DNA of 64,000 nt from Lasiodiplodia sp. COLG20 (Eukaryota > Ascomycota > Dothideomycetes > Botryosphaeriales > Botryosphaeriaceae). Position 1 is the stretch's first letter. The number at the start of each line of letters is the position of its first letter. Below the pieces are notes generated by a model that did no database searches, was not told where the DNA came from, and saw nothing but the letters and a program-made list of their open reading frames with translations. The stretch lies in the NCBI GenBank assembly GCA_009801085.1, contig VNWV01000004.1, positions 2,356,001 through 2,420,000 on the forward strand, written 5' to 3'. A program made the translations under genes and the position numbers. Positions 1-64,000 of the stretch are shown here, in pieces.

Positions 1-330
1 CGCTGCACACGCCTGGTCTCGCGCTCACCGACGGTCCGCAATCACTGGCTGGTGCACCCGCTGGTCACGAGATTGACGTCGCATTTCCTGGCCAAGACGA
101 CGCACTGCTGGTACAATGATGACCGACACGAGTACACGCTTTACCCCATTCTATCCAGCAGCATGACGCTCGAGTGCAACCCAGGTGGCGCAGGTCAGCG
201 GTTGCACCGCGATGAGAAGGTTCATCATGGGTGGCGCGATGACCAGACGGCCACTGGTTATCGCATGGCTACTCTCTATATGCTATCTACGTGGAACTTC
301 AACTGCCTCAACCACTACAATCAGTCAGCG

Positions 331-362
<32 letters not shown>

Positions 363-1037
363 TTTCTCTTCCTCCATTACCATTTTCCTCTTTTGTCTTG
401 TACCACCCGAATTGTGTATTCTTTTTTCCTGCTTCATTGTACCCTCAGCTCTCTTCCACACCTTTTTCTCAATCGAGAGGAGAGTGTGACACTGCGAAAT
501 AGGAAAGCTTCTCCTTGCGTAGCTGCGGTGTCAATGTTGAACGAAGGAAATATAGCTGACTGTAAATTCATGCAAGGCTATTCCTGGCTCTCACCTCTGG
601 GGCATGGAGCGCCACCCGAAGATGGAGGAGGCGGTGCCAGCGACTATGATGCCAGGCGATGCGTGGTGCCATCTAGGCGGGCTCTACCACGCAGGCGGCG
701 CGAACAAGACAGCAGACTGGCGGCGACCAATGCACTCTATGTTTTTCTGTCAGAGTCATCTGCGCACCGAGGTAAGTGTTTTACATCCAGGGCCTTGGCA
801 ACGTTTCCGCTGGCACTTTTCTGCACGCTGACTGTTTCGCGTGAATCACAGGAAAACCAATACCTGATCCACACCAAGGAGGAAGTGGCTTCGTGGTCGC
901 GCGAAGTGCAACGGGTGATGGGCTACGACATTTCGAGCCCCAATCTCGGTTTTGTTGATTTCATCACGCCGTACAAGTGGCTGACGGGAGATTACAATCC
1001 GGACGAGATTGATGATTTGGACCCAGTTAAGACCTAG
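1..1037 (+). pseudogene. Phytanoyl-CoA dioxygenase-like protein, 3' part, probably disrupted
   Basis: The gene enters from the left edge, so its 5' end is not visible. Frame 1 from base 1 gives a PhyH-type segment with NPGGAGQRLHRDEKVHH, the H-x-D iron-binding region of Fe(II)/2-oxoglutarate oxygenases. It resumes at 577 with IPGSHLWG, PKMEEAVPA, PGDAW and YHAGGAN, which holds the distal His region. After a GT-AG intron (772-851) it ends in ENQYL, GYDISSPNLGFVDF and a stop at 1037. Between about 247 and 576 the roughly 35 residues expected in the family (the GLFVAGTKT..NGAT region) are missing. In their place is non-coding sequence with a run of 29 T at 331-359 and no good splice donor. The flanking parts are well conserved, so I read this as a recent insertion or replacement in a once-functional gene. 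A long unusual intron with an unseen exon is the alternative. Confidence 0.6.
331..359. repeat. Homopolymer run of 29 T
   Basis: There are 29 consecutive T (331-359), followed by a pyrimidine-rich stretch to about 470. It lies inside the interrupted PhyH-like gene. A run like this could be the poly(A) tail of a minus-strand retroposed sequence or simple slippage. I found no clear target-site duplication. Confidence 0.9.
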
Positions 1038-1772
1038 GGTCCTGGAGGAGTGGAGACGTGTTGGTTTGGCCGTGCACGAGGTGTTTAAGGCGTTGTAAAT
1101 GCCGATTTGCTGCTTGTCAGCCCTTTTAATCTTGGGGGAAATGTCGAAGAGCAACATGGCAGGGTTTGCGGATGTTTCAGGTTGGTTGCATCATTCCTCT
1201 CTGGACTCGCAGCTGGGCGCGGTGAGCGGACGCCTCCTCAAATCAGGCTTCAGATAGGTCAGATCGAAAATCTCGAAGATGGTCATCGTCATCTTGTTCC
1301 TGCGCTCTTATTGTGGTCCCGTTTCTAATTCAAGACGTTGCCAACGCATCGCCCGTGCTCTCGCCCGACGCAATCTGGCTTCGAGAAAACCGGTCTGGGG
1401 CAGGCGGGAATGCCATCATTCGATCCGAGACAGCCGAGTAGCGGGTGCGGGCAACACTAAGAAACCTGTCATCTGGCGTCGATCGCTGCCTGTTCCTCCA
1501 CGCTCCGGCCGACTCGGTGATAGCTGCCAAGGCGGATGCTAAAAAAGCTTAGCTTGGTACGTCATCACCCTGCTCCGAGCTTACGGCCCCAGCGTCCACC
1601 ATGTTTATGAAAACGCAGTTGCGTCCTGGAGCACGACTGCCTCCTGCAAGTCAAGAAAGAAAGGACTTTCTGCCGGCAAGGAGAAGGGCCATTTCGATTG
1701 CTCACCCATCCGCATCCATTTGCAACAAATCGATCGTAATATCTCTAGAACGGGAAAGAGAAAGACTTCGAA
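1038..1772. other. Intergenic region, no gene seen
   Basis: This is the 3' flank of the PhyH-like gene and the upstream region of the acid phosphatase. Open frames on both strands are short and show no recognisable domain. Confidence 0.6.
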
Positions 1773-3237
1773 ATGCACACCTCTCTTCTTGCCCTCTCCG
1801 CCCTCTTGGGCGCCGCCCAGGCCGGTAGCGGCGGTCAGAACATTCTTTACTCGCCCGACGACTACGAGTTCGACCCGCTCGAGCATCTCGCCGGCATCGC
1901 GCCCTACTTCTCGCCGCAAGACCCGCCGCTCTCGCCCGCGCCTCCGCAAGGCTGCAACGTGACACGCGCCGCATACCTGGTGCGCCACGCCGCCATCTAC
2001 GCCAACGACTTCGACTACGAGTCGTACATCGAACCTTTCACCGAGAAGCTCGCCAACACCTCGGCCGACTTCTCGTCCTCCCAGACCCTATCCTTCCTCT
2101 CGACATGGCACGACCCCATCGACGAGGACCGCGACATGGAACAGGTGACCAAGATTGGCACACTGGAGGCCATGTCGCTGGGCGTCGAGCTAGCGCGCCG
2201 CTACCCGACCTTCGCCACGCCCAAGAAGGTGTGGACGTCGACGGCCGAGCGTACCGTTAAGAGCGCGCGCGCCTTGATCAGCGGATTGGACCGGGTTAGC
2301 AACATGAGCTCTCTGACCCAGATCGCCGAGGAGAAGACGACGGGCGCCAACAGTCTGACGCCGTACAAGGCCTGCTCGGCCTACAGCTCGTCGCGCGGTA
2401 GCGAGCAGTCATCTGTAAGTTCCTCTCTCACCCTCACCCCCAAATCACCACCCAGCTCGCTGACAAACGTCAAACCAGACCTTCCAAAAGAAGTACACGG
2501 CCCCCATCATCGCCCGCTTCAAGGCCGAAGTCCCCGGCTTCAACTGGACCGCCTCGGACATCTACGGCATGCAGCAGCTCTGCGGCTACGAGTCCGTCAT
2601 CCGCGGCACCTCGCCCTTCTGCTCTCTGTCTCTCTTCAGCCCGGACGAGTGGCTGGCCTTCGAGTACACCAACGACCTGATGTACCACCACAACACGGGC
2701 TACGGCAACCCCGTGTCAGGCGCCATCGGCTACCCGTGGCTGAACGCGACGGCCGCCGCGCTTGCCTCGTCCAACAACAGCTCGGGCTCGGCCCAGGACC
2801 TGTACGTCTCGTTCACGCACCGCGAGCTGCCGCCCACTGTCCTCGTCGCCATGGGCCTGTTCAACGGCTCCGCCTTCACCGGCACCAACAACCCCAACGC
2901 CACCATGCCCACCGACACGGTCAACCACCGCCGCGCCTGGAAGAGCTCGCACATCCTACCCTTCCTCACCAACATCGCCGTCGAAAAGATGTCGTGCGAC
3001 AGCTATGGCTACGAGGACTCGGGCGACGCCGAGTACTACCGCGCCCTCGTCAACAGCAGCCCTCAGCCCCTGCCCGGCTGCGTCGACGGGCCCGGCGAGA
3101 GCTGCGCCGCGAGCAGCTTCGCCAAGTGGGTGCAGGAGCGCGGCCAGCAGGTCGGCGGCTTCAAGGAGGCTTGTGGAGATAGCATCGAGGAGTCGAGCGG
3201 AGGTGACGTGTTGAGCATCTATGATGATGCTGAGTGA
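1773..3237 (+). CDS. Secreted histidine acid phosphatase (phytase-like, histidine phosphatase clade 2)
   Basis: Two exons, 1773-2414 and 2479-3237, joined by a 64-nt GT-AG intron at a codon boundary, give 466 residues. The N-terminus MHTSLLALSALLGAAQA is a typical signal peptide, so the enzyme should be secreted or bound to the cell wall. The phosphate-accepting RHG-type motif appears as VRHAAIYAND (R71-H72), a clade-2 variant. The proton-donor motif is HRE at 328-330 within SFTHRELPP, as in fungal HE-type enzymes. Several N-x-S/T sites and paired cysteines fit an extracellular glycoprotein. By family it would release phosphate from phosphomonoesters such as inositol phosphates; the exact substrate is not readable here. 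The length is normal for fungal 3-phytase/acid phosphatases. Confidence 0.9.
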
Positions 3238-3946
3238 AAGGGGATGATGCTGTAATGTATGAATTAATGACCCAGTCCTAGTAATACGAAGCCTTGTACA
3301 TATACCTTCGGCATGAAGCAAGTTTGAAACGTGATCAGAGAGCATCTGTCTACCTTATGTCATCGCCCCGGGTGTTGACGCTCAGTGAATCGATCAGAGG
3401 ATGCTCACGGCTGGCCTAGCAGCCACTTGCCATCACGGTACTAAAGACCCCCCGAGCACTGTTCATGTATCCGGAGTCAACTCAGAGCGAGCAATTATTG
3501 AGGAAGCGATGTAACATTGGGAGATACCCACCAGAAGTACAAACTAATCGAAAAAGCACAAGCACTCTCTAAAGTACGGGAAAGCCGTGCGGTTACCATG
3601 AATCAATGAAAGAATCCACACAACAATGCCAAAGAACGTCTCTCAAACCAGAGAAACGAGACCGATCAGATATCCCCGAGCCAATTCCACAAGTCGCCAC
3701 ATGCCTCATTCGGCCGGTCATCCCAAAAGCTCGTGTTGAGCTCATTCGTGCACACAAGTTCGTGCCTCGTCGTCAGCTGGATTCGCCCGCCAGCGTGCAC
3801 TTCGAGAGGACCGTCATAGATTCCGCTCAACCTCTCGGCAGCACTGTTGCTCATGGTCTGCTTTGCGTTCGCCCAGGTTGCAGAGTAAAGCCGGGCGCTT
3901 TGGTGTTGCGACACACCACTTTGTACCTCCCCAGCCCATCTTGAGC
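3238..3946. other. Intergenic region, no gene seen
   Basis: This stretch separates the acid phosphatase from the repeat-rich ORF that converges on it. Short open frames overlap on both strands, with no domain and no convincing splice structure. Confidence 0.55.
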
Positions 3947-4819
3947 CTACTCGGAATTGCGTCTTTTTCTTTTTTGGAGAATATTTTCCAAGCTCTTGGC
4001 TGCACTTGAGGCCCGCCTCGGAGTTTCTGCGCCGTTCGAGTGGGATGGGGTTGTAATAGGCGGTGCAGGGCTGGATTGCAGCTGATCGTTCTGTGCATCG
4101 TTCTGTGCCTTGTTCTGTGCATCGTTCTGTGCCTCGTTCTGTTCCTCGTTCTGTGCCTCGTTCTGTTCCTCGTTCTGTTCCTCGTTCTGTTCCTCGTTCT
4201 GTTCCTCGTTCTGTTCCTCGTTCTGTTCCTCGTTCTGTGCAGGACTGGATTGCTGCTGCTCGGACTGTGCCTCGGGCGGTGCCTCAGGCTGTGCAGGACT
4301 GGATTGCTGCTGCTCAGAACGCCACTGGGACAGCAGTGGCTCGGACTGTGAGTCGGGTTGTGACTCGGCCTGTGACCCAGCCTGTGACCCGGGCTGTGGA
4401 TTGGGCTGTGACCCAGCCTGTGACCCGGGCTGTTGATGGGGCTGTTGATGGAGCTCTTGATAGAGCTGTTGATGGAGCTCTTGATAGAGCTGTTGATGGA
4501 GCTGTTGATAGAGCTGTTGATCGGGCTGTTGATCGGGCTGTTGATCGGGCTGTTGATCGGGCTGTTGAGTGGGCTGTTGATTGGGCTGTTGATCAGGCTG
4601 TGAGCCGGGTTGTGAGCCGGACTGTGTCTGTGACTCTGTCCCGGGCTGTGACTTGGGCTGTGGATCGGGCTGCGAGCCGGGTTGTGAGCCGGACTGTCTC
4701 TGCAACTCTGTCCCGTCCTGTGTCTGTGACTCTGTCCCGGGCTGTGTCTGTGTGAGCCATTGAAGGAGTGGCAGACAACAACAACAGCAGTTGTTGATGA
4801 GCCAAGCTGGTGGTGGCAT
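3947..4819 (-). CDS. Low-complexity Gln/Glu/Ser/Pro repeat ORF (hypothetical)
   Basis: This uninterrupted 290-codon ORF starts with an ATG at 4819. It reads MPPPAWLINN, a Cys run, then short repeats rich in Gln: GSQPGSQP, QPDQQPDQQ, YQELHQQ and a series of NEEQ units. It ends in a basic, NLS-like tail (QKRKRRNSE). There is no known domain and no intron. The repeat period is a multiple of three, so any frame through it can stay open; a 230-codon frame also runs on the + strand. Openness is therefore weak evidence of coding. The non-repetitive C-terminal 30 residues and the plain ATG start are the only points in favour. It may be a disordered protein or simply an expanded minisatellite. Confidence 0.35.
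   Translation of the reverse strand: MPPPAWLINNCCCCCLPLLQWLTQTQPGTESQTQDGTELQRQSGSQPGSQPDPQPKSQPGTESQTQSGSQPGSQPDQQPNQQPTQQPDQQPDQQPDQQPDQQLYQQLHQQLYQELHQQLYQELHQQPHQQPGSQAGSQPNPQPGSQAGSQAESQPDSQSEPLLSQWRSEQQQSSPAQPEAPPEAQSEQQQSSPAQNEEQNEEQNEEQNEEQNEEQNEEQNEAQNEEQNEAQNDAQNKAQNDAQNDQLQSSPAPPITTPSHSNGAETPRRASSAAKSLENILQKRKRRNSE
4085..4755. repeat. Compound minisatellite of 12-nt units
   Basis: Units of GTTCTGTTCCTC and close variants are repeated at about 4085-4240. A repeated block containing GGACTGGATTGCTGCTGCTC occurs at about 4240-4260 and 4296-4316. Next come CTGTGACCCGGG-type and GCTGTTGATCGG-type 12-mers up to about 4600, then diverged TGTGAGCCGG units to about 4755. Nearly all periods are multiples of three. 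Confidence 0.85.
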
Positions 4820-6017
4820 GGTGAAAGGAGTAATGTTGCAGTGTAGTGATCAGAAGCGAGCTATTGGCGGTGCTTCGTGGTAAGCACAAGCTGTGGAATT
4901 CAATGGGCGACGATAATGAGATGATTGGTGGATGAAAATGTTGTTGATGGTGGAATGTGTATGGCGGAGAAGAGGAAGAAGAGCTGCCAGCATGAAGCTG
5001 GAGGGGCTGACAGCGCCCCATGTTCACGACGGAAGGCGCGGTGAGCGAGCGCCTGTGCGGAAGGTATGAGTGTGCCGCATCACGGCGAAAGGCGCCACTA
5101 TGAATGCAGGGGGCGACAACCCACAACGCGACTTCTCCATAGACACGGCCACCTTTATGGGAGGCGCACCCTAGCCTCAAGCAGGGTGAAGTTCAAAGCA
5201 CTAAAGATGTCATGGATGGTCGTATAATCGTCGTACCTTGAGAGAATGAGTGTGAGTGTAAGGATAAGTACACGGGGACTACGCGACCAAGACTCACACA
5301 GACGCATCAATCACCGCTCCTCATGCTTGATATCTCTGAGAGCTCCACCGCCATAAGGTAGGCCGAGGACCCGTGAAGTGGATAACAACGTCGTTTCCAC
5401 AAATTTAACTCCACTAAATCCAGATGTTAACGCTGCCCTTGGAAAATTACTCGTAGTAAACGTGCTTCGCGTTGCTATTAGCTTACTTACGCTTACGCTA
5501 CTAAAAGTAATTCTACTAGTCATAGGTAGTAACTACGCGGCAAGTAATAGTAGTAGTCATAATACTATTAGTAATAATAAATGTGTTGATAGTGGTAAAT
5601 ACGTTGGTCGTGATAAATGCGGGAGGTAGTGGTGATTGGTGGTGATAAAGTCGTTCTCAATTAGTGGTTAGTGATTTTGTTAGTGGTGCTCTAGGATAGG
5701 ACTTAAGATCTCCATAATTCAGGCGTGAAAAGATAGGTGAGTGAATATCCGAGGGGAGGGGAGGGGGTTTTCAAAATGTAGATTTGGGAGAGTTAGATTT
5801 GTACGAGCCAACAACGCAACGAAATGCAGAAAATCAGATATTTGTGACCTTTTACAGCGGGTATATTTAAACCACAGGCAGTGATGCAACTGTGAAATGA
5901 TGACATCACGCCTTTCTTACTTAGCCGCGGTTTTCTATATCTGCAATTCACCCTTGTAGTCTGCCGAAGCATGCATAAAATTGGCCCGCAGTGGCGTTAC
6001 ACTATTCGAGTCAGTAC
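4820..6017. other. Intergenic region with an AT-rich degenerate segment
   Basis: From about 5370 to 5900 the composition shifts to AT-rich sequence. It includes a degraded GTA/ATA-type trinucleotide tract at about 5540-5660. A 70-codon minus-strand frame at 5311-5523 shows nothing recognisable. This could be an old, RIP-mutated repeat relic, but I cannot identify terminal repeats or a protein. Confidence 0.4.
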
Positions 6018-7067
6018 TCACGCAGCGACGTCTGGAGAAATACCAACGTACCTGGTGAATCCATTCTTCACTGCCCAGCCGTCATTGCCCGGCTCGCTCC
6101 TCTCCACGCTATCGTAGACGTCCTTAAATTTAGGTGCCCACTTGAAATGCATGTGGTTGTATCTCGCATGCGGAGTTACCGTTCCGCTCTCAGCAGAGCT
6201 ACTTCCGCCATTTTCTGCCCGCTCCTCCTCTTTCCGCAGTTCTCTCTCGGCCTCGGCCGGGCCGTCGTCTTCGCTCTCTGGAACAAGCACCTCCTGGAAG
6301 CAGCTTCCACTTGACCAAGCATTCTGAAGCATATCCGTCCACACAGTCTTCTTCTTGGTCACGCCCGCCTGGAGCGGCACGTTGACGGTGTACAGATGGG
6401 CGTCCGAGCTCCAGTTCGCGGCCAGGTGCTCAATCACCTTGACCGCCTGCTCGCACGCTTCTGTGATGACGGTGGCGTCGTGGTTGCGGTCGAAGAAGGC
6501 GAAGCTCAGCGCAATGGAACGCTTTCCGCACACAGCACCCTCCATGGCGCCGCCAATGGTTCCGCTGCTCAGCGCAAACACGGCCGTGGTATTTCTGCCA
6601 TAGTTCGGGCCCGAGACGATCAGATCGATGGGACCACGGTCGCGGAAGTAGTGGTGCAGGCCGATCTGAACGCACGATGCAGGCGTGCTGTCGACGAGCA
6701 CCCACTCCTCGGCGGACGACGAGGAAGGCAGCGGGCGCGAGCTCGTCGTTCCGGTGTTGGGGTAGCGAGGAGTGCCATCTTCAGAGACAGGGAGAGTGGC
6801 GGGGATGGGGTCAGGGCGGAAGTAGGTCGGACGGATGCTGTGGCCGACGATGTGCGCCTTTCCGATCCATGAGCGTTGGACGTGCGGCAGCACGACGGAG
6901 ACGACGTGGCCGTGGGCCTGGAGGGCGGCGATGAAGGGGTGCACGTAGGGCGAGGAGTCATTTGACGGCGGCCCGTCGTCGTTGGTGACCTGGGGAGGAT
7001 GCCCTTGTCAATGAGGTCTGCGGCGCGCCTTGTGCGGGGTGACGGGAGGGCTTACGAGAATGTGCAT
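6018..7067 (-). CDS. SurE-like 5'/3'-nucleotidase (survival protein SurE family)
   Basis: Two exons give 327 residues. Exon 1 is only 12 nt (7067-7056, MHIL), followed by a 66-nt intron (7055-6990, GTAAGC..CAG) and exon 2 (6989-6018). Splicing yields MHILVTNDDGPPS, the diagnostic SurE N-terminus with the metal-binding Asp pair. Further family motifs follow: SGPNYGRN, the phosphate/metal loop, and SSGTIGGAMEGA. SurE proteins dephosphorylate nucleoside monophosphates or act as acid phosphatases; fungal versions are usually cytosolic. The stop TGA lies within a GTGAGT sequence, but no plausible further exon follows. A start at the GTG near 6944 would remove the catalytic NDDG, so the micro-exon model is preferred. 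Confidence 0.9.
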
Positions 7068-8174
7068 ATTGGTGGCTGTGGTGGTGTTGCTTTTGCGCGG
7101 GCGAGCGTCGCCGATTGCGGACGGCGTCGGGTGCCTGAGGGGAGAGCTAAGGAGCACCCCTTGTTACAAGTTCACAGCCTCCACACGGCGGTGAGAAGCG
7201 GAGGCCAGGAGGCGGGCGGCACAGGATGAAAGATGGGCGGAGGGCTGGGCCTGGGGTTGGCGTTGGTGGGAGCAATGGATCACGTCAAGGCGTGGCGTCG
7301 CCATCTCGGCGTTTGATGGCCCGCCGCGCTCAGCTGCGCGTGCCAACGGCGTGCTAGGCGCTGCGTGGCCTAGGTGGGCGTGTGCGGAGGTGCTGGCGAC
7401 ACGGCCGGCCGCGATGCACGAGGAATTGAGGCTCCCGAGGCCATTGGCTGGCGATGGCGAGCTTGCGCAGAGCTGCTGCTGGGTGCGCTGGCCTGGCGAG
7501 GGGCGCACCGCTAGGCGATAAGATAAGTAACCCCCGGTCCCGAGCTCGTGGCAGCTGTGTGTCACTTCCCGTAGGTACCAGTCTTCACATCGCAATCGTT
7601 CCTGCAGTCGGAAACTAAATCCAGCCTCACCCCCCTTCGGAGTCGTTGTTGCATTGCCCCGCTCTTTGCCGATGGCGCATGCACTCACATCAGCGTCGGA
7701 ATTGCTAAAAACACCATGCCACAGGCCTTGGCCTGTCGCAAATGCTCACAAGCCCACTTCCGCCCCACGTCTCAGCATCCAGCGCTGACGTTGTTGACCA
7801 AGTCGGCCAATCGCGCTCTCGGTGCCTACAAACGCCGACTTAAACGATTCCAGAATTGTCTTGGGGCCGGCTCTGGGGCTTAGCGAATGCTGCTCCGGAC
7901 TCGATGGCGGGGATCCGATTGCGCGCGCGTCGCGTCTTCCCGAGCCCGCTGGGAACTTTTTTTTATTGTCGCAATTTATATAGTCCTTCAATGGCCTTTG
8001 CAAAATATTCTGCTCTTCACCTCGGAGTCTGTTGATCCTTTGATCTGTCTCGCAACCCTCTCGTCCTCCCAGCCTTGCTCTGCAACCAATTTCACCGCTT
8101 TATACCCGTATGTCGTCCCAATAGCACTCGGTTTTCTGGCTATTTTAACCCCACCACTGCAGCAAATCGCAAAT
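7068..8174. other. Divergent intergenic region between SurE and the SDR gene
   Basis: This is a GC-rich interval between two outward-facing starts, so it should hold both promoters. A 174-codon minus-strand frame (7164-7688) is compositionally biased and resembles no family. An in-frame ATG at 7887 would extend the SDR by 96 unconserved residues and is not used. Confidence 0.5.
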
Positions 8175-9041
8175 ATGGTCGTCGCCGTTCCCACTGCCAG
8201 CCTTGAGGGCAAGGTTGCTCTTGTCACTGGCGCCGGCCGTGGCATTGGCCGCGGTGTCGCTCTTGAGCTCGGCAAGCGCGGCGCCTCCGTCATCGTCAAC
8301 TACGTCTCCTCCAAGGGTCCCGCCGAAGAAGTTGTTAAGGAGATTGAGTCCTACGGCAATGGCGCCAAGGCTGTTTCCATCCAGGCCGACGTCTCCAAGG
8401 TTGCTGAGATCAACCGCTTGTTCGAAGAGGCCAAGCAGGCATTCGGCAAGCTCGACATCGTCATGAGCAACTCTGGCACCGAGAGTTGGGACAAGACATT
8501 GGAGATAACCGAGGAGAAGTACGACCAGGTCTTCAACCTCAACACCCGTGCGCAGTTCTTTGTCGGCCAGGCTGCCTTCAGGCACCTCGAGGACAACGGC
8601 CGTCTCATCCTCATGTCCAGCATTGCCGCTGGTCTGCTCGGTGTCAAGGACCACGTCCTTTACAACGCCAGCAAGATGGCTGTGATTGGCATGATCAAGT
8701 CGTTCGCGACCGACTTCGGTGTGAGAGGCATCACTGTCAACGGTGTTGCTCCTGGCGGCATCAAGAGCGACATGTTCACCCAGAACGCATGGCACTACAT
8801 CCCCGGCGGCACTCCCGACTGGTCTGCTGAGAGGATTGAGGGACTTATGGCCGACCACTGCCCGCTTGGTCGGTGTGCCGTGCCACAAGACGTCGCCAGG
8901 GTGGTCGGCTTCCTGGCCAGTGAGGACGGCGGATGGGTCAATGGTTAGTCACCGAGAAAGCTGTTGTTGGTTTCTGCATACACTAACTGGTGTCATCACT
9001 TAGGCCAAGTCATTACCGTCTCCGGCGGTTCCTCGCAATAA
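8175..9041 (+). CDS. SDR reductase of the tetra/trihydroxynaphthalene reductase type
   Basis: Exons 8175-8943 and 9004-9041, with a 60-nt GTTAGT..TAG intron carrying CTAAC, give 268 residues, the usual size of fungal hydroxynaphthalene reductases. The Rossmann motif is VTGAGRGIGRG (G19-x3-G23-x-G25). The catalytic triad fits S149, Y163 and K167 (LYNASK). Family hallmarks are NTRAQFFV, VAPGGIKSDMF and DGGWVNGQVITVSGG at the C-terminus, which the tiny second exon supplies. The nearest characterised relatives are the NADPH-dependent naphthol reductases of DHN-melanin synthesis and the versicolorin reductase group; the exact substrate cannot be told. No polyketide synthase or scytalone dehydratase is present in the window. 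The start at 8175 matches family length. Confidence 0.9.
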
Positions 9042-9685
9042 GCGTTTTCAACAATTGGAGGACGAGATGTGATTCGCTTTTACTTCGCTTCGCTACGACG
9101 ACTATATAATGATTTACTTTCGGAAGCATGTTGGCATTTTCGTGTTGGAATGAGAGAGAAAGAATATTGAGTTTTGCGGAAGATACCCCAACATAATGGC
9201 GGTCATCTGTTCACGGTCGAAGAGCATCAATTGATTGTTCATCAAACATCATGGCGTATTCATGGCGACATTTGAGTGCACTCAGACCCTCGCATCTCCT
9301 CTAAACTTCAGAAGAATTTGCAGAGTATTTACTGACGAGTTGAACGGGCTCGATAGCCACCAGTCACCTTCCAACCCTCACGCATGTCGTCTACCATCGA
9401 CCACCCAGAAGCTCTGCTTACAACCAGACTACAGACCTCAATAGTGAGCCCGAGTCTGGAACACTGGTCACGACGGCTAGGAAAACTCCAGCGGGCCAAG
9501 TAAACTGTCTCGGTTCGGGATCTATTTCCGGATTGTGCGGAGGAAATCAGTGTATATACGATGACGTGCTGTGGAACAGCAACCTGTCCGTCTCATCGCT
9601 ATGAGTTTTCGGTCTCCCCGCGACGCTTCCAGCGACCTTTCCTGTTCGTCTGGTCAAACGCCGGCCACCACCATCACAACTACAT
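9042..9685. other. Intergenic region, no gene seen
   Basis: This is the 3' flank of the SDR gene. Short frames only, with nothing recognisable. Confidence 0.5.
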
Positions 9686-10031
9686 TTACACATGTGCAAC
9701 ACAGAAAGAAACAGCTACACGCGCTGTGGGTGACTTGGACACAATACATTTAAGGTGATCAGTGAGGGGGAGCCGGGCATCAGTTCTCCAAGCAGGAGCT
9801 GAACATGCCTCGTAAACTGAGTTCTTGTGGGATACGGTACGGGGTGGGCTGCCGGCATAGGGCTGCGACACAATGCTGACGCGATGTGTATTGCCGCAAG
9901 ACGCGTGGACGTAGGACTCTGACGCGTCGGACCCCACCTGGACGTTGATGTTGGAGCCGGTGATGTACAAAGGCGGTACGGGCGTGAGACTCGATGATGA
10001 CTGCGAAAGTTACGCGGGAAATGGCGAACAT
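9686..10031 (-). pseudogene. Possible frameshifted small secreted protein gene
   Basis: On the minus strand an ATG at 10031 opens a hydrophobic, signal-peptide-like start (MFAISRVTFAVII). It then loses a coding-looking frame, which resumes in another register with LYITGSNINVQVGSDASE, YVHASCGNTHRV and SPPRTVSHKNSVYEAC. A TATA-like element (CTATAAA, 10084-10078) lies about 50 nt upstream. I see no intron long enough to join the frames, so a one-base frameshift is the simplest reading. No family is recognised and the evidence is only codon texture, so this is tentative. Confidence 0.3.
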
Positions 10032-10084
10032 GAGACGGACGGAGGATGATATATCGGTCCCAATGTTTCATGAACATTTTATAG

Positions 10085-10942
10085 AGTAGCTGGTCAAGGA
10101 ATAGTGGTAGCCGAATACCAAGTATTCAAGCTCCCTGTCTTCGGCATGCCGTACAAGCGGCAATCTGATTGGTTCAAGGGCGATGTCCATCGGAGCGACC
10201 GGGTCTAAAACTAGCGCTTCCGTAGTCTCGTCCATGAAACAGCTACCCGACTCATCATATCCGGTCCGCTACGGACGTCCAGGACGCCGAAAGTGCGCAA
10301 ACCAGTGACTGTAAGACGGCCGGCTTCTTATGAGGATGTCCTGGAGTACAAAATCGCGCCTAAGACGATTCCGCGTCCGGCCCGCCTCGGCCGCCGATCG
10401 GACCCTCTCAGGCGGTGTGCAAGGGTAGCGCACCTCTGAGCGCTGCAAATTGGGGGCCAGATGACTGTGCGCAGCCGGCCGGAGTCCGAGGACAAAGTAT
10501 AGGCGGATACAAGCTGAAGAGGCTCTAGTGCGTTGTTGGTGAGGACCATGGAGGCCGGGGCAGTGGATGTATTTCTTTGATTATTTTGCGCCAAGCGGGA
10601 TTGGCTGCAGGACGACAATCCGGGATCGCCTAGGCGGCGATGGCGGCGCTTCTGCTTCCTATAGGCTGGCCGGCTGCCGGGCCGCTGAGGGTTTCCGCGA
10701 CCGGCTATTGCAGGCACATCGGTGCTGGGGCGAGGAGCAGGTGCGAGGGAGCAGGTGATGGATGACGCAGGCTCTAGTTACGCGGGCAGGTTCGAGCCGG
10801 CGCCCCTCGGAACTCGATCCACGTCGCTGCCTTACCTCCCTCGAGCTCGGCAGAACTAGCGCCGGAGAAGACATACGCGCCGGGCCGTATTACGCCTCCA
10901 TCATCCGACCACCCCAACTCCGAGCACCCTTCAAACCACCAA
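10085..10942. other. Intergenic region upstream of the Zn2Cys6 gene
   Basis: The sequence is mixed to GC-rich with overlapping short frames on both strands. No domain or splice-supported gene was found. The distal part should contain the promoter of the regulator starting at 10943. Confidence 0.5.
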
Positions 10943-12982
10943 ATGCCCCAACTCGACCCAATGCAGGCGGCCCCTCCCCAGCCCCAGCCGCTCGCCACGC
11001 GCTCGGCCACCGCCTGCATTCGCTGTCGCCGCCAGAAGACAAAATGCCTCCACGATGACAACGGCCAGCCGTGCCGAGGCTGCGTCAAGGCCCAGCAGCA
11101 GTGCGTCTTCCCCGGCAAGGTCCCGCGCGCCCCGAGGGCCCCCGTCATAGCCGGCCTACCGCCTCTCGCCAACACCCCAACCGCTGCCACCGCCCAGCAT
11201 CCCCAGGTCCAGCAACCCCACAAAGATGCCTCGCTCCCGGACCGCTCGGATCAGCTCGAGCTGCACCCGAGCCACGTCCAGGATTGCGAGCGCGCCCTCA
11301 CCCTGTGGCCCTTTCCCTGCTTTCACCGCCCCGGCTTCATGCGCCAGCTCCGGGAGGGCCATCTTCCGCAGACTTTGAATTATGCCGTGCTGTCGTCAGG
11401 TGCCAGGTAACGCCCCGTCTCCCCGTCTGGTTCAGGAAGAAACTCACATCTCGTCAGGGCGTCGCCTGGCCTGATCCGCCATTTCGGCTCTCCTGGGGGT
11501 GCCTCCGAATTCTTCGCCGAGAAGGCTCAGGCAAACATCATCTCCAGCATGGATTGCCCTTCTGTTCCCGACGTGCAATCACTCTGCCTGCTTGCTATGC
11601 ACCACTGGGGCTCCGGCCGTGGCATTCGAGCCTACGTTTACCTCGGCATGGCTGCCCGAATGGCCCAAATGTTTCTGCCGCAAGCCACCTCCCACGACGA
11701 AGACTTCGTCGCAGCTGAGACTGCTCGCCGTACCATTTGGACCTGCTTCATCATGGACCAATTTTTGTCGTGTGGAAATGGGCGTCCTGTCTCCATCCAT
11801 GCTGAAGAGCTGCAACTCCAGTTGCCATGCAGCGAGGACGACTTTCACTTCGGGAGCGCGGTGACAACGCCTACTCTCAGTGGTGAAATACCAAGCTACG
11901 CTTTGCTGAATTGCCCCAAAGCCGACGTTGGAGAGTTCGGCCACATGATTCGCGTGTCGATTCTTTGGCATCGCGCCGTCTCTTGGGTGATGGATCCCCC
12001 CGCCGACGAGCAAGATGACAATGAATACCATGCAATTATGACCGCTCTCCACCAATGGGCGAAATCACTGCCATCACGCCAGCAGGACACGCCGGGCAAG
12101 ATTGACCTCCACATTCAAGTCGGAAACGGCTATTCCTTCGCTTTCACGCATAGCGTGCACTACTGCGCCCTCATCTTCCTCGCCCGTAAGCAGCTGCACC
12201 GCATGGGTCGCCGCACCGGAGGACGCGACACCGACGCCGATGTCACCGCTGTCATCGACATAATTGCACATGCTGCTCGGCGCGTGACGGCGCTGATTAC
12301 GACACTGGACGCCGATGCGAGCTTCATCAACGGCGGCGCTGACGCCGGCGTGCCGCCCCCGGCATATCCCATCGTCGTGCTCTTCGCTGCTTACACCGCC
12401 GCCTCGACGGTCGCCAACATGACGCTCAACGGCGTGCCCATGCCTACCGCCGGCGATTCGCAGCATCACGGTAGCATACCCGCTCCTCTTCTCAACGGCG
12501 CTGGCGGCGCGGAAGAGACGAACGCAGCCGCCCGTAACGTCGTTGCTCCCGTCCTCGATATTATCCGGAAGTCGGCATCCGTCTGGCCGCTTGCTGAGCG
12601 CTGGCACTCGGAGCTAAGCCGGCTGTCGGGGAGACTGGACACGCGCGGCAGCGACACCAGTGCGACACACGAACGCCACGACAGCCACCACCCGCCTCTT
12701 TCTAATGCAGCCGTCAATGGCGGCAGTCCGCAGCAGCAGAGGCAGCAGCTCCCGCCTGTCATCAACGGTGACGGCATGAAGACGGAGTTCACTATAGGTC
12801 CGACGCTACCACCGCTGCAGCAACTACAACAGCAACAGCAAGAGGCGGAAGATAGCAAGCTTGCACCAGTCAAGGAGAGTGAGGAAGCGGCGAGCGAGAG
12901 AGATTCGAAGGCTTTCGACGAGCATCTCAAGGGATTGGGGGATTTAGCAACATTTTTAGGGACCGGCGGGGTCAGGTTCTGA
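10943..12982 (+). CDS. Zn(II)2Cys6 transcription factor with fungal-specific TF domain
   Basis: Exons 10943-11406 and 11458-12982 (51-nt intron) give 662 residues. The zinc cluster is near the N-terminus with cysteines 25, 28, 35, 44, 47 and 54 (C-x2-C-x6-C-x8-C-x2-C-x6-C; ACIRCRRQKTKC). This is the standard DNA-binding form. A fungal_trans-type middle region follows, with MDCPSVPDVQSLCLLAMHHW and TARRTIWTCFIMDQFLSCG as its typical landmarks. The C-terminal third is low-complexity (Ser/His/Gln runs) and probably disordered or activating. It lies about 1.9 kb downstream of the hydroxynaphthalene reductase-like gene on the same strand, but a regulatory link is only a guess. Residues at the exon junction (SGAR|ASPGLIRHF) confirm the intron. 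Confidence 0.9.
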
Positions 12983-14236
12983 GGGGCCACGGGCATGGCA
13001 TGGCCTTTCTGTTTCGTGTTCTTATTACCCTGAAGAGCGACCTTGTTGTGCAATGCGGTTGCGGAGGATCATGAGCACAAATAAGCGAAGGTGTTATGGG
13101 AGTATTCCATTGCGCATTGGTATGGACGGGGAGTTGGCGTTATGCGGAATTTGGGGGAAGGAGAAAAAAGTGGAACAGGAGAAGCAGTTACTTGTGGTGT
13201 TGATTTGTACGAAGGCGTAGAAGCTGAGGCCCGCACTATGTACGGTCTGGATTGGCCTTGAGAAAGTTATAATCTTCCATTATGACCAGCGTCATAGCCA
13301 CTAGTAATAATCTTATGATAAATTTACTTGTCTAGGCAAAGAAACGGGAGCGGCGACGATTCACACAGAGCATTGCTCTATTAGTCCAAGTCTCCTCATG
13401 ATCTTGGGATGCAAGGGAGCGGCCGTACACCATCAATCACCTCGTTATGTTTCGCACGCCTTGCTCCCTAGATAGCGGAAAGAAAAATGGGAGATATGAA
13501 GTGAATAAATGCAAGAAGGAAAGCCCATTTTACACCGACCACGGTGGAATTCATGGCTGAGGAATCTGCACTTATCGCCTCTGACGTTCAAATCATCTCT
13601 GCACACCCAAAATCCATTTCTGCTCGTGATAGCCTACTAGTATGCCCCGAATGGTCACGTCAACCAGGTCCGAGGGCTTAACGTTCCTGAAACCTAGTTT
13701 GCGAGTACATAAATAAAGTTAGGAGACCACAGTCATGAAGATGATTGACCAACCAAAACTTTTTTCCTAACAAGAAATGTGTAAGGTATGAATGTGTGGC
13801 GCTGCTATAGTCTCCCCCGCATGAACGCACGCACCCCCTGCTGTCGATCCGCCACGCACGCGAGAAAGCTTCCGGCCCGCGAGAACTCGGCGCGTCCCCC
13901 CACCGCGTCTCAACCATCCCCCTCCCTCTTCCAACCGCCCCGACCTTGCATGACTACCGCCGTTTGGTCCAAGTCTAAACAATTAACACGGCGTTGCAAT
14001 CCATTTCATTCGCATTGACTGCGCAGCACGCTAGTTTTGCTTTCCCGCCGAACAAAAGCTTAGCCGACATACCGTCTCGTCCTCCGCGCTGGCCGCAAAC
14101 CGCGACACATCTTTTCTACGACAATCCGCCCTCATCAGACCAATTGGATACCCGCGTGCATGCATTTTGGATACCGCAACTTCCACTACAGACCTTACCC
14201 ACATAAACACACATATACATACACGTTAGCCCGCCC
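12983..14236. other. Intergenic region, no gene seen
   Basis: Mostly AT-balanced sequence with short frames and no recognisable motif. The last few hundred bases are pyrimidine-rich and probably hold the promoter and leader of the RRM-like gene. Confidence 0.5.
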
Positions 14237-15828
14237 ATGGCAGCAAGCACAATGCCCGATTCCGCTTGGCGCTCGCTGCACGAGACGCACCTAGCCAATC
14301 TTCGCAGCCACCGCGCGCTGTTCGACCACCTGGCCAGCCTACATGGCGGTGCCCACGCCAACCCGGAGCTCGACGCGATGCGAGCGCGCGCCGAGCGCAT
14401 ATGGGAGGATGCTGTGCGGGCCGGGGAGATGATGATGGGAGTCACAAGCGATGCCGAGATGCCGACGCCGGCATCGTCGAAGATTCGCACAAGGAGGATA
14501 TCGAGTGGGTTGGAGATATCGGCGCCGGGAAGCCCAACTGGCGGTAGGGAGGTAGACGAGGATGGCGGTGTGGCTGATGGGGAAGAGGAAGACGAGGAGG
14601 TGGTGGGGTTGGAGGAAGAGAATGCGGCGGATGTGGATATGGATAACAGGGTGGACAGCAGCAAGCGCATCGTCGTGGCAAATATCCCGCCTGGTGCGGC
14701 GGCGAGCGACGTCTGGCAGCACCTGAGCGGGTACAATCCGTACGTCTCTCACTTCCTCCTCTCTCGCCCTCTCCATTTTGGCATCGGAAAGATGGATCTC
14801 TGTGTCGGAATCGTGTAGGAAGGACTGGGAAAAACGACAAGCAGAACTGACGGAAAGGCCCCCCTTTCAGTATCAAATTCAAGCACTCCATCCGCCCGCC
14901 CAAGCGCTCCGAAATCCACATCTACGCCCTCCCAGCCGGCCCCGCCCACACCAACGGCTTCGCAAAGATCGCCCTCCGCTCCGCTGCCGCCGCTGCGCGC
15001 GCCGTCCGCGACCTTGACGGAACGTGCTTGACACCACACCACACCAACAACCAACGCAATCTTAGTAGTAACAACGACAATGGCCTCATCATCCGCCGCT
15101 ACCGCGCCACCGCGCCGACGATGGGTGCCGATGACGACGCAGCAGGTGCCCGAACGAAGAGCAAGAAGCGCTTGCGGCGCGTCTCGTCTGGAGAGCGTCT
15201 GGCACAGCAGCAGCAGCAACGAGACAGCAAGAGGCAGCGCATGGACAACGCCGGCGATGAGCGCAGTGGAGCTGCTGCTACAGCCGCTGCCAGCATCGCA
15301 TCGGCTAACGTCCCCTCCACCCCCTCGTACCTATTCACCTTCACGGCTACTACTGCGCCGCCGCCGCCGCCGCCACCACCACCGGCGGTCGAGCAGGAAC
15401 CGGAGTTCGAGGATATCAGCGCCGAGGTCGAGGCGAGGCTGGCGGAACAGGCCGCCAGGCGCGCGGCGGTGCGGCAGAAGATGAGCGCTTCGACGACGGG
15501 GAAGAGGCGGAGGAGGTCGGTGGAGGATGCGTCGAGGCAGGTAGAAGTGGAAGAGGAAGACGAGGCGGCGATCGCGGGGATAGCGGGGATGGTGCTGGTG
15601 GATAGGAGGCCGCGGAAGAGGATGAGGGAGGGGATGGCGGTGGAAGCTGAGGATGGTGCGGCAAAGCAGCAGCAGCAGCAGCAACAACAACAACAACAGC
15701 AACAAATGAACGGGGTTCCGACGTCGAGGACGAGGGGGAGGAAGGATAGGAGGAAGGCGGTCAGGGAGAGGGGAGAACGGATGGATGAGAGTCCGCGCCC
15801 GGCGAAGAGATCACGAAAGAGTCTGTGA
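14237..15828 (+). CDS. RRM-like nuclear protein with poly-Pro, poly-Gln and basic tail
   Basis: Exons 14237-14739 and 14871-15828 (131-nt GTACGT..CAG intron) give 486 residues. The N-terminal part is helical and acidic (EEEDEEVVGLEEEN). A divergent RNA-recognition motif follows: RNP2-like RIVVANIP, then after the intron the RNP1-like NGFAKIALRS, with an alanine-rich helix and RDLDGT. The C-terminal half has repeated basic clusters (KSKKRLRR, KRRRRS, RPRKRMRE, KRSRKSL), a run of nine prolines and a Gln run coded by mixed CAG/CAA at about 15666-15705. Several NLS-like clusters suggest a nuclear RNA-binding role. The exon junction restores the RRM (SGYNP|IKFKHSIRPP). The specific function is unknown. 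Confidence 0.75.
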
Positions 15829-16605
15829 GAGGCATACGGAGTGGTTTATGAAGAGAAACTAAACCGAGTGGGGGCGTTGGTATTTTGTCAGTCGCGAGCG
15901 AGCGAGACACGTGCCATACGATCGTCTTAGAATAGTGCGATCCGCAAAAGCTAGGTCGATCTGCAGTAACAAGCCCTGTCGAGTAGCTGACAGAAAGATA
16001 CGCAGAGTGGCGAAGGCATGAGTGTGCGGGCCATGTCTTGGCTAGAGATATCTGTTCTAAAGGCGTAGAAGTGAAACTACTTGATGCCAGTATGAAATGG
16101 GGCACAAAAAGCGTTATGCCAATAGTAAGTCCCTCAACAAGGGATAGCAAGAGAAAGATTTGAACATGCTTAGGTTTCACGCAGCTTGACTTTTGTCTAC
16201 CCCTACTCTTATCGCCAACAGTGTCCTCATGGACATATGAACTTTCACCACGAGGTTGCTCCATGATCCAACTGCGACAGTGGAAAGTTCTCATTGAATT
16301 CTGCTAAATGAAGGAAAGAACTCTGACAAGAACGAAGCGAAATATATTCGGGAGTGCTTGAAGGTAGAAGGGTAGGCAGACGACACCTCTTTGTGGTGAT
16401 TCTGGTATTCTCACAATTGAGCACAGACTTTACACATTTAAGGGCGAGAGGTCCAATCTTTACCTTCACTGGTGGACCGGCATTATTTATGGCCGAGATG
16501 ATTGCTTGTGTGGCTGCGATTCCAGGGTTCGTCCATAAATAGCGGTCCCCCAACATTCTCTTCGTTCAATCCGACACCACTTCAACAAAAGCATTCTCCA
16601 CGAGT
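15829..16605. other. Intergenic region, no gene seen
   Basis: Contains the 3' end of the RRM-like gene and the promoter of the F-box gene. Overlapping frames at 16245-16556 on both strands look partly protein-like but have no support beyond openness. Confidence 0.45.
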
Positions 16606-17535
16606 ATGTCGAACTCTCCTGTCAGCGAAGCTCAATTCCACAAGCATACGTTTCCTGGTATCATACGCACGGAATTTACACTTGATAACAACGGACTCGC
16701 CGCCTGCTGTCCTCTGGACAATGGCCACTTCCCGAAGACGGCTCAATACAACCTTGGGATGCTCGACACGTTACCTTTGGAACTTCTGCAATTCACCCTT
16801 GCACATGTGGATCTGGCAACTCTTACGGGTTTTCGATGGGTCAACCAACGTGCCCGGGACGTCGTCGACTCTATTCATGAGTACGGGATCATCATCATTC
16901 ACATACCTAACGTGCTAAGAGCGCTCATCGCTACGGAGACGGCTTCGTATACAACTTGCAAAGAAGTATACGACAAGCTTTGCAGTCCGCAATGCAAGAA
17001 TTGTGGAGGTTTTGGCGCGTATCTGTACGTCCTCACTTGCGAACGCCTTTGCCGTAAATGTCGAAACGAAGTACGCAAATCGATGTCGGAAAGCTCAGCG
17101 AAAGCGCTGTACGACAAGCTTTGGCTCACTCGAGAAGATGTTTCTCGTATCCCGAGGATGCGGACTGTACCGGGCCTTTACTCAACCTCACGATTGATGG
17201 CGTTCTCTCGTTCCTACCTAGTAGATCGCGAATCGATCCGAAAAGTATTTAACAGAATTCCCGGAAGAACTGTGGTAAATGGTCCATTCCGCATTGAACA
17301 TGCTCCTTCGAGCAGCTCCCGAACAAGGCCGTTACTCAAGACCGTGAACGTCGCGATGGTTCGCATACCCGCATTCGACCCGATTTCTAAGGAGGTCGAT
17401 TGGGGCTCACATTGCCTCGGGTGCTACCTTAATGGCACACCTCAGATGGATTTGTTTTTAAAGAAGGATTTCCATCTCCACCTGAATAGATTTGGACATA
17501 TCAATCATAACCCGACTTCCAACGAGTTGTCATAG
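16606..17535 (+). CDS. F-box protein with a Cys-rich, zinc-binding-like motif
   Basis: A single-exon ORF of 309 residues. A degenerate F-box begins near residue 53 (LDTLPLELLQFTLAHVDLA, then LTGFRWVNQRARDVV), the usual fungal arrangement for binding Skp1 in SCF ubiquitin ligases. Two matching cysteine clusters follow: C-x3-C-x2-C at 126-133 (CSPQCKNC) and C-x3-C-x2-C at 145-152 (CERLCRKC). They could coordinate zinc and form the substrate-binding part. The rest has no known repeat. Such F-box/Cys-cluster proteins are numerous in Dothideomycetes and mostly uncharacterised. Targets are unknown. Confidence 0.75.
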   Translation: MSNSPVSEAQFHKHTFPGIIRTEFTLDNNGLAACCPLDNGHFPKTAQYNLGMLDTLPLELLQFTLAHVDLATLTGFRWVNQRARDVVDSIHEYGIIIIHIPNVLRALIATETASYTTCKEVYDKLCSPQCKNCGGFGAYLYVLTCERLCRKCRNEVRKSMSESSAKALYDKLWLTREDVSRIPRMRTVPGLYSTSRLMAFSRSYLVDRESIRKVFNRIPGRTVVNGPFRIEHAPSSSSRTRPLLKTVNVAMVRIPAFDPISKEVDWGSHCLGCYLNGTPQMDLFLKKDFHLHLNRFGHINHNPTSNELS

Positions 17536-18634
17536 CCAATCTCTCCTAGGAATGATTCCAAAAAGACGAACCAATCCGGAAATTGGTTGCTCCGAATAAG
17601 CTCGACCACCCTCAGCCGATTCGCTGATGTATAATTCCTAAGCTTTGAATGTCAGCCGCCGCAACGGTTCCCTCACACCATGGTCTATCAATATCTGTTC
17701 TCTGCGGTATTCGGGCAGCCAACTTCAGCAGCCTCATCTCAGAAAGCTAGTCACATCATTCAAGTTTGCGCTCCTTCTCGCTTCCATACACAGTCAAAGC
17801 GTTCTTCGATAAGGACACCCGTTTCGAATGTTGAAGGCAGAGCGGGGCCGGCGAGGGTAGCAAAACGTGTCACGCTTACCACTCCGGATGTGCTATGGCG
17901 CAAAACCTTTGCGGCGGGTGGTGGAAGACACCATTCCTGAAGCACACAATGCGAAAGCTGAATGCGGAACACGCCACAGCTTCGTTGGCGGGTGGAGTCA
18001 TCTGTTTGGCCATGACCGGGCCGGCTGGAGGGCGTTTCCGACGAGCCGCCAGCCGCGATCCTTCCCGCCGCTTCGTCAAAGAGATCGACAGCGCTTGTCG
18101 TTGGGACTCGGTTTGTGGAGAAGCCGAACCTTACTCTGGAAGAAAGGGGACCAGAAAAGGGCAAGGGCGAGAACAAGTGCGATTTCAGGGCTTAGCGGGT
18201 TTAGGGTGCTCACAGCATCTGATCCATCACCACCGTCCCCAGTCGGGTCGTTGAATGGGGGGAGACAGAAGGATTACAGTGATGACCAACAGCCTGAATC
18301 GATTACGCGTCGCTGTGCCAGCAAATGTCTAGCAAGGGATGAGTGATTCCTAAGCAAAGCGTGATGACCCGCCCTTCTTTGGATCCTAGCTTCACCCAGG
18401 ACCCTGGTTAGCCTCTTCTTACACCATTGACGTCAAGCGAGCTGGATCGCGTAGTAATGCCTCAACCGAGCGCTTACTGACAGCCGAACCGACCCCTTGT
18501 CGGACTCGAGTGGAAGGTGGCATTCCGCGTGCATCCTAGTGCGCATCCTGTGATAGAAGTACCCTGCGCTTGTCCCGAGGCTTGCTTCCACCCGATGTCG
18601 ACTCACCTGCACGCAGGGCGACGGTTCCTCGAGC
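17536..18634. other. Intergenic region, no gene seen
   Basis: Several frames of 60-160 codons overlap on both strands without any domain or consistent codon pattern. The distal end should hold the promoter of the rhodopsin-domain gene. Confidence 0.5.
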
Positions 18635-20138
18635 ATGAGCGCGCAGGAAGGCCTCCCTCCGCCAAACGAAGATGCCGGGCCCACCATTTTGGGAGTCACC
18701 GTTGGCATGACTTTGCTTGCCAGCGTCGTCTCATTTGCGCTTCGTCTCTACGTCCGTAGTCGGATGATTCGCAAGATCGGCTGGGATGTGAGTCCGCAGA
18801 GGGCATTCTTATCCATCACCATGGCCTAACTTTGAAGCAGGACTACATGATGTGTATAGCTGCGCTGCTGAGCATCATCGGGATGATCATCGTGATCTTT
18901 GAAGTGCAGAACGGAGGGGGAAGGTGGGCGGCAATCATCTATGACTTTTTTCTGCTACATGCTGACAAGTCCGCAGACACCGGCAGTACGTCGAACCAAA
19001 TGTCTTCAGCACAGGGATGTACCTCAACTTCCTCACGCAGCCAGTCTACCTGTTCATCGCCTTGTTCGTCAAAGAGTCGGTCGGCTTCTTCCTCCTGCGC
19101 ATCACCGGAGGCGTCAAGTACAGGATCCTGATCATATCCATCATGGTCGTGCTGGCCGTCTACACCGTTGCATGCTTCTTTACCATCGTCCTGCAGTGCA
19201 GAGACCTGCGCATCATCTGGAACCCGACCGTCGAGACGACCTGCTGGAGCATCCACGTCATGCACGGCCTGAGCTACACCAACAGCGTCGTCAACATCGT
19301 CACCGACTTTGCCTTTGCCGTCCTCATCCCGGTATGTGCTTCACACCTTTCCTTCTCCCCCTCTCTTCGAAATAACCCCACCTCCAACGCAATAGTTACT
19401 CAATAAATCATCCAGGTCCCCCTCATCTTCCCCCTCCAAATGTCCCTCCGCAAGAAGCTCTCCCTCCTCCTCATCCTCGGCATGGGGGTAGCCGCCAGCA
19501 CGGCCGGCATCATGCGCGCGGTGCACCTGGGCGCGTACGGCACGCGCGGCGACTTCCTGTGGGACAGCCGCGACATCACCGTCTGGTACGTCGTCGAGAC
19601 GCAGGTCGGCGTCGTCGCCGGCAACCTGCCGTGCGTCAAGCCGCTGCTCGTGGCGGCTCGGTGCTGGAAGGGTGGGAGTAGTGATGCGAGTGGTGGTGGT
19701 GGTGGTGGTAGGGGCGGTTTCTTTGGGAAGTATTACGGTGGGTCGTCGGGGGAGGAGTCATCTGGTCGCAGGGGCAGCGGTTGGTCGGGGAGGAGGCGGA
19801 GTGAGTGGGCGTTGGTGTTTCCGGCGCTGGCGAAGGCGCCGATGGTGCAGCAAAAGAGGGGGAGTAGTGGTGGGGAGGCTGATTTAGTGCGGTTTGGAGG
19901 GAATGGTGTCGAGGCCGATACGATTGCGGTCGTGGAGGGTGGTGGTGGTGGTGGCGGCGGTGAGTTGTTGACGGCGCTCGGAAGGGTGAGCGACGATGAC
20001 GATGGTAGCATCGCAAGGCTGAACAGGGAGATCGGAGGTCGTGGAATGAGTATATCTGGTCCGGCGGGTGAAGGAGGGGTGATCGTAAGGACTACGAAGG
20101 TCAGTGTTGAGTATGATGTTCGCAATTCCATCGTTTAG
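18635..20138 (+). CDS. Seven-TM rhodopsin-domain integral membrane protein (PF20684 type)
   Basis: Four exons, 18635-18787, 18841-18923, 18977-19331 and 19416-20138 (introns of 53, 53 and 84 nt), give 437 residues. The joined frame is clean: KIGWD|DYMMCIAALLSIIG, GGGR|HRQYVEPNVFS and AVLIP|VPLIFPLQMSLRKK. Hydrophobic helices alternate with the family landmarks R-x-Y-V near helix 1, GWDDYMM before helix 2 and SLRKKLSL before helix 6. The cytosolic tail from about residue 275 is Gly/Ser-rich with GGGGGG runs. This is the fungal membrane-protein family often mislabelled as a plasma-membrane receptor; it is not a retinal opsin, and no ligand or partner is evident. Confidence 0.88.
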
Positions 20139-20375
20139 GTAAATGTAATGTGGTAGATCAAGCGCTTCCCACTTTTGCTTTGAATAGTGTTTGAGATTTC
20201 TGCTACGTTCAGCCGTGAGAGTAATAGAGAGCGGAGATACGAAAGAAATAAGAAAGTCTACAAGTCTATATACTGCAACAAGAAAGTATGTACAAAGAAA
20301 TTAAGACGCTGCTTCGACCCATTACCATCTTAATTCATCAAAACCCACCAGTCGAGACCAAAATCTTACTGGTAC

Positions 20376-20501
20376 TTAAACCAAGCGCAGCCTCCTCAAC
20401 AACAGCCTAACGAGCATCTTCACATCCTCCTCATCCTCCTTCTCCAGCGCATCCAACTCCTCAAGGAGCAATCGCGCAACCCCCTTTTCCACGCTGCCTC
20501 C

Positions 20502-20561
<60 letters not shown>

Positions 20562-21548
20562 CTCGCCGCCCTCCTCCTCTCGATCCGCTCCTCCTCCCAC
20601 CGCCGGCATTTCAACCACAACCCCATCCGCATCGTCATCATGATCGAGATCATCATCATCATCATCATCATCATCATCGCCCATTACGCTGTCACACCGC
20701 GTCCCCGCATCCTCAGCCGGCGTCGCAACAGTAGCAGCAGCGGCGGCGGCGGCGTTAGCAGAAAAATAGCCGCTGTCGTCGCCGGACGCGAGGCCGGGCG
20801 GTAGGTGCATGTAGTAGGCGTGGAAGGGCGTGTCGCGCATGTGCTGGGCGAGGGCGTCCGGGGTGGCGAACTTGCGGGGGCAGCGGGTGCAGGGGATGGT
20901 GCGGCCCGATGCCGCCGCTGCCGTCGTCGTAGTCGTCGTCGTAGTCGATGATGCTGCCGGCTGCGACGGCGCAACGGCAGTGGTGGCAGCAGGGAGCAGG
21001 GTGGTTTGCGGGTGCTGCTGGTCGTAGATGCTAGCCGGGGTGATGATGCCGAGGCCGTTCTTGTGCTTGGGGGAGTCGCGGACGTGCGCGTTGAAGGCGT
21101 CGTCGTTGATGAAGGAGCGGTTGCACAGCGTGCAGCTGGGGTACGAGGACGCAGCCTTGTTGTGCTGGTGCGCGGGCGAGTCGCGGACGTGCTGCGCGAG
21201 GGCTTCGGCGCTGGGGAAGGTCTTGTCGCAGGGGATGCAGTGGGTTTGCTTGTGCGCTGGGGCGTTCTCCTTGTGCTGGCTCAGAGCTGCATCGGTGCGG
21301 AAGACTTTCTGGCAGAGGACGCAGTATGGGGACATGGTTTGTGAAGAAGGTGCGTTTGCGGGTCGATTCTGCGGTGATGGATCAGTTCGCATTCGTGTGG
21401 TGAAATGAACATATAATGGGGACATACAGATTAAGTCGGATGTTCTGGAGTTAGAGGTAGTTATTACAGTGGTGTTGGGATCTATTCTCAAGGTAGACTT
21501 GCAGTGGGTGGTTGTCGGTTGGTGAAGTAGTAGTCCATCAACCAACAT
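20376..21548 (-). CDS. C2H2 zinc-finger protein with poly-Asp and poly-Gln tracts
   Basis: Single-exon ORF of 390 codons from 21548. The conserved part begins at Met72 (ATG at 21335; MSPYCVLCQKVF), which would give 319 residues and is the likelier start. Four C2H2-like units with long His spacing are visible: CVLCQKVFRTDAALSQH, CIPCDKTFPSAEALAQH, CTLCNRSFINDDAFNAH and CTRCPRKFATPDALAQH. Each is followed by a second His after H-x(6)-type spacing (DSPAH, DSPKH, DTPFH). This resembles the U1/JAZ-type fingers that bind structured or double-stranded RNA as often as DNA. A run of ten Asp follows, then 18 Gln coded by a pure CAG tract, and a charged helical C-terminus. Confidence 0.8.
20508..20560. 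repeat. Pure CTG/CAG trinucleotide repeat
   Basis: About 17.7 perfect CTG units on the + strand encode the poly-Gln run of the C2H2 protein. There are no interruptions, so length variation between strains is likely. Confidence 0.95.
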
Positions 21549-22036
21549 AACACCTTTCTTTTAAATTCTTCTTAGATCCGCACCTGCCGCCGCACAGCAC
21601 CACTGCTGCCTTACTGTGCCTCACGGCTTCATCACGCGTTCGTGGAGCTGAAGTGGAGTGTGGGGACGACGATAGTCATGCGCCACAGCATGCGCCACAC
21701 GACCGGGGTATCTCATTGGCCGATTCCGTCTGTGCCGCAATACTGGCAAGGCTCTCCTCATTCGCTTAAAGATGGACGCCAGGGATATGTAATTGTGCCT
21801 TGGCGCGAAAGCGCGCGCGTAAATTCTGTGGATGATAAACCTGGAAAAGCGATGCGGCTGAGCTGGTGTTTGATGCAGTTGCCTTGACGTGGCAAATCGA
21901 CCTGGATATTCTTTAATGTCTCATTTCTGGGATGGAAAGTGGATACCAGCGTAAACAGGATTGGGGAAATGCAATCATATGGATGGTTCTCAATTGCTGG
22001 AGTGCAAAAAGGTCAAAGCTCCGGGTCAAGGGGCAC
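21549..22036. other. Intergenic region upstream of the C2H2 gene
   Basis: Promoter-side interval of the C2H2 gene and 3' flank of the HET gene. A short direct repeat (ATGCGCCACA) occurs twice near 21680-21700. No gene is seen. Confidence 0.5.
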
Positions 22037-24301
22037 CTATCCGACAATCCAAGCGCGTTCCCTCCCAAAGCAGGTCCCGTGGTGAAGATTTTCTGTACCA
22101 ATTTCTTCATCTCTGTTCAGCGAGACAAGCGCGCAGAAACGGGCAATGATTGAATCTTCAGCATTTGCCCCACCGTCAACAATGTCGACCAAGCAAGCCA
22201 TGAAATCAACTTTTTCAGCCGCCACATCTTCCCGGAAAATCAAAGCCGGGCGTTGGACGGCCAATGGGTTAATAGGCTCTTCATCCTGCTCGTCAACGAT
22301 GGTGCAATTCCGCAGACGATAGCTCCTCCAAGGGCAGCCCTCCACCTTCAGAGCCACAGTGTCCCGCAAAGACGGTGGTCCTATATCTGCAGTAGTGTTC
22401 CTATTCGTCGCAAGAACGACGCCATCAGCCTCGACCGGGAGACCCTCCGGCGTCAGCGTCGACCACTTGTACCTCACGAACGCGAAGCCGGCCTTCCCCA
22501 AGAAGGACTTGGGCGCCCACCCCATGCCAGGCCTGTCCGCAAACTTGGGCCCGCCGAGGAACAGCAAGTCCTGCGGCACGCGCGGAAGGTAGTTCTTGAG
22601 AAACGCCTCCATCCGCCGCTCGGGATCCGACACTTCGAGCAAAAACCCCGGATCCGCATCCATGATCGTCGCCACGCAGACGGGCTCGTCAGCCGCGCGG
22701 CTGGTCGTGCGGCGCGCCAGCGTCTCGAGGAGGATCAAAAAGATGGCCGAGAGGGGCGACTCGCCCTCGAAATCGGCGAAGCCGGCCGGGCCGTCGCGAG
22801 CATAAGCGCGGAAGTGGGCCGGGATGCCGAGGTGGAGGAGCGGGTCGTGCGCCTTGGTCGGCAGCGTGCTGACGAGGCAGGCCGGCTCGTGCTTGAGGCA
22901 GTCTTGGATGAGTTGGTCGAGCGCGAGCAGCCCGTCGCCGAACTGGAAGATGACGAGCTCGGGTTCGTTGAGGCTGGCTTCTTGCAGCGTCCACAGCCGC
23001 CGCTGCCACGTCGAGGTGCCGAGGCGGACCGCCCGCTCTACCGGGTCGACGGGTACGCCGCTGTTGCTGCCGACGCGTTGCAGGTCTTCGTCTAGCACGA
23101 GGACGGCGCTGGCGTCGCGGTAGGTGGTGCCCATGCGTCTGATGGAGAGCGTCCGTGAGGGGCCGGATACGGGGACGCAGATGGTGTCCATCCAGAACCC
23201 GGCCATCTGCCACTCCGTGTCGAATTGCCTGAGCAAGTTTAGTAAGCGGAGGATTTGGCACTTTGGGAGAGCGTTAAACTCCCGGTTTCCCAGGCCGTGG
23301 CTCCATACGTGCGATAGTGCCAAGTAGCGCTCCGACGGCTCTCGGGGAACCACCTTGAGGTTGACCTCTCCTCCGGGCTGTTCCTCCAGCTTAATTATCG
23401 GAAGACTGTTGTTCTGGATAATATGGTCGAGTTCGCCTGGTGTGACACCGAGAAGCATGCAGGAACCTCCGGTACACTGTGGGGTATGCTGGGGTTTGTA
23501 GTCGCCCTGGAGCTGGTCGCACAGACAGAGGCGGGCAGTGCAACGGGAATGATCTCGCTTTCTGACAGGCGGCAGTCGGGTAAAGTAGTACGCCGTACTA
23601 GCATCCATGGATGGGAAAGCGGCGATCTGGTTCCGACACCAGCCCACGTTGATCATTTCATCTACCAGAATCTCCTCCATTCTTCCAGCCCGCCGCCGCG
23701 TCACGAGCCCAGAAGCATGCGACAACCGCTGGTCACCGATAGCCTTCAGAAACTCCTCGCTCCAGGGCACGAACGGCAGGATCATCATGCTTTCTACAAG
23801 ACTCGTGATGGACAAGGCGACGGGCCAACGGTTAGGACAGGCAGCTAGTGAAACGGCCATCGCGCCGGGCGGCCGAAAGCATGCATAATGGATTGATATC
23901 GTGAGACACCGCTCGATACGCTGGACCGCCGACTTCTGCGCTTCTTTTGGAAGTTTCAGAAGCCCTTCTGCAAAGTTCCTGAAGTAGTCTGCCAGATTTT
24001 TCGTCGTGACGTGGGGGCCGTCGACAAAGTCTGCCTGGAACACCGGCACGCCGACAGCCGCGAAAGCTTCGTTTATAACGCCAAAGAAAAGCCACTCCTG
24101 GAAGATCGCCGTGCGTTGGTGCAAATCGTACCCCTTTTCGTCTGTCCAACCAGCTACATCGGTCTCCGCGATGTCGGGATCGAAGTGCCTCCGGGAAGGA
24201 TAGCGGTAGAAATCGCATCTGTCGTAGTCCTGCAACGCCAGGTGCGGCACCCGAAGTAATGGGCTACGCGTAGGCCCTTCTATTTTGGGTAAGTGGTCCA
24301 T
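22037..24301 (-). CDS. HET-domain (heterokaryon incompatibility) protein
   Basis: An uninterrupted 754-codon ORF. A Cys/His-bearing N-terminal half (CTARLCLCDQ, CTGGSCMLLG) precedes the HET core at about residues 320-450. Core landmarks are YLALSHVWSHGLGN, FWMDTICVP, the GTTYRDASAVLVLD stretch and WQRRLWTLQEA. HET domains mediate allorecognition and programmed cell death in filamentous ascomycetes, sharing a fold with TIR-like domains. The C-terminal 250 residues show no repeat, WD or ankyrin units. The gene lies next to the C2H2 gene on the same strand. Its incompatibility partner cannot be inferred. There is no sign of truncation. Confidence 0.9.
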   Translation of the reverse strand: MDHLPKIEGPTRSPLLRVPHLALQDYDRCDFYRYPSRRHFDPDIAETDVAGWTDEKGYDLHQRTAIFQEWLFFGVINEAFAAVGVPVFQADFVDGPHVTTKNLADYFRNFAEGLLKLPKEAQKSAVQRIERCLTISIHYACFRPPGAMAVSLAACPNRWPVALSITSLVESMMILPFVPWSEEFLKAIGDQRLSHASGLVTRRRAGRMEEILVDEMINVGWCRNQIAAFPSMDASTAYYFTRLPPVRKRDHSRCTARLCLCDQLQGDYKPQHTPQCTGGSCMLLGVTPGELDHIIQNNSLPIIKLEEQPGGEVNLKVVPREPSERYLALSHVWSHGLGNREFNALPKCQILRLLNLLRQFDTEWQMAGFWMDTICVPVSGPSRTLSIRRMGTTYRDASAVLVLDEDLQRVGSNSGVPVDPVERAVRLGTSTWQRRLWTLQEASLNEPELVIFQFGDGLLALDQLIQDCLKHEPACLVSTLPTKAHDPLLHLGIPAHFRAYARDGPAGFADFEGESPLSAIFLILLETLARRTTSRAADEPVCVATIMDADPGFLLEVSDPERRMEAFLKNYLPRVPQDLLFLGGPKFADRPGMGWAPKSFLGKAGFAFVRYKWSTLTPEGLPVEADGVVLATNRNTTADIGPPSLRDTVALKVEGCPWRSYRLRNCTIVDEQDEEPINPLAVQRPALIFREDVAAEKVDFMACLVDIVDGGANAEDSIIARFCALVSLNRDEEIGTENLHHGTCFGRERAWIVG

Positions 24302-24607
24302 TTCGTGAAGATGGGCGATGGGTCATAGAGTAAGGTTTGAGTGAGATTCGTAGCGCTCGTCTCCCGTAAGCCCCGCCCCTCAGTCTGACGTATGATTGGT
24401 CCCAAACGTGGGGGCGCTGTGGATTGAATATCGTCAATACAAAATAGCTGGACTGGATATAAAAGGAACTGTACAACACCATCAGCATGAGATATCGGCA
24501 TCAGTTCTGAAGTAATTTGAAAAGTTATTGCATAGCAATAGTCCGGGACCCGCCCTTGTATACAACATCTTCGTTCTTGAATATCGAGGTGACTCAAGAG
24601 CTACCCC

Positions 24608-26653
24608 TTACACAGCATTAAGCATCTTAACCCCACTTTCAACCCGATCCAACACATGCTCCAAAACATTCAGATCTCCTAAGCCCATTGCAACACCCTG
24701 CTCGCCCTCCTCGCTCTTCAATTCACCCTCCTGCAGGGATTTCCTGAATGAACCAACCGCTTGCCTCAGAGGAAAGAGGTAGCTCCCACCTACATCGTTG
24801 CCCTCATGCAGACCTGGGATATCCAGGACCTTGTGCAGCGGCTTCGCTGAAAGAAGGAGGTAGTAAAAGTTGAGTGTGGCCAGGTAGAACGACAAGTTGA
24901 GCTTGAACTTTTGCCACGCCTCGGAAATCGACGGGCCGGAGAGGTCGTGCGTGATTTCAGGGAAAAGGAAAGGAGCAATGGTGGCTAGAGCTACGGGCGT
25001 CGTGAAGATAGATGGAGACTCGGGATCGGTATCGGTGGCCGAAGAAGTCGTGCGCGAATGCCCGGCCTTCTTTGAAGAGGAAGCCGATGCTGCTTGTTGT
25101 TCCGCTTGAAGAGTTGCCAAATTTGCCTCGATCGTCTCTCCCTTCATCCAGCCCACGGCCGTGGCTTTGAGATTTTCGTAGGGGCAGTGTTCTAGCGTAT
25201 CACGAATGAAGGTGAGGCGAACGAGATCAGATGGGTGGGAGCGTAAGACAGATGTGGTGAGGTAGTGTGCGTGGTAGCGGAGAATTGGTGACGGGTTGTT
25301 CGCTGCCAGAAGAGAAGTGACTTGAAGATACTTGATGAAGTCCTCGTCTTCTGCCGGTTCACCAATTAGGTTCTTCTCAACCGCCAGAATGCCTAGTGTT
25401 AGCAGACTATCCACCAGCGAATCCGCATGGAGGCCAGTGTCCATGGCCGTGTCAAGACCGACAAAGTTGTGTAAAATCGTTGCATGGTCTGGGAACAGGG
25501 GAAGATCCCTGGTGTGTGTTTGGAGCTCGTAAATGACATCTCCGATCTTTCGTGCTGTGAAAAGGTATAGTGCGCCAGTCTTTGCCAACGGAATATCTGC
25601 TGCCGCTGCAGGCGGTTCTTCTTCCGTGGGCAGCCCGGTAGGCTCAGGCTTCGTGTCCTTAATGGCAGCCAGGAGATCCTCAGATTTGATCTCAAGATCC
25701 ATAGACAGTGCAGCCAGTTGGCCGACTATTCCGGTTCTCGCCACGAGCGGTTCCTCAGAGTTAAAGCGGTCTGCAAATGTCTTCTTATTCGGGATATTAC
25801 GCTCAGGATGAAACTTCTCATGGACTCGGCTTGACCAGGCAAGTGCAGGAGCATCACCGAGGGGCGGAAAAGAGTTCATGTAATCTTCCAGGATGTGCGT
25901 AAGGAACGACTGCAGCAATGCCTTCTGCATATCATCCTCCGCGGGTGCCGGCGGTTCCTTGGAGGCCTCCGGATCAGGCGCTGGTGCGATTTGATTTGAA
26001 CCAACAAGAGAGAAGCTGCTCGTTCTGGGCGGGAGATGTGGGCGCTTGGTGCCGGACAGAGTCTTCAGAAATTTGGTGACAGCAGGAGTGAGCTCGCCGG
26101 CATAAGGGCCCGCATCTCCGTACGCACTCAACACCGCCTGCAGTGAGGTAGACAGAAAGCGGCTGGGATATTTCGTCTTGATGCGCGGATGCAGCACAGA
26201 CAGCATGGAGAGCAGTGCGTCGAACTGCATTACCTGGAGAGGAACCTTGGATGGAGCCGCATGATCCGCGCTGGACTCGCCTGCAACGCTCTCGTCGTCA
26301 GAGATGATGGCGTTGTCGGCGGCGCGCGCAAGAGCCTCATCATCTTCCTCCTCCTGCTCGATGGTGCTGAAATCGATCAGCCGCAGCGCCTCGGTGACCT
26401 TGAGAACGACCTCGCGTGGGTTGCCAAGGCGTGCGATGTCCTGCAAGCAATCTTCCGAGGCGGGTAGTAGTGGGAGCAGAAGCTGGACCAGGTCCCAGCC
26501 GATGTTGGATGTGAGCTCCGGGTCTTGCAGAACTCGGTGTAACATTGGCAACAGCTCGGGGCTGAGGTTGTGCTCGATGAGGGTGAGGTACGTCAAGTGG
26601 TCCATCACGGGCGGGCGCCCCGCGATGAGGGGATGCTCGTCTTCGCTGCTCAT
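24608..26653 (-). CDS. Ybp2/Alf4/glomulin-family protein
   Basis: Single-exon, 681 residues, largely helical. It starts MSSEDEHPLI and includes NIGWDLVQLLLPLLP, FDALLSMLSVLHPRIK and a long helical-repeat body ending VLEHVLDRVESGVKML. This matches the fungal family grouped with yeast Ybp1/Ybp2 and plant Alf4/glomulin (PF08568). Yeast members bind the oxidative-stress regulator Yap1 or act at kinetochores; glomulin inhibits cullin-RING ligases. Which role applies here is not visible. It is divergently transcribed from LSm3, with 621 bp between the two start codons. The assignment rests on overall pattern, not on a catalytic motif. Confidence 0.8.
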   Translation of the reverse strand: MSSEDEHPLIAGRPPVMDHLTYLTLIEHNLSPELLPMLHRVLQDPELTSNIGWDLVQLLLPLLPASEDCLQDIARLGNPREVVLKVTEALRLIDFSTIEQEEEDDEALARAADNAIISDDESVAGESSADHAAPSKVPLQVMQFDALLSMLSVLHPRIKTKYPSRFLSTSLQAVLSAYGDAGPYAGELTPAVTKFLKTLSGTKRPHLPPRTSSFSLVGSNQIAPAPDPEASKEPPAPAEDDMQKALLQSFLTHILEDYMNSFPPLGDAPALAWSSRVHEKFHPERNIPNKKTFADRFNSEEPLVARTGIVGQLAALSMDLEIKSEDLLAAIKDTKPEPTGLPTEEEPPAAAADIPLAKTGALYLFTARKIGDVIYELQTHTRDLPLFPDHATILHNFVGLDTAMDTGLHADSLVDSLLTLGILAVEKNLIGEPAEDEDFIKYLQVTSLLAANNPSPILRYHAHYLTTSVLRSHPSDLVRLTFIRDTLEHCPYENLKATAVGWMKGETIEANLATLQAEQQAASASSSKKAGHSRTTSSATDTDPESPSIFTTPVALATIAPFLFPEITHDLSGPSISEAWQKFKLNLSFYLATLNFYYLLLSAKPLHKVLDIPGLHEGNDVGGSYLFPLRQAVGSFRKSLQEGELKSEEGEQGVAMGLGDLNVLEHVLDRVESGVKMLNAV

Positions 26654-27274
26654 GGCGGGGTAGTGGGACGGCGTCAGCGCAGACAGTAAGGGATGGGGAT
26701 GCTGGAAGAATGAATGCGTGGGGTGCAGAGAAAGTGCGGGTGGAGAGACAAGGCGGGCAGGGAGATGTCGATGTCAATGATCTGTGGCAGGGTTCGAGGA
26801 AGGCAGCGGCCGTCCTGGTTGTTCCGTGAAACCGCGGCAGCGTCATCATCATCGCGGCGGAAGTTTGCTGCAGAATCACGTGGCGCCGCATGCGCCGCGC
26901 GAATCATCCGCCGCGCACCGTCTCTCGCGCGGGCAAGCCAAGTGCTGTCGTAGCGGCAAGTGAAACAAAGCAGAGTGCGTTGTTTCATCCGCGCGCGGCC
27001 ATTCGAAGCCCGTTCCAACGCGCCCGCCCGCTCCCGCCGCCCGCGGCGCGAAAGCAGGTGACCGTGACCAGCAAGCTCGTGCGGCAGAACTTCGGCACCG
27101 CCACCGGTGCGAATCACCGCGACCTTGTTGCCGCCGCCGACGGACACCAACCGCCGCCGTCATCACAGCTGCTGTCCCACACCCCGCGCAGCTCGACGCT
27201 CCTTTCCGCTCGACCACCCCGGTCCCTCCCGTCCTCGCCCGACGAACTATTCCTCCGCCATTCACGTCTAAACC
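26654..27274. promoter_or_regulatory. Shared divergent promoter region (Ybp2-family gene / LSm3)
   Basis: 621 bp lie between two outward-facing ATGs. The region is GC-rich with CG-dense patches. No single TATA box stands out, as expected for housekeeping-type divergent promoters. Confidence 0.5.
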
Positions 27275-27799
27275 ATGGCTGACGTCGACGAATCCGGCGC
27301 CGGTGCGCCCGTGAACGAGCCTCTCGATCTCGTGCGCCTTTCCCTGGATGAGATTGTGTTTGTGAAGCTACGAGGCGATCGCGAGCTCAAGGGCCGCCTG
27401 CATGTGAGTCGCCAAGCTTGGCTCTAGCTCCTGGAGCTCGTTCACTCCTAAAAGCCAACCACCGGCCTGCAACCTTGGAGCTGATGTCTTCCACCCAGGC
27501 CTATGACAGCCATTGCAACCTTGTCCTTGGCGACGTTGAGGAGATCATATATGTGGTTGAGGAAGACGCAAATGAGGAGGAGGTCGTGAGGGTATGGCCC
27601 CAGCTCAGACTCGTACGAGTTGAGCCAGCGCATGGCTGACGATGGTATAGACGGTCAAGAAGCAGTCAGAAATGCTGTTCGTAAGAGGTATGAGGCCAGA
27701 GCCATGGCTGTGGACTGATTGATGGAACGATCATGCGCTGACTCTACGCCATGAACAGGTGACTCGGTAGTCCTCATCTCGCCGCAGGCAGCCGCATAA
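27275..27799 (+). CDS. LSM3: U6 snRNA-associated Sm-like protein LSm3
   Basis: Four exons, 27275-27403, 27499-27591, 27651-27687 and 27759-27799, encode 99 residues, the usual LSm3 size. The Sm1 motif includes [35 protein letters not shown] (split here by an intron after GRLH), and Sm2 includes [15 protein letters not shown]. LSm3 is a core subunit of the LSm2-8 ring that binds the U6 3' end in nuclear splicing and of the LSm1-7 ring in cytoplasmic mRNA decay. The three introns (95, 59 and 71 nt) have GTGAGT, GTATGG and GTATGA donors. None of these exons is long enough to appear as a large ORF. Confidence 0.95.
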
Positions 27800-29552
27800 A
27801 CATACACGACCTTACTTGGCGTTGAACGCACCCCCTGGCATTCCAGGCTGGTCACGCTGGAGAAAGATCAAGGCACCAAGCAAGGAGCATACGCCAATCG
27901 AAATGGGTCCACAAACACCTCGCGTCGTGCGATGACCATGCGGAGAAGCTGCAAGAGGTGTCGGCGCACGAATAATCCACACATTCCTCAATGGAGCACC
28001 AAAAGAAGCGCACGGAGTGAGTCCTTGACTGGAATTGGACCAGATAGATACCTCTACTAGGGAAGGCGGGCTAGGTGGAGCCGTTGCCGAAAAATAAAAC
28101 GCTTTGACTGTTGAGAATCTTGGGTGCCTTACCTTTCTCTGGGCACGTGTGCAGCATTTTACGAGCGGCCAGCATACTCGCATGTTGAAAATAGGGAAAT
28201 GAAAAACGGGATTTACGATTTATTGGATCGTTTAGTTCGAATTTACATGCTTTCTGGTATCTAGTTTTATTCATGAAGACAATACCATGGTCAATGCCAA
28301 TACCTGGGTCTCGCTTTCAATTGAGGCCTTTGTGGGTTATGATGTAAATGATTACTGCCTGAGAAAAGGCCGATGCATCAAATATGGTAATTGGATCCCT
28401 TTCAAAGGAATAAATGATTTGAATACAGTCAAAGCAACGACAGAAAGTCATCAGACTCGATGGTTCTCCCTTTATTCACCAGCATTTACACTTGGATAAT
28501 TGTTGAACATAAGAGGGTATAGTTTGAGTAAAAGTTATTCCAGTGTAACTCAACTGAAAAGAGCCCCAGCCAACGACTGCACGTTGTGCAGCATACCGTC
28601 AGCCATGTCTGCAACATGAATAGTAGCCCGTCATTTTTTTAGTCCGCCCAAACCAGTCATCCACCCATCCACCTAACCACCGTTCCGTTGTCAATCGTCC
28701 GCCCGTACCATATTGAGTATAGAGAATCAAAAAGAACAAAAGACCAGCAACTATTCCTCTCGAATCCGTATCGAATCGTCCTCGGCAAAGTTCCTCCCAC
28801 CATTAGCGCCTGACCAGCATCAAATGAACCTTTTCTATCCATCGCCAGTGCCAGTCCGACGCAACCCTTTGTACATAGGAAAATGCAAGAAACAGAAAAG
28901 TGAAAAGACGCTGGGGACACGCAAGACGTGAAAAGGGGGAATTCGGGGGAAAGTAAGATAAAGGGGGAATTAAGAGTTCGTCTCGTCGTGACTTCGTAAG
29001 TACTCTTTCTGTGTTGTGTGGTGTTGATTGTACTTCTGTGCCTGTCGTTCGACGCGCGAGAACTGTGGAGGGCAACAAACAGAAAACAGCAAAACCTCAA
29101 AGGAAATGTGGTGGTGAAGCCAGTCTTCAAGTGATGAGTCAAAGGGCGATTGGACAGTATCCAACCGTTCCGCAAAAGTCTCAGCAATTGAGTACAGGCG
29201 TGTGGTGGGGCGAACTCCGACTTGACGAGTCCAATAAGACAATGCCCAAGGTGTCCAGTTTCAGGAAGCAAACTCAATCTTAGCTCAAAGCATCGAGGGA
29301 GCGACCCATCCACTGGGGGTATAATACCAAGGCGCCAGCGCGGAGACAGAGGAGCCTGGGGGAAAAGAATGGTGTAATCAGCTGGTCTCCAAGAAAGCAA
29401 ATGAAGCAAATCCCAAAAATCGATAGCGCTTCGGCCCCACTTCAAATACAAAATGCCAAAGAAAAGCTACCCAAATATTGGGAGCAGAAGCACAGAAGGT
29501 TGCGATGCAGCGAACAGCTGTTGGGCAGGGCAACAGCTAGAGATCATTGCGA
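27800..29552. other. Convergent intergenic region, probable long 3' UTRs
   Basis: Lies between the 3' ends of LSm3 (+) and the cyclin (-). The 264-codon minus-strand frame at 28657-29451 has no domain and sits downstream of the cyclin stop, so it is most likely cyclin 3' UTR. The 28.1-28.6 kb part is AT-rich. Confidence 0.5.
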
Positions 29553-31693
29553 TCACTTACGGAGCCAAGATGAGGTGCCGAAGCTGTCGCGGTGATTCTG
29601 CTGAGGCAGCTGGAAGCCCTTCTGAATCTCGGCTTCCACGAACAGAGATGCACGCTTGTAGCGCTTGTCGGCGTACTTCTCGAAGACAGCGGCGTGGTGC
29701 TTTTGAGGGTGTTCGCTGCATTCGAGCATGACTGATACAAGCGAGCGAAGCTGGGACCAGGTGTAGCCCGAGTAGTGGACGTGGGCCTTGCTCTGTGCGA
29801 AGTTAGCGAACGAACGAGGGGAAAGCTTGGTCAGAAATGCTTACCCAGTCACCCTTCTTGAGCATGAAGCGGGCAAGGCAATGAGCACCGGCAGCCAGGA
29901 AGCTGGGGACACATCCGACGAAGCGCTCATCCATAATCGTGATCTCGAGGAAGTACTTGGCTAATGTGCGAGTCTCAAGGTCATAGTCATCGGCCTTGCT
30001 GATGCGGCGTAGGAAGCTCATCGGACCAGGCCAGCCAAGTTCGAATTGGAGCATGCTAAGCATGAAACGCTCAGCCTTGAGGATCTCGTCGACGGTGTAT
30101 CCGCCATCGACCATGTACACGATCTCAGACACAGAAGGACAATTGATCTCCTCGTACTTCGCCGCCACGAATATCGCAGTGGCGCCGACGAGCTGGAGCT
30201 TGCCAAGGGATACGACCTTGCAGGAGAGGAAGCGGTCGACGTAGTTGACGGCAAGGAAGAGTGTCTCTGGGAGGAGAGTAAAGCGGTGATGTACCTGGAC
30301 CAGCCAGTCCATGAGGACTGAACGCATGGACCATTGAATCTCGGATTGGTTGTCCATGTAGAACGGGTTGGGCCTCATGCGATCCTGCAAGCATGTGAGT
30401 CATCAGGTGGAAACAGGCGATCATTTTACATCTTACCTCAAGTTTCCTCATGTAGTCGAAGATCTCGTCGCCATACTCGGCAACCATAGACGTGTCCCAG
30501 GCTTCGTCCTCAATGTCCTCGGTGGTCTTGGTAGCTTCCACGTACATCGCGGCTTCTTCGAGCTCACGGCGAGTGCGTGCGGTGACTCTTGGGGCCAGGA
30601 CTACAGTAACGCCACCGGTAGTGTTGTCGGTCCTGTTCCTGAGGGAACGTGTGGTGTATCCGGTGTAGCCATCGGCGTCGTAGTACTCCTCATCTTCCTC
30701 ATCCCAATACTCTTCAAACCTCTCTGCCTCAGCAAGCGCAATGGCCTCTGCCTTGGCATCCTGCTCCTCCTGTTCGGCGTCATCGTTTTCCTTTTCCGAA
30801 ATCTCGGCAAGTTCGTCCTCGGTGACAGGAAGGGCGTCGTCTTCCTCGGGCAGGTCGGCATCAAGGCCGGCGATTTGGTGGCATTCCTCAGCAGCAATAG
30901 CCGTTTCGAGACTAGTGGTCGATTCCTCACTCGAAAGCGTAACGCTCTCCTCAACGGTCTTCTCGACGATACTTTCAACCTTGTGAAGCTTTTCGGAGGG
31001 CGGCGAAAGCTGAGGCGCAGTGTTGCTCCTCTCACGGCGACGGACCGGTTCGGCATCAACAGGAGCAGCGTTCTCTTTGAAGACGGTCGTGCTACGCTTG
31101 GGGATAGTCTTCTTGGTGTGGAGGGGTTGAGGTGCGATCTCGGCGACACTGGTCTTGGGCGCGACCGACTCGGCGACGGCGGGCTTCTGCGCAATCGATG
31201 AGAGCGGTCGCTGGGCGGGACGCAGGATCGCAGCAGGCTTGGTCGCTTCCTGGATGGGAGCGAGCACGTCTTTCTTAGCAGCCACGGGCTCGTCCTTGGC
31301 TAAATGCGTGTTGCGCGTGGTGTTGCTAACGTCGGCAAAGGCAGTACGCTTCGCAGCAGCCTTGATGCCAGCATTCTGGGCAAGCGACGAGAGCGCGGGC
31401 GTTGACTTATTGCGCTGGTGGATAGTCTTGCCAGCGGGAGCAGCAGGCACACTGTTCTCGTTGTGAACGCGCAGAGAGCGCAAGGGGCGCTGAGGCTGCT
31501 CGCGACACCGGATTAGCTTTTCGCTGAGACAAAAGTCCATTGGGCGGAGTGGCGCGGGAGTGGGGAGAGGTTCCGACGAGTCAGCGTGCATGAAGCTCGG
31601 AGTGAGGTTGCTCTCGAGCTCGAGGCCGATGCTTGGGGGAGGGTGCGCAGGTGGCAGCGAGCAAGCATTGAGAATACGTACCTTCGCATCCAT
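29553..31693 (-). CDS. B-type (G2/mitotic) cyclin
   Basis: Four exons on the minus strand: 31693-31682 (12 nt, MDAK), 31495-30437, 30384-29845 and 29792-29553, giving 616 residues. Splicing gives MDAKPQRPLRSLRVHNEN, then QRNKSTPALSSLAQNAG and KRTAFADVSN, the typical N-terminus of fungal NimE/Clb cyclins. The cyclin box starts near residue 377 (MRSVLMDWLVQVHHRF, then LLPETLFLAVNYVDRFLS), with AAKYEEI and CPSV further on. The long acidic, Glu-rich middle precedes it. It should activate Cdk1 for mitotic entry. The first intron (186 nt) is in frame and free of stops. The final codons CTC CGT AAG TGA overlap a GTAAGT donor, so an alternative C-terminus is possible. Confidence 0.92.
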
Positions 31694-34600
31694 GGTGGCA
31701 GGGTGCAGCGATGCGTTGTTAGCAGTGGCGAGGATGAAGTGGAGCGTGCTGGTGGAGTGGAATCGGGTCGGCGATCCTCAGCACTCGAAGGAACGGTGAG
31801 CTCGCGGGCACAACAAACAACCGGTGACCAGCAGCGTGCCGCGGCGCGCGCGCACAGGTGGATCTCGCAGGATGCTGGGCCGGGCGCACAGTCAGGCCGC
31901 TAGAGCACTACTAACAGTGCTTGCGGATAAGGCGCTGCTGCGGAACAATGGGACGGTGAGGCGGTGGGGAGGGTTGACGAGAGAGTGCGTTGGAGCTTGC
32001 ACCGCTGTAAAAGGCGCGCCTACTGTTTTGCGTCGCTGCACTTGTAAACACAGCAACGGCCCTGAGATCCCTGCAGCTGCCTGCCCAATGAGCGCCGGCC
32101 TCGCACGGGCCACTCGTCCCAGGCCCGGAGAAACGGCCCCGGCAGCGCCGAAAGACGGTCAGCGCGCAACGAACCCAAGGGTCGCTAGCGGCATCGGCAC
32201 GTCCCCACATGCGTCGCCAAGCATGTCGTCACCCCGCAACTGTCCACCGCGCGTCTCCAGACAGATGCGATCTTTTCTTTACCCCTCCGGACTCGCCGCC
32301 ACGCTCGTCGCGCGCACAGTCTGCCGCTTCTATATGTGTCGCATGCCTCCCCGCTGCCGCCCGCCGGCTTCTTGGCCCGCCCGCCCCCGCCGTCGTCCGC
32401 CGGTGCAAGCCCCGCGCTGGCGGCGGCCTGGCGCAGGGCGCGCGCCGGGTGATGCGTCAACGGCGCGCGGGAACGTGACCTAGCACGCGCCCCCTCGACA
32501 TTCGCAACCACGCCGCTCCGCCAGCGCGCCGTCCTGCGACTGTCTTGCGCGCGCCCTACGCCTGTTCTGTGTCTGTTCCGCAGCCGCGCAGGGTGCTGGC
32601 AGGCTGTTGGGCCGTTCGATGGCTTGTGTCGAGTGCCAGCAGGGCGCCCCACTCCAGCCTATCAAGTCAATCGGCACCCGCTTTCCCAAAACTCACCATC
32701 CTGCAAGCGATTCGAACCTCGCGCGATGCGCTCCCGCTCGCGCCGACGTCTAGTGAGGCCCTGCGACCTCAGCCGTGTCGGCGGCGGCAGCAGGCGGCCA
32801 CGAGGGGGCGCCCGGTGTTCCTCTGGCGCTCTGCTGCGCGGGTAGGGTGCGCAGATCTGCCGCGATGCCGCCGTCGCTGAAGAGCACCCGCCAACTCCAC
32901 TTGCGCCGGCCGCGCGCAGCGGCAGACAGGCGTCCAGACACTGCAGCTCCCGGAGCGCGTGGCCTGCTTCCGCGCTCTGCGCAGCACGGTGTGGAGAAGG
33001 GCCGTGTCGCATCACTATCGCCTGTTCCCTCAGGCCTTCCGGCGTAATCGCGGAGAGACGGTCTTGCGCCGTCCGCTGCGATCTGCCAAGTGCAGCTGCA
33101 AGAATGCGAGCTCGGCTGCGGTCTCGCCCGGGCGCGCTCGCTGGCCGTCGTTGCGCGATGTGTTTGCTCGAATCGCCGGGGCCGTTGGGGGGAGGGCCAT
33201 GCCGTGCAGTCCCTTGTGTGGAGCAGCCACCTGGAGACCCATCAAGACCGCCTCAGAGGCGCAGCGCGGCACCCGGTTCGTCCCTGGCTAGTTCCGCCCC
33301 TTCTGCGCTCGCATGCGACGGCCAGAACGATGTCCTGCAGCGTGGCCGCGGAGCCGTTGAGCGCGCGCATGGTCGATGGCAGCGCGGCCTCAGATTGTGC
33401 GATCCGCCCCGGCGCCCGCAACATATCTGCGGCAGCAGCTGTCATTGGCCGTCGCCCGGCCGCGCCAGGCCGCGAGATCCAGGCAAACTCAGGTACCGCT
33501 GGCGTGAATGCTGTTCGCATCGCATTCGCGCTGCTGGGAGGCAGGGCGCATTCGCAGGTCCAGACGAAGGCCCGCTCCCCGCACAAATAGGTGATTTTCA
33601 ACGCGGGCAGAAGAGCAGCTCACGCTAGCACAAGCTGCGTTTCTCGTAGCGACGGAGCTTGTCTGGCATGCATTAGCAGCTCTGGTGCGGATTGGCCCGC
33701 TGCGCTGAGCTCGGGAAGTCTGGCTTCGAAGACTGCGCACCACGGGTATGCGCCGCGCCCGCTGTGAGCGTGCTGGCTGCGCTGCCCTACCGCTGCCCGT
33801 GCTGTCCATGTCACCCAGCCAGCTTGCGTGCGGTGCTTGTGCTGAGGGGCTAGCCGCAACTTTGGACACCGTGAGGGCTGCCAGCGCGAAGGCCTCAGGA
33901 AGCGCATCCGCCTGCGCCGCCGTGTCATGGGCACCGCGCAGCACAGCACTGAGCAGCATTGCGCCTCTGAACCCTGCGACCGCGGCCGGCTGGCGGCTTG
34001 GTGTTTGGCACTTGCGCCTGCCCCCGGGTCGCCGTCCGCTGCGTCGCCAGCGCCCCGTATGCGGCGCGCATCACGTTATATGGGAAACTCCCGAATAAGC
34101 TTGCATGTGAAGCGCAATTGATGGCCGTCTGAGTCGCCTCTGCCCTATTCAGCCCACTTTACCATTTGAACCCGCATTCTTGGGTTCGGGGTGCGGTGTT
34201 GAGCGCATAAGTTGAGCATCCGGCCCGCCTGACACTCGCTAGTCGAGCGTCGCTGGCCGTCACACATCCTCCTCTCCGACTGACCTCCCAGCCTGTACCA
34301 ACACCACCCACCCCAAGCCTCAACTCCTCCCGTAAGTGCCCAGCCGCTTTCGCCAGAGCCCGTCCGGTGCAGCCCTCACCTTCTCGTCGCCCGCCCTGCC
34401 TGCCCCGCCCACATCGTGCCGTCCGAACTGACGTATCGGTGTGCCACAGACGACGACCCGGCGCTTCACGGAACGCCCTCAACTCCCACGCCCACGCCTC
34501 ATCCTCTCTCCTAGGGTATGTCCATACTTTCATGCGCCGAATGCGACCGTGTTCACGGCCATTCAGCGCTCTGTATTCTGCACATCGCTGCTGAGGGGCT

Positions 34601-35055
34601 TCCTCGCCCGGCGCTGCTGCTGCTCCGCCCTGGGGCGCCTCCCATCAGCCCAGGGACGGCAGCCCTGATCAGCAACTCATCTGCACCATCAGCCAGTTCA
34701 CTGATACCGAGCGATGGCTTCGACTATAGATTGCTAACGAAATCCTTCGCCCAGGCCACTGCCCTCCTCCTTTGACCGCTTCTCCACCGACCCCCTCTTC
34801 ACCTCGCGACACCGGCAGGATCGGTGTCTGCCCGAATATCTTCGGCGGGCACGATCCAGATTTGAATACCGGAGACCTCTACGGAAGCCTCCATACCGCA
34901 TATATCACTCTGATATACTTGGTATGGAAGTGTCGAGCCTGCTCACCGACTTCACCCACAAGCAGACCCGCCAAGCCAAAACACCCATCGAGATCCAACA
35001 CACAATCCTCCATCAATCCGACGGAATACAGTTTGCGAGCGACACGAGAAACAAA
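31694..35055. other. GC-rich gene-free interval between the cyclin and the C-terminal Zn2Cys6 gene
   Basis: About 3.3 kb between divergent starts. From about 31.8 to 34.1 kb it is strongly GC-rich with many GCGC and CG steps. Frames of 70-220 codons therefore overlap on both strands, and none has a recognised domain. At 34.3-34.9 kb the sequence turns C/T-rich, with donor-like GTAAGT (about 34333) and GTATGT (about 34516), which could be 5' UTR introns of the downstream regulator. An upstream in-frame ATG at 34924 lies here too. Confidence 0.5.
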
Positions 35056-36992
35056 ATGGGCTCAGTGTATCAGACTCACTCTCCCATCGACATTCCCATG
35101 GGCGGCGGGTGGCCACTGCCGTCGCAGACCATCAATGCGAAGCCGAAGCATGTCAGCTTCGAGCTGCTGCTGGAGGGGCCGCACTCTCGCGCGCGCCTGC
35201 CGATGAGGGTGAACATCTGGCCGCACGACACCACGGAATCGATCGTTGCGACCGTTAAGAACTTCCACGGCATCTACGATGGTCAGGGCTACGGTGTGAG
35301 CTTCGAGGACCGCCACGGCAACACCCTTATCGCGAGATACGAAAACTTCGAGCACAACATGACCGTCTTCGTTCGCCGGATACCGCAAGACATCGATGAC
35401 TTCAATCCTACCCCTCGCCAATCCCTCTCCCCTCGCAAGACCCGCCTCGATGAGCCCTTCCAGATGCTCCCTCCTCAACTCCTCTCTCGACCCTCTTCCC
35501 GATCGGCCAGAAATCGCAGCATGTCGCCGGATAACCAGCGCGGTCGCCGCAGCCTGTCCAGGAGCACCAACCGCAAGTCCCGCTCTCGCCCAGGCTTCAA
35601 GAGCAGAGCAACGAGCTCGCACGGCAGCCTTGCCGACCTCAATGGCGACTACAGTGACAGCGAGGCGGGTGAGGGATCCGTCACAAGCTCGCGCAGGGAC
35701 AATGTTGCGAGTGCAGAGATCAGCTTGGATAATATTGTCGAGGGCGGTCGACGAAAGCGCGCCAAATTCGACAGCTCGGTAAGCCTTCCGCCGCACCATA
35801 CTTTGCACGTTCTCTGTGCTCTAACAAAGAGTGTTTCATTCAGGAATTACCGCTTTTTGCACCGCCTCAGGTGCCCGTGACTGCGTCCATCTCGTCTGTT
35901 TCCCCGCAGCGACGCATTAGCAGCAACAATGATGTATCGCCTTACTCGTATTCCAACCAGCAGACGTTTTCCTACACGCACCCTCTGCCCTCACCGCAAA
36001 GCCACGGGGATGTTTCATACGTGCAGGGGTTCCCAATGGGAACTCCATACGCTACCTCCAGTGGCCAGCCGCACGGACACCGACCGCGTACACGTGGCAC
36101 CGGTCAAGGCATCCCGCGAAACTCCTACGGTGGTGTTCTTCCCACTCCCGACCCTACGATCGGCGGAAGTGTTATCTCTGATGAGGACGTCGCTCTTCAA
36201 CTCATGCGTCTTGGCGACGCCTCGAACTTCTCGTCCCACGGTCGCCACTCCACCTCGACCATTGACGATGCGCTGAGCGGCAAAGCTGAGCTTGCTTCGT
36301 CTGACGAATGCAGTGACGACGGAAGCGATGTCGACGAGTTCCCTGCTTACACGGAATCGCTTGGTTCTGCGATCCATACGCACGACCATGGACTGCACCG
36401 TTACGACAGTGCGGACGAGAGTGACGAGTACGACGACAGGGACTCGTTCAGAGGCGACAGCGACGACATTGTCCCCGACGACAACGGCATGGGCAGGCCG
36501 AAGGCGATGAAGAAGCGCGCGGGATCCCTGGTGACCAAGCTGTCCACCAAGGCAATCAAGTCTCGTGCCCACGGCTTCAAGAGCAAGGTGAAGACGCCGA
36601 CGGTCGCAAAGGCCCCCATCTCGCCGACTTCTCTTCCCCCAGCATCGCGCAAGACGTCGAGTGCGTCGCTCTCGATGCCGACGTTTGCGCCCGATGAGGA
36701 GGACCTGTCTACCAAGCCTCGCTGCCAGCGCTGCAGGAAGAGCAAGAAGGGATGCGACCGCCAGCGGCCTTGCCAGCGCTGCAAGGACGCGGGCATCGGC
36801 ATTGACGGCTGTGTCAGCGAAGATGAGGGCAACGGCCGGAAGGGCCGTTACGGTCGCCACATGGGTGTCCCCGTCAAGAAGATCATCCCTGATGCACCTA
36901 CGTTCCACGAGACACCCAGCGCTATGGGTAGCACGGGCGGCTACAGCGCTCTCACCGCAGCCGCCGACAAGAACAAGAAGCGCAAGAGATAA
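35056..36992 (+). CDS. Regulator with C-terminal Zn(II)2Cys6 motif
   Basis: Exons 35056-35778 and 35844-36992 (65-nt intron) give 623 residues from MGSVYQTHSP; an ATG at 34924 in the same frame would add 44. The N-terminal domain (about residues 30-115: KPKHVSFELLLEG, VNIWPHDTTESIVATVKNF, YGVSFEDRHGNTLI) resembles a ubiquitin-like/PB1-like fold. A Ser/Arg-rich stretch (SRPSSRSARNRSMSP), a disordered acidic middle and basic patches follow. The zinc cluster is at the far C-terminus (C535 onward; CQRCRKSKKGCDRQRPCQRC) with spacing C-x2-C-x6-C-x5-C-x2-C-x9-C. The C-terminal position of the cluster is uncommon. The protein ends in KNKKRKR, a likely NLS. I cannot name a characterised orthologue with certainty. 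Confidence 0.85.
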
Positions 36993-38605
36993 ATCCATCT
37001 TGTATATTTCCTCAGCGACATGTCTACAGTACCGGCGTTGGCGGCTAGCGGTTTGATTTTCAGCGCACTTACTCGTCCGGATGGATGCGTCGCCTCCCCC
37101 AACCTCCTTTCTCAGCGACGATCCGTTCCCTACCTTTCTTCTGTCATGTGATTTATAGCCGTGGTTACGGTCGTTCGAGCGTGGTTTTGGGTTGGGCGGT
37201 GTTAGGGGCGGAGTTATTTTTTTCACGCGTCAACATTCCTTACTTAAGAAAAAAGTTTAATCGGGCTTCGATATTCCAAGGGCCAGGTCACCGTCGCAGG
37301 ACGGACGAGCCAGACCTTTGCACGAGGTTTGGACAAATTGCACGGTGGGATGCTGAAAGGATGACGGGCAATGACGATTGGGGGGCTACATATGACGGCG
37401 TGATGGTGGTGGGTGGTCGGCTGGCGGATGGCGGCTTTCTTATTCTTGTTTCTTTTCTCGCCGTGTCTTGGTTCATATCTGGCTATGGGTTTTCAAAGGT
37501 GTTGGGCATTGGAGATGAGGGGCAAATGTTGTAACTCTCATCAGCAAGAAAAATCCGATATGGTCAAAATGCCTCTTTTGGACTGCGTGAGTAAGCAGAT
37601 TAAGCTTCGCCTGCTGTGACACAACAAGCACGCTCACAACGGCAACGATGGTTGGCTTGGAGACGGCAGAACAGAGGTGTTACAAAGGCCGCGTACCTTT
37701 GACGGGGAAACGGAGCCGGCATCCAGAGCCCGCGAGATTGCTGCAGGACCTTACTCTCAAACAAGCCCAGGCCTGTGGTTAGCCGCCTGGAGACGTACTC
37801 TCAGGAGGGTGTACTCAGGACGCAGGCGTCAACCGGGCACGTGAATGGTTGTTGGGCAGGGCTCGATTCGGCTCCACAAGCCTTCAGCGGCGTTCCGTCC
37901 GCGACAGGGTGGGAAAAGCCAGGAGCCACGGCCCGTTCCCGAAGAAGTTTGGAGATCGGGGTCTAGAATATTGCCTCCTCGGACAACACATTCCTCGACC
38001 TTCGGTCATGAGGAGAAGTAATGAGGCCGAGTTGACTGTTTCACGATCTGCCGCCGTACCCGAATTTTTCTCCATCTGCGCTGTCTTGCCTCGAGCGCTC
38101 GGACAGGCTGCTGACTCGCGCGGCTCGAGCTGCACGTTCCCGCGCTCGCATCGTCATCGCGAATGAGATGCGCGCCTGCGACGCCCGGGGGCCATTGGGC
38201 AGCTGCGCACTTGAAATGTATTGTTAGAACGCGCCGGCGGGCGGCTCAAGCAGGCGTCGAATGCGACAGATGCAGGCACACAGCACCGCTCGATTGCCTG
38301 GCAGCTCGTCCTGCGCGCGGTTGCACTACAGTTGCGCCTGTGTTGGCGAACCGTGGTCTGGCTGGCCTCAGCCTCGCGCGCTACCACAGGCGGTCGTAAT
38401 CCTTCGCGCTGGCACTTGCGGCGCAGCCTTGCCGCCTGGAGTCCGCGGAGCAGCAAATCGTACCACTATCCTTTGCCACCGACCTATACTAGCACCGTCT
38501 CCTGCGCCCGCTGTGTTCCTCCTCCAGGCGCGCGTCCCTCGTTCATTCGCAAACGCAGCGCTGCAGCGGAAACGGCCCGCGCCTTCGTAGCGCCCCGCCA
38601 CCACC
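36993..38605. other. Intergenic region, no gene seen
   Basis: 3' flank of the regulator and promoter of the transglutaminase-like gene. The frame at 38221-38853 overlaps the true start of the next gene out of register and is a shadow. Confidence 0.5.
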
Positions 38606-40603
38606 ATGGCCGACGATCCAGCTCCGATCCCTTCGCTCAAGGCCCGCATTGCTGCCCTGAATCTCAACGAGACAACTGGAAGACCCCCGCCCGTCTATGG
38701 CCAGCCCGTGTCTGCAAAGAAGCGCCCTCCACCCCCACCGCCCGCGAACCCTCCGCCCCGCCTGTCTGCAGACGATCGCAGCCAGTCCGTGACCCTGCCC
38801 ACCGAGAGCTATGCGCCGACGAATGCCAGACCCATTGGCAACCTGCCTGCTGAACCCAGCACTCAGCAGAAGCACGTCCTGCCTCCCCCGTCCCTAGGAA
38901 CCGCGAGCGAGGCCAGACCGTCGCTACCACCACGTCCATCGAGGTCCTCGCAGAACGCGCCGTCTTTGCCTCCCCGCCGCCCGTCTGAGCAGAGCGTCCG
39001 ACGAAAAGAGTCGCAAGAGTCTATATCTACCGTCGCCTCATGGCGCTCTGCGGGGTCGGCACTCTCGGGTCGCACAAGCGTGACGTCAGGCACAATACAC
39101 GGCGAAGCTGCTGTGTCGTCCAACCGCGTCAAGGCGCCGCTGTTCGATCCTTCCAAGCTGCCTCCGCTGCCGCCCAAGAAGACACAGGAGGAGAAGGATG
39201 CGGAGCTTGCTAGACACGATCCAGTGCGCGCCAAGTACCTGAACAGGACTTCGAGCTCCCACTCGAATAATGCCAAGGCGCAACCGCCTGCGCTCCCATC
39301 AAGGCCAAGTCTTCCGCCGCGTCCTAGCACAACGCAAAATGGTTCAGCAGTGGAGCGCAAGCCCCGGCGATCAGCCCTCGAGTGGGGTTTGAACAAGAGT
39401 ACGGAGCAGGCACCGGCATTGCCTGCAAGCCGCCCAGGCCAACAGTCTGCTGCCTCGCCGCCGCCTCCAGTCCCCGTTGGCTCTCGCCCTGACCTTGCTG
39501 CTCTCCAAGCCAGCAAGCCGAGACCTGGCGGTACGCATTCCTGCCTCAAGTGCCGTGATTTCCGTGCTGTAGATGCGCATGCTGCGCGCTTCCCCCGCGA
39601 AGCTATTCCCTCCCACGATATTTCCTGGCTGGCCCACCAGCTCACTGACCCTTTCCCATCTCCCACTGACAAAGCTCGCGCTCTCTTCACATGGCTTCAC
39701 CACAACATCAACTACAACGCCCCCGCTTTCTTCAACCACAACGTCCAGCCCAGCACCCCCTCCTCGACCATTGCTACCGGCCTTGCCGTCTGCGAGGGTT
39801 ACGCCGGCCTCTTTGCCGCGCTCGCCGCGGCCGTGGGGCTAGAAGCCGTCGTCGTCGGTGGGCATGGCAAGGGATTCGGCTACTCGCCGCTGGCGCCAGG
39901 CGCCCCCGTGCCGCCCTTCTCGTGCGGGCACGCGTGGAACGCGGTGCGCATCGACGGCGGCGAGTGGAAGCTGATCGACTGCTGCTGGGGCGCGGGCCAC
40001 ATCGACGGCGGCACCCAGGCCTACACGCGCAAGTTCTCGCCCGAGTGCTTCTACGCCGACAACGTCGAGTTCGGCCTGCGCCACTTCCCAGAGAACCCGG
40101 CGTACTTTTTCCGCAACGACGGCCGCCCGAGCATCGCCTGGGAGGAGTACATCGCCGCGGCGCCCGAAGCCAACGTGTACGGCTTCGCCGTCTCGGCCGG
40201 CCTCAGCAAGACGGGCTTCGCGCCCGCGGTGCGCCAGATCCGCATCCACGACCCGGACCCGGCCGCGCCTGCCGTCATCCGGTTCCAGTGGGAGAAGCGC
40301 TGCCCGCACTACGACGGCGAGGCGCTGGGAGAGGGCGGGCCGTACATGTTCTTCCTGGCCATCGAGGGCAGGGATGGCCGAAACAAGCAGTTTTTGCCCA
40401 TGAACACGGACGGCCGGTTCTGGTGGCTGGATGTCGAGAGAGTCGAGCTGGGCGCCCCGGGCCAGACGATAATGGCGTGCGCGGGTGACAAGTGGCACGG
40501 TGGTCCGGAGGGGAGTGGTAGGGGCGTGACGAGGCAGATGTGGGAGGCGGATCGGTATGGGTTTAGGAATTATCAGGGGATTGCGGTTTGGGATCTGGTG
40601 TAA
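38606..40603 (+). CDS. Proline-rich transglutaminase-like (Cyk3-type) protein
   Basis: Intronless, 665 residues. The N-terminal half is disordered, with many proline-rich SH3-ligand-like motifs (KKRPPPPPPANPPPR, SLPPRPS, LPPLPPKK). A transglutaminase-like domain follows, with Cys396 (LAVCEGYAG), His442 (CGHAWNAVRIDG) and Asp458 (KLIDCCWGAG), the full Cys-His-Asp triad. A beta-rich C-terminal region comes last. The pattern matches the transglutaminase-like core of the fungal cytokinesis protein Cyk3, but the N-terminal SH3 domain of Cyk3 is absent. A cortical or septation role, with the Pro motifs recruiting SH3 proteins, is an inference. In yeast Cyk3 the equivalent site is degenerate; here the triad looks intact. 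Confidence 0.82.
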   Translation: MADDPAPIPSLKARIAALNLNETTGRPPPVYGQPVSAKKRPPPPPPANPPPRLSADDRSQSVTLPTESYAPTNARPIGNLPAEPSTQQKHVLPPPSLGTASEARPSLPPRPSRSSQNAPSLPPRRPSEQSVRRKESQESISTVASWRSAGSALSGRTSVTSGTIHGEAAVSSNRVKAPLFDPSKLPPLPPKKTQEEKDAELARHDPVRAKYLNRTSSSHSNNAKAQPPALPSRPSLPPRPSTTQNGSAVERKPRRSALEWGLNKSTEQAPALPASRPGQQSAASPPPPVPVGSRPDLAALQASKPRPGGTHSCLKCRDFRAVDAHAARFPREAIPSHDISWLAHQLTDPFPSPTDKARALFTWLHHNINYNAPAFFNHNVQPSTPSSTIATGLAVCEGYAGLFAALAAAVGLEAVVVGGHGKGFGYSPLAPGAPVPPFSCGHAWNAVRIDGGEWKLIDCCWGAGHIDGGTQAYTRKFSPECFYADNVEFGLRHFPENPAYFFRNDGRPSIAWEEYIAAAPEANVYGFAVSAGLSKTGFAPAVRQIRIHDPDPAAPAVIRFQWEKRCPHYDGEALGEGGPYMFFLAIEGRDGRNKQFLPMNTDGRFWWLDVERVELGAPGQTIMACAGDKWHGGPEGSGRGVTRQMWEADRYGFRNYQGIAVWDLV

Positions 40604-41701
40604 ATAAGGGGTGGATGAGGATTGGATATCAGGATTGGATATGAGGATTTGGGATTAAGGTTGGAGATGAGAAGAGAAGAAGCGGTGATGTATACCCTGA
40701 TTTGCTCCAATGAGCTTTTACTACTCGGTAGTTCTAATTCTTTAACGGTTCGGATATGATATCGGCGCAAATGTCTCCATGTCGGTGTCGGTGTCGGCAA
40801 TCTCCCTGGACCATGTGGGAGGCCGAGAGCAGAAGTCATTGCGCCGCATAGTGCGTGCGATTCACAAAACTCCAGCCAGGCCGATTAAAGTCAACTTCCC
40901 AACAACCTCCCGGGAGCATGAAAGGGCGAATTCCGAATGAGAAAGTTTTGGTAAGTAGGAAGCCAGGAATGTTGATCCACCACGGAGTGTCCCGCACGAC
41001 CACTTACAGAGGCCGGAAGCTAGCGTAAGTTTGTCTTTCTGTGTATCAAATGGATTATCTCTTCTGGAGCACCACAATTACCCTCTGTTCCAAGACTCAG
41101 TTGCTTCCTCGAGCTAACCTTCGGCTCTGATGCCCACCTGTATGACGACATGGAGCTACTTCCCTTTACAGACTAGTAGGGAGATGTCAAGTATCGGATT
41201 GTGCAACACGTACATTCGGCTACTGCTAAGGCTGAAATATCGGATACACGAACATGTCCGTACCCGTCCGGAGAGAGGGAACAGCAAAGAAGGCGAGACT
41301 GCCAACTAGTCAGTGATACTGAAGGTATCATGGAACAGTAGCCTACTAATATTGGAACCCGGCCGCGTTTGCCTCCGAAGTATGCCCTCGTGGACCATCT
41401 CAACTCACCGAAAATATGCCAAAAAAAGATATCTTCGTCAAACCAGTTTCGATCGGCAACCAAAATTCGTGAAAGGCAACGCACACTCGGGAGTTTACGT
41501 CGCGGGAAATGTACGGCTGCTTGGATCCTCACAATCACCTCACGAGCGGGAAAGAATCACTTGTTGTGCTTGAAAAACACCATAAGGATGCCTCTATAAA
41601 AGGAGAACAAGTGTATTCCTTTCTTTGCTTTCACGCTGCTCTCTTCAGCAACAGGTTATTCATCAGTCAACGAATCGAGTGCATTCAAGCTATCACCTAG
41701 C
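40604..41701. other. Intergenic region, promoter of the secreted-protein gene at its end
   Basis: No gene seen. Composition becomes AT-richer toward 41.7 kb, marking the start of the accessory-looking stretch. Confidence 0.5.
41595..41603 (+). promoter_or_regulatory. TATA box of the secreted-protein gene
   Basis: TATAAAAGG stands about 100 nt before the ATG at 41702. It is the clearest canonical TATA element in the window. TATA-driven promoters are common for inducible genes in fungi. Confidence 0.6.
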
Positions 41702-42714
41702 ATGCATTGGACACTGAGCCTCATGATACTCTACATTGGGTCCGCCACTGCCATAGCTATCAGCAGACAAGATGGGGCCACGGGCAATGATACGCTATCA
41801 AAGCGCCAGTGCTGGCCGTACAAGCAGACAAAGTTTGTAGACAACAACTCCGCCCCCTCTTTAAACCTCAGCCTTTTGCGCTTTCTCACTTTCCTAGGAA
41901 TTTAATAAATCATCTGATCACGCTGCAGAAATGTTTACTTTTGCTAACAACAACAAAAAGGAAAGTCGGAAACGGCAGCCCTCGCGACGTCGTTTACCAC
42001 GAGCAGGTGACGGACACCCTCCAATGCCACCCATTCAACGAATGCTCCATAGCCAATGAAGAAGAGCAGACGATCCAAGTCAGCTTTAGCGCGTCGATCA
42101 TACCCGCTGAGTGGTACGTACCGCCGCCTATCAGAGCTCCTTTTTCTTGTTCCTTCCCTATCTCCCCTTCCATTTGACCGAGCCCGACCCTTTCCGAAAG
42201 CGGAACCAGAACAAAAGGGCGACATGCTAACAACCCCCCGATTTCCAAATCCAGGATCGATGCTGGCTTCAGCGTCGCCAAGAGCTGGTCCACCGGCGTT
42301 TCGCACGAGTGCTCGGGCGGACCAGGTGACACCGTCTGCCTGTGGGCCCGCACACCGTATGTCGAGTATGAAGTGCACAACATCGACTACGATACGTGCA
42401 GCGTTTTCGGGACTGACGCCGAACGCTTTCGCATCAAAAGTCCAATCAAGGACGAGGGCCTTCGCCCGTATTGCGTCGTGGGTATTGAATATTGTAGGAA
42501 TAAGGGAGATAACTATGGCAATTTGATGGACTGGAGGAGTATCCTTATTGGTATCGTAAAGGAAAGTGACCGAGGTTTCGGTGGTGCTGAGTGGATGGGA
42601 CTGGCTGTCGTTTTGTCCTTGTTGGTTCTCTGTAGTCGTGTTCACTTGCTTACTCTCCTCTTAAAATGTTACCCGAAGCCTGAAATATCTGATGAACACT
42701 ATATTCTGCTTTGA
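41702..42714 (+). CDS. Secreted cysteine-containing protein, effector-like
   Basis: Three exons, 41702-41832, 41961-42113 and 42255-42714, give 247 residues. Intron 1 (GTTTGT..AAG, with GCTAAC branch) and intron 2 (GTACGT..CAG) both restore the frame (QTK|KVGNG, AEW|IDAGFSVAKSW). MHWTLSLMILYIGSATAIA is a signal peptide. A Kex2-like Lys-Arg follows at residues 34-35, just before Gln36-Cys37. The mature part has spaced cysteines (TLQCHPFNEC, HECSGGPGDTVCLWARTPY, YDTCSVF, YCVVGIEYC). This is the texture of a widespread fungal secreted-protein family of unknown function. The C-terminus carries a hydrophobic stretch (WMGLAVVLSLLVLC), either a membrane tail or read-through into non-coding sequence, so the true end is uncertain. 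Confidence 0.7.
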
Positions 42715-43300
42715 TCAAAGATTTCAAGCTCACTTATCCGGCTCTAGAGCCTTTATTGGGTTTCCACTTGCTGTTTTCGGTACTCCGCATCATCCATGCG
42801 GGATGTGGACTTTATAAATGCCAAACGATACTCATACGAAGTGACCAGCGACTTGGACTCCATTACGGCCTTTTCACCAATATATTATATCCCGGAGGTA
42901 GCATTACAGGAGATACGCGGCTTCAAAGCTGACAAGTTCTCTCTTGCTTGTGTATTTGCAGAAATGATAGCCACTCTTCTTCACAAGAGGGAAGATCTTT
43001 TGGACCTCCGAGAGCCCACTGAAACAAATGATTCCACGCCAACATTCCGTCTATACGACACTTTCTCAAAAGAGAAAGCGGACAGGAATCAAACATTCGC
43101 TTGAGATGCACTGGGGCTCCGCTGCGGCACAAATGATGGACGAATATGGAGCAAAGCGGCCGTCCGCTTCTAAACTCATAATCAGATCTGAGCCAAATGA
43201 GAAGCATACATGTTGTGAATCTGCAGGACCAATTCGAAGAAAAATACCGGCAGCCAAATTCATGGAGCTTTTCGTGCAAGAGAAGCATGACACTGTATAG
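42715..43300 (+). pseudogene. Relic of a Ser/Thr protein kinase domain (C-lobe)
   Basis: Scattered in-register pieces in two frames resemble a fungal kinase C-lobe. Visible pieces are SPIYYIPEVALQEIRGFKADKFSLACVFAEM (APE and DxxSLA-type helix F region) at about 42868-42965, REPTETNDSTPTF, and, in another frame, MMDEYGAKRPSASKL at about 43133-43180 (the RPSA end of kinase domains). The upstream FHLLFSVLRIIHAG could be the pre-catalytic-loop helix, but the HRD-type loop is not intact. The N-lobe is absent. Frame changes and missing catalytic residues point to a decayed gene. Confidence 0.55.
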
Positions 43301-44037
43301 AAAATGATGGCAAGAACCACTTAATCTCACGCACATCCTTCTTATAGAAACATGAAATGGTTTGATTCTCAAGCGTTCACTTCATGCTGCCTACTGGAAA
43401 TGGCATTCACTGCAATATAAAATGTGCACACGATGTCTTATGAGGTATTATGAGCTGGGAACCAGTTTGCTGTGGAGAAAAAGTCCAGGCAATAAGGCCA
43501 ACGCAGCAAGTATCCAGACAGCAGACAGCAGATAATATTCCATGATCAGTAAACGATACGAACATGGTTGAACTTAGCCTTGATTCACGCCAAAGGCTTG
43601 GAAGTGTCACGACCTCTTTTTTTCACCAGTCTAGGTGCGGTTGCAAGCTTGTACTGTTGACAACGAGACGCAAAATTCCCCAATTTTTCCCTCTTCAATG
43701 AACTCTGAATAATCTTTCCAGGAGAAATTCTCCAAAAATTCTCTAAGATACGTCGGCGAAGCATTGTTATGCAACCAACGTGCGGCAAGATTGCCAAACA
43801 CACTCCTCTACGACCCCAGAACGCCGGTTTTTGCCCGCGGATTTCTTTAGAGGCACATTTCCCCTCATTCACAGGAGTCCCACCAATCAACGGCATCCGA
43901 AATGTCGCCATATCCTTGTCAACCTTGTCAAGCCTACATCACTTAGTATACCCTATTCGAAGCAACACTTCATTCTTTCGATAGAATGAGAGAAGAGGAA
44001 ATTGCGTAAACCAGGAAAGGATCAGAAACTTACCACA
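43301..44037. other. AT-rich intergenic region, no gene seen
   Basis: Short frames only. It lies between the kinase relic and the small cysteine-rich gene. Confidence 0.5.
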
Positions 44038-44403
44038 TCATAGCTCCTCGTCTCCGGTACAGGTGTCCATGATAGCAAGGTATTCGTAGCAGCGCCAGTA
44101 TTCAAGCCCTACAATTTTTGGTCCTCTCTGAAGCTTTCCCCATTTTTCAAGCCTCATGCAAAAGGCTTTGACCTTGCTGTTGTGGGCCATGACGTGTAAT
44201 TCGCAGTGGTCGAGAAAGAATTTGGGGCTGCGATTAAAAACTAGTTAGTCTGAAGTCTACTTGCAAAGTGCCCCAGCTTACTCGTCAGGATATTCGTTAC
44301 TGCAAGGACCTTGGCGGCGCAGGCACAGTGCAGCCTGTACGGGGATTATCCCGCCCAAGGTGGAAGGAATGAGAGCGAGAAAGAGGAGGTGGATCAAATG
44401 CAT
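44038..44403 (-). CDS. Small secreted six-cysteine protein (candidate effector)
   Basis: Two short exons, 44403-44282 and 44227-44038, are split by a 54-nt intron (GTAAGC donor, CTAAC branch, GCAG acceptor). They give 103 residues. MHLIHLLFLALIPSTLGG is a clear signal peptide. The mature part has exactly six cysteines (27, 34, 49, 64, 87, 97), suitable for three disulfides, and lysine/aromatic-rich helices (KFFLDHCELHVM, GLEYWRCYEYLAIM). No known family is recognised. Both exons are below usual ORF cut-offs, so it is easy to miss. A GTAAGT donor begins 7 nt after the stop, hinting that relatives could have another exon. Neighbours are a kinase relic and another secreted-protein gene. Confidence 0.65.
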
Positions 44404-45037
44404 GGCTGAGCGCTTCAGAAAGTGTATGCAAATCCAAGGGAGAGTCTCAAAGGAGTTGCAAGCTTGAAGATTATGTTCGTAGGAGTTTTATGACCCTCAT
44501 ATACTAGTTACTTGCTTTCTGTTCTCACGTGCGGGTAGTACAGGCCCCGTTTATCTTTTTTAAGAAAAGTAGCTCAATCGCGGAAGCACAATGTATGACG
44601 GACGGGAGCTTACTTAGTAATGTATGATTTGCACCATGCCCGGGTATCGCAAGTTTTGGTGTTCCACGCTCCGCTGCGTCTGTCAAGCAGACAGTACTAC
44701 GTCAGCAGCGGGTAGAAGCACGCGAGTCCGGTACGAGCATATTCCAATGTTTGCCTATCGGGTTTCGGGAGGACCTCCCCGAGGTCCCGCATATCCGACG
44801 GCAAAAGCACAGGCTTGGATTGAAATGCGCGCATTTCATAGTAAAAATTCGGATATGACCGGTATTTGCCGGTAGATAGAACAACGGGTTCCTGAGTGTT
44901 GCAAACCAAACCATCCTTCCGCTTTTGAACGCCGGCTTTGGAATAATTCCAATTTCCTCCCAAATAACTTTTGGTTTGACGCCAGAAAAAAATGCAGGGC
45001 CTTTCGTCGTCGAATTAAATCCTCGCAGCTGTACAAG
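44404..45037. other. Intergenic region, no gene seen
   Basis: Holds the promoter of the six-cysteine gene and the 3' flank of the small membrane-protein gene. Only short overlapping frames. Confidence 0.45.
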
Positions 45038-45739
45038 TCACATTCCCCCCATCCTCAACTCCACCACCTCCACCACCTCCACCACACCCTTCTCCCTCCA
45101 AACTCTTTCTACCTCCCCAACACCAGCGTGTAATCCCGACACGAACGCCTGCCTCTCATTCCTCAGCAACTGCCACACCTCGGCGCACCAAACAGGAAAG
45201 TAACCCCAACTCCACGGGTCGAAGACGTAATCGAGTAGCGGATCCAGCGTTGTCGTCATTATGGTCGGAATCTCGCGGATGGCGAGAGGCAGAAGGAGGA
45301 GGGTGAGAATGTTGGTGTTGAAGAGGAGAGACGTAGGTAAGGAGGAGGACCATTGTTGCCATGGGGATGTTGTCGGTATTGTCGTCGGCTGTGATAACAA
45401 TGGCGTGGTGCTGTTAGAGGAGAAGTTGGTGGCGGCGAGGTATGTGTTGTTGTTAAGGGCGAAGGAGATTTGAAATGTCGAGGGTATTGATTGTAATGTT
45501 GATGTTATTGTCGCTACGGTTTCTTCGGTATAAAGGTATGATGCCGCCGGGCATGATGAGGAGAGCGATGGTGGTAATGCGCTGCAGTGGTTGGTTAGCG
45601 GACACGTGATGGTCAGACGGGGATCAGGGTTTGGGGAGCCGGGTCAGGGTGGTTTCGGGATGAGGTATAATGAAGGAGTGGTCGCATATCTGGTTTGGTT
45701 GGGAGGATGGAGCGGGGAACATGACAGTACGTACTCCAT
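45038..45739 (-). CDS. Hypothetical small membrane protein with a 5-nt first coding exon
   Basis: Proposed exons are 45739-45735 (ATGGA) and 45581-45038, joined over a 153-nt intron (GTACGT donor, GCTAAC then CTGCAG acceptor). They give 182 residues starting MDALPPSLSSSC. The frame is open well upstream of the first internal start codon, which is why the split start is preferred. The N-terminal half is Ser/Thr/Asn-rich with N-x-S/T sites (NNNT, NFS, NST). A hydrophobic segment follows (LLFNTNILTLLLLPLAI), then a Trp-rich stretch (DPWSWGYFPVWCAEVW) and a valine/glutamate repeat near the end. I do not recognise the family. It could be a type II or tail-region membrane protein. Confidence 0.5.
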
Positions 45740-46264
45740 GGTTGGGGTGGACCGAGTGAGGGGAGACCTGATTGGTCAGGATTTATTGTAGCTTTTCCAA
45801 TGCAAAAGATATAGTGTGGGCTTGATGTGAGTTTGTCGTGGTCTTGAGTCGACGACGATGAAGAGTCACGGCTCAGTTGGAGCGAAGGTGAGGAAGTGGA
45901 GAAGCGAAGGAAGAGGTGAAGCTGACGATTATGCCAGCAAACAAAGATTATGTGCAGTAAATATCATACATGGCTGAACTCAAATATTCGGCGGCGGGAG
46001 AGGGCGGATCAGCAAACAAGAGAAGATGGCGCACGCTTGGCACATATATTCCTGGAAGTGTGTGGGGCTCGGGATGCGGCGCGAAAAAGAGGCGTTCCTC
46101 AGCCAGACGTGGGGAACCGCTTAGTGTCTGCCGATGGTTGAACTTAAACTCGCATTCTTCGCTCAACGCGAGCACGAACGCGGCTGCTGGCTGTTGGCTG
46201 CTCCTTCGCGCCACCAGCCGCCTTACTGATTCCGCGCGAAAATGGACATTGATTGATCGACGCA
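45740..46264. other. Intergenic region, no gene seen
   Basis: Upstream region of the small membrane protein and 3' flank of the FrnE-like gene. Frames at 45948-46281 overlap on both strands without a domain. Confidence 0.45.
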
Positions 46265-47182
46265 TCATGCGTTCTCCTTGATAACGCGCTGCAGCGCCTT
46301 GACATATTCGTCCACCTCGCGTGCGCCCTCGAGCGTCACATCGCGTCTGCGCCCCTCAATGACGACGTACGGAACAGCGTCGATGCCGTTCCCTTTTTGC
46401 TCGCGGATCAGCATCTTGACGTCCGTCAAGCCTTCGGATTCGTCATCGATTACGGGCTTCGCCTCGGATTCGGGAATGCCTGCATCGGCAGTCGCTCGGA
46501 GCAGCGTGTCGGCAGCGCTCGGATGCTTCTCGTTCTCGAAGTACTGGCTATACAATGCTAAGAAAAGTTAGCACACCGGCCCGCCGTTAGCTCCAAGCCG
46601 CGGCTTGCCACGGATGAGGAATGCCGGGATGGGGTTATTAATGCGAAGAAACTCGGGTTGAGGGCCGAGCCGAGCTGCTTACATTCCACAATTTTGTCGG
46701 CCACTTCTGGACCGTTCTTCTCCTGGAAATGTTGGATTACGCGATGCGCGTTCAGCGTATTCGCCACCGTGCCGCCGAATCTGCACCCATCGTGTTCGCG
46801 TCAGTTATATCCGGGACCGACCAGAAACAGCACATACTTGAAGCTAATGCCGGCATCGGCGCCATATGCGCTCATGAGGGTCGTGTACATCTTCATCTTC
46901 TCCTCGCTGTCGCCATATCGCGACTTCCTGTACCACTCGTATTTATCCTCGCCTTCCTTGGTGGCTTCGGGATACAGTTGGTATGGCAAGTACTTGATAG
47001 TAAAGGTGGTGCCGCTGTCTGATTGAGAGGCCCGCACCTGCTCGAGAGCGCGCTGAAGCCGGCGGCGCGCGAGATACGTCCTGTGGGCCCGTTCAAACCG
47101 TGGCTGCTCCTCGGGCACCGGAGAGAACTTACCATGGACATATCGTGTCAAGCGTAAAGCTGATTGTCGAGTCGTACACCAT
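46265..47182 (-). CDS. DsbA-family (FrnE-like) thioredoxin-fold protein
   Basis: Four exons, 47182-47133, 47080-46838, 46780-46683 and 46557-46265, give 227 residues, normal for the family. Splicing gives MVYDSTISFTLDTICPWTYLARRRL, a FrnE/2-hydroxychromene-isomerase-like start. Typical family pieces follow: FTIKYLPYQLYP, FGGTVANTLNAHRVIQHF and DAVPYVVIEGRR (the cis-Pro loop). The active site is C15-P16-W17-T18, with Thr in place of the second Cys of CPWC, as in many fungal members, so it is unlikely to make or break disulfides by the two-Cys mechanism. A glutathione-dependent or isomerase role is possible. It is probably cytosolic, since no signal peptide is seen. Confidence 0.88.
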
Positions 47183-48035
47183 GGCGAGAGGGATGTGGAT
47201 CTTGATGCAGGGGCGCCTGCAGAAGTCGGGTGATGAAGAGGATTCCCAGCCGCAAGCAGAGGTAATCATATCATGCCGAGCGGGGCAAACTACCTTCCTC
47301 TCCTTCGCTTACCGTTGAGCCTATTACGTCATGCGGGGAAGTAGCAAAATAAAGTGGGGGTTGCAGAAAAAATGAGGAGTTCAAACAGGGAATAAAAGAA
47401 CTCATTATATGGGGGATTCTAAGATCGAAGGGCTTTGTATAAGCAAAGCGATATAGCAGGAGATCGAGGAGTCTACTCTTTTAACCCCTGTCCTGTAAAA
47501 GTCAAGGTCAGCCGGATCCAATGCCTAAATGTCAGAACTCACATGTACGTCGGGAAGTTTGCTTCAGGTGCCCACATAAAGAGAGCATGGGGGCTTGGGA
47601 AGCTCAATATCCTCTAGCCTGTCGTAACACGTGACTCGTATTTGGCTCGTATAGGCTGCCCCTTGTAGGTGAGCTTTATAGACATCGGATGTAAAAGTAA
47701 CCTTATCCGAGGCACGGGCCTTGGGACTGTTCACTTCTTTCGATTGTTCGGAAGCACGAAATCCGGTTGCCGTGAGTACGAAACATCATGAAGGCTATCA
47801 TGCCTGAAGTGTATGGAGAGTAGGTTGAGTTGAGTGTTTGCGAATATTTCGGATCCCTCGAAACTTTAAACATGCGCATCCATGAGTCTGTGAGCTTGGT
47901 GAAGGTAGTAGCTTCATTGGCTGCTCAGTAGCCCTAACCGCGAGGGGCGTGCATTTTTTAGAGTAAGTAATGGGAATAAATACCTGCTACCCGGGGTGAA
48001 GGGGTGCAAACAATCTTTCTCGCCTCGAATCGAAA
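47183..48035. other. Divergent intergenic region, FrnE-like gene / reductase
   Basis: Contains both promoters. An AATAAATA-like element stands about 60 nt before the ATG at 48036. No gene is seen. Confidence 0.5.
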
Positions 48036-49223
48036 ATGCCTGTCTTTAACAAGTCTATCATTCCTCCCGGTGCCACCGTCCTGGTGACTGGTGTGAACGG
48101 CTTCGTCGGCTCCCATGTCGCCGACCAGCTTCTGAATTACGGCTACCGAGTCCGCGGATCGGTCAGAGACGTCCAGAAGGCAGCTTGGCTTGCAGAGTTG
48201 TTCGAACAAAAGTACGGCTCGGGCAGATTTGAGCTATTTCCTGTAAAGGACATGGTTCTGGACGGTGCTTTCGACGAGGCCGTCAGAGGTAAGCAACTAG
48301 ACTTTTGTGACGAGAAGCATATTGACATGATTACAGGCGTCTCTGGCGTGGCTCATGTGGCAGCCGTTATGACCATGGATCCCGACGTGGAGACGGTGAT
48401 TAATACCACAGTCACTGGCGCGCTCAATGCGCTGAAATCCGCGGCAAAAGAGCCGAGCGTAAAGCGGGTTGTCTTGACGTCTTCCTCTGTGGCTGTCAGG
48501 GACATGGGCTCGCACGTCCCCGAAAGACCGGTGACAGTGAACGAGTACAACGATGGAGCTCTTGAGCTTGTGCGAAACATGCCAGCTTCATGGACCGATC
48601 GGCAGAAAGGTCATGTTGTCTACACGGCCTCGAAAGTGCTCAGTGAGAAGAAGGCTTGGGAATGGATGAAGGAGCACAAACCGCACTTTGGTTTGAATAC
48701 GGGTAATGGGCAGTCATAGGCGCAAAAAGGAAAGAGACTGACGTAGCTTACAGTAATCCCTCCTATGATACTGGGGCGCTCCTTGAGCGTAGAGAAGCAA
48801 GGTCACCCGGGGTCTTCAGGGCTTCCAGTCGGTGTCTTCTTTGGTAAGCTCGCCGGCTTGGAGTTCATGTCTCAATGTAAGTCGGTCTCCGGTGGTAGCA
48901 GGCTTGCTTCTAAGGGTGTTTTAGTCTACTTTGTCAACGTTCAAGACGTCGGTCTGCTCCACGTCGCAGGCCTGATCCATCCTCATGTCGACGGCGAGCG
49001 CATATTCGCGTATGATGGCACATACACTTTCAACGACTGGCTGGGGTTGTTCAGAAAGTTCGCTCCGGATAAGACATTCCCGGACGATATGCATGGCTTG
49101 GATCGCAGCTTCAGCCGCATTGAGGGGAGAGATAGATCGGAAGCGTTGCTGAAGGACCTGGGGAGATCGGGATTTGTGGGACTGGAGGAGACGCTGAGGG
49201 CGAATGTGGAAGAGCTTGTGTAA
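48036..49223 (+). CDS. NAD(P)-dependent extended SDR (dihydroflavonol-reductase/GRE2-like)
   Basis: Four exons, 48036-48288, 48337-48702, 48754-48876 and 48925-49223 (introns of 48, 51 and 48 nt), give 346 residues. The Rossmann motif is VTGVNGFVGSHV (G19-x2-G22-x2-G25). The catalytic residues fit the Ser cluster 133-135 (LTSSSVAV), Y180 and K184 (VVYTASK). Family landmarks are GVAHVAAVM, NTTVTGALNAL, VIPPMILG and YFVNVQDVGLLHVAGL. Such enzymes reduce aldehydes, methylglyoxal or diketones, or act in secondary metabolism; the substrate is not evident. Intron 1 is in frame and stop-free, so retention would insert 16 residues. It has no obvious co-clustered pathway gene. Confidence 0.92.
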
Positions 49224-49343
49224 CTACGTCATGCCGAGGTTCGGATGTTATCTAAGGTTATCTTAGCGCAGTCGCGGCCGAAACCGCTCTCCTCGGTCAT
49301 GCCAACCCCGCCATTGCTTATTACTCTCGCTGCCACTCCCGCC

Positions 49344-50838
49344 ATGGCGGTCTTCACCGAGCTTCCTGTTGAGGTGCTGCACCTCATCGCCCTACACTGC
49401 GACCAGCATTCACGTTGCACGCTGAGCGCAACAACACGCCAGCTCCACAGTGTCTGCGTGAGTCTTCCAATCTTCCCGGCACACCATTCCGTGCTCACTG
49501 TTGTAGATTGAAGAAGTCTACCGCACAGTCGACCTGAGCGTCCACAACTCCTCGCAGCTTGCACGCAACGGCCCCTTTGAGGGCGATCTCGGGTCCGAAT
49601 CGCCCATAGTCCTCGAACTCCCCCTCGACTTTGCTGAACGTCCCCGAGTCTCGCTCGACGACGAAATCTGGCTTCGCCAGCAACAACTGATCCATACCAT
49701 AAAGAACCATCCGGAATATGGCAGCCATGTCCGCCAGCTTCACTGGTCCGTACTCAATGCCCCCGTCGGTCAATCCGAAGACCACAGACCGATGGTGGGC
49801 ACTACCGCTGAGCTGCCTGTCGCCATGAAGATATGGGAACAGAGGGGTCTGCAGCGCCTTGACTCGGTTGGTTTTGATCGAGTCCTCTGGGACACTTTTC
49901 TAGCCTTCAACAAGGTCACTTCGGTCGACATCGCATGGCTGAGGTCTTTGCGCGAGACCTGCCCTCCGCCGCCCTTGTTTACTAGTGCCACATCTGTTCG
50001 CCTTGTCGGTCAAGCATCAGCCCGCTTCGTTGCCGCCATCCTGGAGAACATCAACCCCGGAAATCTTGTCTCTCTATCCACCATAAACCTTCAAGAATTC
50101 GCCGACCCCGTCCCATCCTTCCCCAGCCACATGACCCTACACGACATCATCCATCGCGTGGACCAAGACCCCCAGGATCATATCCGAAGCACCACCTTCG
50201 CCGGTCCGATGCACAACCACCTCCGCTCTCTCACCAACCGTTGCCACAAGCTGTCGCACCTCGAGATCCGCACCTACGCCCCATGGGAGCACTGGGAACG
50301 ACTCTCGCTTGACGACACGCGCTACGAGGAATGGGCCACCTTTATCCGGTCCGTGCGGCCGACGCTGCGCTCGCTCGTCTTCGAACAGCACCGCGCCGAG
50401 AGGTCGCGGCTCTGGCGTACCAACCGCTCGCACCCCTTCGGCCAGCGTGGCCGCCCCGCATTGTGGACGCTGTTCAACGAGCACATCCTGCCTGTGCTCA
50501 CCGACAAGCAAGCCGAGTGGCCGCGACTCGAGCGCGTCGAGCTTGCCGGTTTTCACGAACTCACCAGGTGCTTTGCCTGTCTCAATCCGCCCGATTTCTC
50601 GCAGTGGGAGAACCCGCACCTATCGTTTGAGGTGCTGGATCCGGGGCGTGGCATCACTAATGATACGTGGGCGGTGAGGGAGACGCACGTGGCGCTGAAT
50701 GAGGAAGAAAAGAAGAGCATCCAGGAGCGCTTGGGCCAGGGCGTACAGCTGTCTATCAGGGGTGGGTCCCGGAAGTTTGAGAATTCTTGCAGGACAGGGA
50801 TCCCGGGGTTTGGGCCGAGGAGGCGGAGGGAGGGTTGA
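49344..50838 (+). CDS. F-box protein
   Basis: Exons 49344-49457 and 49507-50838 (49-nt GTGAGT..TAG intron) give 481 residues. An ATG at 49299 in the same frame would add 15. The N-terminal F-box is FTELPVEVLHLIALHC followed by CTLSATTRQLHSVC, and exon 2 continues IEEVYRTVDLS, the usual fungal pattern. The long C-terminal part contains leucine-rich-like segments (LTNRCHKLSHLEIRTYAPW, SVRPTLRSLVFEQH, WPRLERVELAGFHEL) that may form degenerate repeats for substrate binding. It would serve in an SCF ubiquitin ligase; targets are unknown. Confidence 0.8.
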
Positions 50839-52244
50839 AGGACGGTGGAGAGACCGGAGGATCGGTGGCAGGTGAGACGGAACCGAGTGTTCCTGGCCGT
50901 CTATCATGGACTTTATTCCAACACCGTACCGCGCAGTCGACATCTGTCGAAAAGCCACGGACGGCGACCTCATAGCGCCGTCTAGTTTGCCATAACCAGG
51001 ACGATGCCAAGTCAAAGCATTGAGAATACGTCTTGGCGACTTTAATGGTAGGAGTTGAGGCTAAGACAACAACGCACCAATTAAAGGATCTCTTTGCTCC
51101 AGATCTTCAAGCACTCCGCTGCAAAACCCAAGCGTTCTCTCAACATCGGATCACGCTTGCCAGGGCTAGGACATGCGCTCGCTGCCAAGCTTATGGCCAA
51201 GCTTGCAGCCAAGCTTAGCCTGTACGTTGGCACAGAAAGGGAATGCGCAGCAGTCAGCGGATCAAAGGCTCGCTTGAAGAAAATGCCATGCGAAGGCGCT
51301 TAGCCATCGCCAAATCAGCGCGGAGAAGTCAAGGGTCAAAGTCGGCGCATCAAACTCCGATGTTACCGCATAAGGGAGGGTAATGATGGCTAAATAAAGA
51401 GAAGTTGACGATCACGCAAACTACGCAGTCGGAAGGCCCCGTCAGAGCTTCAGCAGTACTCTCGAAAGGATTTTTCCGCGGTCCTTTTTTCATACGGCCC
51501 GTGATGAAATTAGAGCGGTCGCAACAGTTCGGGTGTTGTGGTAAAGATGGGGGCTAGCGTGGGTTGTTCGGTTGCCGGCATGATGCACGAACATCGATCG
51601 GCCGCTCGGCCACCACAAAACATCACCACCACGGCTCTTTTCCATCAATCATGTCACCATTTCGCAAAACTTGAAAACTCTAAGTCGCAAATCGGTTTCT
51701 GCTTGGCATAATGTCATGTCTCGGTGCCTCATCAGGCGCTCGGCTGTGGTTGCGAAACTGCCTCTTGCGGGAATGGTGAAGGCGCTGAAACCCGAATCAG
51801 ACATCACCGGTTCCATGCAAAACCCGACCCCAACCACCAAACCAACCCTTTTCCGTTTTCAACGTGTGCGCCCCGCTTGAGAGCAGTAGACACGGCGACA
51901 ATTTCCCAATGTCCTCTGGGAAACCACACATGAGACTATTATGCCGTCGATGTCCTGACAGGGGCCGCCGTCGGTTCTCGCCGTAGACGTGCAACATCTC
52001 AGTACTGGATCAGTTAGATTGCAGACTCCTAGCCAGCTGGTATACTATATATCATGGCTGGATAATCCAGAATCCATGACCAACTCCACCATCAACAGGC
52101 TCCGATCTCAGCCACATCACTCTTTAATCTGTCTTTCATTCTGCATCATCGAATCCGCCGGCCGGTCGTTACTTCTCAAAAATTACTCTTAACCCCATAA
52201 ACAACCTTATCTATTACCTATTATACCTTATCGTCTCCGGAACA
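50839..52244. other. Intergenic region, no gene seen
   Basis: Short frames only. Around 51186-51222 a GCCAAGCTT-type 14-18-nt unit is repeated about three times. The final 200 bases are AT-rich and form the promoter/leader of the secreted-protein gene. Confidence 0.5.
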
Positions 52245-53441
52245 ATGCTCTCCAAGACTCTCCTCACTGCCTACCTTGCCATCTTGGTCGAGGCTCGGTT
52301 AGTATACAGCTCCAGCATATCACAAGGTCTAAACTAACAATGCCCTCGCAGCTTCGGCCAAGAGCAGGTTCCCATCCAGGCCATCTCCGAAGTCCAAGGC
52401 GGCCAGCCCGGCCAAGCTCAGACCATCGCCGGAGCTGCCATCAGCGATCTTCTCGCCGCCGCCAACCCATGCGACAAGCTGCAGCGCGGCGACCAGATCT
52501 TGGCCGAGCTGGGCACCGGTGCCGATGCCATGGCCGCGGCCATCGGAATGGTCGCCGCCGAGCAAAACTTCAACCCCTTCAACACCGACCAACCGACCGT
52601 CTGCTCGGACCCGACCCTGCCGACGTCGGCTGCCCTGCGCGGTATCACGCCTCTGGTCGACCCGGACGTCGATGGTGCCGACGTCGCCAACGCCTTGTCT
52701 AATCAGACTAAAGCCAACCCGCTCGATGCTACGGGACTGAGTATTGCGGACCTGTTGCAGCAGAATGGCTTCACCAACTTCGCAACGAAGGATTCGAATG
52801 GCAATGCTGGAGCTGCCGGTGATGCAAATGCCGGTAATGCCAATGCCAATGCCAATGCCGGTTCCGCCTCTGCTTCCGGCACCGCTGCTGCTGCCACCGC
52901 TGCCGCCGACGTCTCCTCCTCGTCCACCTCCTGCAACAACAATGCCGACCAGCAGCAGCAGCAACAGCAGCAGCAGAGCAGCAACTCATCCTCGTCCACC
53001 GCTGCCGCCGCTTCCTCCGCTGGCAGCGGCCAAACCGCTAGCTCCAAGAACCTCGACTTCGGCAAGTGCACGCCGACGATGGAGTTCGTCGGCGGGCTCA
53101 ACGGGCGGCCGGCCGACGAGTTCACGTTCCAGGCGACGGACCCGCTCGTCGCCAAGGGTCAGCAGGAGGCGCTCAACCCCAACATCATCACCAACCGCAT
53201 CTGCGACCAGCTGACCAACGTCTGCGACGCCGCCGACGACGCAAAGGCCGCGTGCCTGGACGCGAAGGCCCAGATCGAGGCGCTCGGCACCAGGGACCAG
53301 AGCACCGCCGACGCGTGGAACGAGGCCCTCGGCTTCGCTGGCGCGGCGTCTGCCAGGAAGATGATGGTCAGGAGCATGAGGAGGGGTGTTAGGGGTGGTG
53401 TGCGCAGGGAGGTTATGGATTGGACTAAGGTGAGGGCGTAA
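52245..53441 (+). CDS. Secreted Ala/Asn/Ser/Gln-rich protein with conserved Cys ends
   Basis: Exons 52245-52297 and 52352-53441 (54-nt GTTAGT..CAG intron with CTAAC) give 380 residues. MLSKTLLTAYLAILVEARFG is a signal peptide. The N-terminal domain (AAISDLLAAANPCDKLQRGDQILAELG, TVCSDPTLPTSAALRG) and the C-terminal domain (FGKCTPTMEFVGGLNGRPADEF, NRICDQLTNVCDAADDAKAACLDAK) each carry cysteines and look globular. Between them is low-complexity sequence: NANANANAGSASASG, a run of nine Gln at about 52950-52976, and Ser/Ala runs. The architecture matches fungal extracellular or cell-wall proteins of unknown function found widely in Dothideomycetes. No GPI signal is seen; the tail is Arg-rich. Confidence 0.78.
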
Positions 53442-56309
53442 GGGGTGCCACTTATTACCCTGCTCCCGCACAATACTTACGGGATTATGGGGGGTGAAGC
53501 TGTGGTGGATACCACATGGTCCGAGCTACTTTAGTGGAGGAAGGGGCTGGTTGTTGGTGGAATTTTCTTCTTCTGCGTCCGTCTCTTCTACTTTTGTTTT
53601 TTTCTCGGCGGTTTTTGGTGTTTCTGATTTACGCCAATGACGATGGTTATGAGGTTGGAAAGAATAACAAAGAAGAAAAATGACAGACTTTTACGATTGA
53701 TCTTTGAGCTCAAGAAAAACTGGCTTTGGCTCGCCCGAGATGCGAACTGTGAGGTAAGTGTGGGCCTTGACGGCTAGCGAGCCGGGCGAAGTAAGATTGC
53801 CGACCTAAAGCGGGCGGTAGCTGGCTCTCCTGGACCCTCTGCAAACCCTGGGATCTCGCAACTACTCGACCGTGGCTCAGCGCAGACGACAACGCGAAAA
53901 TTTTCATACTGAACCATCATACAGTGCCATGGGTGGGTATATAAGTGCCCAATGTTTCCATAGTCTTGCAATCTTCAGGAATGCTCAATGGCTCCTCCGT
54001 CCTGGCTACGAAAAGCCCAGTCAGATCCCTGGTGGCCGGCAACCGTCAATGACTCCTGTTCTATGAACAACGCGTCTTCGCAATAGGTACCTGTCGAATC
54101 CGAAAGCACCACGGAACTGAATCATCGGACGATGCTACTTCAAGCAACGGACGCCATCGGGCACAACCACGAGGAAAGAGGCAACGAATAGGTACGTTCA
54201 CACCTGACAACAACACTGGCACATCACAGATTCACTTTCTGATTCTTCCTCAACGACCCGCGCAAGGCGAAAGCGTCAACGAAAAAAAAGAAGTTTGTGT
54301 ACGTCGATCGAGGTCAAAGACCCGTCTCTGTACGAAGATCAAAAATTGCTCCGACGACGTCGGGCTCGTACAAAGGTCCCCGACTGCGATGTGCAATGCA
54401 GCGGTAGCCAATGCAGGTCTCTGGCTTTCTTGAGCACCAGGACCCCGGACACAGCCCTGATGTCCTCCATATCAACACCAACCTGTGCTGTTAGCATTGC
54501 TCCTCCACAATAGGGGGGGCAGAAGGGAAGTTCCAAAAAAAAGTCACCAGGGCGGTGGTATGAGGAGAAAAGAAGAAGAAGAGATTCAGGACGGGCGGAA
54601 GGCGACCTAAATACCTGAACGAATGGTCAGTGCGTCTGTACGCTGGATGGAGAAAGTGGCGTTCGGCCAGCATAATAGGAAGCCGCTGCTGCGGACTGCA
54701 AGAGAGTCGGGGCGGTGGGGGGCAGCGCGGTCGAATGCGGGAAGGAGGGAAGAGCTGTTCGGCAGGGGCGGGGGGAGAGAGTTCGCAACACCTGCATCAC
54801 GGACGACGGCCCCACCAAGCTGTGCGGCGCCGAGTGTTCGCAACCGGCCTTTGCAAGATGGAAGATGGATGGTACTGTATTGAAGCAAGTGCCCTGCGAT
54901 TTTGCATCAAGTTCTGACAAGAAGCGCGATTCGATGCGGCGTTGCAGGCATTCGCAAACCCACACCTTTCGCCGCTGCCAGTGTTCCAAATCGAGGTCCA
55001 CTGCTGCGCTTACTCTGCCAGAGTTCGGAGGGAAGTGAGGATTGACCGGGCCAGGGCTGGGAAATGACGGAGGCACCCGTGCAGCGCGCAACCCCGAGGA
55101 AAGACCAATGCCGACACCGCGAAACCGAGAGCGATCCTCCGATCTTTTCGCCAGACATTGGCGTGCGTGCGGTGCAGCTTTGGGTCTCAACCCAGAAAGT
55201 ACGGACGGAAGACTCTCTTGCTTGAGTTGAGTGCTGATTTTCGCAAAAGTCGTGCTCCCGCTCTACTGCCTCAATTCTGTCGCCATCTCCCCTTTCGCCG
55301 CAGGATGCTACACCCAGCGTTCGCGACCCTTGTCTGCACCATAATGGCAACTACCGAGTTGCCATCCGCGATCGAAGTTGATCATGTTGGCTGGAGTCAC
55401 AAACGACCACATGGAAACGGAGACTCAGTACACTGGACCAATAATTGGGCGGTGGCTGGAGGTGATGGACAGAAGAACAAATCCGAGAATGTGGAGCTCC
55501 GGAAATGCCTTGTGCTTGTCAGGCACCTGGTCGAAGTTGTCTGCGATGGAATATGGATATTTAATGTGGCAGAGCGTCCTTTCTAATCACACGGCATCTT
55601 GCAAACACCAGCCTCTCTCCAATATTCCACACAGCTTTCAGCTATACCCTCTTTCCTCTCTTGTCTTTTACCTCTTGATCTCTTCGACAAAAAAAAATTA
55701 AAAGAAAAACCGATGGTCGAGTACGGTTGTAACCTTTCCAGGCCAAGCGCTTCGCTTACAACATTCCATCTTTCTGTTTTGGCTCCACACACTTCGCGCC
55801 CCTTGGACGTGCATCACAAATTCCCGTCAGCTATTCTCAGCAAATACTGAGAGATTCGCCATCACCCCCAGTACCTCGAAATGGGCAAGACGCCTTCGTC
55901 AGGGTCCTTGGAAAAAAAAAAAGGCCGCTCGGACCGACAGCTACGCACGAACTGCAAAAAGCAAAACGTACAACAGCCGGGATTCCCCAATGGTCACCCA
56001 CTTGAGTACCAATCGGCCGGTTCGCAGCTTAAGTACGGCTGAGCGGACGGGAAGCCCTGCATTCTGCGACCTATGGTCGTACGTGAAAGATGTTGTGTCC
56101 AAGTCTGCTTAAGAAGTGAAAAGGTTCCGGCCAGGGTGCGGTTTCTCCCAAGTGCTCAACGAAAACACCATCCACCCTCGCAGCATGTATGCGTCTCAAT
56201 ACTCTTAATTGCCTCTGACAAGACGCCGATTTGGAAGAGTCTGTAAGTGCGCATAAACGTGTGGTATCTCGATTAAAAAAGAAAACGTAATTACAACATA
56301 ACTCAAGGC
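53442..56309. other. Long intergenic region, no gene seen
   Basis: About 2.9 kb with overlapping frames of 60-190 codons on both strands (for example 54627-55190 and 54907-55350). None has a domain or coherent splice sites. An A-run occurs at about 55911-55922. Small multi-exon genes or ncRNAs cannot be excluded. Confidence 0.45.
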
Positions 56310-57020
56310 TCATACACGCTTCGGATTGTCGACGGGTAGCTCTTGCCTTTCTCCTGCAGTGTCGAGTTCCACGTTGTTCCAAGCCGGCGGCGGTTGTTGG
56401 TGGTGTCTCATGGGTTCGAACATGGCATGCTGCTGGACCTGGCCATCCATCATCGAGCTCCTCCTCTTCCGTTTCTCAGCCAGCAGCAGGAAGAGTGTGG
56501 CCAGGAAGGCGAGCAGCAGCGGCACTCCTATGCCCGCACCCACGCCGGCCATCTGTCCGCTCGAGAAGCCTCCGGCCGAGGCTGACGTCGCATTGGAAGT
56601 CGTGTCGCAGGTAGCGGTTTCGACCATGGGGGTGAAGTTGGCCGTGATCTTGAAAGTTTCGGCCGTGTCGCAGTCTTGGCTGCCGCAGGTCCATATCGAG
56701 GCGCCGTTTGAGGCGCGGGTGCAGAGTTTGATTCCGGCGCCCTCGGAGGGATTGTCTGGGAGCGACACTGTCAGCAAAAAAGAAAGGCGTGCAGGAAATG
56801 ATGCTGAGGGTCGGTTCTTACAGTCTGTACACTGTTGTGGGCAGGAATCACTTTTCCATGACGAGTCGGTGCAGGAGCCGCGAGAGAAGAGTCCGTAGTT
56901 CAAACAGAGGCCGTTCATCATGCACGTTGCCCCCGAGCCGCAGCATGCTGACTGCTCGGCACTGGAATCGCATGGCACGTCATCTGAGATAGTGTTTCCG
57001 TCCGGGTAATAGCAGGTCAT
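56310..57020 (-). CDS. Cysteine-rich single-pass membrane protein
   Basis: Exons 57020-56822 and 56767-56310, with a 54-nt intron that is in frame and stop-free (GTAAGA..CAG), give 218 residues. The start MTCYYPDGNTISDDVPC leads into a cysteine-rich ectodomain (QSACCGSGATCMMNGLC, RGSCTDSSWKSDSCPQQC, CTRASNGASIWTCGSQDC). A membrane segment follows near residue 150 (MAGVGAGIGVPLLLAFLATLFLLL) with a basic stop-transfer EKRKRR and a short cytosolic tail. No cleavable signal peptide precedes the ectodomain, which is typical of this fungal family. A surface sensing or wall-linked role is only an inference. Confidence 0.8.
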   Translation of the reverse strand: MTCYYPDGNTISDDVPCDSSAEQSACCGSGATCMMNGLCLNYGLFSRGSCTDSSWKSDSCPQQCTDCKNRPSASFPARLSFLLTVSLPDNPSEGAGIKLCTRASNGASIWTCGSQDCDTAETFKITANFTPMVETATCDTTSNATSASAGGFSSGQMAGVGAGIGVPLLLAFLATLFLLLAEKRKRRSSMMDGQVQQHAMFEPMRHHQQPPPAWNNVELDTAGERQELPVDNPKRV

Positions 57021-58137
57021 TGCGGTCGGAGTCTGTAGCTGGGCTCGAGGAGTTTTGTTGGGGGCTCGAGTGGAGTCGAGAGGAGGTAGAGCAGTGTTAA
57101 AACACTCGTTGGCGGTGTACCTGAGACCAACATCCGATCAACGATCCTTCGTAAGATGCCTGCATGTGGCACTCTATGGATTTCTATTTCGAGTGGATGG
57201 TCCGCAATGATTTGGGGGCCAGAATTCCCTGTCTGGGCATGATAGGTTCTCCAACCTTGTGACGTCCACGCGTTCAGCAAATAACTGGGGCTCGGCTCGG
57301 ACTTAAGCGCGCCCCATGCTGCCCTTGCAACCACATTCCCGACCAGCGGCTCTTTGGCTCACATCCCGTCGCCAGCATTCGATTCTTGACTGCGTTTCAA
57401 GGCTTGGTATTGCCTAATGAAGTAATTCTCAGCTTCTTGGAGCCACTTGTTTAGCCAGACAGGGCTAGACTACCCTGGCCGTGGTGTGCATGATCATCGG
57501 GTGTCAGACGAGGGCGAAGATCCCAGGGTTGTGGTCCCTTGATACAGCATTGCAATTTCTCCACAAATCGCACACGGAATGCACACTTCATTCGAATACA
57601 AACCTGGAGAATGGCAAGGATCCAGAAGAAAGGATGACTATGCCAATGTGATAGGTCAGTCCCGCTGGGATCTGCTTCCTTGGGGTGTTGATAAGCTTTC
57701 TATACAAAGGAAAGCTGATTCACGCTAGCCAGCGACGGCTATAGTGAGGTTTGTTTGAACAAGACCCTGGTCGCAGAAGGGAAGGAGCATTTGTAGTAGT
57801 GGAGAGCGGGTATATTTCGGCATTGCGATGTTGATATAGAACATTCGCCAGGCAATGAAGCCAAATGCTTTGCAACTTCACGCTATATCAGATGCTGGGG
57901 TATGTAAATAAACTCCGGCTTTTCCGCGCCGTCGCCGATGTCTTATATTATTTTCTGCCCGTTAACGTCTTCCGTGCGTAATAGCGTGTTCATTTTGGGA
58001 AGGGATGGAGCCTCTGATTGGCCCGAGCTCTCGGCTAAGGCGCGCGGCCTCCCCCTTCGATACTAACCATAGTTTCTCCTATTGAAGCCTGATCTCACAC
58101 TTTCCCTTCTATATCCTAGCCACCACTCGTTCGGATT
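57021..58137. other. Divergent intergenic region, no gene seen
   Basis: Lies between the outward-facing starts of the Cys-rich membrane protein and the second HET gene. No recognisable gene. Confidence 0.5.
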
Positions 58138-60345
58138 ATGAGTCCAACATCAAGACAGACGTGCATACTCTGTTCCAGGATCTTCACGCATAACCAGGGC
58201 CGGTACTCGCCGTGGGCGCTGCTCTGCTCCAGCTTTAGCGGGGTCAGACACTCTGTAGCGCGTGTTATTCTGGAGAGATCGGCGCGGGCCGGGTGCAAAC
58301 TATGTCGGCTACTGTTTATCACGGTATTGGAAGCGGACCAGAAAAAGGCCCAAGTTGAGGATGACGAGAAGCGTAGAGAGGAGGACGAGCAGGACAACGA
58401 GGAGATCCATTTCCAGTTCTCTTTTGAGAAGAGATTGCAAAACGACACCAAGATCATCAAGCCTGTCCTGCAGGTGTCCCGCCTCGACACTGTCTTCTCT
58501 CGGACACTGGAGTTCGACGTAGGAACTCTCGATGGTGCGCTAAACTTCATTCTACATCTGTTACTTCGCTGACGAATTGGGCCAGGCGATCCGCTGGGCG
58601 AAGTACAAACCATTAGTGTACCACATGCACTTTCTATTGACGATGCGAAACTGAACGTGGCGTTGCCTGTCCGCAAGCAAAAGTCGGACAGGGGCACACG
58701 GACTATCTTTCAGATGATCCAAGGCTGGGTCAAGTCTTGCGATGAGCGGCTCCCTGAGAAAGATGCGGCTCATTGCTGCGCTCTGAATCCGACGGTCCCG
58801 ACCCGGCTAATCGACGTTTCCGGAGCGCCTCAAAAACTGCGCCTGATCAACACCGGAGGCAAGGCCCATGCCGCGTATGCTGCACTGAGCTATTGCTGCG
58901 GTGACTCAGAGCCACTGCAGACGACGAAGAGCAACGTGGCCCAGCACATGGACGATATAGCCATCACCAAGCTTCCCTGGATGTTCCTGGACGCCGTCAA
59001 AACGGCGCGGTGGCTGGACCTGAAGTACATCTGGATAGATGCGTTGTGTATCATCCAGGATGACGAAGACGACCGCGAGCACGAGATGGCGCGCATGCAC
59101 AACACGTTCCAGAACTCGTACGTCACCATCGTGGCGGCGCGGGCGCGGAGTTGTCGAGAAGGCTTTCTGAAGGCCGACAACCTCTGGAACCCGCTGGCGA
59201 CGCTGACGTTGCGCTGCGAGAGCGGCGAGAAAGGGAGCATGCTCCTGACGCCGAAGAAGGACAACTTTCCCCGAGACGAATACCACACGCTGCGAGAACC
59301 GCCGTACGAGCGCGCCTGGACGCTGCAGGAGGTGGTGCTCTCGCCGCGCGTCCTCATCTACACGCACGACTCGGTCGTGTGGAAGTGTTTCTGCCACGAC
59401 AAAGGGCTCGTCTACAACTCACTCACGGGCGAGGCCTGGGGCCGCGACTGGAACGCCTACTGCGCATCGGCAGGCCTGATAACCATGCGCCTGTGCCCGT
59501 CGGGCCGCATCATCCAACCCGGCGTCACCGCCACCATGCCTTCCTTCCTCCTCATCGACCCCTCATCGCCCGGCGACGGCAGCGGCGGCAAGCTCAGCCG
59601 CGCCCAGACGCGCGCGCACCAGCTCTACCGCATCTGGGAGTTCCTGGTGCAGGACTACTCGATCCGCCGCCTCACCTACCCGGACGACAAGCTGCCCGCG
59701 CTGGCCGGCCTGGCCGCCTACTTCCAGCGCGCACTCAACGACGCCTACCTGGCGGGGCTGTGGAAGGGTCACTTCGTGCACGAGCTGTGCTGGACCGTCG
59801 ACGCCAAGCGCGCCCAAGCCACGGGCGGCGTCAGCCTGCCGCCCACCTGGCGCGCGCCCTCGTGGTCGTGGATGTCCATCGACGGGCCCATCGCCTTCGA
59901 GGCCAACCGCCACACCACCTTCGAGTCGCACATCTCGCACTTCCGCTGCGTCGCCGAGCCGCTGGTGCCCGGAGCACCCTTTTCGCGTCTGCGCCCCGGC
60001 GCCTTCGTCGACCTCGCCGCCCTCATGCTGCCCTACGACACCACCGAGGACTGCCGCATCTTCTTCGACTGCGGCGGCGGTATGGGTGGCGGCATGGGCG
60101 CCCCCCTGAGCCCTGCTGCCCCCAAGCGCCCCGAGCTGTGGCTCCTCCTGGCCGCTACCTGCCAGACCTTCACCAGCCAGAAGCGGCACGGCAATCTGCT
60201 GCCCAGCGGGAGTATCTGGGGGCTCGTGCTGCAGGCGACCTTGGACGGAGGGGGTGATACGTTTGAGAGAGTGGGCCATTTCACTGGTGGATGGCGCGCT
60301 GCTCAGCAGTTTCCGGGGAATGAGAAGCAGATTAGGATTATTTAG
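58138..60345 (+). CDS. HET-domain protein
   Basis: Exons 58138-58534 and 58586-60345 (51-nt GTGCGC..CAG intron with a CTGAC branch) give 718 residues. The N-terminus has a Cys pair (CILCSRIF, CKLCRLLF) common in fungal HET proteins. The HET core begins near residue 229 (YAALSYCCGDSEPLQTT), with LPWMFLDAVKTARWL, KYIWIDALCIIQDDEDD, MHNTFQNSYVTIVAARA and YERAWTLQEVVLSPRV, a complete and well-conserved set. The C-terminal part (WRAPSWSWMSIDGPI) is also typical of this subgroup. It is unrelated in detail to the HET protein at 22-24 kb. The role would be allorecognition or stress-induced cell death; no partner is visible. Confidence 0.92.
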
Positions 60346-61066
60346 GGGTATTTTGTTCGTACTTTGTATTTATATAACTTACTTTAGTAGGCAGGTCCTG
60401 ATCTTACGTTCTCCCTGGTAGGGAAGGTTTCGTTCAATATTGTTAAATATATACAAGCATTAAACATTACACAGCAGAGCTGATGGCCAAAGTCGTTGCC
60501 AGGTATGCAACCATCCCGGGATTAGATTGTGGAGAACATGTGGCGTCTGCGTGGTGTAAGATTTGGATAATAAATAATCCGTTTACGCGCCCAGACAGGG
60601 ATACCGACAATGCATCGGCTTTTTCGATTGCCTATTACGGCTACATTTATACCTTGCATTTCCTTTTGCATTCCTCTGTGTCAGGATCATGGGACTGTGA
60701 GAATTTGATTGGTTCTCGTGTTTTTTTGAGGCCAGTCACGTCCGAAGGGAAGACAAGCTGATAACTAATTGGCCCTCATTGGCCAGACTTCAAACAAATT
60801 CCGTATCAAACTGCAACTCCTCTAACGCAATCCGGTTCAAAATGCTACCTCGTCGGCCTCTATAAATATCTTCAAATTACCGATTGAAGGTATCTTAGGT
60901 AATTTTTCAATTTGAACCTCGGCGTTGCTGACCCCTTAGGTGGTACCACATTGGTATAGTCCTCGGCTTTCCATTGCACCTCGCCGATTGGCATGACATC
61001 GGTGGTAGTTTTTAACGGTATATATGGCTAGACTCTATTGGCTCATGATCAATTACACCAATCCCG
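60346..61066. other. AT-rich intergenic region, no protein gene seen
   Basis: AT-rich sequence upstream of the tRNA gene. The 92-codon frame at 60483-60761 has no domain. Confidence 0.5.
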
Positions 61067-61190
61067 GCTCTACTGGCGTATGTATTACCCCCTTTTCCCA
61101 CTCAACACCATCATCTGACACCACGATAGGCAATGGAAGCGCGTTAGACTTCTAATCTAAAGGCTGCGGGTTCGAGTCCCGCGTAGAGTA
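61067..61190 (+). tRNA. tRNA-Arg (TCT) split in the D-arm by a spliceosomal-type intron
   Basis: Acceptor strand GCTCTAC (61067-61073), T8-G9, first half of the D-stem GC (61076-61077), then a 52-nt insert (61078-61129), then GC completing the D-stem and AATGGAA, GCGC, G26, anticodon stem TTAGA/TCTAA with loop CTTCTAA (anticodon TCT, 61151-61153), variable AGGCT, T-stem GCGGG/CCCGC with TTCGAGT, acceptor GTAGAGT and A73. Removing exactly 61078-61129 gives a perfect cloverleaf apart from a G1-T72 wobble, which is also seen in yeast tRNA-Arg(UCU). The usual 37/38 intron is absent. The B box (GGTTCGAGTCC, 61169-61179) is intact; the A box is split. It decodes AGA. Confidence 0.9.
61078..61129 (+). 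other. GT-AG intron-like insert inside the tRNA D-arm
   Basis: 52 nt beginning GTATGT and ending GATAG, with CTGAC at 61115-61119 (branch A 11 nt from the 3' end) and a CT-rich middle. Donor, branch, acceptor and length match the spliceosomal introns of protein genes in this window (many are 48-54 nt). Boundaries are exact: TGGC before and GCAATGG after recreate an A-box/D-arm TGGCGCAATGG. A TTTT run at 61093-61096 could act as a weak Pol III terminator. Confidence 0.85.
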
Positions 61191-61686
61191 ACAGCCGCAT
61201 CTTTTTGCCTATCTGTTGCCTGGGGGGCGGTCCATTGTCATGCAGTTGATACGGAACTCAACATCGGTGACGTGGAAGCGTTGCATGATGGCGTGAAGCA
61301 TTGTTTTGCAACGCGCGGCAGGAGATCTCAGCGATAAAGTCATCCTTCAGAGGACAGGAGCGTCACTGTATTCTTCCTCTGGAACTATACTTGGACTACC
61401 GTAACGCTCCGGCCCCATTCAGCGGGAAAAGACGCACCATAAATCACGGCCTTTGGCTGAAGAAGTACTGTGCATACGAGTGGACATGAGAAATTCATTC
61501 ACACGTTGTCGGCTCTCCGCTCTACAGATACTCAGTTCAATGCGGTTTCTCCCCCTCTGTCTCCAAACCCCTAGTCTTAGACCATTGTAATCCGGACTGC
61601 TCTTTCTTTGCTTCCTCATTCAGAGTGACCGCTCAAAGAACACACCGATTCTTACCTCATCATCTATCTATCCCCGCCCCTCCCTC
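61191..61686. other. Intergenic region, no gene seen
   Basis: Between the tRNA and the 3' end of the GDPD gene. Apart from the T5 terminator nothing is recognisable. Confidence 0.5.
61202..61206 (+). terminator. Pol III terminator
   Basis: TTTTT starting 12 nt after the tRNA discriminator base, the normal position for Pol III termination. Confidence 0.7.
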
Positions 61687-63125
61687 TTAAACCCCCCTCT
61701 GCAACTTCCCAACCTCCCTAATCGCACCCCACGGCCTCAGCCACCAAATCACCACCGGCGTCAACACCAGAATGAACAGCTGCACCCTCAGCAGATCCAG
61801 CACCTCCGCCGGACCCCACCCCTTCCACATCCACCCCTGCACCTCATCCATCCTCTTCCTGGCACCCGCCACCTGGTCCGTCCTCCTCCCCTCCCACCTC
61901 TCGCACTCGTCGAGAAACTTCTTCGGGTCGTCCGTCACGACGCCGTCCAGCGCCTTCTCGATGCTCCACCGCATCATGCGCTCCTTGTTGACCGTCCACG
62001 CGAACACGGGCCTGGAATCGCCCTGCGCCTTGCGCCGGAACGCCGCCCCGAGCGGGCCCGCGAGCATGGGCGCGTACAGGTTGAACGAGATGCGCGGCAC
62101 GTGCGCGAGGAAGTACCACGCGCAGGGCAGCGAGAAGGAGATGTACGTGAGCGGGAAGTCCGGGAGGTAGGTCGAGACGAAGGGGAGGTATTTGGCCTTT
62201 GTTTGATCGATGAGTTAATATATACTGAAACAAAAGAGAGAGAGAGAATGAAACTTACCGCCCAGATACCCAACACCACGCGCTGATTCCATGGCCTCGA
62301 AGGCGAGGGCGGGACGGAGGCGATGGTTTCGGCGATGAGGCGCATGACGTCGTCCAGGTCGTTGTCGTGCTGCAGAGTCCACGTATGTCAGTCCATGCTC
62401 CGTGATGCTGGTGCCACTTTGAACTCATTGCCCGTTCTGGAGGGATGGGGACGTACCTTGATGTCTAGCAACACCCACACGTGCTCATTTCCTGGCTCGG
62501 CCATGTACTCGAGCAAATCGCTGAGCCGGGGTAGGGGTTCGTGCGGTTCGGCCAGCGTCCGCAGCGTCGACAGGTACTCCCAGTCGCAATCGATGACCTT
62601 TTCCTTCTTTCCGAAGCAGCGTTCTAATGATGCATCCTGTTGTCCCGCGAAGAAAGGGGCAAAATCAGCACACCATCCAAATTCCATGCTCAAATCCAAG
62701 CCCGGCCTCGAGCAGCAGAAGGAATAGACTGAAAGAGGACCCCCAACCCCTCGAAATACAAGTGAGGGCGAAACTCAGTCATGAGGACAGCTCCGCCTGC
62801 CGTTATGACAACACAAGGAAATTCAAACAAAGAAACAGACAAAAAAAAAAAAAACAAAAAGACACTCACATGATTCAAAACCACAACGCCGTCTTTCGTC
62901 AGATGCACATCCGTCTCGATGGCGTGCGCTCCGACCTCGACCGCGCCCTTGAACGCGCCCATCGTATTCTCCGGGAACTTGGCCTTGTAGCCACGGTGCG
63001 CGATGGCCTGCGGAAGCTGGTGCTGCCTGACATTGTTTTCTTTGCGGAGAGCGAGCGCGAAATTGGCGGCTAAATTTGCACGAAAGCAAACAAAAAAGGC
63101 ACGAGAATCAGTGGCACGAACCCAT
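61687..63125 (-). CDS. Glycerophosphodiester phosphodiesterase-domain protein (Pgc1-like)
   Basis: Five exons, 63125-63122 (ATGG), 63069-62870, 62636-62457, 62369-62259 and 62196-61687, total 1005 nt and give 334 residues. The 4-nt first exon is inferred: GTTCGT..TTTAG gives a 52-nt intron and [14 protein letters not shown]. The GDPD core is [16 protein letters not shown] (H26), [12 protein letters not shown] (E53, D55), LNHD (H68), then VWVLLDIK and [13 protein letters not shown] with [11 protein letters not shown]. The C-terminus has a hydrophobic helix ([19 protein letters not shown]), as in the yeast phosphatidylglycerol-specific Pgc1. It would hydrolyse glycerophospholipids at a membrane. 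An 18-A run stands directly 5' of the start codon. Confidence 0.88.
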
Positions 63126-63126
63126 C

Positions 63127-63144
63127 TTTTTTTTTTTTTTTTCA
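63127..63144. repeat. Homopolymer run of 18 T (poly-A in the GDPD leader)
   Basis: Eighteen T on the + strand. On the transcribed minus strand this is an A tract ending one base before the proposed GDPD start codon, so it would sit in the 5' UTR. Confidence 0.9.
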
Positions 63145-63301
63145 AGAGAGGAACCGAATCTTGACGACGATACAGCTGACGGGGGAAACACTTTGATTTT
63201 GGTGGGGGAAGCGGGGCGGAGGGTGATATTTGCGGGGGATTAATTCTTGTAAGGCGCTCTTAAAGACTGTGGGGAGAGACAGAAAAAGGTACGTGTTCTG
63301 A

Positions 63302-63514
63302 TTAAGAAAAAACCATACAGGCAGGAAAGCTGTCGTGGGCCTTGACAGGCGTTTGTAGCAGCGGCCGCTGTTCCTCGGTGAGCATTTTGTGCAGGCCGGG
63401 CAGCGTCAAGTTCTCGCAGAGCTGGGTGCGCACGCGCAGGAAAGATTGACGAGGTTGGGTCTCGGCGGCGGGAGGAACCTCAGTTGCAACGGCAGCGTCA
63501 CGACCTGGAGCCAT
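63302..63514 (-). CDS. Small hypothetical ORF upstream of the GDPD gene
   Basis: A 70-codon ORF begins with an ATG at 63514: MAPGRDAAVATEV, SFLRVRTQLCENL and GLHKMLTEEQRPLLQ. Its texture looks coding. A GTATGG donor near the end and a CCCACAG acceptor downstream could extend it with [13 protein letters not shown] sequence. I do not recognise a family. It may be a separate small gene or leader sequence of the GDPD transcript. Confidence 0.3.
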   Translation of the reverse strand: MAPGRDAAVATEVPPAAETQPRQSFLRVRTQLCENLTLPGLHKMLTEEQRPLLQTPVKAHDSFPACMVFS

Positions 63515-64000
63515 GGCTACTTTTCTCGGAATTCCTTGGTGCCCTTCCTCGGCGATACCTTCTGGCCTAGCTCGCGGCGATCAGCGGACTCTAGGCGGCA
63601 GGGCTAGACGTAAACAGAGAAAGACGTCCCCCTTCTGCCCCACGAGACAGATTGGCAGAGGGCCGAGCGTTGAGACTATCGATATACGAGCGGTTGGTTG
63701 CAATGCGCGGCGGCGGCGGTTATCCTGAGGCGCAAGCAGTAGCAGCTTGCAAGCTCTCCGTTATCTTTCGGGAAGGCGTCCGGCTCCGTAAGGGAGAGGG
63801 CGAGTGCGGGCGTCTCGAGCTGATGAGTAGCCTGGAGGCCGCGGGGCGCGTAAATATGCGCAACGGCTCATGCGGTGAGGGATGAATCCTCCCCGCATGC
63901 CACGCGCGTCGTCGACGCCATCCTCTCTCGATCTGGCTCCGGTGGCGGTGGGGGTTCGCGAGCAGACCGGCCGCCTTCGTCCAACCACTCAGCGCTCCAG
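63515..64000. other. Right-edge region, no gene seen
   Basis: GC-rich sequence with short overlapping frames and no recognisable domain. A gene beyond the edge may have its promoter here. Confidence 0.4.

What the first reader, a model, noticed from the sequence alone, without database searches (positions are those of the whole stretch)
61067..61190. tRNA-Arg(TCT) gene interrupted in the D-arm by a canonical spliceosomal intron
Seen: removing exactly 61078-61129 gives a perfect tRNA-Arg cloverleaf, and the removed 52 nt has GTATGT, CTGAC (A 11 nt from the end) and TAG, with the same length as nearby mRNA introns. Known: nuclear tRNA introns in fungi normally sit at 37/38 and are cut by the tRNA endonuclease, while Pol III transcripts are not normally spliceosome substrates. 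Ectopic D-arm tRNA introns are known from some algae and archaea but use bulge-helix-bulge cleavage. Inference: a mobile intron (introner-like elements are reported in Dothideomycetes) landed in a tRNA gene. Either the spliceosome rescues it or the copy is dead.
Basis: partly seen in the sequence, partly recalled or inferred. Interest (0 to 1): 0.93.

Follow-up and report, generated by a model that had tools for sequence, protein, structure and literature searches.

The report
Spliceosomal introns inside fungal tRNA genes
In this fungus a transfer-RNA gene, and at least sixteen others in the same genome including every initiator-methionine tRNA gene that was found, are interrupted by what look like ordinary messenger-RNA introns, so the cell's protein-making machinery appears to depend on the mRNA splicing machine for some of its tRNAs.

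Summary
Removing window 61078-61129 leaves a sound tRNA-Arg(TCT); the 52-nt insert has GTATGT, CTGAC (A 11 nt from its end) and TAG. The assembly (43.5 Mb; nearest named proteins Lasiodiplodia) holds at least 17 nuclear tRNA genes with GT..YTRAC..YAG inserts of 52-60 nt, at seven positions: Arg-TCT 2 of 2 copies found, initiator Met 4 of 4, Phe 6 of 6 (each also has a normal 37/38 intron), Ala-TGC 2 of 2, Pro-AGG 3 of 5. After removal, 17 of 17 give the expected tRNA. Acceptor-stem partners on opposite sides of the insert change together between copies, insert bodies diverge while splice signals stay, and two Pro genes show the empty site. These results argue against pseudogenes and artefacts. 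Length and branch-point distance match 17 tubulin introns of the same genome. Each gene is followed by a Pol III-type T-run, and T-loop introns carry a B-box-like sequence. Best reading: Pol III pre-tRNAs spliced by the spliceosome. No RNA data were available, so splicing is inferred, and the search for uninterrupted copies was not exhaustive. Ten searches of an open-licence library found no natural precedent in tRNA; U6 snRNA introns are nearest.

The parts
61067..61077 (+). Exon 1 of tRNA-Arg(TCT): acceptor 5' strand GCTCTAC, T8 G9, first half of D-stem GC (positions 1-11)
   Evidence: Sequence; pairs with 61183-61189
61078..61129 (+). 52-nt spliceosomal-type intron at tRNA position 11/12
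   Evidence: Removal gives tRNA-Arg(tct) in ARAGORN
61078..61083 (+). 5' splice site GTATGT
   Evidence: Sequence; the same hexamer occurs in 1 of 17 tubulin introns of this genome
61115..61119 (+). Branch site CTGAC, branch A at 61118, 11 nt from intron end
   Evidence: in tubulin introns 9-17 nt in 15 of the 16 that have a motif
61127..61129 (+). 3' splice site TAG
   Evidence: Sequence
61130..61190 (+). Exon 2 of tRNA-Arg(TCT), positions 12-73; anticodon TCT at 61151-61153; no 37/38 intron in this copy
61169..61179 (+). B box GGTTCGAGTCC (Pol III internal promoter), intact
   Evidence: Sequence; consensus recalled
61202..61206 (+). T5 run, Pol III-type terminator, 11 nt after the tRNA end

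Best explanation
The insert is a true U2-type spliceosomal intron in a working nuclear tRNA gene, one of at least 17 such genes in this Lasiodiplodia genome. The gene is transcribed by RNA polymerase III through its internal promoter and ends at the T-run. The spliceosome recognises GTNNGY, the branch site and YAG in the pre-tRNA and removes the intron as a lariat. Where present, the ordinary 37/38 intron is removed separately by the tRNA endonuclease, and RNase P and tRNase Z trim the ends. Shown from sequence: the anatomy, its recurrence in five tRNA species, selection on the spliced form, and empty-site paralogues. Inferred: the splicing step, the polymerase, and the order of steps.
For: (1) 17 of 17 genes give the expected tRNA in ARAGORN when the insert is removed; unspliced, 9 are not called, 7 get a wrong anticodon, and 1 (the window gene) gets the right anticodon with a shifted 5' end. 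(2) All 17 inserts are 52-60 nt with GTNNGY, YAG and a YTRAC whose A lies 10-12 nt from the end; 17 tubulin introns of the same genome are 49-129 nt, with a YTRAY in 16, A 9-17 nt from the end in 15 of these. (3) Among the 6 Phe and among the 4 iMet copies insert bodies are 42-74% alike (shuffled 44-55%) while the 5' site is kept at 5-6 of 6 positions. (4) Exon 1 and exon 2 covary across the insert: changes on both sides at 2 acceptor pairs in iMet, 3 in Arg-TCT, 2 in Ala-TGC. (5) Pro-AGG has 3 copies with and 2 without the insert. (6) All iMet (4), Phe (6), Arg-TCT (2) and Ala-TGC (2) genes found carry one. (7) A T-run of 5 or more lies 8-48 nt downstream in 17 of 17, none inside. (8) All 4 T-loop introns, which cut the B box, hold GTTCRA; 0 of the 13 others do.
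Against: No RNA evidence. The genome searches are capped and not exhaustive, so an uninterrupted copy could have been missed. Both Ala-TGC copies have a T-T mismatch at acceptor pair 6-67. The single U6 gene found has no intron, and most tRNA species seen here have none of these introns, so invasion of Pol III genes is not general. The window's own intron has TTTT inside, a weak Pol III stop in some eukaryotes (recalled). The lack of longer T-runs in the introns is not a telling difference against tubulin introns.
Confidence: 0.87

Rival explanations
1. The inserts are ectopic tRNA introns of the archaeal/algal sort, removed by the tRNA splicing endonuclease at bulge-helix-bulge folds; the GT..CTRAC..AG look is incidental.
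For: Non-canonical tRNA introns are reported in the red alga Cyanidioschyzon merolae and in algal nucleomorphs (D and T arms), and the first are ascribed to the splicing endonuclease (PMC4090602 passages). A simple bulge-helix-bulge geometry test did not separate the two classes: full 4-bp helix in 1 of 17 inserts and 3 of 16 ordinary 37/38 introns, so it neither supports nor excludes this.
Against: Three spliceosomal signals at nearly fixed spacing in 17 of 17 while the bodies diverge; size matches mRNA introns.
Confidence: 0.05
2. The interrupted genes are dead copies or pseudogenes.
For: Insertions in D or T arms of eukaryotic tRNA genes are mostly supposed to be pseudogenes (PMC4090602 passages). 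Ala-TGC acceptor mismatch.
Against: No uninterrupted nuclear Arg-TCT, iMet, Phe or Ala-TGC gene was found. Compensatory acceptor pairs across the insert in three species. The tRNA exons of the 6 Phe copies are identical but for one base in L114.
Confidence: 0.04
3. The introns are spliceosomal, but the precursors are Pol II transcripts rather than Pol III transcripts.
For: Spliceosome recruitment is normally tied to Pol II and the cap (recalled). The A box is split in both Arg genes and one Ala gene, and the B box in the three Pro genes and the other Ala gene.
Against: T-run of 5 or more 8-48 nt after 17 of 17 genes and none inside; B-box-like sequence inside all 4 T-loop introns; the U6 precursor of fission yeast, a Pol III RNA, has an mRNA-type intron that is spliced (PMC10484740 passages).
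Confidence: 0.07
4. Assembly or sequencing artefact.
For: None found.
Against: 17 separate loci with distinct insert sequences and the same anatomy; inserts lie exactly where their removal restores the tRNA.
Confidence: 0.01

Closest known systems
mRNA-type introns in U6 snRNA genes of fission yeast and other fungi
   Same: Spliceosomal intron in a short Pol III RNA. The title of Frendewey et al. 1990 says Schizosaccharomyces U6 introns hold a B-box match, as the T-loop introns here do (title seen in the reference list of PMC10484740).
   Different: The host genes here are tRNAs, many genes and seven positions; U6 in this genome is uninterrupted.
Spliceosomal introns in rDNA of ascomycetes; mRNA-type intron in a Rhodotorula U2 gene
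   Same: Spliceosomal introns in non-coding RNA genes of fungi (titles seen in the reference list of PMC2586383).
   Different: Other host genes; neither is a tRNA gene.
Ectopic tRNA introns of red algae, nucleomorphs and archaea
   Same: Insert in D, anticodon or T arm; two or more introns in one tRNA; the archaeal list includes 30/31, as in Phe here (PMC4090602 passages).
   Different: The archaeal and C. merolae ones are ascribed to the splicing endonuclease, and how the very short nucleomorph ones are spliced is unknown; the passages seen do not describe GT/branch/AG signals.
Yeast tRNA precursor with an engineered pre-mRNA intron (Koehrer, Vogel and Domdey 1990, recalled, not seen; one search did not find it)
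   Same: Would show that a pre-tRNA can be a spliceosome substrate.
   Different: Artificial; here it is natural and recurrent in one genome.

Membership tests
U2-type spliceosomal intron | GT..AG ends with an extended 5' site | tested here: met
   17 of 17 GTNNGY and YAG
U2-type spliceosomal intron | Branch site at proper distance from the 3' end | tested here: met
   17 of 17 YTRAC, A 10-12 nt from end; exact CTAAC in 15 of 17 against 4 of 17 tubulin introns
U2-type spliceosomal intron | Size of mRNA introns of the host | tested here: met
   52-60 nt against 49-129 nt in 17 introns of three tubulin genes
U2-type spliceosomal intron | Removal by the spliceosome through a lariat | not testable with these tools
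   No RNA data
tRNA endonuclease (37/38 or bulge-helix-bulge) intron | Position one nucleotide 3' of the anticodon | tested here: not met
   Positions 9/10, 11/12, 13/14, 24/25, 30/31, 55/56, 57/58 (numbering by hand)
tRNA endonuclease (37/38 or bulge-helix-bulge) intron | Bulge-helix-bulge at the junctions | tested here: inconclusive
   The geometry test finds a full 4-bp helix in 1 of 17 inserts and only 3 of 16 ordinary 37/38 introns
Functional nuclear tRNA gene | Cloverleaf with expected anticodon after splicing | tested here: met
   17 of 17
Functional nuclear tRNA gene | Selection on the spliced form | tested here: met
   Both-sided changes at 7 acceptor pairs in three tRNA species; a T-T mismatch at pair 6 in both Ala copies speaks against in that species
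Functional nuclear tRNA gene | Pol III terminator downstream | tested here: met
   17 of 17 within 48 nt
Introner-like element | Near-identical copies dispersed in other genes | tested here: inconclusive
   In 334 kb fetched (with overlaps) only tRNA paralogues and one 21-nt match; whole genome not searched with the intron

The most novel reading that the evidence does not exclude
In this lineage the supply of initiator Met, Phe, Arg-TCT and Ala-TGC tRNAs depends wholly on the spliceosome. The introns that cut the B box are kept because they bring their own B box, so the intron is at once a splicing substrate and a piece of the Pol III promoter. Translation and mRNA splicing are thereby tied together through tRNA.
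Probability: 0.6. Interest if true: 0.96.

Novelty: new variant of a known kind. Interest (0 to 1): 0.92.

Why it matters
tRNA introns and mRNA introns are taught as two separate worlds with separate machines, and a 2021 annotation paper states that eukaryotic tRNA genes are limited to one intron (PMC8450103 passage). A genome in which several essential tRNAs seem to be made only from genes with spliceosomal introns would be a natural test of whether the spliceosome needs Pol II, cap or exon-definition factors. It would make tRNA supply sensitive to splicing, and it would mean that tRNA finders overlook such genes (ARAGORN missed, mislabelled or mis-set 17 of 17 here). The set of positions, with two empty-site paralogues, also gives a clean system for studying intron gain.

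Tried and rejected
Covariance-model search of the genome with a 3'-half tRNA model: built, not accepted for this genome. Ten S. cerevisiae tRNAs as one DNA query: 5 places, all tRNA-Pro. General 3'-half patterns: 166 and 89 places against 186 and 126 for the reversed control (the list was cut), useful only by eye. D-arm pattern for Asn/Ile/Tyr: 82 places, of which 7 are Leu-AAG; 5 others were fetched (L119-L122, L134) and are not tRNAs by ARAGORN, the rest were not fetched. Pattern for Asp/Glu/Val: 10 places, 8 ordinary tRNA-Asp, 2 not tRNAs (L128, L131). Nuclear genes for Asn, Ile, Val-AAC, Trp, Cys, Glu and Gln-CTG were not located; whether they are interrupted is unknown. Absence from the tRNA family search proves nothing: it lists 1 of 7 Leu-AAG places (4 of the 7 were read in full and are ordinary), and a Tyr-GTA and a CAT (Met) gene, both with 37/38 introns only, turned up by chance in L086 and L092. 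Viral contigs scanned for the iMet and Phe exon-intron junctions: 6 and 1 matches, unrelated by eye. Bulge-helix-bulge test: not discriminating. T-run depletion: a run of 5 in 2 of 17 tubulin introns and 0 of 17 here, not a telling difference. Five other places were fetched; ARAGORN finds no tRNA there, though it also overlooks genes of the kind reported. Relatives' genomes could not be reached, so the age of the introns is unknown. 'The only copy' (my first reading) was dropped after one search found a second Arg-TCT gene.

Full report
What is at the locus. Window 61067-61190 reads GCTCTACTGGC, then 52 nt, then the rest of a tRNA-Arg(TCT), followed 11 nt later by a T5 run. ARAGORN on the raw window gives a shifted tRNA whose first 12 nt are intron, and Rfam aligns only positions 8-63. 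Removing 61078-61129 gives a 72-nt tRNA-Arg(tct). The junction can slide by 1 nt; GT-AG settles it. The insert has GTATGT, CTGAC with the A 11 nt from the end, and TAG. In this window 6 of 511,520 segments (four lengths from 52 to 60) show the three signals.

The organism. The window lies in a 43.5-Mb assembly of 88 contigs. One window protein is 98% identical to one of Lasiodiplodia hormozganensis, and another is 98% identical to one of L. theobromae, so it is most likely a Lasiodiplodia (Botryosphaeriaceae, Dothideomycetes; placement recalled). Contig C47 holds a mitochondrial-type tRNA set, among them an uninterrupted Arg-TCT gene (L035) that is not expected to serve the cytosol.

It is not alone. 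The tRNA family search of the assembly (63 matches) and later DNA and pattern searches led to 17 nuclear tRNA genes with the same kind of insert. Initiator Met: 4 copies (L007, L110, L111, L112), intron between positions 24 and 25. Phe: 6 copies (L025, L030, L031, L113, L114, L115), between 30 and 31, each with an ordinary 37/38 intron as well. Pro-AGG: 3 copies (L075, L076, L078), in the T-loop between 57 and 58. Ala-TGC: 2 copies, one between 9 and 10 (L086) and one in the T-loop between 55 and 56 (L116 with L133). Arg-TCT: the window copy (11/12) and L067 (13/14). Pro, Ala and L067 have an ordinary 37/38 intron too. Positions are numbered by hand. The three matches below the family cut-off are the iMet, Arg and Ala genes of this set (L066/L007, L067, L116). 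By hand tally about 86 nuclear tRNA genes were seen, a lower bound, some known only from a 30-nt match. Those read for Lys, Thr, Ser, Gly, His, Gln, Leu, Asp, Tyr, Arg-ACG, Arg-CCT, Val-TAC, Ala-AGC, Pro-TGG and a second Met-CAT species show, by my reading of the ARAGORN calls, no intron or only a 37/38 intron.

No uninterrupted nuclear copy of four tRNA species was found. For iMet, Phe and Ala-TGC, (a query of the spliced forms) returned 4, 6 and 2 places, and all are interrupted. For Arg-TCT, one search found only the window copy, (an uninterrupted anticodon-to-T-loop pattern) found only it with TCTA, and (which allows a 37/38 intron) gave L067 and five places where ARAGORN sees no tRNA. Such searches are not exhaustive. 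For Pro-AGG two copies (L077, L079) lack the T-loop insert and show the exact empty site.

The inserts are introns of the mRNA kind. All 17 are 52-60 nt, GTNNGY at the start, YAG at the end, and YTRAC with its A 10-12 nt from the end. As a yardstick I aligned alpha- and beta-tubulin to three tubulin genes of the same assembly (of four tubulin-like loci fetched), forcing GT-AG but not the branch site: 17 introns, 49-129 nt, with a YTRAY in 16 of 17, its A 9-17 nt from the end in 15 of those 16. tRNA introns have the branch site CTAAC in 15 of 17 against 4 of 17 (Fisher p 0.0004; the copies are paralogues, so this is not a true probability). The window intron is one of the two that lack it. Between copies the bodies are 42-74% alike in Phe and 57-67% in iMet (shuffled 44-55% and 48-51%), yet the 5' site keeps 5-6 of 6 letters in every pair.

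The spliced form is under selection. ARAGORN gives the expected tRNA for 17 of 17 spliced genes; unspliced, 9 are not called, 7 get a wrong anticodon and 1 has a shifted 5' end. Acceptor-stem partners sit on opposite sides of the intron: iMet copies differ at pairs 6 and 7 by changes on both sides, the Arg-TCT copies at pairs 2, 3 and 5 (and one-sided at 6), the Ala copies at 5 and 7. Against: both Ala copies keep a T-T mismatch at pair 6. Phe and Pro copies do not vary in the acceptor stem and so say nothing.

Transcription. A T-run of 5 or more follows 17 of 17 genes at 8-48 nt and none lies inside a gene; the window intron has one TTTT. The T-loop introns interrupt the B box; all 4 hold GTTCRA (strict GTTCRANNC in 3 of 4), against 0 of 13 other tRNA introns and 1 of 17 tubulin introns; shuffled T-loop introns have it in 2.6%. 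Three of the four are paralogues. The title of Frendewey et al. 1990 reports a B-box match inside Schizosaccharomyces U6 introns (seen in the reference list of PMC10484740). Whether the internal B box works is not tested.

Mechanism. Most likely: Pol III transcript, spliceosome removes the GT-AG intron, endonuclease removes the 37/38 intron where there is one. Fission-yeast U6, a Pol III RNA, contains an mRNA-type intron that is spliced (PMC10484740, introduction passage). The endonuclease rival could not be excluded by structure, since my bulge-helix-bulge test fails to recognise most 37/38 introns (3 of 16, against 1 of 17 inserts). It is disfavoured by the kept splice signals.

What is in print. 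Ten searches of an open-licence library gave no listing that reports a natural spliceosomal intron in a tRNA gene. I saw listings and, for six papers, passages only. The library lacks most subscription papers and bioRxiv. PMC4090602 says D- and T-arm insertions in eukaryotic tRNA genes are mostly supposed to be pseudogenes, with nucleomorphs and C. merolae as exceptions. PMC8450103 says eukaryotic tRNA genes are limited to one intron; the Phe, Pro (3), Ala genes and L067 here appear to have two.

Limits. No RNA data, no relatives' genomes, incomplete tRNA census (Asn, Ile, Val-AAC, Trp, Cys, Glu and Gln-CTG not located), introner origin untested genome-wide.

Noticed in passing
L025, L030, L031, L113, L114, L115 (3' end of tRNA-Phe): All 6 tRNA-Phe genes have a conserved 3' trailer (39-45 nt counted from A73) with two hairpins before the T-run; 12 of 12 pairs hold in 6 of 6 sequences and 3 pairs change on both sides. 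Function unknown.
   Followed up: partly
L075, L076, L078 and L116: T-loop introns that split the B box carry a B-box-like GTTCRA of their own, a possible promoter replacement.
   Followed up: partly
L086, L116: Both Ala-TGC genes share a T-T mismatch at acceptor pair 6-67 after splicing.
   Followed up: no
L136 (G000:C78:1858460-1858559): Single U6 snRNA gene above cut-off, without an intron.
   Followed up: no
L086 919-1028; L092 1077-1183: Two ordinary tRNA genes with 37/38 introns only, called Tyr-GTA and Met-CAT, found by chance in fetched loci.
   Followed up: no
window 55965-56084 (-): 5S rRNA gene 5 kb from the tRNA gene (Rfam 76 bits).
   Followed up: no
window 58657-60345 (+): HET-domain (heterokaryon incompatibility) protein gene just upstream of the tRNA, 98% identical to one of Lasiodiplodia theobromae.
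   Followed up: no
L041-L043: Genes that I read as tRNA-Lys(CTT) with an ordinary 37/38 intron are called tRNA-Leu(taa) by ARAGORN; uninterrupted Lys-CTT copies also exist.
   Followed up: no
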